38,539 bases of DNA. Source: Nitrobacter sp. Nb-311A. GTDB taxonomy: Bacteria; Pseudomonadota; Alphaproteobacteria; Rhizobiales; Xanthobacteraceae. The stretch is taken from the NCBI RefSeq assembly GCF_000152905.1, contig NZ_CH672420.1, positions 160,101 through 198,639 on the forward strand. The letters are read 5' to 3'. Below the pieces are notes generated by a model. The model ran no database searches and had not been told where the DNA came from. It saw only the letters and a program-made list of their open reading frames with translations. Numbering within the stretch: the stretch's first letter is position 1; each line of letters starts with the position of its first letter. The position numbers and the translations under genes were made by a program. Positions 1 to 38,539 of the stretch are shown piece after piece.

Positions 1-49
1 GTCAAGCGAACTTCTGAACCTAAACCACACTAGAATCATAAAGTTGCTA

Positions 50-119
50 GTGTCCCGTTGATTCCGAAGTTCGCATCAAAGGTTGCGGCAAGAGTATGCG
101 AACTTCGGAATCGGGACAC
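50..119. repeat. Dispersed palindromic repeat (large hairpin) upstream of lolC
   Basis: Left arm 50-76 begins GTGTCCCG and continues ATTCCGAAGTTCGCAT. Right arm 96-119 is its exact reverse complement apart from a 3-nt bulge (TTG at 58-60); the loop is 77-95. The same words recur in the uppS-cdsA gap near 15748-15772 (TTCCGAAGTT..CATCAAAGG) and at 15906-15914 (CGGGACACT), so this is a dispersed intergenic element rather than a private lolC terminator. An ATG at 96 lies inside the right arm and should not be taken as the lolC start. It could also act as a terminator for an upstream gene outside the window, although no T-run follows it. Confidence 0.75.
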
Positions 120-194
120 CAGCGATTATCCACCGCGTGCTTTTCTCAATGCCATTCCGGCCACAATTGGTCCGAATCATGGGATTATCGAACG

Positions 195-1475
195 ATGGAT
201 GAGACCATGAACGAGCCGCTCCGGACCAAGCCGTTTGCCGCCTTTGAGTGGATGCTGTCCGGGCGCTATCTGCGGGCGCGGCGGAAGGAAGGGTTCATCT
301 CCGTCATAGCCGGCTTCTCGTTCCTCGGGATCATGCTCGGCGTGGCTACGCTGATTATCGTGATGGCCGTCATGAATGGCTTTCGTACGGAACTGCTCAG
401 CAAGATACTTGGCCTGAACGGGCATCTTCTGGTTCAGCCCTTGGAGTCCCCGCTCACCGACTGGAAGGATGTCGCGGACCGTGTCAGTCAGGTGCAGGGG
501 ATACGGCTTGCCGCGCCTGTCGTCGACGGTCAGGCGCTCGCGTCTTCGCCCTATAATGCCGCCGGCGTTTTCGTCCGGGGCATCAGGGCTAATGACCTCA
601 ACAATCTCACCTCCATCGCTAAGAATATCAAACAGGGTACGCTGGAGGGGTTCGACGACGGGCAGGGCGTGGCTATCGGCCGGCGTCTTGCCGATCAACT
701 CTCGCTGCACGCAGGCGACAGCGTGACGCTGGTGGCGCCGCGCGGCGCTGTAACCCCGATGGGCACCACGCCGCGCATCAAGCCGTACAAGATAGCAGCG
801 GTGTTCGAGATCGGGATGTCCGAATACGATTCCACCTTCGTGTTCATGCCGCTGGCGGAAGCGCAAGCCTATTTCAATCGCGCCAACGATGTCACCGCGA
901 TCGAAGTCTACACGGACAATCCGGACAAGATTGATGATTTCCGTAAGTCGGTGACGGAATCCGCTGGCCGGCCGGTGTTTCTCGTCGACTGGCGGCAGCG
1001 GAATTCGACGTTTTTCAATGCGCTCCAGGTCGAACGCAATGTGATGTTTCTGATCCTGACGCTGATTGTCCTCGTCGCGGCGCTGAATATCGTTTCAGGG
1101 CTCATCATGCTGGTCAAGGACAAGGGAAGCGATATCGCCATCCTGCGCACCATGGGCGCTTCGCAGGGTGCTATCATGCGCATTTTCCTGATTACCGGAG
1201 CCGCGATCGGCGTGGTCGGCACGCTCACCGGTTTTGTCGTGGGGCTCGTGATTTGTCTCAATATCGAGTCGATCCGCGAGTTTCTCTCGTGGCTTACCAG
1301 CACCGAGTTGTTTTCACCTGAGCTTTATTTCTTGTCCAAACTACCGGCCGAAATCGATGTTCGGGAGACCAGCGCCGTGGTGATCATGGCGCTGACGCTG
1401 TCGTTTCTCGCGACTCTTTATCCGTCATGGCGCGCGGCGCGGCTCGATCCCGTCGAAGCCCTCCGGTACGAGTGA
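195..1475 (+). CDS. lolC: Lipoprotein-releasing ABC transporter permease LolC/LolE
   Basis: Inner-membrane permease of the Lol system, which extracts mature lipoproteins from the inner membrane and hands them to LolA for transport to the outer membrane. Visible features are an N-terminal membrane segment (about residues 35-58, rich in I/L/V/A after the [18 protein letters not shown] stretch), a large periplasmic domain of about 220 residues, and three C-terminal membrane segments in the FtsX/MacB arrangement, ending in the typical [18 protein letters not shown] tail. The frame is open back to an ATG at 96, but that codon lies in a repeat hairpin. ATG 195 ([10 protein letters not shown]) or 207 (MNEPLR) gives the normal family length of about 420; neither has a strong ribosome site. 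The stop is 7 bases before lolD, so the two are cotranscribed. Many alphaproteobacteria have a single LolC/E-type permease acting as a homodimer; the split between LolC and LolE is not decidable here. Confidence 0.93.
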
Positions 1476-1482
1476 GCCGGAC

Positions 1483-2181
1483 ATGGAGCAAGGGACGAAG
1501 GAAATACCGATTGTCTATCTTCATGACATCAAGCGTCAATATACGCAGGGTGAAACGCGACTGACCATTCTGGACAGCACAAAGCTGGCTTTGTGGGCGG
1601 GCCAGTCCGTCGCGCTGGTGGCGCCTTCGGGATCGGGTAAGTCAACCCTGCTGCATATTGCCGGGCTGCTCGAGAGTCCTGATGCAGGGGAGGTCTATAT
1701 CGGAGGAACCGCGACGTCCGGCCTTTCCGACGTCGAGCGTACGCAGATAAGGCGCACCGATATCGGGTTCGTTTATCAGTCGCACCGTCTTCTTCCGGAA
1801 TTCACCGCGCTCGAAAATGTCATGCTGCCGCAGATGATCCGAGGCCTCAAGCGCGCGGAGACGGTCAAGCGTGCGCGCGAAATTCTCGCTTATCTCGGCC
1901 TTGAGGACCGGGTCACCCATCGTCCGGCGGAGTTGTCCGGCGGAGAACAGCAACGGGTTGCAATCGCGCGAGCCGTCGCCAACGCGCCGCGCGTATTGTT
2001 CGCCGATGAACCGACCGGCAACCTCGATCCCCAAACAGCGGATCATGTGTTCAATGCGCTGATGCAGCTCGTGAAAGCGACTCGGGTGGCAATGCTGATC
2101 GCGACGCACAACCTGGAACTCGCAGATCGGATGGACCGGCGGGTATCGCTGGAGAATGGGCACGTCGTCGAACTGGACTGA
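1483..2181 (+). CDS. lolD: Lipoprotein-releasing ABC transporter ATPase LolD
   Basis: Cytoplasmic ATPase that powers lipoprotein release by the LolC/E permease encoded just upstream. All ABC motifs are intact in 232 residues: Walker [10 protein letters not shown] (47-55), Q-loop glutamine in VYQSH (about 99), signature LSGGEQQ (151-157), Walker B VLFADEP (171-177) with the D-loop region TGNLD, and the switch histidine in IATHN (about 209). The length and the [11 protein letters not shown] and [14 protein letters not shown] segments are typical of the LolD/MacB/FtsE group. Coupling with lolC fixes the assignment as LolD. No terminator is obvious after the stop; the next gene is on the opposite strand. 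Confidence 0.95.
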
Positions 2182-2214
2182 CGGGGAATATGCTCCGACG
2201 AAACCAGACTGGCA

Positions 2215-2466
2215 TCAATAGTGGTGGTGCTGTCGTCGAGGCCGCCTTCGATAATCCTGCGTGCGGGCGAAATAAGGATTTTCCATGCATTGGGCGTACA
2301 GGCCACTTGTTGCCGCCCTGCATTGCTCCATCGTTTCATAGCGGCAGTCGCTCAACGTGACCGGCGAGTAAAGCATCTGGCAGACCGGATAACGGCTGTC
2401 CCAGTTCTGGGCGTGAGCCGTTGCGCACGAGAAAATCAGAGCCAGAGCGATGAAGGTTCCGCGCAT
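2215..2466 (-). CDS. Small secreted cysteine-rich protein, DUF3551-like
   Basis: Predicted 83-residue exported protein of unknown function. The N-terminus MRGTFIALALIFSCATAHAQ is a clear signal peptide with an AHA-Q type cleavage site. The mature part carries four cysteines in the pattern PVCQM..LSDC..EQC..AQC, followed by a basic and histidine-rich tail (RRRPRRQHHHY). This spacing and the ETMEQCRAATSG segment match the DUF3551 family, which is abundant in Bradyrhizobium relatives. The frame extends upstream to 2502, but starting at 2466 puts the signal peptide at the N-terminus. It is convergent with lolD and divergent from pyrF, so it is probably a single transcription unit. No function is known; periplasmic location is inferred from the signal peptide. 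Confidence 0.78.
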   Translation of the reverse strand: MRGTFIALALIFSCATAHAQNWDSRYPVCQMLYSPVTLSDCRYETMEQCRAATSGLYAQCMENPYFARTQDYRRRPRRQHHHY

Positions 2467-2630
2467 CAAATCAATCCCGAATGAATGAACTATGGTAAGC
2501 ACTTAGCTTTTTTGGCCGCGTATCCAGTCGCAAAGCGTGCAGGTTGGGCGGATGACCCGCCCGCATATTGATATATATCCTCGCCTGAAGTAGTTCCATT
2601 TAGTTAAACGCGAACTCAAAAGTTTGGTGT

Positions 2631-2689
2631 CAGGCTACCGATTCTCGAACTCTTTCCCGATCCTTGTGACAAAGCATTGAGGTAGCCTG
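2631..2689 (+). promoter_or_regulatory. Inverted repeat overlapping the pyrF ribosome-binding site
   Basis: CAGGCTACC at 2631-2639 and GGTAGCCTG at 2681-2689 form a perfect 9-bp inverted repeat enclosing 41 bases. The 3' arm includes the end of the pyrF Shine-Dalgarno (GAGGT, 2679-2683) and stops 3 bases before the ATG, so pairing would hide the ribosome site. This may be a translational control hairpin or chance. The rest of the 2503-2692 spacer is AT-rich around 2566-2580 and holds a small GGGCGG/CCGCCC hairpin near 2547-2563. Confidence 0.4.
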
Positions 2690-2692
2690 CGC

Positions 2693-3415
2693 ATGAGTGG
2701 CTCAAACTATCTCGATCTCGCCCGCGAGAAGCTGATTGTCGCTCTCGACTACTGGAACATCGAAGATGCAAGGAAGCTCGTTCGGGACCTGGACGACGAA
2801 GTCTCTTTTTACAAGGTCGGTTTAGGGTTGCAACTCGTCGGCGGAAACGAATTTGCCAGGGAACTCATCGCGGAGGGTAAGCGGGTTTTTCTGGATTACA
2901 AGTATTATGACATCGCAGAGACCGTTCAGCGCGCGGTCGCCCAGGCAGCGGAGTTGAAGATCACTTTCCTAACCGTGCATGGCGTTGCGAGCATCATGAA
3001 AGCTGCCGTCGCCGGTCGCGGCAACTCCGACATGAAGATTCTCGGCGTCACCGTGCTCACAAGCATGGACGCCGAGGACATCAAGGAAATGGGCTTCGAA
3101 TGCGGCGTAGAAGATCTCGTCGTTGCACGGGCGAAGAGGGCGCTTGAGGTTGGAGTTGATGGCGTCGTCGCATCGGCCCTGGAAGTCGCCGAGCTTCGCA
3201 AGCAGACTAGCAACAAGCTGATGATCGTGTCGCCCGGCATCCGCCCGAGTGGCGGCGCCAGGCATGATCAGAAGCGGGTGGCCACGCCGTTTGAGGCCGT
3301 GCGCGCGGGAGCTGATTATCTGGTGTTGGGCAGGCCCATCTACGCCGCGGACAATCCAAAAGCCGCCGCGCAGGCGATTATCCAGGAAATGGCCGCCGCG
3401 CTGCGCCCGGATTGA
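2693..3415 (+). CDS. pyrF: Orotidine 5'-phosphate decarboxylase
   Basis: Catalyses the last step of de novo UMP synthesis, decarboxylating OMP to UMP in the cytoplasm. The 240-residue protein has the short bacterial TIM-barrel form of the family. The signature [13 protein letters not shown] contains the catalytic D68, K70 and D73. LIVALDY near residue 14 is the first strand with the substrate-binding Asp, and [10 protein letters not shown] plus [10 protein letters not shown] form the phosphate-binding end of the barrel. The start is supported by GAGGT at 2679-2683, nine bases before the ATG, although an inverted repeat covers that site. The gene stands alone, 277 bases from lolD's coding neighbourhood and 104 bases before the next small gene; no pyrimidine-operon partner is adjacent. 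Confidence 0.95.
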
Positions 3416-3519
3416 GCAAGCTCACTTCCAGAAAGACTTGGGAATCCCGGCAGTGCTAGCGGGCTTGTCCCGTTCGGAAACGACTTGCGAAATGCATCAA
3501 GGGGCGGTATCGGGCCGCT

Positions 3520-3732
3520 ATGGCTCAAAAACTCAAACCTGGCGTGCGAGCCCGCGACGGCGGTGAATATACCTGTCCTGGTTGCGGCGCTGTCTACAGC
3601 GTGACGGTCTACACCAGTCCGTTCAAGGACACGGGTCAGGCGGATTGTAACGTCTGCAAACTGCCCATCAAGAGCTGGAACCACGCGACGGCCTGGTGGT
3701 CATACAAGTTGACCAAGCGGCCGCGCAAGTGA
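3520..3732 (+). CDS. Small zinc-ribbon-like protein, function unknown
   Basis: A 70-residue basic protein with two Cys-x2-Cys knuckles, CPGC (about 19-22) and CNVC (about 43-46), separated by about 20 residues, the layout of a zinc ribbon. Aromatic residues cluster after the second knuckle (KSWNHATAWWSYKLTKRP). Such proteins occur as conserved hypotheticals in Rhizobiales genomes and phages; the function is not known. Nucleic-acid or protein binding is only inferred from the fold and charge (pI clearly basic). The ribosome site is weak (AAGGGG is far upstream). It lies between pyrF and the left boundary of the accessory island and could be the last native gene before it. Confidence 0.7.
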   Translation: MAQKLKPGVRARDGGEYTCPGCGAVYSVTVYTSPFKDTGQADCNVCKLPIKSWNHATAWWSYKLTKRPRK

Positions 3733-3780
3733 TCCAATCCCCGATTGCCGTGGCGTGAGCGATTAAAGCGCCTCTTGTCA

Positions 3781-3853
3781 TGAATTAACCTAAGGGGTCG
3801 TTTTTCAGAATGACCTACTATTGCGGCCTTGGGTAGTGGGTCAGTTTGATTGT
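3781..3853. repeat. Left boundary repeat of the accessory island
   Basis: Begins TGAATTAACC (3781-3790), then GGGGTCGTTTTTCA (3794-3807), then an imperfect palindrome TGACCTACTA (3811-3820) / TAGTGGGTCA (3834-3843). TGAATTAACC and GGGGTC(A)TTTTTCA recur in the same orientation at 7359-7368 and 7383-7396. In addition, GGGTAGTGGGTCAGTTTGA (3831-3849, 19 bases) recurs perfectly inverted at 7394-7412. The element resembles insertion-sequence termini or a small MITE-like remnant. The family name cannot be given from the sequence alone. Confidence 0.7.
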
Positions 3854-3903
3854 GGCAGCCATAGTGCCTAGGAATCGGAGTGATTCAGGGCCATATTCGG
3901 GGC

Positions 3904-4161
3904 ATGTCGTCATCTCATCCAAAGCGCCCCCGCGATCCAAATCAGCTGGCGAAAGCTATCGTGGATATCGCCACAGGCAGCCTGCCACCTGAGGTTGACT
4001 CGGAACCTTCGCCAGCCTCACAGTTGGGCAGAATTAGGGGGCTCAAAGGCGGCCGCGCCCGCGCTGACAAACTCAGCGACGAAAGGCGTAGAGAGATCGC
4101 CCGTGAAGCCGCCGCTGCGAGGTGGCGTAAAGATGACGGCGGAAATAGCGATCCTGAATAA
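3904..4161 (+). CDS. Small basic KGG-motif protein
   Basis: An 85-residue protein. The N-terminal part KRPRDPNQLAKAIVDIATG is followed by an acidic/proline linker and the motif LGRIRGLKGGRARADKLS, then ERRREIAREAAAARW, ending acidic. This G-x-x-G-G-x-x-A-R-A plus 'REIAREAAAARW' layout belongs to a widespread uncharacterised family of small basic proteins sometimes called histone-H1-like; DNA or RNA binding is plausible but unproven. GTG 3880 is an alternative start (93 residues). Its 3' end overlaps the next gene by 29 bases in another frame, indicating translational coupling with the Ntn-hydrolase. It may be that enzyme's partner or substrate; this is inference from context. Confidence 0.72.
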   Translation: MSSSHPKRPRDPNQLAKAIVDIATGSLPPEVDSEPSPASQLGRIRGLKGGRARADKLSDERRREIAREAAAARWRKDDGGNSDPE

Positions 4162-5536
4162 GTCGGCTATAGCGTTAGCCGCTGATAGCGCAGTTACAAT
4201 TGGGACCAGCGACCAAGAAGACAAAACTTACGATTCAGCCGACAAGCTTTTCGAATTATGTCGTCATGACCCAATCGGGATCATGGTTTATAATGGTCTC
4301 AGTTTTGCTGAGGCCCCGCTGCAGTCGTTGATTAAGCGCTTTCGAAATGAATGTGGCCGTTTCGATAGCGTCAAAGAAGCTGCCTTCCAGTTTTTGCGTC
4401 ACCTCAACGATTTTGGCGTCAGTTCCCCTGACAGGGTGAAAGATGATGGGATCAGGCGGTTGGCCATGCCCATCATCGATCAGATTTTCAAACGCTTCCA
4501 GGCAGATTTGCAGAAGAGGCTAATGGACCACAAGCCTCAGGAAGAAATTGATTGGGCCGCTACTACGAACGACATGTTGGATACGGCAATAGATGTCTGG
4601 GATAGAATATATAAGCGAAGAAAAGACGCGGAGTTCATTGGAGAAGGGCCGGTTGTTATTTCCGAGCACATCGAACAGGAGCTTGTTAGCCTAGTCGCGA
4701 ATCATTCCCCAGGAAACGAAGCGCAAAAGGCGCGGATACTTGCAATTCTAAAACTTGCATTGCGGAAAGATTTGCTATCGGGCGGCTACACGGGAATCGT
4801 GATAGCGGGATTCGGCAAGAAAGAGCTCTTCCCAACGCTTCTGTCTTTCGAGATAGATGGAATGGTAGGGGATCGATTGAAGTACGTTGTCCGAAACGAG
4901 ACGGATATCGATAGAGACGGGCCGCGAGCGGCGATCATACCCTTCGCTCAGCGGGACATGGTCGATCGCTTCTTGTACGGCTTAGACGACCAGATCGAAC
5001 GATACCTGACCCAATTCTCACAAAGCACAATAACAAAAGTGCGAGAAGCGATCATAGGTCACATTTCTTTCGAAGACGATGATGATAAAAAAGGCTTCGA
5101 AGAAGCAGTACAGGATGCTGAGGAGGCTTACATATCCGGACTGAAAACCGGGGCCTTCGAGGAAATCAAAAAGAAATCTCGGTCTGAAATTGAGAGTCTA
5201 ATTGAGTTCATGCCAAAGCCAGAATTGGCAAAAATGGCCGAGGCATTAGTAAATTTAACGTCGATCAAAAAACGCGTGTCTCGGGGAATGGATACAGTAG
5301 GAGGGCCTATTGATGTGGCGGTGATATCAGAAGCTGAGGGGTTCGTTTGGGTAAAGCGAAAGCACTATTTCCCGTCAGAATTGAACCCAAGGTATCTGCA
5401 CCGCGTTGGACAGGCAGTTTGTCAGGAGGACAACAATGCACATCATGCAAAATCGAGCGCTGGAAGCTCTCGAAAGGGAAGAAAGACGCCAGCTAGGAAA
5501 GGAGAAGGTGCCGGAGGGGCTTCAAGAGGTAATTAA
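4133..5536 (+). CDS. Stand-alone proteasome-like Ntn-hydrolase (N-terminal Thr)
   Basis: A 467-residue protein whose start at ATG 4133 is supported by GAGGTGG at 4119-4125. After Met removal the N-terminus is Thr1. The following strand and turn, AIALAADSAVT, place Asp17 exactly as in proteasome beta subunits and HslV, and the lysine in SADKLFEL (Lys37 of the mature chain) takes the place of catalytic Lys33. HPIGIMVYNG matches the oxyanion-glycine strand. About 200 helical and acidic residues follow (for example FEDDDDKKGFEEAVQDAEEA), then VGGPIDVAVISEAEGFVWVK near the end, so it is much longer than a proteasome subunit. Catalysis (peptidase or amidase) and self-assembly are inferred. The last 30 residues are Ser/Gly/Lys/Arg-rich and are read over the next gene. 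The open frame extends upstream to 3995, but that would bury the nucleophile. Confidence 0.75.
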   Translation: MTAEIAILNKSAIALAADSAVTIGTSDQEDKTYDSADKLFELCRHDPIGIMVYNGLSFAEAPLQSLIKRFRNECGRFDSVKEAAFQFLRHLNDFGVSSPDRVKDDGIRRLAMPIIDQIFKRFQADLQKRLMDHKPQEEIDWAATTNDMLDTAIDVWDRIYKRRKDAEFIGEGPVVISEHIEQELVSLVANHSPGNEAQKARILAILKLALRKDLLSGGYTGIVIAGFGKKELFPTLLSFEIDGMVGDRLKYVVRNETDIDRDGPRAAIIPFAQRDMVDRFLYGLDDQIERYLTQFSQSTITKVREAIIGHISFEDDDDKKGFEEAVQDAEEAYISGLKTGAFEEIKKKSRSEIESLIEFMPKPELAKMAEALVNLTSIKKRVSRGMDTVGGPIDVAVISEAEGFVWVKRKHYFPSELNPRYLHRVGQAVCQEDNNAHHAKSSAGSSRKGRKTPARKGEGAGGASRGN

Positions 5537-5621
5537 ACAGACGCGTGAAGCAATCGATAAGGCGCTAGATAGACCGGCTATAAAAAATAAGGCACACTCC
5601 AAAATATCCCATAATGCTTGA
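5436..5621 (+). CDS. Small charged helical protein, function unknown
   Basis: A 61-residue product starting at ATG 5436 with a perfect AGGAGG (5424-5429) six bases upstream. It is rich in Glu, Lys and Arg (EALEREERRQLGKEKV, then EVIKQTREAIDKALDR) and looks like one or two amphipathic helices with a basic tail; no signal peptide or membrane segment. It overlaps the end of the Ntn-hydrolase by 101 bases in a different frame, so it is the third gene of a tightly coupled set. No family recognised. The strong ribosome site argues it is real and the Ntn-hydrolase tail in this overlap is the less constrained frame. Confidence 0.6.
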   Translation: MHIMQNRALEALEREERRQLGKEKVPEGLQEVIKQTREAIDKALDRPAIKNKAHSKISHNA

Positions 5622-5632
5622 CAGTTAAGCAT
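5614..5632. promoter_or_regulatory. Operator-like inverted repeat before the transposase gene
   Basis: ATGCTT (5614-5619), spacer GACAGTT, AAGCAT (5627-5632), nested inside ATAATG (5611-5616) and CATTAT (5639-5644). A TTGACA (-35-like) lies at 5618-5623. The site overlaps the stop of the preceding small gene and sits 11 bases before the transposase ATG, a place suited to a repressor or to an element end. Function is inferred only. Confidence 0.3.
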
Positions 5633-5642
5633 AAGGGTCATT

Positions 5643-6677
5643 ATGATCCGGCCTATGAACAGGCTGGACCGAAAGACCCGCGCCCAAATCCTTCACCTCC
5701 TTTGTGAGGGGCAATCTATCCGCGCCGTGACGCGGCTGACCGGATGCAGCAAAAACACCGTCGCGAAGTTGCTGGTCGAAGCCGGTCATGCCTGCGCTGC
5801 CTACCAGGACAAGGCGCTTCGCAACCTGTCCTGTAAGCGTGTCCAGATGGATGAAATCTGGTCGTTCGTTTACGCCAAGAACGCCAACGTGAAGGACGCC
5901 AAAGCCGCTCCGGCGACCGCAGGCGATGTTTGGACGTGGACAGCGATTGATGCCGACTCAAAGCTGATCGTTAGCTGGCTGCTCGGTGCTCGCGATATGG
6001 ACGCTGCTCTGGCCTTCACTGCGGACTTACGGAGCAGATTAAGCAATCGCGTCCAGCTCACCAGTGATGGCCATAGGCCCTATCTGACCGCCGTTGACGC
6101 TGTATTCGGTGACGATGTTGACTATGCGATGCTGGTGAAGCTGTACGGCGCGGACCCACAGGCTGAGGTCCGATATAGCCCCGCCAAGTGCATCGGTGCG
6201 GAAAAGAAGCCGAAGATTGGCAGCCCCGATCAGAAGCATATCAGCACATCATACGTTGAGCGCAGCAACCTCACGATGCGGATGCATATGCGCCGGTTTA
6301 CCCGGCTCACCAATGCGTTCTCGAAGAAGGTGGAGAACCACGCCGCAGCAATTGCGCTCCATACGATGTATTACAACTTCGTCCGCATCCATCAGACGCT
6401 CAAGGTCACGCCCGCAATGGCCGCTGGCGTAACTGACAAGCTTTGGGAGATGGAAGATTTGGTCGCCGTGCTAGAGCAATGGGAGCTGGCGAACTTCAAG
6501 CCAGAATATCAGTTCGTGGTCCGGCGGTATGCAATCGGGAAGGGCCATTCCGTCAGCGTGCTTTGGCGCGGCGGGGAAGTCGATACGATTTTCGGATTTG
6601 ATAAAGAAGCTGACGCGTTAGAGTGGATTAGGGATAAGTCTAGAGCGTGGCTCTTAGAGAGGCCGGTGCGAGCCTAA
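5643..6677 (+). CDS. IS1-type DDE transposase with extra C-terminal domain
   Basis: A 344-residue transposase. Residues 15-48 form a helix-turn-helix (EGQSIRAVTRLTGCSKNTVAKLL). The catalytic acidic residues are D70 in VQMDEIWSF, D142 in LTSDGH and E206 in SYVERSNLTMRMHMRRF, a spacing and wording that fit the ISMhu11-like branch of the IS1 family, read here from one continuous frame without the frameshift of classic IS1. After about residue 280 comes a 60-residue segment (YQFVVRRYAIGKGH..., then FGFDKEADALEWIRDKSRAWL) that resembles small stand-alone rhizobial proteins and is not needed for transposition. Alternative start ATG 5655. No convincing short terminal inverted repeats were found right beside the gene, so it may be an immobile or domesticated copy. 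Confidence 0.82.
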   Translation: MIRPMNRLDRKTRAQILHLLCEGQSIRAVTRLTGCSKNTVAKLLVEAGHACAAYQDKALRNLSCKRVQMDEIWSFVYAKNANVKDAKAAPATAGDVWTWTAIDADSKLIVSWLLGARDMDAALAFTADLRSRLSNRVQLTSDGHRPYLTAVDAVFGDDVDYAMLVKLYGADPQAEVRYSPAKCIGAEKKPKIGSPDQKHISTSYVERSNLTMRMHMRRFTRLTNAFSKKVENHAAAIALHTMYYNFVRIHQTLKVTPAMAAGVTDKLWEMEDLVAVLEQWELANFKPEYQFVVRRYAIGKGHSVSVLWRGGEVDTIFGFDKEADALEWIRDKSRAWLLERPVRA

Positions 6678-6804
6678 GCCCCCTTGTGAAGCCTTGCTTA
6701 AAGTGGTTTAACGCCCTCCTGTTGCCCTAAAGGCACGTCAACTTGCAAAGAATCAGGTAATTTTGAGACGGCCCCTAGACGCGGGGATTACTCTGGAGGG
6801 TTTT

Positions 6805-7149
6805 ATGTCCGTCGTGGCTCGTCGGAAAAAAGTTTCCCGAACGAAAAAGCCCATTCGAAAAGAATATAAAATTGAGTTGGTTGGAAAGCGTAGGTCTGAC
6901 GGAAGCTTGTTTGTTACAAGCCCAAATCTAGGACCTTTCAGCGCTGTTCTCCGAACTGGCCGATGGGAAGATGTGATCGGCTTTCTGAAAAAATTTTTAG
7001 AAGTAAATATTGGTCGCGTAGTTGAGTTGCGCTTGATACATGACGCGTCTGAATTGGTGAGTGATTCGGAAGAGCTACCCGAAATACCGCCAGCATATGT
7101 TGTAGCGGAGTTAACCCACCAACGTGCTAGTGCCCGTTCAACAAGCTAG
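6805..7149 (+). CDS. Small protein with HicB-like N-terminal pattern
   Basis: A 114-residue protein; start at ATG 6805 fits GGAGGG at 6795-6800. A lysine/arginine-rich leader (ARRKKVSRTKKPIRKEY) precedes YKIELVGKRRSDGSLFVTSP, then NLGPFSAVLRTG, then a helix WEDVIGFLKKFLE. Strand-'DG'-strand-'SP.L'-helix is the layout of the HicB antitoxin core, but no DNA-binding domain is evident at the C-terminus, which is acidic. It overlaps the following small gene by 26 bases, as in many toxin-antitoxin pairs. The family call is by eye only; it could be an unrelated small alpha/beta protein. The 127 bases before it hold no gene. Confidence 0.5.
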   Translation: MSVVARRKKVSRTKKPIRKEYKIELVGKRRSDGSLFVTSPNLGPFSAVLRTGRWEDVIGFLKKFLEVNIGRVVELRLIHDASELVSDSEELPEIPPAYVVAELTHQRASARSTS

Positions 7150-7366
7150 AGCACAACTAAAGGCCGCTGGGTTCAAACGCCGGACGGATGTCCGCGACGA
7201 AAAGGGTGAATGGTGGGCGCATCCAAGTGGGTGGCCCGTTCCTTTCCTGCAGTACATCGGCCTAGATAAAGGCAACTTTGACGCTGACCAACTTGCCTAC
7301 ACGTTGGCAATGAGTGGCCCATTTCGTCCGGGCAAGACGATCGGCCCCAACGCTTCCTTGAATTAA
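7124..7366 (+). CDS. Small protein, HicA-like in outline but lacking the key His
   Basis: An 80-residue protein starting at GTG 7124 (or GTG 7130), with only a distant GGAG upstream, so translation probably depends on the overlapping gene before it. ARAQLKAAGFKRR is a leading helix and strand. KGEWWAHPSGWPVPFL resembles the second strand of HicA (usually KGSHH..HP), but the catalytic-His position of 'GSH' reads 'GEW'. A C-terminal helix follows (DADQLAYTLAMSG). It may be an inactive or divergent HicA, or a separate family of GEW-containing small proteins. Its stop codon lies inside the right boundary repeat of the island. Confidence 0.5.
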   Translation: MLVPVQQARAQLKAAGFKRRTDVRDEKGEWWAHPSGWPVPFLQYIGLDKGNFDADQLAYTLAMSGPFRPGKTIGPNASLN

Positions 7367-7419
7367 CCAAGACGTTTCTTTCGGGGTCATTTTTCAAACT
7401 GACCCACTACCCGGCCTTG
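7359..7419. repeat. Right boundary repeat of the accessory island
   Basis: Carries TGAATTAACC (7359-7368) and GGGGTCATTTTTCA (7383-7396) as direct repeats of the left boundary, and TCAAACTGACCCACTACCC (7394-7412), which is a perfect 19-base inverted copy of 3831-3849. CGGCCTTG (7412-7419) also matches 3824-3831. Compared with the left copy it has about 11 extra bases between the first two blocks. It ends about 26 bases before the LexA box of the micro-ORF. Confidence 0.7.
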
Positions 7420-7425
7420 ACTCCA

Positions 7426-7459
7426 AGAACAAATCAGAAACAATGTTCCTATTATGTTC
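7426..7459 (+). promoter_or_regulatory. LexA (SOS) box on a promoter -10 element
   Basis: GTTC (7445-7448), seven bases, GTTC (7456-7459) is the alphaproteobacterial LexA operator GTTC-N7-GTTC. The spacer itself contains TATTAT (7450-7455), a five-of-six match to the -10 hexamer, with AGAACA (7426-7431) as a weak -35 at 18-base spacing. LexA binding would therefore block RNA polymerase directly. The micro-ORF starts 20 bases downstream. Confidence 0.8.
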
Positions 7460-7478
7460 TAATCGAGGAGGCCGAATC

Positions 7479-7580
7479 ATGTTGAGAATGTTTGTCGAGG
7501 AGGCGACGGCGCTGGCATCGATTGTGCTGTTTGTCGGAATGGTCGCTGTCTGGGCGCAGCTTATTCCACAGCTTTCGTGA
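7479..7580 (+). CDS. SOS-controlled 33-residue membrane micro-protein (SidA-like candidate)
   Basis: The ORF has GAGGAGG (7465-7471) seven bases before ATG 7479. The product begins MLRMFVEEATALASIV, continues LFVGMVAVWAQ and ends LIPQLS. One hydrophobic span (about residues 10-28) would cross the inner membrane, with a short acidic N-terminal stretch. The gene has its own LexA box on the -10 and its own terminator 43 bases after the stop, and lies before dnaE. SidA of Caulobacter crescentus, an SOS-induced inner-membrane protein of 29 residues that blocks division through FtsW, has the same size class, topology and control; homology is proposed, not shown. It would be missed by gene finders with a 60-residue cut-off. 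Alternatives are another SOS membrane peptide or a TA-type toxin. Confidence 0.72.
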   Translation: MLRMFVEEATALASIVLFVGMVAVWAQLIPQLS

Positions 7581-7622
7581 ACGGGCGATCGGGCGACTGG
7601 GGAAAACGAGAACAGCCGCGTA

Positions 7623-7677
7623 GGTGAGGGGAATTTGCGTGGACTCGCCCCGCGCAAGTCCTCACCATTCCTTTTTT
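7623..7677 (+). terminator. Rho-independent terminator after the SOS micro-ORF
   Basis: GGTGAGG (7623-7629) pairs with CCTCACC (7660-7666), and an inner stem TTGCG (7635-7639) pairs with CGCAA (7653-7657). A run of six T (7672-7677) follows. It lies 45 bases before dnaE, so it separates the LexA-controlled transcript from dnaE, or limits read-through into it. Confidence 0.7.
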
Positions 7678-7721
7678 GCGAGTCGGCCTTTGCCGACGCT
7701 GGCCGATGATTGCCTGAAACC

Positions 7722-10700
7722 ATGACTCAGAAGACCGTCGCGGCTCACGCAGGTTTCGTTCACCTGCATGTCCACTCGGCCTATTCGTTATTGAAGGGCT
7801 CGATCAAGATCCAGAAGCTGGCGGAACTGGCCAGGGCGGATCACCAACCCGCATTGGCGCTCACCGACACCGACAATATGTTCGGCGCACTGGAGTTCTC
7901 CGATAAAGTCGCGGGCTATGGCATCCAGCCGATCGTCGGCTGTGAACTGGCGGTGGATTTCGGAGATCAGGATGCCAATGCCCGGAACGCGATTCCGCTC
8001 GCCCGAGTCGTCTTGTTGGCGACGCGGGAAGCTGGCTATCGTAACTTGATGCGATTGAACTCCCGGGCGTTCCTTGAAACGCCGGAGCATTGCAGCCCGC
8101 ACGTCAGTTGGGAGTGGCTTCGGGATGAGAACGAAGGTTTGATCGCCTTGACCGGCGGGCCCGATGGTCCTGTGGCGATGGCGTTCAACGCCGATCATTC
8201 AGCGCTTGCGACCGCCCGCTGCGATCAACTCGCTATGATTTTCGGCGACCGGCTCTATGTGGAGTTGCAGCGTCATGGCCTTGACAAGGAGCGGCGGGTC
8301 GAAGGGGCGTTGATCGATCTTGCTTATGCGAAGGGTCTTCCGCTGGTTGCGACCAACGAGCCGTATTTTGCCACCTCCGATGATTATGAAGCTCACGACG
8401 CCTTGCTGTGTATCGCCGGCGGTCGCCTGGTTGCGGAGACAGAGCGCGAGCAATTGACTCCCGATCATCGCTTCAAAACCCGCGCGGAGATGGCTGTCCT
8501 GTTTGCCGATATCCCGGAAGCGTTGGCGTCCACGATTGAAATCGCGGAACGCTGCGCGTTCCGGCCCAGGACACGCAAGCCGATCCTTCCGCGCTTTACG
8601 GTGGCCTCGGACGCCGGCGCGGCGGATGGGAAAAACGATGAAGCCGCCGAATTGCGGCGGCAGGCGGAGGAGGGGCTTGCGAAGCGGCTGGCGGTGCATG
8701 GCGTCTCGACGGGGATGACGGAAGAAGACTACGGAAAGCGCCTCGGTTTTGAGCTCGACGTCATCACGCGCATGAACTATGCGGGCTACTTCTTGATCGT
8801 CGCGGACTTCATCAAATACGCCAAGTCCAAGGGAATTCCCGTCGGACCGGGCCGCGGTTCCGGCGCCGGCTCATTGGTGGCTTATGCGCTCACCATCACC
8901 GATCTCGACCCGATCCGGTTCGGCCTGCTTTTCGAGCGCTTCCTCAATCCCGAACGCGTATCGATGCCGGACTTCGATATCGATTTCTGTCAGGAACGGC
9001 GCGGGGAAGTCATCGACTACGTGCAGAAGCGCTACGGTCGCGATCAGGTTGCGCAGATCATCACCTTCGGCACGCTGCAGGCGCGCGGAGTGCTGCGTGA
9101 CGTCGGCCGCGTCTTGCAGATGCCTTACGGTCAGGTGGATAAGCTGACCAAGCTGGTGCCGCAAAACCCCGCGGCTCCTGTCTCGCTGAAGCAGGCGATC
9201 GAAGGAGAGCCGAAGCTTCAGGCATTTCGTGATGAGGATCCGGTGGTGGCGCGCGCGTTCGATATCGCCCAGCGCCTCGAGGGGCTGACACGTCACGCCT
9301 CGACTCATGCGGCGGGCATCGTGATCGGTGACCGCCCCTTGAGCGAACTCGTGCCGCTGTATCGCGATCCGAAGTCCGACATGCCGGTAACCCAGTTCAA
9401 CATGAAGTGGGTGGAGCCGGCCGGCCTCGTGAAGTTCGACTTTCTCGGCCTGAAGACGCTAACGGTTCTGGACGTTGCGGTGAAGTTGCTGAAGCAGCGC
9501 AATATCCACGTCGATCTCGCCACGCTGCCGCTCGACGATGCGGCCAGCTACCAGATGCTGACCCAAGGCGATGTGGTCGGCGTGTTTCAGGTTGAAAGCC
9601 AGGGCATGCGGCGGGCGCTGGTGGACATGCGCCCGGACCGCTTCGAGGACATCATCGCGCTGGTCGCGCTGTATCGGCCGGGACCGATGGCGAACATTCC
9701 GACCTATTGCGCGCGCAAGCACGGTGAGGAGGAATCGGAATATCTTCATCCGATGCTCGAGCCGATCCTGAAGGAAACTTTCGGCGTCATCATCTATCAG
9801 GAACAGGTGATGCAGATCGCCCAGGTCATGGCCGGCTACTCGCTCGGAGACGCCGACCTGTTGCGGCGGGCGATGGGCAAGAAGATCCGCGCGGAAATGG
9901 AAAAGCAGCGAGCGATTTTTGTTGCCGGCTCGGTAAAAAGCGGCGTTCCCCAAGGCCAGGCGGAAACGATCTTTGAACTGCTGGCGAAGTTTGCTGATTA
10001 CGGCTTCAACAAAAGCCATGCGGCGGCCTATGCGCTCGTCTCCTACCAGACGGCGTATATGAAAGCGCATTACCCCGTCGAGTTTCTCGCGGCGTCAATG
10101 ACGCTCGATATGAGCAATACCGACAAACTTTCGGAATTTCGCGCGGAAGCCCAGCGCCTGGGCATCAAGGTCGAAGCGCCATCGGTCAACCGCTCTGGCG
10201 CGACCTTCGAGGTGAGCGAAGGCGTCATCTGTTATGCGCTGGCCGCGTTGAAAGGGGTTGGTTCGCACGCGGTCGAGCTGATCGTCGAGGCGCGGAAGAA
10301 CGGCTTGTTCACCTCGCTGGCCGATTTCGCCGCCAGGGTGCCGCCGCGCGCCATCAACAAGCGCGTGATCGAAAGCCTTGCAGCCGCCGGAGCGTTCGAT
10401 GCGCTCGAGCCAAACCGTGCTCGCGTGTTCGCGGGCGCCGAGGCGATTCTTGCCGCGTGCCAGCGTAGTCACGAGGCAATGACGCTTGGTCAGAATGATA
10501 TGTTCGGCGGCATGGCGGACGCGCCCGACATCCTGCTGCCTCGGGTCGAACCCTGGTTGCCTGCCGATCGCCTGAGGCGCGAGTATGAGGCGGTCGGATT
10601 TTTCCTCTCGGGACATCCGCTCGACGACTATGTGACAGCGCTGAAACGGCTGCGCGTCCAGTCCTGGGTCGAGTTTTCCCGCGCGGTGAAGGCTGGTGCG

Positions 10701-11225
10701 ACCGCCGGCAAGGTGGCGGCGACAGTGGTTTCGCGGACGGAGCGGCGAACCAAGACCGGTAATAAGATGGGCATCATCGGCCTGTCCGATCCGACCGGCC
10801 ACTTTGAAGCGGTGCTGTTCTCGGAAGGTCTGGCGCAATTTCGGGACGTCCTTGAGCCGGGAGCAGCGGTGCTGTTGCAGCTCGACGCGGAGTTGCAGGG
10901 CGAGGATGTGCGGGCGCGGGTGTCCCGTGCCGAGCCACTCGACGATGCCGCCGCCAAGACACAGAAGGGGCTGCGGATTTTCCTTCGTGATTCAAAGCCG
11001 CTCGAGTCGATCGAAAGGCGTCTCCAGGCAAACGAAAACGGGGATCCGGCCGGGGGCGCCGGAGTCGCTGCAAGGCAAGCCGGAGACGGCGACGTCTCGG
11101 TGGTGATGCTGCTGGATCTTGAAACGGAGGTCGAAATAAAACTTCCGGGCCGGTTTCGGGTTTCACCTCAGATCGCCGGCGCGATCAAGGCGGTTTCGGG
11201 GGTCGTGGACGTTCAGGCCATCTGA
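7722..11225 (+). CDS. dnaE: DNA polymerase III subunit alpha (replicative)
   Basis: Catalytic subunit of the replicative polymerase, 1167 residues, the usual DnaE1 length. The N-terminal PHP domain opens with HLHVHSAYSLLKG (His14, 16, 18). The polymerase active site is PDFDIDF (Asp419 and Asp421), with a third catalytic Asp in KFDFLGLKT (about 573). GPGRGSGAGS is the palm/nucleotide-binding loop, and NKSHAAAYALVSYQTAYMKAHYP is the conserved fingers segment. HhH and OB-fold regions follow (about 870-1050). There is no 3'-5' exonuclease domain, which is supplied by DnaQ in trans. ATG 7722 is chosen; TTG 7710 in frame would add four residues, and neither has a strong ribosome site. A terminator before it suggests its promoter lies at about 7680-7720 or that read-through contributes. 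Confidence 0.97.
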   Translation: MTQKTVAAHAGFVHLHVHSAYSLLKGSIKIQKLAELARADHQPALALTDTDNMFGALEFSDKVAGYGIQPIVGCELAVDFGDQDANARNAIPLARVVLLATREAGYRNLMRLNSRAFLETPEHCSPHVSWEWLRDENEGLIALTGGPDGPVAMAFNADHSALATARCDQLAMIFGDRLYVELQRHGLDKERRVEGALIDLAYAKGLPLVATNEPYFATSDDYEAHDALLCIAGGRLVAETEREQLTPDHRFKTRAEMAVLFADIPEALASTIEIAERCAFRPRTRKPILPRFTVASDAGAADGKNDEAAELRRQAEEGLAKRLAVHGVSTGMTEEDYGKRLGFELDVITRMNYAGYFLIVADFIKYAKSKGIPVGPGRGSGAGSLVAYALTITDLDPIRFGLLFERFLNPERVSMPDFDIDFCQERRGEVIDYVQKRYGRDQVAQIITFGTLQARGVLRDVGRVLQMPYGQVDKLTKLVPQNPAAPVSLKQAIEGEPKLQAFRDEDPVVARAFDIAQRLEGLTRHASTHAAGIVIGDRPLSELVPLYRDPKSDMPVTQFNMKWVEPAGLVKFDFLGLKTLTVLDVAVKLLKQRNIHVDLATLPLDDAASYQMLTQGDVVGVFQVESQGMRRALVDMRPDRFEDIIALVALYRPGPMANIPTYCARKHGEEESEYLHPMLEPILKETFGVIIYQEQVMQIAQVMAGYSLGDADLLRRAMGKKIRAEMEKQRAIFVAGSVKSGVPQGQAETIFELLAKFADYGFNKSHAAAYALVSYQTAYMKAHYPVEFLAASMTLDMSNTDKLSEFRAEAQRLGIKVEAPSVNRSGATFEVSEGVICYALAALKGVGSHAVELIVEARKNGLFTSLADFAARVPPRAINKRVIESLAAAGAFDALEPNRARVFAGAEAILAACQRSHEAMTLGQNDMFGGMADAPDILLPRVEPWLPADRLRREYEAVGFFLSGHPLDDYVTALKRLRVQSWVEFSRAVKAGATAGKVAATVVSRTERRTKTGNKMGIIGLSDPTGHFEAVLFSEGLAQFRDVLEPGAAVLLQLDAELQGEDVRARVSRAEPLDDAAAKTQKGLRIFLRDSKPLESIERRLQANENGDPAGGAGVAARQAGDGDVSVVMLLDLETEVEIKLPGRFRVSPQIAGAIKAVSGVVDVQAI

Positions 11226-11264
11226 CCGGCCTGGGCGGCGCGGCCGGCGGGCGGATTGCCTTGC

Positions 11265-11344
11265 GTATAGCGGGTACCCTCGCTATACAGGCCGGCATCT
11301 CACACGGAAACATGGCCTGAAAAGCCGTCCGGTGGCTGCCGGAC
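11265..11344 (+). promoter_or_regulatory. Two hairpins in the dnaE-rpsB gap (terminator or S2 leader)
   Basis: GTATAGCG (11265-11272) / CGCTATAC (11281-11288) is a perfect 8-bp hairpin, and GTCCGG (11327-11332) / CCGGAC (11339-11344) a second one, followed by a weakly T-rich stretch. They lie in the 189-base gap before rpsB. S2 operons are autoregulated by leader RNA in several bacteria, so these may be leader structures; a dnaE terminator is the other reading. Confidence 0.4.
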
Positions 11345-11414
11345 CGTATTCCTTTTGGTTTGACGGTTCGGTCTGCTCACACGTTTCCGGAGGAACCAAC
11401 CGGAGAGTCGAACC

Positions 11415-12413
11415 ATGGCGCTACCTGAATTCACCATGCGTCAGCTGCTTGAGGCTGGCGTTCATTTCGGCCACCAATCGCATCGCTGGAATCCGAAGAT
11501 GGCCGAGTACATTTTCGGGGCTCGCAACAATATCCATATCATCGACCTGGCGCAGACCGTGCCGTTGATGCACCGCGCGTTGCAGGCCGTCAGCGATACC
11601 GTCGCCAAGGGCGGTCGCATCCTGTTCGTCGGCACCAAACGGCAGGCCCAGGACGGCGTCGCCGACGCGGCGAAGCGCTCGGCGCAGTATTTTGTCAATT
11701 CACGCTGGTTAGGTGGGACGCTGACCAACTGGAAAACGATCTCCGGTTCGATCAAGCGGTTGCGTCATCTCGACGAGGTGCTCAGTTCCGGCGATGCCAA
11801 TGCCTACACCAAGAAGGAACGCCTGACGCTGCAGCGCGAGCGCGACAAGCTCGACCGCTCGCTCGGCGGCATCAAGGATATGGGCGGTCTCCCCGATTTG
11901 ATCTTTGTGATCGATACAAACAAAGAAGACATTGCGATCCAGGAAGCCCAGCGGCTGAACATTCCGGTCGCGGCGATCGTGGACACCAACTGCGATCCGA
12001 AAGGCATCACCTATATCGTGCCCGGTAACGACGATGCGGGCCGCGCCATCAGTCTGTATTGCGACCTCATCGCCCGTGCGGCGATCGACGGCATTTCGCG
12101 GGCTCAGGGCGATTCCGGCATCGACGTCGGCGCGTCGGTTGAGCCGGTGCAGGAGGAGCTTCCGGCTGCCGCGCAGCCCGCGGGCTTCCAGGGGCTCGCT
12201 GGTCCGCGAGGCGTCGCTGATGACCTCAAAAAGCTCACCGGCGTCTCAGGAGCGATCGAGAAAAAGTTCAACGATCTTGGCATCTTTCATTATTGGCAGC
12301 TTGCCGAACTCGATCACGATACCGCGCACAGGATTGGCGAAGAAGTTGGCCTTCCAAGCCGGGCCGACGGCTGGGTCGCTCAGGCCAAGGCGATGACCGC
12401 CGAGGCCGAATAA
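11415..12413 (+). CDS. rpsB: 30S ribosomal protein S2 with C-terminal extension
   Basis: Structural protein of the small ribosomal subunit needed for late 30S assembly and S1 binding. The first 225 or so residues are standard S2: [58 protein letters not shown]. It then continues about 90 residues beyond the enteric protein, through a Pro/Ala linker (about 235-260) and a helix-hairpin-helix-like segment [20 protein letters not shown]. This extension is a known feature of alphaproteobacterial S2. A ribosome site GGAGA (11402-11406) precedes the ATG. It heads the rpsB-tsf pair conserved across bacteria, with 125 bases to tsf. Confidence 0.97.
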
Positions 12414-12421
12414 CGTGAGAT

Positions 12422-12445
12422 GCGGCCGGCGTTGCGATCGGCCGC
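12422..12445 (+). terminator. Hairpin in the rpsB-tsf gap (attenuator or terminator)
   Basis: GCGGCCG (12422-12428) pairs with CGGCCGC (12439-12445) across a 10-base loop, nine bases after the rpsB stop. A short T-rich stretch (GGATTTT) comes 9-15 bases later, too far for a classic intrinsic terminator. It is more likely an attenuator or mRNA stabiliser between the two genes. Confidence 0.35.
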
Positions 12446-12538
12446 TTCACATCGGATTTTCTGACTTGATCCCTGAGTAGAGGTGGCGAGGGCAGTAAGC
12501 CGTACCGCAATCTCCCGACAGGCAAAGGACATACAGCA

Positions 12539-13462
12539 ATGGCGACAATCACCGCGGCGATGGTCAAGGAGCTGCGCGAAACCACTGGCGTCGGCATGAT
12601 GGATTGCAAGCAGGCGCTGACCGAAAACAACGGTGACATGCAGGCTGCGATTGACTGGCTGCGCAAGAAAGGGCTTTCCAAGGCGGCCAAGAAAGCGGGG
12701 CGCGTTGCAGCCGAGGGTCTGATCGGCCTCGTCACTAGCGGCAACAAGGGCGTCGTCGTTGAAGTCAATTCGGAAACCGACTTTGTTGCGCGCAATGAGC
12801 AGTTTCAGGGACTGGTCAAAATGGTGGCGCAGGTCGCCCTCAGTGTCGGCGCCGATGTCGAGGTGATCAAGGCCGCCGAGGTCGGCAGCGCCACCGTGGA
12901 GACGGCGATCTCGGATGCAATCGCTACCATCGGCGAGAACATGACGTTGCGTCGCGCGAATTCGCTGGAAGTAGCCAAGGGCGTCGTCGCAGGTTACGTC
13001 CACAATGCGGTGATTGATGGTGCAGGCAAGATGGGGGTGATCGTCGCGCTTGAGTCCGCCGGCAATGCCGACGAACTCGCAGCGCTTGGCCGCCAGATTG
13101 CGATGCACGTCGCGTCCGCGAATCCGGTGGCCATCGATCCCTCGGGAGTCGACCCGGACGTCGTCAAGCGCGAGAAGGATGTCCTGGCCGACAAGTTCCG
13201 GCAGCAGGGCAAGCCGGAAGCGATGATCGAGAAGATCACCGAGTCCGGCCTGAAGACTTTCTTCAAGGAGCAGACGCTGCTGGAACAGCCGTTTATCTTC
13301 GACGATAAGAAAAGCGTCGGCCAGGCGCTGAAGGAAGCCGAGGGCAAGGTTGGGGCGCCCGTGAAGGTCACCGGCTTTGCGCGCTATGCTCTCGGGGAGG
13401 GAATTGAGAAAGCCGATTCCGATTTTGCGGCCGAGGTTGCTGCGGCGGCCGGGCAGGGGTAA
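12539..13462 (+). CDS. tsf: Translation elongation factor Ts
   Basis: Nucleotide exchange factor that releases GDP from EF-Tu. The 307-residue length is typical. The N-terminal UBA-like domain carries the signature [17 protein letters not shown] (about residues 11-27), the region that contacts EF-Tu. The core opens with the second signature, [12 protein letters not shown] (about 80-91), which supplies the Asp-Phe pair that inserts near the Mg site of EF-Tu. [15 protein letters not shown] near the C-terminus is the dimerisation part. It follows rpsB in the usual order and precedes pyrH by 49 bases. Confidence 0.97.
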
Positions 13463-13511
13463 CCCCCGATCTGGGGCGGGACAGTCCGACTCGCGACGGA
13501 GCTAATGCATC

Positions 13512-14228
13512 ATGGATCAGCCAGCCTACCGTCGTGTTGTCGTGAAACTGTCGGGAGAGTACCTGGCGGGTTCGCAGCCTTTCGGCATCGATCAGCCCAC
13601 TATCGATCGAATCGCTGACGATCTGGCCGCAGCCCGCGCGCTGGGAGCTGAAATCGCAGTCGTCGTCGGCGGCGGAAACATATTTCGTGGCGTCGAGGTC
13701 TCGTCCCGCGGCGTTTCGCGCCCGACCGGCGATACGATGGGGATGCTTGCAACCGTCATGAACTGTCTCGCGCTTGAGGCTGCTCTCGAGCGTCGCGGCC
13801 AGTCGGCGCGCGCCCTCTCTTCGTTTGTCATGCCCGAGGTCTGTGAGCTTTTTACCCGCCGCGCCGCACACAAGTATCTCGCGGAGGACCGTATTGTCCT
13901 GCTCGCGGGTGGAACCGGCAATCCTTACTTCACGACCGACACGACGGCGGTGCTTCGCGCCGCCGAGATCGGCGCGCAAGCCGTGCTCAAGGCGACGAAC
14001 GTGGATGGCGTCTATAGTTCCGATCCGAAGAAGGATCCGTCCGCGAAACGGTTCGAACGGTTAAGTCACTCGCAGGCGCTCGAAGGCGGCTATAAGGTCA
14101 TGGACGCGACGGCTTTCGCGCTTGCTCGCGAGACGTCGCTGCCTATCATTGTATTTTCGATCGCCGAACCGGGTTCGATCGGCGCCATTCTGAGTGGTAC
14201 CGGCCGCGGGACGATCGTCGCAAGTTGA
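13512..14228 (+). CDS. pyrH: UMP kinase
   Basis: Hexameric bacterial UMP kinase of the amino-acid-kinase fold; phosphorylates UMP to UDP, feeding CTP and dTTP synthesis. Visible motifs are [10 protein letters not shown] (ATP phosphate loop, Lys near residue 12), [11 protein letters not shown] (UMP/phosphate glycine loop), the [12 protein letters not shown] helix, [12 protein letters not shown] and [15 protein letters not shown], the nucleotide-binding end. The 238-residue length matches the family. The start has GGAG (13498-13501) ten bases upstream. It sits in the conserved tsf-pyrH-frr order and catalyses the step after pyrF, whose gene is at 2693 in this window. Confidence 0.97.
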
Positions 14229-14279
14229 TCCGTCGCGTCGGGTCGGATTTAGGTCAGGCAGGTTCCAGATGGAGGGCGC

Positions 14280-14843
14280 ATGGCGTCGGGAAGTTTCGAT
14301 ATCGGCGACTTGAAACGGCGAATGCAGGGAGCGACTCAGTCCCTCAAGCATGAACTGGGGGGATTGCGAACCGGCCGGGCGTCGGCGTCCATGCTCGATC
14401 CGGTGCAGGTCGATGCCTATGGCAGCCACATGCCGTTGAATCAGGTGGCGACGATCAGCGTCCCCGAGCCGCGTCTTTTGTCGGTGCAGGTCTGGGACAA
14501 GTCGATGGTCAAGGCGGTGGAGAAGGCGATCGTCGATTCCAACCTCGGACTGAGCCCGGCCACCGAGGGCCAGGTATTGCGACTGCGCATCCCTGAACTC
14601 AACGAAGAGCGGCGCAAGGAATTAGTAAAGGTCGCGCACAAATATGCGGAGGCGGCCAAGGTGGCGGTTCGTCATGTGCGCCGCGATGGCTTGGATACGC
14701 TCAAGAAGCTCGAGAAAACTCACGAGATTTCCGAGGACGACGAGAAACGCCTGGCGAACGAGGTTCAGAAGGCCACAGACGGCGTTATCTCCGAAATCGA
14801 TCAGTTGCTGGCGGGCAAGGAAAAGGAAATCCTCACCGTTTAG
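14280..14843 (+). CDS. frr: Ribosome recycling factor
   Basis: Splits post-termination ribosomes together with EF-G. The 187-residue protein has the two-domain form: a long three-helix bundle (residues about 1-30 and 105-187) and a small beta domain (about 31-104). Signatures are [15 protein letters not shown] at the first hinge, [19 protein letters not shown] in the beta domain, and [12 protein letters not shown] with [13 protein letters not shown] in the bundle. GGAGGG (14271-14276) is close to the ATG. It is co-directional with pyrH (51 bases) and uppS (18 bases). Confidence 0.97.
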
Positions 14844-14861
14844 CCGGATTGGACTGGCCTG

Positions 14862-15620
14862 ATGTCGAATGCTGTTGCGCCTGCAATCGAGGGATCGGAC
14901 CCAGCCGATACGCCGCTGCATGTTGCGATCATCATGGATGGCAACGGCCGATGGGCGGCCGCCCGGGGATTGCCGCGCGCGGAGGGTCATCGCCGCGGTG
15001 TCGAGGCGTTGAGGCGTGTGGTCCGGGCCGCAGGCGAATTGAACATCCTTTATCTGACCATTTTTTCCTTTAGCTCTGAGAATTGGTCGCGGCCTCGTAG
15101 CGAGATCAACGATCTCTTCGGCTTGCTGCGACGGTTCGTCCGCAATGATCTGGCGACATTGCACCGCGACGGGGTGCGGGTGCGAGTTATCGGTGAGCGT
15201 GCCGGGCTGGAGCCGGATATCTGCGCGCTGCTGACCGAGGCCGAGGACCTGACGAGAAACAACAGCCGGCTCAATCTCGTCGTGGCGTTCAACTATGGCT
15301 CGCGACACGAAATCGCGAGCGCAGCCCAGCGCCTTGCTCGAGAAGTCGCTGACGGCAAGCGCGACCCGGCAACAATCGACGCCGATACGCTGGGCCGATA
15401 TCTCGACGCGCCTGACATTCCCGATCCTGACCTGATCATCCGCACCAGCGGCGAGCAGCGGCTGTCGAATTTCCTGATGTGGCAGGCGGCTTACAGTGAG
15501 TTCGTATTTGTCCCGATGCACTGGCCGGATTTCGACAGGGCGGCGCTCGAAGGCGCGATCGCAGAATATGCCAGACGCGAACGTCGCTTCGGCGGGCTGG
15601 CTGCGAAAGCCGGATCGTGA
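14862..15620 (+). CDS. uppS: Undecaprenyl diphosphate synthase (cis-prenyltransferase)
   Basis: Makes undecaprenyl diphosphate, the lipid carrier for peptidoglycan and O-antigen, from farnesyl diphosphate and IPP. The catalytic motif [10 protein letters not shown] places Asp26 in the phosphate-binding loop, the same number as in the E. coli enzyme. [25 protein letters not shown] and the C-terminal [16 protein letters not shown] plus the SEFVF..PMHWPDF segment are the remaining family blocks. The length is 252 residues. It starts 18 bases after frr without a clear ribosome site, so coupling is likely. The IPP it uses depends on dxr encoded downstream. Confidence 0.96.
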
Positions 15621-15747
15621 GTATGGCTTTCAGGGAGAAGTGTTTATCGGTCGCGTGGAGAAACGCGCCAATCAGAATGATGAAGTCTGCTTCGGATTCC
15701 CTCTTGAGCGGGAAAGTTCTCGAATTAGGCGCGGGTTTTCTTTGGTT

Positions 15748-15914
15748 CCGAAGTTTTCATCAAAGGGTGCTATGGCGTGGGTTTTCGAGCGAAGCGGATG
15801 CCGGTTCGCGCGAGGGAAACGCGTCAAAACGGCAATCCAGAGCTGCGCTTCTGATGCGATCAGAAGCGAAAAGGCTTTAGCCAGGGACATTCGAATTTTG
15901 GACTCGGGACACTA
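15748..15914. repeat. Mosaic of dispersed repeats filling the uppS-cdsA gap
   Basis: The 296 bases between uppS and cdsA hold no gene. Three repeat blocks can be seen. TTCCGAAGTTTTCATCAAAGG (15748 on) matches 62-82 with two changes. The block near 15781-15830 (GTTTTCGAGCGAAG.GGAT.CCGGTTCGCG) matches 31487-31535. The palindrome CGCTTCTGAT-GCG-ATCAGAAGCG (15846-15868) reappears as the lpxB terminator stem. The mosaic ends CGGGACACT (15906-15914), three bases before the cdsA GTG. It is similar in kind to rhizobial intergenic mosaic elements. Confidence 0.7.
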
Positions 15915-15916
15915 GC

Positions 15917-16759
15917 GTGGATCAGGATCAACTCGCGCCGGTTGCCGCAAGCGGATCGCAAAATCTCAGGATGCGCATCATTGCAGCGCTGGTTCTCGCG
16001 CCGGCTGCGATTGCGATCGCCTGGATCGGCGGACCGTTATGGATCGCGCTTGTCACGCTCGCGGCGATCGGCATGTACGTCGAATGGCTGACGATCGTCG
16101 GCGCCGCGCAGGAAAAGCAGACGGTTGCCGCCGGGATCGCGGCTCTTGTTGTGTCGGGTCTTTGCCTGACGTTCGGATACGGTACGTTTTCGTTGGTCGT
16201 GCTTTTGGCCGGCGCCGGGACGGTTGCCGCCATGTCGCGCCGGCTGCGCCTTTGGTCTGTGGCCGGGTTCTGTTATGCGGCGGCGGCTGCCTTTGCGTCG
16301 GCGCAGGTGCGCCTCGACGGCGACTATGGATTTGTCGCGTTGATGTTTGTGCTATTGGTGGTGTGGGCTGCCGATATCGGGGGATATTTCGCGGGCCGCG
16401 GAATCGGGGGACCGAAGTTGTGGCCTCGCGTCAGTCCGAAGAAGACATGGGCCGGTGCGGGAGGCGGCTTTGTGGCGAGCCTTGCAGTTGCCGCCGGATT
16501 TTCGGCTTTCGGTTTTGGAAATCTGACGTCCTTGCTGCTGCTCGGGGCGGTTCTGTCAATCGTGTCGCAGTCGGGCGATCTATTTGAATCTGCGGTCAAG
16601 AGACGTTTCGGGGTCAAGGATTCCAGTCAGATCATTCCCGGTCACGGCGGGCTGCTCGACCGTCTCGACGGCTTTGTCGCGGCGATCGTGTTCGCCATGC
16701 TCTATGGATTTCTGCTTGGCGATGCCGATGGCATCGGTCACGCTCTTATGGGTTGGTGA
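15917..16759 (+). CDS. cdsA: Phosphatidate cytidylyltransferase (CDP-diglyceride synthase)
   Basis: Integral inner-membrane enzyme that turns phosphatidic acid and CTP into CDP-diacylglycerol, the precursor of all phospholipids. The 280-residue protein has about seven or eight hydrophobic spans. The CdsA signature lies near residues 213-250 and reads [20 protein letters not shown], then [14 protein letters not shown], with the metal-binding Asp residues intact; VSPKKTW is the upstream conserved block. The start is GTG 15917, directly after an intergenic repeat, and no Shine-Dalgarno is visible, so translation initiation here is unusual. The next gene, dxr, starts five bases after the stop. 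Confidence 0.93.
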
Positions 16760-16763
16760 GGTA

Positions 16764-17987
16764 ATGAGTGCTGTTCCGTTGAAGAACGACAAGCCAGTTG
16801 AGGCTGGCGTCAGGACCGTGACGGTTCTGGGAGCGACGGGATCGATCGGCGACAGCACGATGGATTTGTTGCGTGGCGCGCCCGGCCGCTATCGGGTCGA
16901 GGCCCTTACCGCCAACTCCAATGTCGAGGGCCTTGCCAAACTGGCGCGCGAATTCGATGCGCGGTTTGTGGCGGTCGCGGATACCGCTCGCTTTGGCGAA
17001 TTAAAGGATGCGCTCGCTGGCAGCGGCATCGAGTGTGGCGTCGGCGAAAGCGCGATCATCGAGGCCGCTTCGCGCCCGACCGACTGGCTGATGGCCGCGG
17101 TGAGCGGCGCGGCCGGATTGAAGCCCGCGCTTGCAGCCGTTGATCGAGGAACAACGATCGCGCTTGCGAACAAGGAGTGTTTGGTTTGTGCGGGCGATTT
17201 CTTCATGCAGCGCGCCGCTAAGGCAGGAGCTTGCATCCTGCCAGCGGACTCCGAACACAATGCCCTGTTTCAGGCGTTGAGTTCCGGGAATCGCGATGAG
17301 CTTACGCGCGTCATCATCACCGCGTCTGGGGGGCCGTTTCGCACCTGGGCCGCGGCTGACATCGAGAATGCCACCCTTGCGCAGGCGCTGAAGCACCCCA
17401 ACTGGAGCATGGGACGGAAGATCACCATCGATTCGGCATCGATGATGAACAAGGGACTGGAAGTTATCGAGGCCGCTTGTCTGTTTGCGCTCGAGCCCGA
17501 GGAGATCGATGTCCTGGTTCACCCGCAATCCATCATTCACGGCATGGTCGAGTTCTCCGACCGATCCGTCGTTGCTCAACTGGGCACCCCCGACATGCGA
17601 ACGCCGATCGCACATTGCCTCGGCTGGCCTGAACGTATTGCCGGACCGGCGGTGAAGCTCGATCTCGCCAGTATCGGACAGTTGACGTTCGAGGCGCCGG
17701 ATTTCGCTCGTTTTCCGGCCTTGCGACTCGCCTATGACGCGTTAAGGACAGGGAATGGCGCAACCACGGTCTACAATGCCGCAAACGAGATTGCCGTCGC
17801 GGCGTTTATCGCCGAGAAAATCAGGTTCGGCGCCATCGCGCGGCTGGTCGAGGCCACCATGAATGACTGGGTCCGGGCGGGAAATCTCGCGCCCTTGTCG
17901 TCGGCTGATGATGCCATCGCCGTTGACCATAACGCGCGAAATATGGCTGCATCGCTATTGCCTCAAATTGCCGCAATGGCATCCTAG
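16764..17987 (+). CDS. dxr: 1-deoxy-D-xylulose 5-phosphate reductoisomerase
   Basis: Second enzyme of the MEP pathway, converting DXP to MEP with NADPH; the products feed UppS and quinone synthesis. The NADPH loop is VLGATGSIG (Gly23 to Gly29). [12 protein letters not shown] and [15 protein letters not shown] are the metal and substrate block, with Glu and Asp for Mg/Mn binding. ASGGPFR is the flexible active-site loop start, and [23 protein letters not shown] with [13 protein letters not shown] follow. The open frame continues upstream to 16584 inside cdsA, but ATG 16764, with GAGG just before it, gives the standard length of 407 residues. It is coupled to cdsA. Confidence 0.96.
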
Positions 17988-18140
17988 CGGGTATTCCTAA
18001 GCAGATATTGATTTTGAGATCGGAATACGCGCCAGTTATTAATTGAGAGCATTTTCTTAAGGCTAACCGGATTTCACTAGCCGGAAGATGCCTGGGCGCG
18101 GACCGTGAACAGGGCCGCCGGCACTGGACGAGGGAAACGG

Positions 18141-19292
18141 ATGGCCGAGTTTTTTCTTCATAGTTTCAATACCCTAAGTTCAGGCTTGATCGGCTACATC
18201 GTTCCGTTCCTGTTTATCCTTACCGTCGTCGTTTTCTTTCACGAACTCGGCCACTTTCTCGTCGCCCGCTGGGCGGGCGTGAAAGTGCTGACGTTTTCCG
18301 TCGGCTTCGGCCCCGAGCTGGCCGGCTTCAACGACAGGCACGGGACGCGCTGGAAACTCTCCGCCATTCCCTTGGGCGGATACGTCAGGTTTTTTGGCGA
18401 TGATTCCGAAGCCAGCACCCCTTCGAACACGGCCTTGGCCTCCATGACCGCGGAAGAGCGTGAGAACAGCTTTCATCACAAGAACGTTGGCCGGCGCGCC
18501 GCGATCGTTGCCGCAGGACCCATCGCCAACTTTATCCTCGCGATTCTCATTTTCGCCAGCCTGTTCACGTTTCTCGGTAAGCCCAGCACGACAGCGCGGG
18601 TAGACGCGATCCAGGCCGGCAGCGCCGCCGAAGCGGCCGGTTTCAAGACCGGCGATATCGTGATCGCGATCAATGGCGACAAGATCGACAGCTTTTCCGA
18701 CATGCAGCGGATCGTCGGTACCAGTGCCGGCGAGACGATGACATTCGCAGTAAAGCGAGGCGATTCCATCATCGATCTCAAGGGAGTGCCGGAGCTCAAG
18801 GAGATCAAGGACCGGTTCGGAAACACGTATCGGATCGGCGTTCTTGGAATTTCGCGCGCGACGTCGCCAGGAGACGTCACGACGGAATATGTGAATCCGG
18901 CCGCGGCAGTATGGTTGGGAGTTAAGGAAACCTGGTTCGTGATCGACCGCACGATGGCCTATATCGGCGGAATTTTCACGGGGCGCGAGGCCGCCGACCA
19001 GGTCGGAGGACCGCTTCGAATCGCTCAGATCTCCGGTCAGGTCGCCACGATCGGCACCGCTGCGCTGATTCATCTCGCCGCCGTACTTTCCGTATCGATT
19101 GGACTGCTGAACCTGTTTCCGGTTCCATTGCTGGATGGCGGACACCTTTTGTTCTACGCGGTGGAAGCGGTGCGTGGTCGGCCGATCTCCGAGCGTGCCC
19201 AGGAGGTGGGCTTTCGAGTCGGGCTCGGTCTGGTGCTAATGTTGATGGTTTTCGCCACCTACAACGATATCCTGCATCTGGCTGGATCGTGA
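18141..19292 (+). CDS. rseP: Site-2 intramembrane metalloprotease RseP
   Basis: Inner-membrane zinc protease that cleaves anti-sigma factors and remnant signal peptides. The zinc motif HELGH (His34, Glu35, His38) lies in the first membrane span. The third zinc ligand is in FPVPLLDGGHLL (Asp332) in a later span. One PDZ domain between them (about residues 125-215) contains AEAAGFKTGDIVIAING, and the GYVRFFGDD edge is the family MRE-beta loop. The start at ATG 18141 has GAGGG (18131-18135); an in-frame ATG at 18105 has no signal and would add 12 residues. It is 153 bases after dxr and upstream of bamA, the conserved envelope order. Confidence 0.95.
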   Translation: MAEFFLHSFNTLSSGLIGYIVPFLFILTVVVFFHELGHFLVARWAGVKVLTFSVGFGPELAGFNDRHGTRWKLSAIPLGGYVRFFGDDSEASTPSNTALASMTAEERENSFHHKNVGRRAAIVAAGPIANFILAILIFASLFTFLGKPSTTARVDAIQAGSAAEAAGFKTGDIVIAINGDKIDSFSDMQRIVGTSAGETMTFAVKRGDSIIDLKGVPELKEIKDRFGNTYRIGVLGISRATSPGDVTTEYVNPAAAVWLGVKETWFVIDRTMAYIGGIFTGREAADQVGGPLRIAQISGQVATIGTAALIHLAAVLSVSIGLLNLFPVPLLDGGHLLFYAVEAVRGRPISERAQEVGFRVGLGLVLMLMVFATYNDILHLAGS

Positions 19293-19565
19293 GTCGGGTG
19301 GGATGAGGAAAAAATCCCTCGTTTGCTTCCAGCCGCCCGCCGCTCTGAAATTCTTGGAATCGGTCACGTTTGATTCTGGCTGGGCTTGATCAGGATTCGT
19401 CGCCACTCGGGCGTGACTTATGGGCAACGTCTTGGAATTAAATTGGAATTGCATTGCGAAAGGCCGTTTGCCACTACAGGAAAATTGGCTACAAGCAGCG
19501 CGAATGGGAATCTGCCGTCTGATGGGGAACCGGGCGGCGTCAGAATTGATAAGGGCGCGTTGCGC

Positions 19566-22094
19566 ATGAATGTTGGAATGCGAGTGTTAAAGGGGATATT
19601 GCTCGCCGCCCTGATTGCCATTGTCGTGCCGGTCGCTGCCGTCGTGACCGTCCCGCTTGTGTCCTCCCCCGCCGTTGCCCAGACGCTGTCGTCGATCTCG
19701 GTCGAGGGGAACCGGCGCGTCGAGTTGGAGACGATCCGTTCCTATTTCAAGCCGGATGCCAGCGGGCGCCTTGACCAGGCCAGCATCGATGGCGCCTTGA
19801 AAGCGCTGATCGAGACCGGCCTGTTTCAGGATGTCAGAATCAACCGGGTGGGGAACGGGCTGGTGGTCTCGGTCATCGAGAACCCGGTCATCAACCGGGT
19901 TGCCTTCGAAGGCAACAAGAAGGTGAAGGACGATCAACTGAAGTCGGAGATTCAGTCCAAGCCGCGCGGTACGTTTTCCCGTCCGATGGTCCAGTCCGAC
20001 GTCCGGCGAATCGTCGAAATCTATCGCCATTCCGGCCGCTACGACGTGCGCGTCACCCCCGAGTTCATCGAACAGCCCAACAACCGCGTCGATCTCATCT
20101 TCACGATCGTCGAAGGAGACAAGACCGGCATCGCCTCGATTGAGTTTATCGGCAACCAGGCGTTCTCGTCTTACCGTTTGAAGGACGTTATCAAGACGCA
20201 CGAGTCGAATTTTCTCAGCTTCCTGGGCGGAGGGGACACCTATGATCCCGACCGGGTCGAAGCCGACCGCGACTTGCTGCGTCGTTTTTATCTGAAGCAC
20301 GGCTATGCCGATGTTCAGATCATCGCGGCCCTGACTGAATATGATCCCGGTCGCCACGGATTTCTCGTGACCTTCAAGATTGACGAAGGCCAGCAGTACC
20401 GCGTCGGATCGGTGGCGATCGAGTCGTCGATTCCGACGTTCGACGGAAATTCGCTGCGCAGTTTTTCTCGTGTCCACGTCGGAGCGCTCTACAACGCCGA
20501 AGCACTCGAGAAGTCCGTCGAGGAGATGCAAGTCGAAGCGTCGCGGCGGGGATATGCCTTCGCGGTCGTGCGTCCGCGAGGTGATCGCAACTTCGATGCC
20601 CATACCGTCTCAATCGTATTCGCGATTGATGAGGGACCGCGAACCTATATCGAGCGCATCAACATCAGGGGCAACACCCGGACGCGGGACTATGTGATCC
20701 GGCGCGAGTTCGACATTTCGGAGGGCGATGCCTACAATCGGTCGCTGGTGGATCGTGCGGAGCGCCGCCTGAAAAACCTCGACTTCTTCAAGACGGTCAA
20801 GATCACGACCGAGCCCGGCTCCTCCAGCGACCGCGTGATTCTCGACGTCGAGGTTGAAGACAAATCGACCGGCGATTTCTCGGTGTCCGGCGGCTTTTCC
20901 ACGACTCAGGGCGCACTTGCGGAAGTCAGCGTCTCCGAGCGCAATTTGCTCGGCCGCGGTCTGTATGCGAAGGCCTCGGTCCAATACGGGCAATGGGCGA
21001 GGGGATATTCGCTGTCGTTTGTCGAGCCGTTCCTGCTGGACTATCGTGTCGCGCTCGGGCTCGATCTTTACCAGCGCGAACAGCTCTCCAACCAGTGGAT
21101 TTCCTATAACATGAAGACGCTCGGATTCAGTCCGCGGCTGGGTTTCGGCCTGCGCGAGGATCTGACGTTGCAACTGCGTTATTCGATCTTCCAGCAGGAG
21201 ATCGGTCTGCCAAGCGCCATGCGGAACTGCAATAACAACTTCGGCAGTCCGAACTACAATCCCTCGCCTGCCTTCATGAACGCCAACGGCATCTGGGATG
21301 GTTCGAGCCTCGGCTGCTACTCCGACGGCGAAGCCTCTCTGCCGATCCGCCGGGAGTTGGAGCGCGGCCGGACGCTGACCTCGATGCTCGGGTACACGCT
21401 GACCTACAACACCCTCGATAACAATAAGAACCCGACCGGCGGTCTGTTGATCGATTTCCGGCAGGATTTTGCTGGCGTCGGCGGCGACGTCAAGTATCTG
21501 AAGACGGCACTCGACGCGAAGTATTATCAGCCACTGGTCTCCGACATCGTCGGCCTGATCCATCTGCAAGGCGGTATTCTGAACAATGTTGGCGCCTATG
21601 CCGGACAGAACGGAATCCGAATGCTGGATAACTTTCAGATGGGACCAAATCTGGTGCGCGGCTTCGCGCCATATGGCATAGGTCCGCGCGATATCAATTT
21701 CCTGAGCACGAGGGACGCCTTGGGTGGCACCAAGTACTGGGGCGCATCGGTCGAGTTGCAGATGCCGTTCTGGTTCATGCCCAAGGAAGTTGGCCTGAAG
21801 GGCGCCGTTTATGCGGACGCCGGCTCGCTCTGGGGGTACCAGGGACCGACGTCGTACGCACTGACCAACGAATTCAATATGCCCGGCTGTGTGCCAAGCA
21901 CGTCAAGCACCAGTCCAGGCACTTGTGCGGGTCTTCAGCTTGACGACACCAATGTGGTCCGAAGCTCGGTCGGCGTCGGCCTGATATGGCAGTCTCCGTT
22001 CGGTCCGCTTCGCTTCGACTATGCGGTGCCGATCACGAAGGGCAGGTACGACCGGGTGCAGGAGTTCAGGTTTGGCGGCGGAACCACGTTCTGA
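19566..22094 (+). CDS. bamA: Outer-membrane protein assembly factor BamA
   Basis: Core of the BAM complex, which folds beta-barrel proteins into the outer membrane. Starting at ATG 19566 gives 842 residues with a signal peptide ([18 protein letters not shown], cleaved after PAVAQ). Five POTRA domains follow to about residue 420, each with a G-x-x-R/K hairpin such as [33 protein letters not shown] and [11 protein letters not shown]. The C-terminal 16-strand barrel includes [13 protein letters not shown] (the VRGF/Y lid motif) and ends in a terminal aromatic strand, [10 protein letters not shown]. The frame is open upstream to 19386, but those residues do not form a signal peptide. The 273 bases before it hold no other gene. 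Confidence 0.96.
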
Positions 22095-22126
22095 CAGTGA
22101 ACACGACGCGCACCGCGACAGACGGA

Positions 22127-23215
22127 ATGACGCAACCGGCATTCTTTAAGCGGCCGTTGCCGTCGACTTTAGCGGAGATTGCCGCATCGACGGGAGCGCA
22201 GTTGGTCGATGCGTCCCGCGGCTCCCTTCGAATTACAGGCCTGGCCTCGCTCGACCAGGCCGGGCCTATGCATCTCGCGTTTTTCGACAACCATAAATAT
22301 GCCGAGCAACTTGCGGCGACGAAGGCGGGCGCCTGTCTGGTCAGTCCGCGCTTCGAAGCTGATGTTCCAGGCCATGTGGCGGTCCTGCGTTCGAAGGCTC
22401 CGTTTCGTGCCTTCGTAAGTATCGCCCGTGATTTCCATGCCGATACGTTGCGGCCACAGTCCTGGTTCGACAACGCGGCTGTCGCTGCGTCCGCCGTCAT
22501 CCATCCGTCCGCGCATCTCGAAGACGCGGTCGTAATCGATCCGCTGGCGGTGATCGGCCCGGAAGTGCAGATCGGGACCGGTTCGGTTATCGGCTCCGGT
22601 GCTGTGATCGGCCCAGGCGTCCGGATCGGCAGAAACTGTAACGTCGGCGCTGGAACGACGATTCAAGCCTCCTTTATCGGCAACAATGTTCTCATTCACC
22701 CCGGCTGCCATATCGGGCAGGATGGCTACGGTTTCATTTTCTTTAGCTCGGAAGGTCATGTGAAAGTCCCGCAGACCGGACGCGTGCTGATCCAGAACGA
22801 TGTTGAGATCGGCGCGGGCACGACCATTGATCGCGGCAGCCTGCGAGACACGGTTATCGGAGAGGGTACGAAGATCGATAATCAGGTTCAGATCGGACAC
22901 AACGTGACGATCGGCCGGCGCTGCCTGCTGGCGGCGCAGATTGGTCTGGCGGGCAGCCTGACGATCGGCGATAACGTTGCGCTCGGGGCAAAGTGCGGGA
23001 TCAATAATCACCTCCATATCGGCGACGGCGCGCAGGTGACCGCCATGAGCGCGGTCAAGGACGATATTCCTCCAAACGGCCGGTGGGGCGGTCATTTTGC
23101 AAAGCCGACCAAGCAATGGTTTCGCGAGATCATTGCGGTGGAACGTCTCGTGCGCGATGGTGCTCCCGGTGCCGGGTCGGCCGAAGCCGCTTCAAAGGAC
23201 CGAGTTAGCGAATGA
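22127..23215 (+). CDS. lpxD: UDP-3-O-(3-hydroxyacyl)glucosamine N-acyltransferase
   Basis: Third enzyme of lipid A synthesis; transfers the second hydroxyacyl chain from ACP. The N-terminal uridine-binding domain (about 1-100) precedes a left-handed beta helix of hexapeptide repeats (for example [20 protein letters not shown]). The catalytic His is H258 in [14 protein letters not shown], and GQDGYGFIF is the acyl-binding insert. ATG 22127 is preferred; GTG 22097, three bases after the bamA stop, is an in-frame alternative that would couple the two genes. The length of 362 is normal. It is followed by fabZ and lpxA, the classic lipid A cluster. Confidence 0.96.
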
Positions 23216-23234
23216 AGGATCGAGGTGCCGAGTA

Positions 23235-23690
23235 ATGGAGTCGCCGGTCAGGTTCGAGCACGTGGACATTGCCACCATCCTCAAGACCCTTCCTCATCGT
23301 TATCCGTTTTTGCTGATCGACCGGGTTCTCAATATTCGGGCCGACCATAGCGGGATCGGCGTGAAGAACGTCACGGTCAACGAGCCTGCGTTTCAGGGGC
23401 ACTTTCCGGAACGACCGGTTTATCCCGGAGTGCTTATGATTGAGGGCATGGCGCAGACGGCTGGCGTTATTGGTATCATGTCGGTGGAGGGCACCGAGAA
23501 GCCGCGCGCTGTTTACTTTCTCACGATCGACAAATGCAAGTTTCGTAAACCGGTCGTGCCCGGCGATATTGTCGAATATCACATGCGCAGCATCGGGCGC
23601 CGCAAGACGATGTGGTGGTTTCACGGTGACGCCAGGGTGAACGGCACGATCGTCGCGGAGGCCGACGTCGGCGCGATGCTGACCGACTGA
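23235..23690 (+). CDS. fabZ: 3-hydroxyacyl-ACP dehydratase FabZ
   Basis: Hot-dog-fold dehydratase of fatty acid synthesis; competes with LpxA for hydroxyacyl-ACP and so balances phospholipid and lipid A production. The 151 residues contain the [13 protein letters not shown] entry strand and the catalytic segment [20 protein letters not shown] with His56 and Glu70. The start has GAGG (23222-23225) nine bases before the ATG; the longer open frame belongs to the lpxD region. Its stop overlaps the lpxA start by one base (TGATG), so the two are translationally coupled. Confidence 0.97.
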
Positions 23691-24496
23691 TGAGCAGGAT
23701 CGATCCTACCGCCCGGATTGAAGATGGCGCCGTGATCGGAGAATCGACGGAGATCGGGCCGTTCTGCATGGTCGGCTCCCATGTCGTCCTCGGTCCGAAC
23801 TGCCGCCTGATCTCGCATGTGTCCATCACGGGACACACAACCATCGGCGCCAATTGCACGATCCATCCGTTCGCCGCGCTCGGTGGCGCGCCGCAGGATA
23901 TGGGTTACGAGAACGAGCCGACGCGCCTTGAGATCGGTGATGGCTGCACGATCCGTGAAAGTGTGACGATGAACGTCGGCACGCCCAAGGACGTCGGCGT
24001 GACACGAATCGGCGCGCGCGGATTCTTCATGAGTTACAGTCATGTCGGCCACGACTGCCAGGTCGGTGATGACGTGATTTTTGCCAATTCGGCAACGCTG
24101 GGCGGACACTGCAAAGTCGGGGATTTCGTCTATATCGGCGGTCTTTCCGCCGTGCATCAATTCGCGCGTATCGGCAGGCAGGCCATGATCGGCGGTCTCA
24201 CGGGCATCCGCGGCGATGTCATTCCCTACGGCTTCGTCAATGGCCAGCATGGCCATCTTGAAGGTCTTAACGTTGTCGGCATGAGGCGGCGTAAGTTCAC
24301 CCGCGAGCGTCTCGCCAAGGTCAGGTCGTTCTATCAGGAATTGTTTTACGGGCCAGGTCTCTTTGCAGACCGTCTCCAGCGCGTCCAATCTCATGCGTCG
24401 GACGATCCTGCCATTGAAGAGATTCTAGCGTTTATTGGCGAGGATAAGCATCGTCCTCTCTGTCTTCCGGAGGGCGGGCCAAACAGATCCGCATAG
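23690..24496 (+). CDS. lpxA: UDP-N-acetylglucosamine acyltransferase LpxA
   Basis: First enzyme of lipid A synthesis, O-acylating UDP-GlcNAc. The 268-residue protein is an almost uninterrupted left-handed beta helix of hexapeptide repeats (ISHVSITGHTTIGANC, VGTPKDVGVTRIG). The catalytic His is H121 in SYSHVGHDCQVGD. HQFARIGRQAMIGGLTGIRGDVIPY is the acyl-ruler region, and a helical C-terminal domain (about 195-268) follows. It overlaps fabZ by one base and is followed 19 bases later by lpxI. Acyl chain specificity cannot be read from the sequence by eye. Confidence 0.97.
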   Translation: MSRIDPTARIEDGAVIGESTEIGPFCMVGSHVVLGPNCRLISHVSITGHTTIGANCTIHPFAALGGAPQDMGYENEPTRLEIGDGCTIRESVTMNVGTPKDVGVTRIGARGFFMSYSHVGHDCQVGDDVIFANSATLGGHCKVGDFVYIGGLSAVHQFARIGRQAMIGGLTGIRGDVIPYGFVNGQHGHLEGLNVVGMRRRKFTRERLAKVRSFYQELFYGPGLFADRLQRVQSHASDDPAIEEILAFIGEDKHRPLCLPEGGPNRSA

Positions 24497-24515
24497 CGGA
24501 GCCGGCGTGCCAATC

Positions 24516-25373
24516 ATGACTGATCGCGTTTCGGATACTTCCTCTCCGATCGGCTTGATTGCCGGCGGCGGGGTGTTGCCGTTCGCGGTTGCCGATTCGC
24601 TGACTGCGCGAGGCCTCAAACCCGTCTTCTTCGCCCTGAAGGGCGTATGCGACCCCGAAAGAGTATCGCATTTCCCGCATCACTGGATCGCGGTCGGCCA
24701 GATCGGGAAGGTGGTGCGGCTGTTGCGCGCGGAAAACTGCCGCGACCTTGTTTTCATCGGTACGTTGGTTCGTCCGGCGCTGTCGGAGATTCGCCTGGAC
24801 TGGGGGACCATCCGGGTCATGGGACAGGTTTTGGCGGCGTTTCGGGGCGGCGATGACCATTTGCTGTCGGGGATCGGCCGCATTCTCGAGCGCGACGGTT
24901 TTCGAATGATGGGGATCAAGGATATCGCGCCGGATCTGCTGATGCCTGCGGGATGCCTGACCCGGAAAACGCCGGATCGATCCGCGGCCGCTGACATAGC
25001 CAAGGGGCTGGACGTGCTGCGCGCCCTCAGTCCCTTCGACGTCGGGCAGGCTGTGGTCGTGATTGACGGTCATGTGATCGGCGTGGAAGGCATCGAAGGA
25101 ACGGATGCGCTTTTGGCTCGTGTCGCCCAACTGCGCGCCGAAGGACGAATCCGTACCAAAGCCGCGCGCGGCGTGCTTGTGAAGGCGCCAAAGCACGGAC
25201 AGGATTTGCGCTACGATCTGCCGACGCTAGGCCCGCAAACAATCGAGAATGCAGCCGCCGCCGGTCTGGCTGGCCTGGCCGTTGTCGCCGGTAATACCCT
25301 CGTCGCAGAACCTCAGGCGCTGGTCGGCAAGGCGGACGCATCAAACCTGTTTGTTGTCGGGCTGTCTGCATAA
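24516..25373 (+). CDS. lpxI: UDP-2,3-diacylglucosamine pyrophosphatase LpxI
   Basis: Hydrolyses UDP-2,3-diacylglucosamine to lipid X and UMP, the step carried out by LpxH in enterics and by LpxI in most alphaproteobacteria. The 285-residue protein opens with the LpxI N-terminal block IGLIAGGGVLPFAVADS. The C-terminal DUF1009 domain includes VVVIDGHVIGVEGIEGTD, KAARGVLVKAPKHGQDLRYDLPT and the closing GLAGLAVVAGNTLV. GTG 24507, five bases after GCGGAG, is a plausible alternative start adding three residues. The lpxB start overlaps the stop codon, as expected for consecutive enzymes of one pathway. Confidence 0.93.
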   Translation: MTDRVSDTSSPIGLIAGGGVLPFAVADSLTARGLKPVFFALKGVCDPERVSHFPHHWIAVGQIGKVVRLLRAENCRDLVFIGTLVRPALSEIRLDWGTIRVMGQVLAAFRGGDDHLLSGIGRILERDGFRMMGIKDIAPDLLMPAGCLTRKTPDRSAAADIAKGLDVLRALSPFDVGQAVVVIDGHVIGVEGIEGTDALLARVAQLRAEGRIRTKAARGVLVKAPKHGQDLRYDLPTLGPQTIENAAAAGLAGLAVVAGNTLVAEPQALVGKADASNLFVVGLSA

Positions 25374-26587
25374 TGCCGGAGGAGGCATCCACAAATCTTC
25401 CCCTGAAAATATTCCTCATCGCAACGGAAGAGTCCGGCGATCGCCTTGGCTCCAGCCTGATGAAAGCTCTGCGTCGGCGGCTCGGCGGCGGCGACTCCGT
25501 ACGGTTCGAAGGCGTCGGCGGTCAGTCAATGGCGCGGGAAGGTCTGGTGTCGTTGTTCCCAAGCGATGAGCTATCGATCATGGGATTCGCAGCCGTGGTG
25601 AAGCGGCTTCCGATGATCATCCGGCGAATTCACGAGACGGCGGATGCCGTTATCGCCTCTGCGCCCGACATGCTCGTCATTATCGATAGCCCCGACTTCA
25701 CGCATCGCGTTGCAAGACGGGTGCGCGCCCGGCGCCGCGGCTTGCCGATTGTGGACTACGTCTCCCCTTCGGTGTGGGCGTGGCGGCCCGGCCGGGCGCG
25801 GGCCATGCTCGGCTATGTGGACCACGTTTTGGCGCTGCTGCCGTTCGAACCGGAAGCATATTGCAGGCTCGGGGGGCCGCCCTGCACCTATGTCGGCCAT
25901 CCGCTGATCGAGCAGGTCGAATTGCTGCGGCCGGATGCACGGGAACGTCAGCGGCGCGATGCGTCCCCCCCGACGCTTCTGGTATTGCCCGGAAGCCGGC
26001 GCAGTGAAATCCGTCATCACCTTTCCGTCTTCGGCGAGACCATTGAGGTGCTGAAGCAGAGCAACCCCGACATCGACGTGATTTTGCCCACGACGCCGCA
26101 TCTCGTCGACGAGGTCACAGCGGCGCTCGCAAGGTTGCCGGGTCGAGCAAGGATCGTGGTCGGAGAGGATGACAAGCGCGCCGCGTTCCGCGTTGCACGA
26201 GCGGCGCTTGCCAAGTCGGGCACCGTGACGCTCGAGCTTGCCTTGGCCGGCGTTCCGATGGTTGCCGCATACAAAGCGGGTAGGGTTGAGGCGTGGATCG
26301 CGCAGCGTGTCATTCGCGCCTCATCGGTCATTCTGGCCAATCTCGTGATCGGCGAGAATGTCATTCCTGAATTCCTTCAGGATGACTGCGTGCCGGACAA
26401 GCTCGCGACGGCGTTGCGCGAGGTTCTGACGGATTCACCGATGCGGCAGCGTCAGCTCGCGGCGTTCGCCAGGCTCGATGCGATCATGGCCACCGGGCAG
26501 CGCTCGCCGAGTGAGCGCGCGGCCGATATCGTGATCGAGGTCATGCGGGAGTCGCGGCGGACGGACTTAGGCGAGCAGCGGATATGA
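25373..26587 (+). CDS. lpxB: Lipid-A-disaccharide synthase LpxB
   Basis: GT19 glycosyltransferase that joins lipid X and UDP-diacylglucosamine into the lipid A disaccharide at the inner membrane surface. Key blocks are IATEESGDRLGSSLMKALRR at the N-terminus, IDSPDFTHRVARRVR, YVSPSVWAWRPGRA, the CTYVGHPLIEQ segment, LLVLPGSRRSEIRHH and ALAKSGTVTLELALAGVPMV, the nucleotide-sugar site. The length is 404 residues. It starts on the TAATG overlap with lpxI and ends inside the last co-directional block; a strong hairpin starts at its stop codon. Confidence 0.96.
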   Translation: MPEEASTNLPLKIFLIATEESGDRLGSSLMKALRRRLGGGDSVRFEGVGGQSMAREGLVSLFPSDELSIMGFAAVVKRLPMIIRRIHETADAVIASAPDMLVIIDSPDFTHRVARRVRARRRGLPIVDYVSPSVWAWRPGRARAMLGYVDHVLALLPFEPEAYCRLGGPPCTYVGHPLIEQVELLRPDARERQRRDASPPTLLVLPGSRRSEIRHHLSVFGETIEVLKQSNPDIDVILPTTPHLVDEVTAALARLPGRARIVVGEDDKRAAFRVARAALAKSGTVTLELALAGVPMVAAYKAGRVEAWIAQRVIRASSVILANLVIGENVIPEFLQDDCVPDKLATALREVLTDSPMRQRQLAAFARLDAIMATGQRSPSERAADIVIEVMRESRRTDLGEQRI

Positions 26588-26618
26588 GCCTCGCTTCTGA
26601 TGGATCAGAAGCGAGGCT
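26587..26618. terminator. Strong hairpin between convergent lpxB and gltA
   Basis: AGCCTCGCTTCTGAT (26587-26601) pairs with ATCAGAAGCGAGGCT (26604-26618), about 14 bp around a tight TGGA loop. It begins at the last base of the lpxB stop and lies 17 bases from the end of gltA on the other strand, so it can serve both genes. No T-run follows on either strand. The inner CGCTTCTGAT/ATCAGAAGCG palindrome is shared with 15846-15868. Confidence 0.7.
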
Positions 26619-26634
26619 TCATGGCTCCGCGAAA

Positions 26635-27936
26635 CTACGTGCGGTGAGTCATGTCGATGTAGTCGCGCCGGGTCGCGCCGGTGTAAAGCTGCCGGGGACG
26701 GCCGATCTTCTGCTGCGGATCCTCGATCATCTCGCTCCACTGGCTGATCCAGCCGACGGTGCGCGCAACCGCGAACAGCACCGTGAACATCGAGGTCGGA
26801 AAGCCCATCGCTTTCAGGGTGAGGCCCGAATAGAAGTCAACGTTAGGATAAAGCTTGCGATTGATGAAATACTCATCGTTCAGGGCGATCTTTTCCAGTT
26901 CCAACGCCACCTTGAGCATCGGATCGTTGCCGTGGCCCGTCTCGTTGAGCACCGCGTGACACATTTTTTGCATGATCTTCGCGCGCGGATCGTAGTTCTT
27001 GTAGACTCGATGTCCGAAGCCCATCAGCCGGACATCGCTGTTCTTGTCTTTTACCCTATCGATGAAATCCGGAATCCTGTCCACTGTTCCGATTTCGGAA
27101 AGCATCGTCAGCGCCGCTTCGTTAGCGCCGCCGTGCGCGGGTCCCCACAGGCAGGCAATTCCGGCGGCGATGCACGCAAATGGATTCGCGCCTGACGAGC
27201 CGGCGATGCGCACGGTCGATGTCGATGCGTTCTGCTCGTGGTCAGCATGCAAAATAAAGATTTTGTCGAGCGCGTCCGCCAGAACCGGGTTGATGTTATA
27301 GTTCTCACACGGCACGGCGAAGCACATATGGAGGAAGTTTTCGGCAAAGCTCAGAGAGTTGTTCGGATATATGAACGGCTGGCCGATCGTATATTTGTAA
27401 GCCATTGCCGCGAGTGTCGGCATTTTCGCGATCATGCGCATTGACGCGACCATGCGCTGCTTCGGATCGTTGATGTCGGTGGAGTCGTGATAGAAAGCGG
27501 CGAGCGCACCGACCGCAGCCACCATGACCGCCATGGGATGAGCATCGCGGCGGAAGCTCTGGAAAAACCGCGTCATCTGCTCATGGACCATGGTATGGTG
27601 GGTGACGCGCTCATCGAAATCGTTCTTCTGCGACTTCGTGGGCAGCTCACCGTAGAGCAGCAGATAGCAGGTCTCGAGGAAGTCTCCCTTTTCCGCGAGT
27701 TGTTCGATCGGATAACCGCGATATTCGAGCACGCCTTCGTCGCCGTCGATATAGGTGATCGTGGACTGGCAACTGGCGGTGGACGTGAACGCGGGATCAT
27801 AAGTAAACATGCCTGCCTGCGCGTAGAGCTTTCCGATGTCGATGACATCGGGTCCGACCGTGCCGCTCAGTACGGGAAACTCGTACGTCTTGTTATCGAC
27901 CGTCAACGTTGCGGTTTTTGTGCTCGTTGCGTTCAT
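26635..27936 (-). CDS. gltA: Citrate synthase (type II)
   Basis: Condenses oxaloacetate and acetyl-CoA in the TCA cycle. The 433-residue length is the hexameric, NADH-sensitive gram-negative type. The catalytic triad is H268 in [10 protein letters not shown]309 in [15 protein letters not shown] and D367 in NVDFYSGL. The N-terminal beta domain (about 1-60) is the regulatory part of this type; [10 protein letters not shown] and [19 protein letters not shown] are family blocks. GGGGGG lies six bases before the ATG on the minus strand. It is 143 bases downstream of gltX and convergent with lpxB. Confidence 0.97.
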
Positions 27937-28079
27937 CGTGAAGCCCCCCGATGAGATCGTTGCGGATCGCCTGGTCTCTCTCGATAAGGGAGACTAATCG
28001 GCCATCAAAAAAGCGCCGCGCAAAGGGGTATCGTATTGCTGTGTGCACCGCAAGATCGCCAGAAATCGGATGGCGGGTA

Positions 28080-29504
28080 CTACGGTGAGCTTTGATCACG
28101 GAGCCGAGCCAGACACGTTTCTTTTCCGAGCGTGGCGAGGACGTCGAATATGCCGGGCGATGTCGTTCGGCCGGTCAACGCGATTCGAAGCGGCTGTGCG
28201 ATTGCGCCGAGTTTGAGATTGTTCTGTTCGGCAAAAGTCCGCATCGCGGCTTCGGTCGTCTCCGCGGTCCACGAGGTGACCGATTCAAGGTCTGCGCGAA
28301 GCCTTCCGATCAGTGCGCGTGTCTCCGGCGTCAGCAACGCTGCGGCTTTGGCTTCTATCGTCAAAGGTCGATCCGCGAAGATGAATCGAGCGCCCTCGAT
28401 CAATTCTATGAGGGTTTTGGCCCGTTCTTTGAGTCCGGGCATCGCGCGCAGGAGTTGCGCTCGTGTGACATCGTTGAGTTTTGGCTTGAGGTCTGCTCCG
28501 CGCGGAACGTAATCAAGCGCATTCTCGAACAGCCTCATCAGCGCGTGATCGTCACAATTGCGGATATAATGCCCGTTGAGATTCTCGAGTTTGGCAAAGT
28601 CGAAACGTGCAGCGGAGCGCCCGATAGCAGGCAGGTCGAACGCCTCGATCATTTCCTGCGTGGAGAAGATTTCCTGATCGCCGTGGCTCCAGCCGAGCCG
28701 AACCAGATAGTTGCGGAGCGCCGCCGGCAGATATCCCATTGCTCGATAGGCATCGACTCCCAGGGCGCCGTGACGTTTGGAAAGTTTCGAGCCGTCGGGG
28801 CCATGGATAAGCGGAATGTGGGCCATGATCGGAACAGCCCATCCAAGGGTATCGTATATCTGCTTCTGGCGGGCCGCGTTGATGAGGTGATCGTCGCCGC
28901 GAATGATGTGCGTCACGCCCATGTCGTGGTCATCGACAACGACGGCGAGCATGTAAGTCGGCGTGCCGTCGCCGCGCAGCAGCACGAGGTCATCGAGATT
29001 TTCGTTCTGCCAGACAATGCGCCCTTGAACCTGATCCTCGATCACGGTTTCACCGGTCAGAGGCGCCTTGAGGCGAATGGTTGGCTTGACGTCCGGCGGT
29101 GCTTCGGACGGGTCGCGATCGCGCCAGCGGCCGTCGTAAAGCTTGGCGCGACCTTCGGCCCGCGCCTTCTCGCGCATCTGGGACAGCTCTTCCGAGGTCG
29201 CATAACACCGGTAAGCCTTGCCCTCGGCTAGCAGCTGCTCGGCGATCTCGCGATGCCGCGCAACGCGGGAAAACTGGTACACGACGTCGTCGTCCCACTC
29301 GATTCCCAGCCACGTCAGCCCGTCAAGGATCGCATCGATGGCTTCCGGCGTGGAACGCGCGCGATCGGTATCCTCGATCCGGAGCAGCATCTTGCCGCCG
29401 TGCTTGCGCGCATAGAGCCAATTAAAAAGCGCGGTCCGGCCGCCGCCGATGTGAAGAAAACCGGTCGGGGAGGGCGCAAAGCGTGTAACGACGGGGGCTG
29501 TCAT
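28080..29504 (-). CDS. gltX: Glutamyl-tRNA synthetase
   Basis: Class Ib synthetase that charges tRNA-Glu. The 474-residue protein has the HIGH-type motif [10 protein letters not shown] (residues 17-26) and the KMSKS-type motif KLSKRHG (240-246), giving the HIGG/KLSKR pair common in bacterial Glu[14 protein letters not shown] follows the Rossmann start, [16 protein letters not shown] is the central conserved block, and the all-helical anticodon domain runs from about residue 320. The promoter must lie in the 232-base divergent gap shared with glnS. Whether it is discriminating or also charges tRNA-Gln cannot be judged, but the glnS next door makes the discriminating form more likely. Confidence 0.95.
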
Positions 29505-29736
29505 TGTGGCGTATCTGACACTTTGGAGATGATATCGGCGGGGCGTTTACCACGCCCAGGATTCGCATGCACGGCTAACTGGCCTGCTTCGTGGCGTCAA
29601 TGTAGCGAAGAGCTGTTTTGTCCGTTTCTATCCCAAGCGGAATGCTCCGGACGCCGCCGTTCCGTGGCTGCCGGCATCTCGGCCCTTGGCGACCGCGTAT
29701 GGATTTGGCACATAGGCTCAGAGCGAAGGGCACACA

Positions 29737-31416
29737 ATGACCGACGAATCGACTGCGGAAGCGGGCCGGGATTTCATACGCGATATCGTGGCCGCTGACC
29801 TTGCATCCGGAAAACACAAGAGCATCGTCACCCGGTTTCCGCCGGAGCCGAATGGCTATTTGCATCTCGGACACGCCAAATCGATCTGCCTGAATTTCGG
29901 CATTGCCGAGGATTTTGGTGGGCGTTGCCACCTCCGCTTCGACGACACCAATCCGACCAGGGAGGAGCAGGAATACATCGACGCCATCCAGCGCGACGTC
30001 CGCTGGTTGGGCTTCAATTGGGGAACACACCTCTATTATACCTCTGACTATTTTGAGCAGCTTTACGCGTGGGCGCAGCACCTCATTCGCGCAGGAAAGG
30101 CCTATGTCGATGATCAGACGCAGGAGGAAATCCGGCTGGCTCGCGGTACGCTGACCGAACCCGGCAGAAACAGCCCGTTCCGCGACCGGCCGGTTGATGA
30201 AAATCTTGAGCTGTTCGCGCGGATGCGGGCCGGAGAATTTCCCAATGGCGCGCGGGTTCTGCGGGCGAAAATTGACATGACCTCCGGCAACGTCAACCTG
30301 CGTGATCCAGTGCTCTACCGGATTCTACACGCCGCTCATCCGCGCACGGGGACCGCGTGGAACATCTATCCGAGCTATGATTTCGCCCATGGGCAGTCCG
30401 ACTCGATCGAACACATCACGCATTCCGTCTGTACGCTGGAGTTCGAGGATCATCGGCCGCTCTATGACTGGTTGCTCGACAATCTTCCGGTGCCGTCGCG
30501 ACCGCATCAGTATGAATTTGCCCGGCTCAACGTCACGCATACGCTGTTGTCGAAGCGGGTGCTGACCGAGCTCGTTCGCGGTGGTCACGTCGCGGGTTGG
30601 GACGATCCTCGCATGCCCACGCTTGCGGGCCTCCAGCGGCGCGGCGTACCGGCGGAAGCGCTGCGCGAGTTCGTCAAGCGGATCGGCGTCGCGAAAGCGA
30701 ACAGCACGGTCGACGTCGGGATGCTCGATTTCGCCATTCGCGAGGCTCTGAACAGGTGCGCGCCGCGTCGCATGGCCGTCTTGCGTCCACTCAAGGTCGT
30801 GATCGAGAACTATCCGGAAGGCGAGAGTGAGGAACTCGAGGCGGTGAACCATCCCGATGATCCCTCGCAGGGCACGCGATGGATACGATTCGGGCGCGAG
30901 ATTTTTATCGAGCAGGACGACTTCATGGAAAATCCGCCGAAGAAGTTCTTCCGCTTGTCACCGGGCAAGGAAGTGCGGCTGCGGTACGCGTACTTCATCA
31001 CGTGTCGCGACGTGGTGAAGAATTCCGCGGGCGAAGTGCTCGAACTCCGCTGCACTTACGATCCGGCGACCAGAGGGGGCAATGCGCCTGACGGCCGCAA
31101 GGTGAAGGCCACAATGCATTGGGTGAACGCGGCGGACGCCGTGCCGGCCGAGATCAGACTCTACGGCCATCTGTTCGATACTGAGCAGCCCGACGCGGCG
31201 AACTTCGTATCCCAACTCAATCCGCAATCGCTTCAAACTTTGTCCGGTTGCATGGTTGAGCCCGCTCTCGCCCGAGAAGATGCCGAGGATCCGGTGCAGT
31301 TCGAACGGCAGGGCTATTTTTGCCGGGATAAGGACTCTGCTCCCGGCAGCCTGGTGTTCAACCGGACAGTCGGCCTGCGCGACACCTGGGCCAAGGTTGC
31401 GGCGACCGGTTCCTGA
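29737..31416 (+). CDS. glnS: Glutaminyl-tRNA synthetase
   Basis: Class Ib synthetase that charges tRNA-Gln directly. [20 protein letters not shown] carries the HLGH motif (43-46), the PEPNGYLH wording that separates GlnRS from Glu[22 protein letters not shown] and the KMSKS-type motif LLSKR (270-274) follow, and the C-terminal half has the two beta-barrel anticodon domains of GlnRS (about 335-550). The 559-residue length matches bacterial GlnRS. Many alphaproteobacteria lack GlnRS and use the GatCAB route; bacterial GlnRS is generally held to be of horizontal origin. Here it is divergent from gltX. Start ATG 29737 has AGCGAAGGG just before it. Confidence 0.96.
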
Positions 31417-31484
31417 TTTCGCGGGTATTCCGCATCCGTTCCACTGTTCGCCTTACATCTTCTTCCACTAGCATCGCCGCTATA

Positions 31485-31690
31485 GCGTTTTCAAGCGAAG
31501 TGGAATCCGGTTCGCGTCAAGAAAACGCGTCAAATCACAAAGCGAGAGTTTTTCACCGCTTCCGTGAAGCGGCGAAAGACTCTAGGAGCATGATCCCGAA
31601 AAGCGGAAACCGCTTTTCGGAAAAGATCATGCTTAAACAAAAAGATAAGCGACGAGTCCGATTCAACGCAGTTGAATCAGACACTAGGGC
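31485..31690. repeat. Mosaic of palindromic repeats between glnS and comEC
   Basis: No gene in the 291-base gap. Block 1 (31485-31535, GCGTTTTCAAGCGAAG... to ...GAAAACGCGTCAAA) is a divergent palindrome related to 15781-15830. Block 2 (31587-31633) is a nested palindrome: AGCATGATC / GATCATGCT outside and CCGAAAAGCGG / CCGCTTTTCGG inside. Block 3 (31660-31678) is GATTCAAC-GCA-GTTGAATC. It ends near GACACTAG (31680-31687), the same word that ends the other repeats. This is the style of rhizobial intergenic mosaic elements. Confidence 0.75.
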
Positions 31691-31707
31691 GGTGAAGGGG
31701 CGACTGC

Positions 31708-34014
31708 ATGGCGGAGCGGGGCAGGGCTCGCGATCGGAGGGGAGGGCGCGCGGGAACGTGGCCGACGCCGCAAGCCGTCGCCGTTCCTTCGCAAACCCCT
31801 TCGGGCGTGTCGCCGGCAATCGTCGCGCGGTTCCGGGCCTGGGCTCGCGCGGAAGCGGCAGCCGTTCGCCTCCTGCCATGGGTGCCTGTGGCGTTCGGCT
31901 CGGGTATTGCGATCTATTTTTCCGCAGGTCATGAGCCCGTTGCCTGGTTCGTCTCCGTGATCGCCGGAGCGTTGTTCGTGACGGCGCTGCTCCTGCGCCG
32001 GCATCGGGCATTTCCCGCCGCCGCCATGGTTGCGGCGGTTGTCGCAGGGTTCGCTGCCGCCACGGTCAGGACGGCACAGGTCTCGCACGTTGTCCTGACG
32101 CGGCCGATGTACACACCGCTGCTCCAGGGCTTCATCGAAACCAGGGAGGTGCGCGAGCGAACCGATCGGTTTGTCTTGCGCGTCGTTCGGATGGACAGCC
32201 GGCGGTCGCACGTCAGGCTCGAGCGCGTGCGGCTATCGGTCAGGAAAGGCGCCGCGCCCGCCGTCGGTAGCTTCGTGGAGCTGAAAGCGCGGTTGCAGCC
32301 GCCGCTTATGCCTGTGCGGCCCGGAAGCTTCGACTTCGCCCGCGACATGTATTTCCATGGCATCGGCGCTTCCGGCTTCGTGATGGGCGCCATCAAGACC
32401 GTGAGCCCTCCGTCTGGCGGCGGGCTCATGCTGCGCTATGCTACCTTGATGCAGGAGTTGCGCGACGCCATCGACGCCCGCATCCGGCTTGTTCTCAGTG
32501 GGGATTCGCGGGCCATTGCCACAGCGCTCCTGACGGGACGGCGCGACGCCATCACGACGCCCGTTAATGACGCGATGTTCATTTCGGGACTAGGCCATGT
32601 GCTTTCGATTTCCGGCTATCACATGGCCGTCGTCGCCGGCGTGGTGTTCTTCGCGGTGCGTGCGCTGTTGGCGCTGGTTCCGGCGTTGACGGCGACGTTC
32701 CCGATCAAGAAGTGGTCTGCGGCGGCGGCGCTCGCGGCGGCCGCTTTCTATCTTCTGCTGTCGGGGGCCGAAGTCGCGACCCAACGCTCGTTCTTCATGA
32801 CGGCGGTGGTGCTGATTGCGATCATGGTGGATAGGCGCGCCATTACGTTTCGCACGCTCGCGGTCGCAGCAATGATCGTGCTTGCGATGGCGCCGGAATC
32901 ATTGATCCATCCGAGCTTTCAAATGTCGTTCGCGGCGACGCTCGGGCTGGTGGCGCTGGTTCAGGTCGGCATGCCGAAGATGCTCGCAACGCCCGATCAC
33001 TCGCCGACGGCGAAGGCCGCCCTGTGGGGTGGACGCGAAATCGCCATGCTGGCGCTGGCCTCATTCGTGGCCGGACTCGCGACCACGCCCTATGTCGCGT
33101 TTCATTTCCATCGTGTGACGCCATACGGCATGGTTGCGAACCTGCTGGCGATGCCGGTGGTCTCGGCGCTGGTGATGCCGGTCGGACTGCTCGGACTTGC
33201 GGCCATGCCATTCGGCTTCGACGGCGTGTTCTGGCGGCTGATGGATTTTGGCATCGAATGGATGGTTGCCGTGGCTCAAGGGGTCACGGAGCTGCCGGGC
33301 GCCATCGGCCGCGTCTCGGCCTTCGGAGCGGGGCCGCTGCTCGCGGCGACAGCGGGCATCATTCTGCTCGGACTTCTGAGAACGCCGCTGCGCTGGAGCG
33401 GCGTCGTCATCAGCGGGCTGGCGGTCGCGTGGTCACTTGCGGCGACACCGCCGGATATCCTGATCTCCGCGGAAGGTCGCAACGTCGCGGTGAGGGGTGA
33501 GGACGGCCGCCTGCGCCTCGTCAGCGCGGGCAAGGATTCTTTCGCTGTCAGGGAATGGCTCGCCGCCGACGGGGACGAGCGTGGGCCTGCCGATCCCGCG
33601 CTGGCAGAGGGCGTCTCATGCGACGATGAGGGTTGCGTGGTCAAGTTGAGCGGAGGTGGACTTGTCGCGCTGACGCGGCGTCCTGAGGCGATGCGGGATG
33701 ATTGCGTGCGGGCGGAGCTTATGGTGACGCAGTGGGAGGCTCCGGAGGGCTGCCGCGCGCAGGTGATCGATCGAAACCGGCTGCGGCGCGAAGGCGCCCT
33801 TGCCTTGTGGCGAGCCCCAGGTGCTTCAGGATCCGGTGTTTCAACCGACAGTACTTCAAGACCCCGCTTTGCCGTTGTCGCCGTCCGGCCTGCCGGCCTC
33901 GAGCGTCCCTGGTCATCCGCGGCCGCCGATGAACAGGCGGCACGGCTGCAATCAAGATCGGAGCCTCCGGCCGACGCCACGCCGGCACCCGAGGATCTCC
34001 AGCCGGACGATTGA
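31708..34014 (+). CDS. ComEC/Rec2-family membrane protein, short form
   Basis: Polytopic inner-membrane protein related to the channel that takes up single-stranded DNA in natural competence. The 768 residues contain two N-terminal spans, a DUF4131-like OB domain (about 130-225), and the Competence domain (about 260-560) with the family block GLGHVLSISGYHMAVVAGVVFF, SGAEVATQRSFFM and HPSFQMSFAATLGL. After the last spans (about 590) comes a 180-residue Pro/Ala/Ser-rich tail in place of a recognisable metallo-beta-lactamase domain with HxHxDH, so the nuclease part seems absent or decayed. ATG 31708 has AAGGGG (31694-31699) upstream, next to the repeat mosaic. Competence function is inferred only. 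Confidence 0.82.
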   Translation: MAERGRARDRRGGRAGTWPTPQAVAVPSQTPSGVSPAIVARFRAWARAEAAAVRLLPWVPVAFGSGIAIYFSAGHEPVAWFVSVIAGALFVTALLLRRHRAFPAAAMVAAVVAGFAAATVRTAQVSHVVLTRPMYTPLLQGFIETREVRERTDRFVLRVVRMDSRRSHVRLERVRLSVRKGAAPAVGSFVELKARLQPPLMPVRPGSFDFARDMYFHGIGASGFVMGAIKTVSPPSGGGLMLRYATLMQELRDAIDARIRLVLSGDSRAIATALLTGRRDAITTPVNDAMFISGLGHVLSISGYHMAVVAGVVFFAVRALLALVPALTATFPIKKWSAAAALAAAAFYLLLSGAEVATQRSFFMTAVVLIAIMVDRRAITFRTLAVAAMIVLAMAPESLIHPSFQMSFAATLGLVALVQVGMPKMLATPDHSPTAKAALWGGREIAMLALASFVAGLATTPYVAFHFHRVTPYGMVANLLAMPVVSALVMPVGLLGLAAMPFGFDGVFWRLMDFGIEWMVAVAQGVTELPGAIGRVSAFGAGPLLAATAGIILLGLLRTPLRWSGVVISGLAVAWSLAATPPDILISAEGRNVAVRGEDGRLRLVSAGKDSFAVREWLAADGDERGPADPALAEGVSCDDEGCVVKLSGGGLVALTRRPEAMRDDCVRAELMVTQWEAPEGCRAQVIDRNRLRREGALALWRAPGASGSGVSTDSTSRPRFAVVAVRPAGLERPWSSAAADEQAARLQSRSEPPADATPAPEDLQPDD

Positions 34015-34052
34015 GAAGCTGGTCCGTCGCAAGTCTTTCGCTCCGGATGAAA

Positions 34053-34754
34053 TCAGTACTTGCGGTAAATACCGATCAGTCTGCCCTGAATCTGGACACG
34101 GTTGGGCGGAAGAATGCGAACCTCGTATGCGGTATTCGCCGGCTCCAATGCGATCGAAGCACCGCGACGGCGAAAGCGTTTCAACGTCGCTTCCTCGTCA
34201 TCGATCAGGGCAACGACAATGTCGCCGGTGTCGGCGGTCTGGTTGCGCTGAATCAACGCCAGATCGCCATCGAGGATTCCGGCTTCGACCATGGAATCGC
34301 CCCGCACCTCAAGCGCGTAGTGCTCTCCGGTGCCGAGCATGTCGGGTGGCAGGCTGATGGTGTGGCTGCACGTTTGCAGCGCCTCGATCGGCGTGCCGGC
34401 TGCGATCCGTCCCATGACCGGAACGGCGACCGGACGCTCGCCGTCCTCAACGCTGCCCCCGCTGTTGCGGCGAACCTTGCCCAGATTGCCCTCTATGACG
34501 CTCGGTGTGAAACCGCGACGGCCACCGCCGCTTGCGGCAAGCTCCGGCAGCTTGATAACTTCGATGGCGCGGGCGCGATTGGGCAGGCGGCGGATGAAGC
34601 CTCGCTCTTCCAGTGCAGTGATCAGGCGATGAATGCCGGACTTCGAGCGTAAATCGAGCGCGTCCTTCATTTCATCGAACGAGGGCGGCACGCCGGATTC
34701 TTTCAGTCGTTCGTTGATAAAACGCAGGAGTTCGTACTGTTTGCGCGTCAGCAT
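34053..34754 (-). CDS. lexA: SOS repressor LexA
   Basis: Represses DNA-damage genes and cleaves itself when activated by RecA. The 233-residue form begins [17 protein letters not shown], the LexA winged-helix N-terminus (about 1-70) with [17 protein letters not shown] as the recognition region. A longer linker (about 70-110) follows, then the self-cleavage bond A119-G120 in GRIAAGTP, the catalytic Ser154 in RGDSMVEAG and Lys192 in EATLKRF. The open frame extends upstream to 34859, but those residues are not LexA-like. A LexA box lies 111 bases upstream of the start, supporting autoregulation. Its likely target in this window is the micro-ORF at 7479. Confidence 0.97.
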
Positions 34755-34864
34755 CCCGACCCAGTCCCTGGTTGGTGGTTCCTGCCGATGACGGGATGTC
34801 GGGTCTGCAGCCCTTGGCATCCGAGGCACGAGCAGTTGAAACAAATCATGAACAGACACTATAT

Positions 34865-34879
34865 GTTCGATATGTGTTC
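34865..34879 (-). promoter_or_regulatory. LexA box upstream of lexA
   Basis: On the plus strand GTTC (34865-34868), seven bases, GTTC (34876-34879); read on the gene strand it is GAAC-N7-GAAC. This is the alphaproteobacterial operator and sits between moeA and lexA, so it is the expected autoregulatory site. Confidence 0.85.
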
Positions 34880-34914
34880 CGCAACCCTTAATTTAAGGTC
34901 AACAAAGCGACGCT

Positions 34915-36129
34915 TTATGACAGAGAGAGCTTAATGATGGCGCAGGGCTCGCCTTTGCTTGCGGCCGGCGCAAACGGCGTGCGGATGATGAGAGCCTCCG
35001 CCGCAGCGAGCTTTCCCATCAGCGAGCTGTCCTGATGTCCGATCGGCGTCGCGATCGGCAGCCCGTCCGTCGAGTGCGTGAGGCGGGCCCGCAGATAATC
35101 CTGCCTGGCTTGGTTGGCGCTAACGTCGCTTCCGAGCACCGCCGGTTCAACGCGATGGTGGATGTCCTCGCGCCCGGACAGCGCGCGAATCAGCGGCACC
35201 ATGAACAGGAAGGCGCAGATGTAGGACGAGACAGGGTTGCCGGGCAGGCCCATCACATACATCGCGCCGAGGCGTCCGTGCATCATCGGCTTGCCCGGCC
35301 GCAGCGCGATCCGCCAGAATGCGATCTGCACGCCTTCGGCCTCGAGCGCGCGCTTCACGAAATCATGATCGCCGACCGATGCGCCGCCGGTCGTGACGAG
35401 AATGTCGGCGCCGCTGTCGCGGGCCCGGCGGATCGCGGCTGTTGTGGCGTCCATCGTGTCGGCGGCGATGCCGAGGTCGATCGTTTCGGCGCCTTCGGCC
35501 CGGGCGAGGGCGCGAAGCGCGTAGCCGTTGGACAGGACGATCTGGCCTGGACCGGGCGTCGCGCCAGGCAATACCAGTTCGTCGCCGGTCGCAAGCACGG
35601 CAATTCTCGGGCGGCGATGCACCGGCAGGTCCGGATAGTTCATGCCAGCAGCAAGGGAAAGATGACGATCGGTGAGATGGCTGCGGGCCCGGATCAGGAC
35701 GTCGCCTTCACGAAAATCCACCCCGGCAGGACGGATGTTCTTCCCGGGGGCGGTGGCGTCCTTGACGATGACATCGTCGCCGTCGCGTTCGGTGTCTTCC
35801 TGGATCACGACGGTATCGGCGCCGTCCGGCACCACGCCGCCGGTGAAAATCCGTAAGGCCTCGCCGCTACGCATCGCGCGCTCCAGCGGCCGTCCCGCGG
35901 CGCTCTCGCCGATCACCTGCAGTCGTGCTGGAATCGTCGCAATATCCTCTGCGCGCACGGCATAGCCGTCCATCGCCGACATTGCGACCGGCGGCTGAGT
36001 GCGGCGTGAGGAAAGATCGCGCGCCAGCACTCGCCGATGCGCGGCTTCGAGAGCTACTGTTTCCTCCGGGAGTGGTTCGACTCCGGCGAGAACAGCCGCA
36101 AGGGCGTCGGCGACTGCCATCAGGGCCAT
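34915..36129 (-). CDS. moeA: Molybdopterin molybdotransferase MoeA
   Basis: Inserts molybdate into adenylylated molybdopterin, the last step of Mo-cofactor synthesis. The 404-residue protein has the MoeA four-domain layout: SAMDGYAVRAED in domain I/III, the domain-II insert (about 45-145), the MoaB/Mog-like domain III with VLATGDELV and DILVTTGGASVGDHDFVK, MYVMGLPGNPVSSYICAFLF, and a small beta domain IV at the end. AGGAGA lies nine bases before the ATG on the gene strand. It follows moaC by 116 bases in the same direction; lexA follows it. Confidence 0.95.
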   Translation of the reverse strand: MALMAVADALAAVLAGVEPLPEETVALEAAHRRVLARDLSSRRTQPPVAMSAMDGYAVRAEDIATIPARLQVIGESAAGRPLERAMRSGEALRIFTGGVVPDGADTVVIQEDTERDGDDVIVKDATAPGKNIRPAGVDFREGDVLIRARSHLTDRHLSLAAGMNYPDLPVHRRPRIAVLATGDELVLPGATPGPGQIVLSNGYALRALARAEGAETIDLGIAADTMDATTAAIRRARDSGADILVTTGGASVGDHDFVKRALEAEGVQIAFWRIALRPGKPMMHGRLGAMYVMGLPGNPVSSYICAFLFMVPLIRALSGREDIHHRVEPAVLGSDVSANQARQDYLRARLTHSTDGLPIATPIGHQDSSLMGKLAAAEALIIRTPFAPAASKGEPCAIIKLSLS

Positions 36130-36245
36130 GACCTTATTCTCCTGGGACGTGCCTGGCGGAATGCGTCAATCATCTACCGAACTTGCGGCTCGTATACAAC
36201 GGCACGAGGGAGCCAAAGCCGCCCGACGGCCCGCTCGCGCCGGCG

Positions 36246-36776
36246 CTACTGTTCCGATGGGGTATCTGTCACGAGATAGTGGCCAGACTTGCCGCCCTTT
36301 TTTTCGACCAGGTGGATGCCATCGATCCGGACGCCGCGTTCGACCGCCTTGATCATGTCGTAGATCGTCAGGCAGGCGACGGAGACCGCCGTGAGAGCTT
36401 CCATCTCCACGCCGGTCGGACCCGAGACTTTAACGCTGGCGCGCACCCGGCAGCCGGGGATCTTCTTGTCGGCCTCGATATCGAGGGTGACCTTCGACAG
36501 CGCCAGCGGATGGCAGAGCGGGATCAAATCCGAAGTGCGCTTGGCGGCCATGATGCCGGCGATGCGCGCGGTGCCGAGCACGTCGCCTTTCTTGGCGTTG
36601 CCGCTTTCGATCAAGGCCAGCGTCGCCTTGGTCATGATGACCTGTCCCTCGGCGACGGCGACGCGCTCGGTTGCGGGCTTTGCCGAGACATCGACCATCC
36701 GCGCCTCGCCTTTGACATCGATGTGGGTGAGGGCGGGTTTGTCTTTCCCGGCGGTCTTGTTTTTCTTGTCTGCCAT
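36246..36776 (-). CDS. moaC: Cyclic pyranopterin monophosphate synthase MoaC
   Basis: Works with MoaA on the first steps of molybdopterin synthesis, forming cPMP. From ATG 36776 it has 176 residues, with the family blocks [54 protein letters not shown], and [20 protein letters not shown] with KAVERG, which holds the catalytic Lys and Asp residues. The open frame continues upstream to 36848 through a palindromic repeat and is not coding there. moaA is not in the window. Its order with trpC upstream and moeA downstream on the minus strand is typical of this group. Confidence 0.96.
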
Positions 36777-36803
36777 GTCAATCAAATCCTGGGCTGGTTC
36801 GCC

Positions 36804-36826
36804 CCTTCTCCCACAAGGGGAGAAGG
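36804..36826. repeat. Short palindromic repeat between trpC and moaC
   Basis: CCTTCTCC (36804-36811), loop CACAAGG, GGAGAAGG (36819-36826). This is the very common 'CCTTCTCCC..TTGTGGGAGAAGG' type of short palindrome scattered in Rhizobiales intergenic DNA. It lies 15 bases after the trpC stop and may act as a weak processing site or terminator. Confidence 0.75.
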
Positions 36827-36840
36827 AAACAAGGCGAAGG

Positions 36841-37635
36841 CTATGCATGTTTGAGCAGCGTGCGGGTTGCGGCGGCGACGTCGGCTTGCCGCATCAGGCT
36901 TTCGCCGACCAGGAAGGTGGAGATGCCAACCCGTTCGAGCCGCGCGAGATCGGCGGGCGTGAAGATGCCGCTTTCGCCGACCATCAGCCGATCTTTCGGA
37001 ATGTGCGGCGCCAGCGCTTCACTGATTTCGAGCGTCGTTTCAAATGTGCGCAGGTTACGGTTGTTGACGCCGATCATCGGCGAACGCAGCTTGAGCGCGC
37101 GATCCAGTTCCTCGCGGTTATGAATTTCGAGCAGCACATCCATGCCGAGATCGAGCGCGGCGGCCTCGATGTCTTTCGCAGCAGTATCGTCGAGCGCGGC
37201 CATGATGATCAGGATGCAGTCTGCTCCATGCGCCCGTGCCTCGACGACCTGATAGGTGTCGAACATGAAGTCCTTGCGCAGCACCGGCAGCGAGGTCGCG
37301 GCGCGGGCCGCGACCATGAAATCGAGACGGCCCTGAAAGGAAGGCGCGTCGGTGAGAACGGAGAGGCAGGCCGCGCCGCCGGCCTCATAGGCTCGGGCGA
37401 GCGAAGGCGGATCGAAGTCGGCGCGGATCAGGCCTTTCGATGGTGAGGCCTTCTTGACCTCGGCTATCAGGGCATATTCTCCCTTGGAAAGCTTGCTGCG
37501 GATGGCTTGGACGAAGCCGCGCGGCGGCGCGGCAGCCTTCGCGGCGGCCGTGACCTCACCGAGGGGACGTGCTTGCTTTGCGCTCGCGATCTCCTCGCGC
37601 TTGTAGGTTTCGATCCTGGTCAGGATGTCGGCCAC
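36841..37635 (-). CDS. trpC: Indole-3-glycerol phosphate synthase
   Basis: Closes the indole ring in tryptophan synthesis, from CdRP. The TIM-barrel protein has the family blocks [19 protein letters not shown] (catalytic Lys at the start), [27 protein letters not shown] (general acid Lys), [40 protein letters not shown] and [11 protein letters not shown] 37635 ([15 protein letters not shown]) gives 264 residues, the usual start in relatives. GTG 37662, which overlaps the trpD stop as GTGA, would add nine residues and is a real alternative because it couples the two genes. Confidence 0.94.
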
Positions 37636-37658
37636 GCCATCGTCCTCACGCCAAGTCC

Positions 37659-38539
37659 TCACCCGTTGGAAACCGCGATCAACTGCTTCAGCCTGTTCAT
37701 TGCACCGCCGCCGTCGAGCGATTTCGCGCCAAGCGCGACGCCGTCTTTCAAAGTCTTCGCCTTGCCCGCGACGATCAGGGCCGCCGCCGCGTTGAGCAGC
37801 GCAACATCGCGGAAGGCTCCGGGCTTGCCTTCAAGCACGTCGTGCAAGGAGGCCGCGTTCGCTCCGGCGTCGCCACCCTTCAGCGCGTCGCCACCGGCCC
37901 GCTCGAGTCCGGCGTCCTCCGGCGTCACTTCGAAAGTGCGGATATTGCCGTTCTCGAGCGCTGCGACGAAGGTCGGACCGGCGAGGGTGATCTCGTCCAG
38001 ACCGTCCGAGCCGTGAACGACCCATGCCGATTCGGAGCCGAGGTTCTTGAGCACCTGCGCCAATGGCTGCACCCATTGCCGCGAGAACACGCCGACCATC
38101 TGCCGCCTGACGCCGGCGGGATTGGACAGGGGTCCCAGCAGGTTGAAGATGGTGCGGGTTGCGAGCTCGACGCGGGTCGGGCCGACATTCTTCATCGCGG
38201 GATGATGCGCGGGCGCGAACATGAAGCCGATCCCGGCCTCGTTGACGCAGCGGCTGACCTGTTCAGGGGTGAGGTCGATCTTGATGCCCAGCGCAGCCAG
38301 ACAATCAGCCGCTCCGGATTTGGAGGATAGCGCGCGGTTGCCATGCTTGGCGACGGGCACGCCGGTTCCTGCGACGATGAACGACGCGCAGGTTGAAACA
38401 TTTACCGAACCTGATCCGTCGCCGCCGGTGCCGACGACATCGACCGCATCCGCGGGCGCTTTGACCCGCAGCATCATGGATCGCATCGCCGAAACCGCCC
38501 CGGTGATCTCGTCGACGGTTTCCCCGCGCACGCGCAGCG
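37659..38539 (-). CDS. trpD: Anthranilate phosphoribosyltransferase (5' end outside window)
   Basis: Transfers phosphoribose from PRPP to anthranilate. About 290 of some 337 residues are in the window; the N-terminal helical part lies beyond 38539. Visible are [20 protein letters not shown], the PRPP-binding glycine block, the [21 protein letters not shown] segment with the KHGNR signature, [21 protein letters not shown], and [12 protein letters not shown] with the Mg-binding block [12 protein letters not shown]. The stop overlaps the alternative trpC start. This is the trpD-trpC-moaC-moeA-lexA string on the minus strand. Confidence 0.95.

What the first reader, a model, noticed from the sequence alone, without database searches (positions are those of the whole stretch)
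7426..7677. Self-contained SOS unit: LexA box on the -10, 33-residue membrane micro-protein, own terminator, next to dnaE
Seen: GTTC-N7-GTTC at 7445-7459 with TATTAT inside the spacer, GAGGAGG and ATG 7479, a single-span hydrophobic product, and a hairpin plus T6 at 7623-7677. Known: Caulobacter SidA (29 residues, inner membrane) is SOS-induced and inhibits division through FtsW. Inference: this is a rhizobial-type counterpart acting as a damage checkpoint peptide. ORF callers that ignore short frames miss it.
Basis: partly seen in the sequence, partly recalled or inferred. Interest (0 to 1): 0.8.

Follow-up and report, generated by a model that had tools for sequence, protein, structure and literature searches.

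The report
SidA-like SOS division-stop peptide
The window holds a real, strongly conserved 33-residue membrane peptide gene, with LexA (DNA-damage repressor) sites in its promoter and the replicative polymerase gene just after it, which looks like a relative of the Caulobacter peptide SidA that halts cell division when DNA is damaged.

Summary
The 33-residue frame (7479-7580) is a gene: found in 9 of 9 genus genomes (Nitrobacter, by named records) and 230 of 296 family genomes, crude omega 0.055. Of 80 named loci, 75 keep two facing LexA boxes, GAAC-N7-GAAC-N3-GTTC-N7-GTTC. The box alone proves nothing. The new link to SidA is position: SidA over the curated cut-off stands just before dnaE1 in 30 of 30 loci read, as this peptide does. 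Similar short membrane peptides lie before dnaE1 in 25 other families of the order: 46 of 104 loci hit on the sense strand (26 of them model seeds), 1 antisense, 0 in reversed DNA. Profiles align without gaps over 24 columns. The curated SidA model gives the window peptide only 14.6 bits (cut-off 35), so I call it a SidA-like homologue, not a curated SidA. Corrections: the likely -10 is AACAAT (7439-7444), between two boxes, not TATTAT; the hairpin terminator is plausible here but not conserved. Division inhibition through FtsW is inferred, not shown.

The parts
7417..7422 (+). -35 element TTGACT
   Evidence: TTGAC[T/G] at -58 to -65 (once -101) from the start codon in the 25 loci printed
7427..7441 (-). 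second LexA site, GAAC-N7-AAAC on the + strand (one mismatch; exact GAAC-N7-GAAC within 160 nt upstream in 78 of 80 named relatives)
7439..7444 (+). likely -10 element AACAAT, 16 nt after the -35, between the two LexA sites
   Evidence: consensus scan only
7445..7459 (+). LexA box GTTCCTATTATGTTC
   Evidence: GTTC-N7-GTTC within 160 nt upstream in 77 of 80 named relatives
7465..7471 (+). ribosome site GAGGAGG
7479..7580 (+). SidA-like 33-residue single-span membrane peptide gene
7623..7677 (+). hairpin (7623-7666) and T6 (7672-7677), probable terminator; not conserved
   Evidence: terminator-like element in 10 of 77 loci, window included
7722..11225 (+). dnaE1, replicative DNA polymerase III alpha (open frame from TTG 7710, ATG at 7722)
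   Evidence: NF004226 1515 bits, over cut-off
34053..34859 (-). lexA in the same window (open frame from GTG 34859; the LexA domain begins at residue 37, so the true start may lie later)
   Evidence: TIGR00498 184.7 bits, over cut-off
34865..34879 (-). LexA box before lexA, GAACACATATCGAAC read on the lexA strand

Best explanation
The locus is a SidA-like SOS checkpoint gene. LexA sits on two facing boxes that flank the -10 and keeps the promoter off. Damage makes RecA filaments, LexA cuts itself, and the 33-residue peptide is made, inserts in the inner membrane by its single helix, and acts on the FtsW/FtsI/FtsN septal wall-synthesis complex, holding division until repair is done and LexA re-accumulates. 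Shown here by computation: the gene, its conservation as protein, the conserved LexA boxes, lexA and recA with the same box in the same genome, and homology and shared position with SidA. Inferred: LexA binding, induction by damage, membrane insertion, FtsW as target, division arrest.
For: Frame in 9 of 9 genus and 230 of 296 family genomes, 35 of 47 genera. Of 80 named loci: 79 ATG, 76 of 32 aa and 4 of 33 aa, double LexA box in 75, dnaE motif downstream in 75. Purifying selection, crude omega 0.055 over 79 unique sequences. lexA in the window and recA in the genome each carry the same box. Profile-profile match E 1e-5. A model from 29 peptides of other families of the order scores the window peptide 38.5 bits and the SidA set 12.9-25.5 (median 16.4), against at most 4.0 for 922 background frames; among 2342 hydrophobic segments those at 8 bits or more were all frames of this kind before dnaE. 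LexA box within 600 nt before dnaE in 50 of 104 order loci against 1-7 of 104 for six control patterns. SidA's published action: PMC4211646 passages. FtsW A31, F145 and A246, positions of SidA or DidA suppressors in that paper, are present in the window genome's FtsW.
Against: The curated SidA model gives 14.6 bits against a cut-off of 35, and 0 of 61 relatives, own genome included, pass it. The SidA profile alone is not specific: 15 overlapping segments of long frames, by eye from about three proteins, reach the window's 15.1 bits among 2342, and 1 of 2000 shuffles of the window peptide exceeds it. The lowest SidA score with the bridge model (12.9) is no higher than the best of 2000 SidA shuffles (13.1). 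The bridge seeds were picked by eye. No expression or phenotype data. Of the nine genus loci, L006 and L007 (named: L048, L050) have no exact box, and one site in the window is off by one base. Sixty-six of 296 family genomes gave no match, and 58 of 104 order loci and 72 of 80 class loci gave no peptide at 12 bits. FtsW conservation is expected of an essential protein and says little.
Confidence: 0.75

Rival explanations
1. An SOS-induced membrane peptide with another job, such as a TisB- or DinQ-like peptide that lowers membrane potential and growth, rather than a septal inhibitor.
For: Size, one span and LexA control fit these too (DinQ abstract in the listing; TisB recalled).
Against: Profile and positional match to SidA. 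An antisense RNA partner, common for such peptides (recalled), was not searched for.
Confidence: 0.13
2. A leader reading frame and attenuator whose job is to regulate dnaE1 after damage, with the peptide itself unimportant.
For: Position before dnaE1 in the window's family and in the SidA family; a hairpin lies between the two genes in the window.
Against: Selection acts on the amino-acid sequence (omega 0.055); the hairpin is not conserved (10 of 77); the distance from the peptide stop to the dnaE motif varies from 162 to 319 nt in 75 loci and is 1116 nt in L011.
Confidence: 0.08
3. A chance frame and chance box.
For: The box alone is at chance level in the window.
Against: Conservation of frame, box pair and position.
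Confidence: 0.01

Closest known systems
Caulobacter SidA (NCBIfam NF033228)
   Same: 29 versus 33 residues, one hydrophobic span, LexA-type boxes in the promoter, just before dnaE1, ungapped alignment over 24 columns.
   Different: Scores below the curated cut-off. SidA core is [RE/RD]-x-x-[A/S]-[LF]-x-SV-x-x-FVWM, here EE-x-x-AL-x-S-x-x-x-F-x-GM-x-x-W. Two facing boxes here; two sites in the same direction in those SidA promoters where two are seen (exact in L334, L338, L341; near-exact in the ten). The dnaE motif follows at 162 nt or more, not 40-93.
Caulobacter DidA
   Same: Small membrane division inhibitor acting on the FtsW/I/N complex (PMC4211646 passages).
   Different: SOS-independent, induced by DriD, binds FtsN (same passages). 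Sequence relation not tested.
YneA (Bacillus), SosA (Staphylococcus)
   Same: SOS-induced division inhibitors; YneA acts on FtsW (titles and abstract starts in the listing).
   Different: Another phylum; no sequence relation tested.

Membership tests
SidA (NF033228 equivalog) | score over the curated cut-off of 35 bits | tested here: not met
   14.6 bits, E 0.024, residues 8-29 on profile 7-28. In the SidA family itself 21 of 92 matching genomes also stay below it.
SidA-like homologues (wider sense) | sequence homology to SidA | tested here: met
   hhalign E 1e-5, probability 82%; a bridge model from other families scores both; unrelated hydrophobic segments stay under 8 bits with it. Caveats: lowest SidA scores overlap the best shuffle; the SidA profile alone is not specific.
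SidA-like homologues (wider sense) | same gene neighbourhood (before dnaE1) | tested here: met
SidA | LexA-repressed promoter | tested here: inconclusive
   boxes conserved in letters and place, as expected; binding and induction themselves cannot be tested here
SidA | single inner-membrane span | tested here: inconclusive
   hydropathy peak 2.24 over 17 residues (on the 45-aa reading of the frame); no topology or localisation data
SidA | inhibits division through FtsW | not testable with these tools
   needs bench work; FtsW suppressor positions are conserved, which is weak

The most novel reading that the evidence does not exclude
SidA is not a Caulobacter speciality but an ancient alphaproteobacterial SOS division checkpoint, present before dnaE1 at least since the ancestor of Caulobacterales and Hyphomicrobiales, fast-evolving and missed by the curated model; and its lasting attachment to dnaE1 means that damage couples the division stop to supply of the replicative polymerase.
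Probability: 0.5. Interest if true: 0.75.

Novelty: new variant of a known kind. Interest (0 to 1): 0.6.

Why it matters
In the library searches made (listings, few papers opened) I saw no SOS division inhibitor reported for rhizobia and their kin. A SidA-like gene at a fixed address, before dnaE1, gives a testable candidate genome by genome, and a natural set of divergent peptides with which to map what FtsW recognises.

Tried and rejected
Box as evidence by itself: rejected, at chance level. TATTAT as -10: rejected (27 nt from the conserved -35, not kept in the relatives). Terminator as a defining part: rejected, 10 of 77 loci (the criterion, energy below -12 and TTTT within 12 nt of the stem, is mine and may admit chance hairpins). 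The SidA family model on relatives: at E up to 1 its matches were scattered and none of 61 genomes passed the cut-off; over 385 class genomes it found one, which supplied the dnaE neighbourhood. The window-family profile over the class found only two genomes of the window's own family (2 of 385). The SidA profile against hydrophobic segments of long frames was less specific than the shuffles suggested; kept as a result against. In one search a motif search placed only 6 of 30 SidA loci; one search replaced it by the match coordinates and placed 30 of 30. In the FtsW alignment two of ten rows (L356, L359) came out in the wrong frame and were dropped. In one search, 6 of 110 order loci were dropped for lack of a dnaE motif (L132, L133, L136, L142, L148, L155); three of these carry peptides seen and served as seeds. 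The 29 seeds (26-36 aa) of the order model were picked by eye; of the 46 hits among 104 loci, 26 are seeds and 20 are not, and 17 of those 20 have an exact box. Ten of the 120 genomes with dnaE matches, and 57 of the 137, were not fetched; one of the 80 class loci (L283) is only 296 bases. No structure was predicted: a lone helix would tell little.

Full report
What is there. The 33-codon frame 7479-7580 starts with ATG, has GAGGAGG 7 nt before it, and codes for MLRMFVEEATALASIVLFVGMVAVWAQLIPQLS. A mechanical reading also allows an upstream ATG at 7443 (45 aa), but that start lies in the promoter, and the relatives' frames match from the ATG corresponding to 7479.

Is it more than chance? The box alone is not: two exact GTTC-N7-GTTC in the window with 1.42 expected, 49 of 100 shuffles reaching two, and 136 in the genome against 112 for the reversed pattern. 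Both window boxes turn out to stand before SOS genes: one before this peptide, the other, 34865-34879, before lexA. recA of the genome has GAACATATTGCGAAC 106-145 nt upstream, by which start is taken.

The gene is conserved. The peptide is found in 9 of 9 genus genomes and 230 of 296 family genomes, 35 of 47 genera. Named records of the nearest kin are Nitrobacter winogradskyi and N. vulgaris; others are Bradyrhizobium, Tardiphaga, Rhodopseudomonas and Afipia (256 stretches encode a relative, the best 80 kept, so the counts below describe the closest ones). Nitrobacter belongs to Hyphomicrobiales. Of these 80: 79 begin with ATG and one with GTG, 76 are 32 aa and four 33 aa, GTTC-N7-GTTC lies within 160 nt upstream in 77, GAAC-N7-GAAC in 78, both at a spacing of exactly 18 in 75, and a dnaE N-terminal motif lies downstream in 75, 162-319 nt after the peptide's stop; with a looser motif 77 of 81, window included. 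Of the nine genus loci one (L009) is cut off at the contig end, two (L006, L007) have no exact box, two (L002, L004) have only the GAAC site exact, and the window and L005 only the GTTC site: the operator is a little frayed in this genus. Over 79 unique sequences differences fall on codon positions 1, 2, 3 at 0.129, 0.049 and 0.390, and single-base codon differences are 86% synonymous against 25% expected, a crude omega of 0.055. The pairs are not independent, so this is a description rather than a test, but its size leaves little doubt that a protein is kept.

Promoter. The usual order in the family is TTGACT, then GAAC-N7-GAAC-N3-GTTC-N7-GTTC. The window has GAAC-N7-AAAC (7427-7441) and GTTC-N7-GTTC (7445-7459). 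The only promoter-like pair found is TTGACT 7417-7422 and AACAAT 7439-7444, spacing 16 (one found, 0.7 expected, so it rests on the conservation of TTGAC, not on the scan). So the -10 probably lies between two facing LexA sites.

Terminator. Hairpin 7623-7666 and T6 7672-7677 fold well in a tight stretch (4 of 200 shuffles as good) and unremarkably in a longer one (48 of 200). By a folding criterion of my own, 10 of 77 loci, window included, have a terminator-like element in this interval. It is a local feature.

Link to SidA. NCBIfam's SidA model is the one family of that library that names the peptide, at E 0.024 and 14.6 bits, below its cut-off of 35; Pfam names none. A search of 385 class genomes with the SidA model found one genome. 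In it SidA stands directly before dnaE1, with an ABC ATPase that by eye is LolD before it. I read the 30 loci fetched, all over the cut-off: 30 of 30 have the dnaE motif 40-93 nt after the SidA stop, 20 of 30 an exact box within 150 nt, and the other 10 GAAC-N7-GAAT. In the window the order is a LolC/E permease, a LolD-like ATPase, pyrF, a 513-aa frame, an IS1-type transposase, then the peptide and dnaE1. A LolD-like match lies in the flanks of 58 of 80 named family loci, 17 of 30 SidA loci and 14 of 30 order loci (flanks are limited and related ATPases are not excluded).

Profiles. Window family against SidA: 24 ungapped columns, 38% identity, E 1e-5, probability 82%. To bridge the gap I took the interval before dnaE1 in other families of the order. 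A model from 29 such peptides, excluding the window's family and SidA, gives 38.5 bits to the window peptide (best of 2000 shuffles of it 12.6) and 12.9-25.5 (median 16.4) to the SidA set, 922 background frames reaching at most 4.0; the best of 2000 shuffles of one SidA reached 13.1, so the lowest SidA scores overlap the best shuffle. Among 2342 hydrophobic segments of long frames, those at 8 bits or more with this model were all frames of this kind before dnaE, one of them (L140) a long frame counted as such by its place and box. The SidA model is less specific: segments of other long frames reach 15-18 bits, as high as the window peptide's 15.1.

Spread. In 104 usable order loci (110 fetched of 120 with a match in 121 genomes) the model hits, at 12 bits, the sense strand within 600 nt before dnaE1 in 46, the antisense strand in 1, and reversed DNA in 0; 26 of the 46 are seeds and 20 are not, and the hits fall in 25 families besides the window's own. 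The LexA box is there in 50 of 104, against 1-7 for six control patterns. Peptide and box go together: 40 of 46 with peptide have a box, 10 of 58 without. In 80 class loci (of 137 matched in 152 genomes) there are 8 peptides at 12 bits and 0 in both controls, and 19 boxes against 0-4. In the 80 named loci all 80 hits of the model are at the gene and none elsewhere in 459,861 bases, both strands. So the family is common in the order and seen, more thinly and with a model made for the order, elsewhere in the class; absence in the rest may be real or a matter of divergence.

Mechanism. In Caulobacter SidA is a 29-residue inner-membrane peptide, LexA-controlled, that interacts with FtsW and FtsN and is thought to hold the FtsW/I/N complex inactive (PMC4211646, passages); its promoter is among the early ones of the regulon and stronger than that of uvrA (PMC12700426, passages). 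I infer the same action here. FtsW A31, F145 and A246, positions of suppressor mutations named in PMC4211646, are identical in the window genome's FtsW; this is expected of an essential protein and is weak support.

What is known. Papers holding SidA with dnaE and SOS: none; SidA with Caulobacter and Bradyrhizobium: one, PMC13384398, of which I saw passages, on HigX; SidA with Sinorhizobium, cell division and DNA damage: three, seen as a listing, and passages of one, PMC4117421. The founding SidA paper (2011, recalled) is not held, so I cannot say what it reports on conservation or on the neighbourhood. Within these searches I saw no report of SidA outside Caulobacter or of its place before dnaE.

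Verdict. A real gene and a SidA-like homologue, confidently; an SOS checkpoint peptide, probably; FtsW as target, plausibly. It fails the curated SidA cut-off, so I file it as a variant, not as a curated SidA.

Noticed in passing
window 34053-34879: lexA itself lies about 23-27 kb downstream in the window and has the window's second GTTC-N7-GTTC box before it.
   Followed up: yes
window 2693-6677: Between the LolD-like gene and the peptide the window has pyrF, a 513-aa frame without a Pfam match and an IS1-type transposase; in L043 an ABC ATPase gene stands directly before sidA.
   Followed up: partly
window 6763-7366: Two overlapping short frames (128 and 80 aa), laid out like a small two-gene cassette, no Pfam or NCBIfam match.
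   Followed up: no
L141, L153, L175, L187, L191, L204, L210, L226, L229, L231, upstream of dnaE: Ten order loci have an exact LexA box before dnaE1 but no peptide at 12 bits; the peptide may be more divergent there, or dnaE1 itself may be the LexA target.
   Followed up: no
L204, L210, L229, upstream of dnaE: Behind a paired GAAC and GTTC box at 18-nt spacing these three have another short hydrophobic frame that the model does not reach: perhaps a further branch.
   Followed up: no
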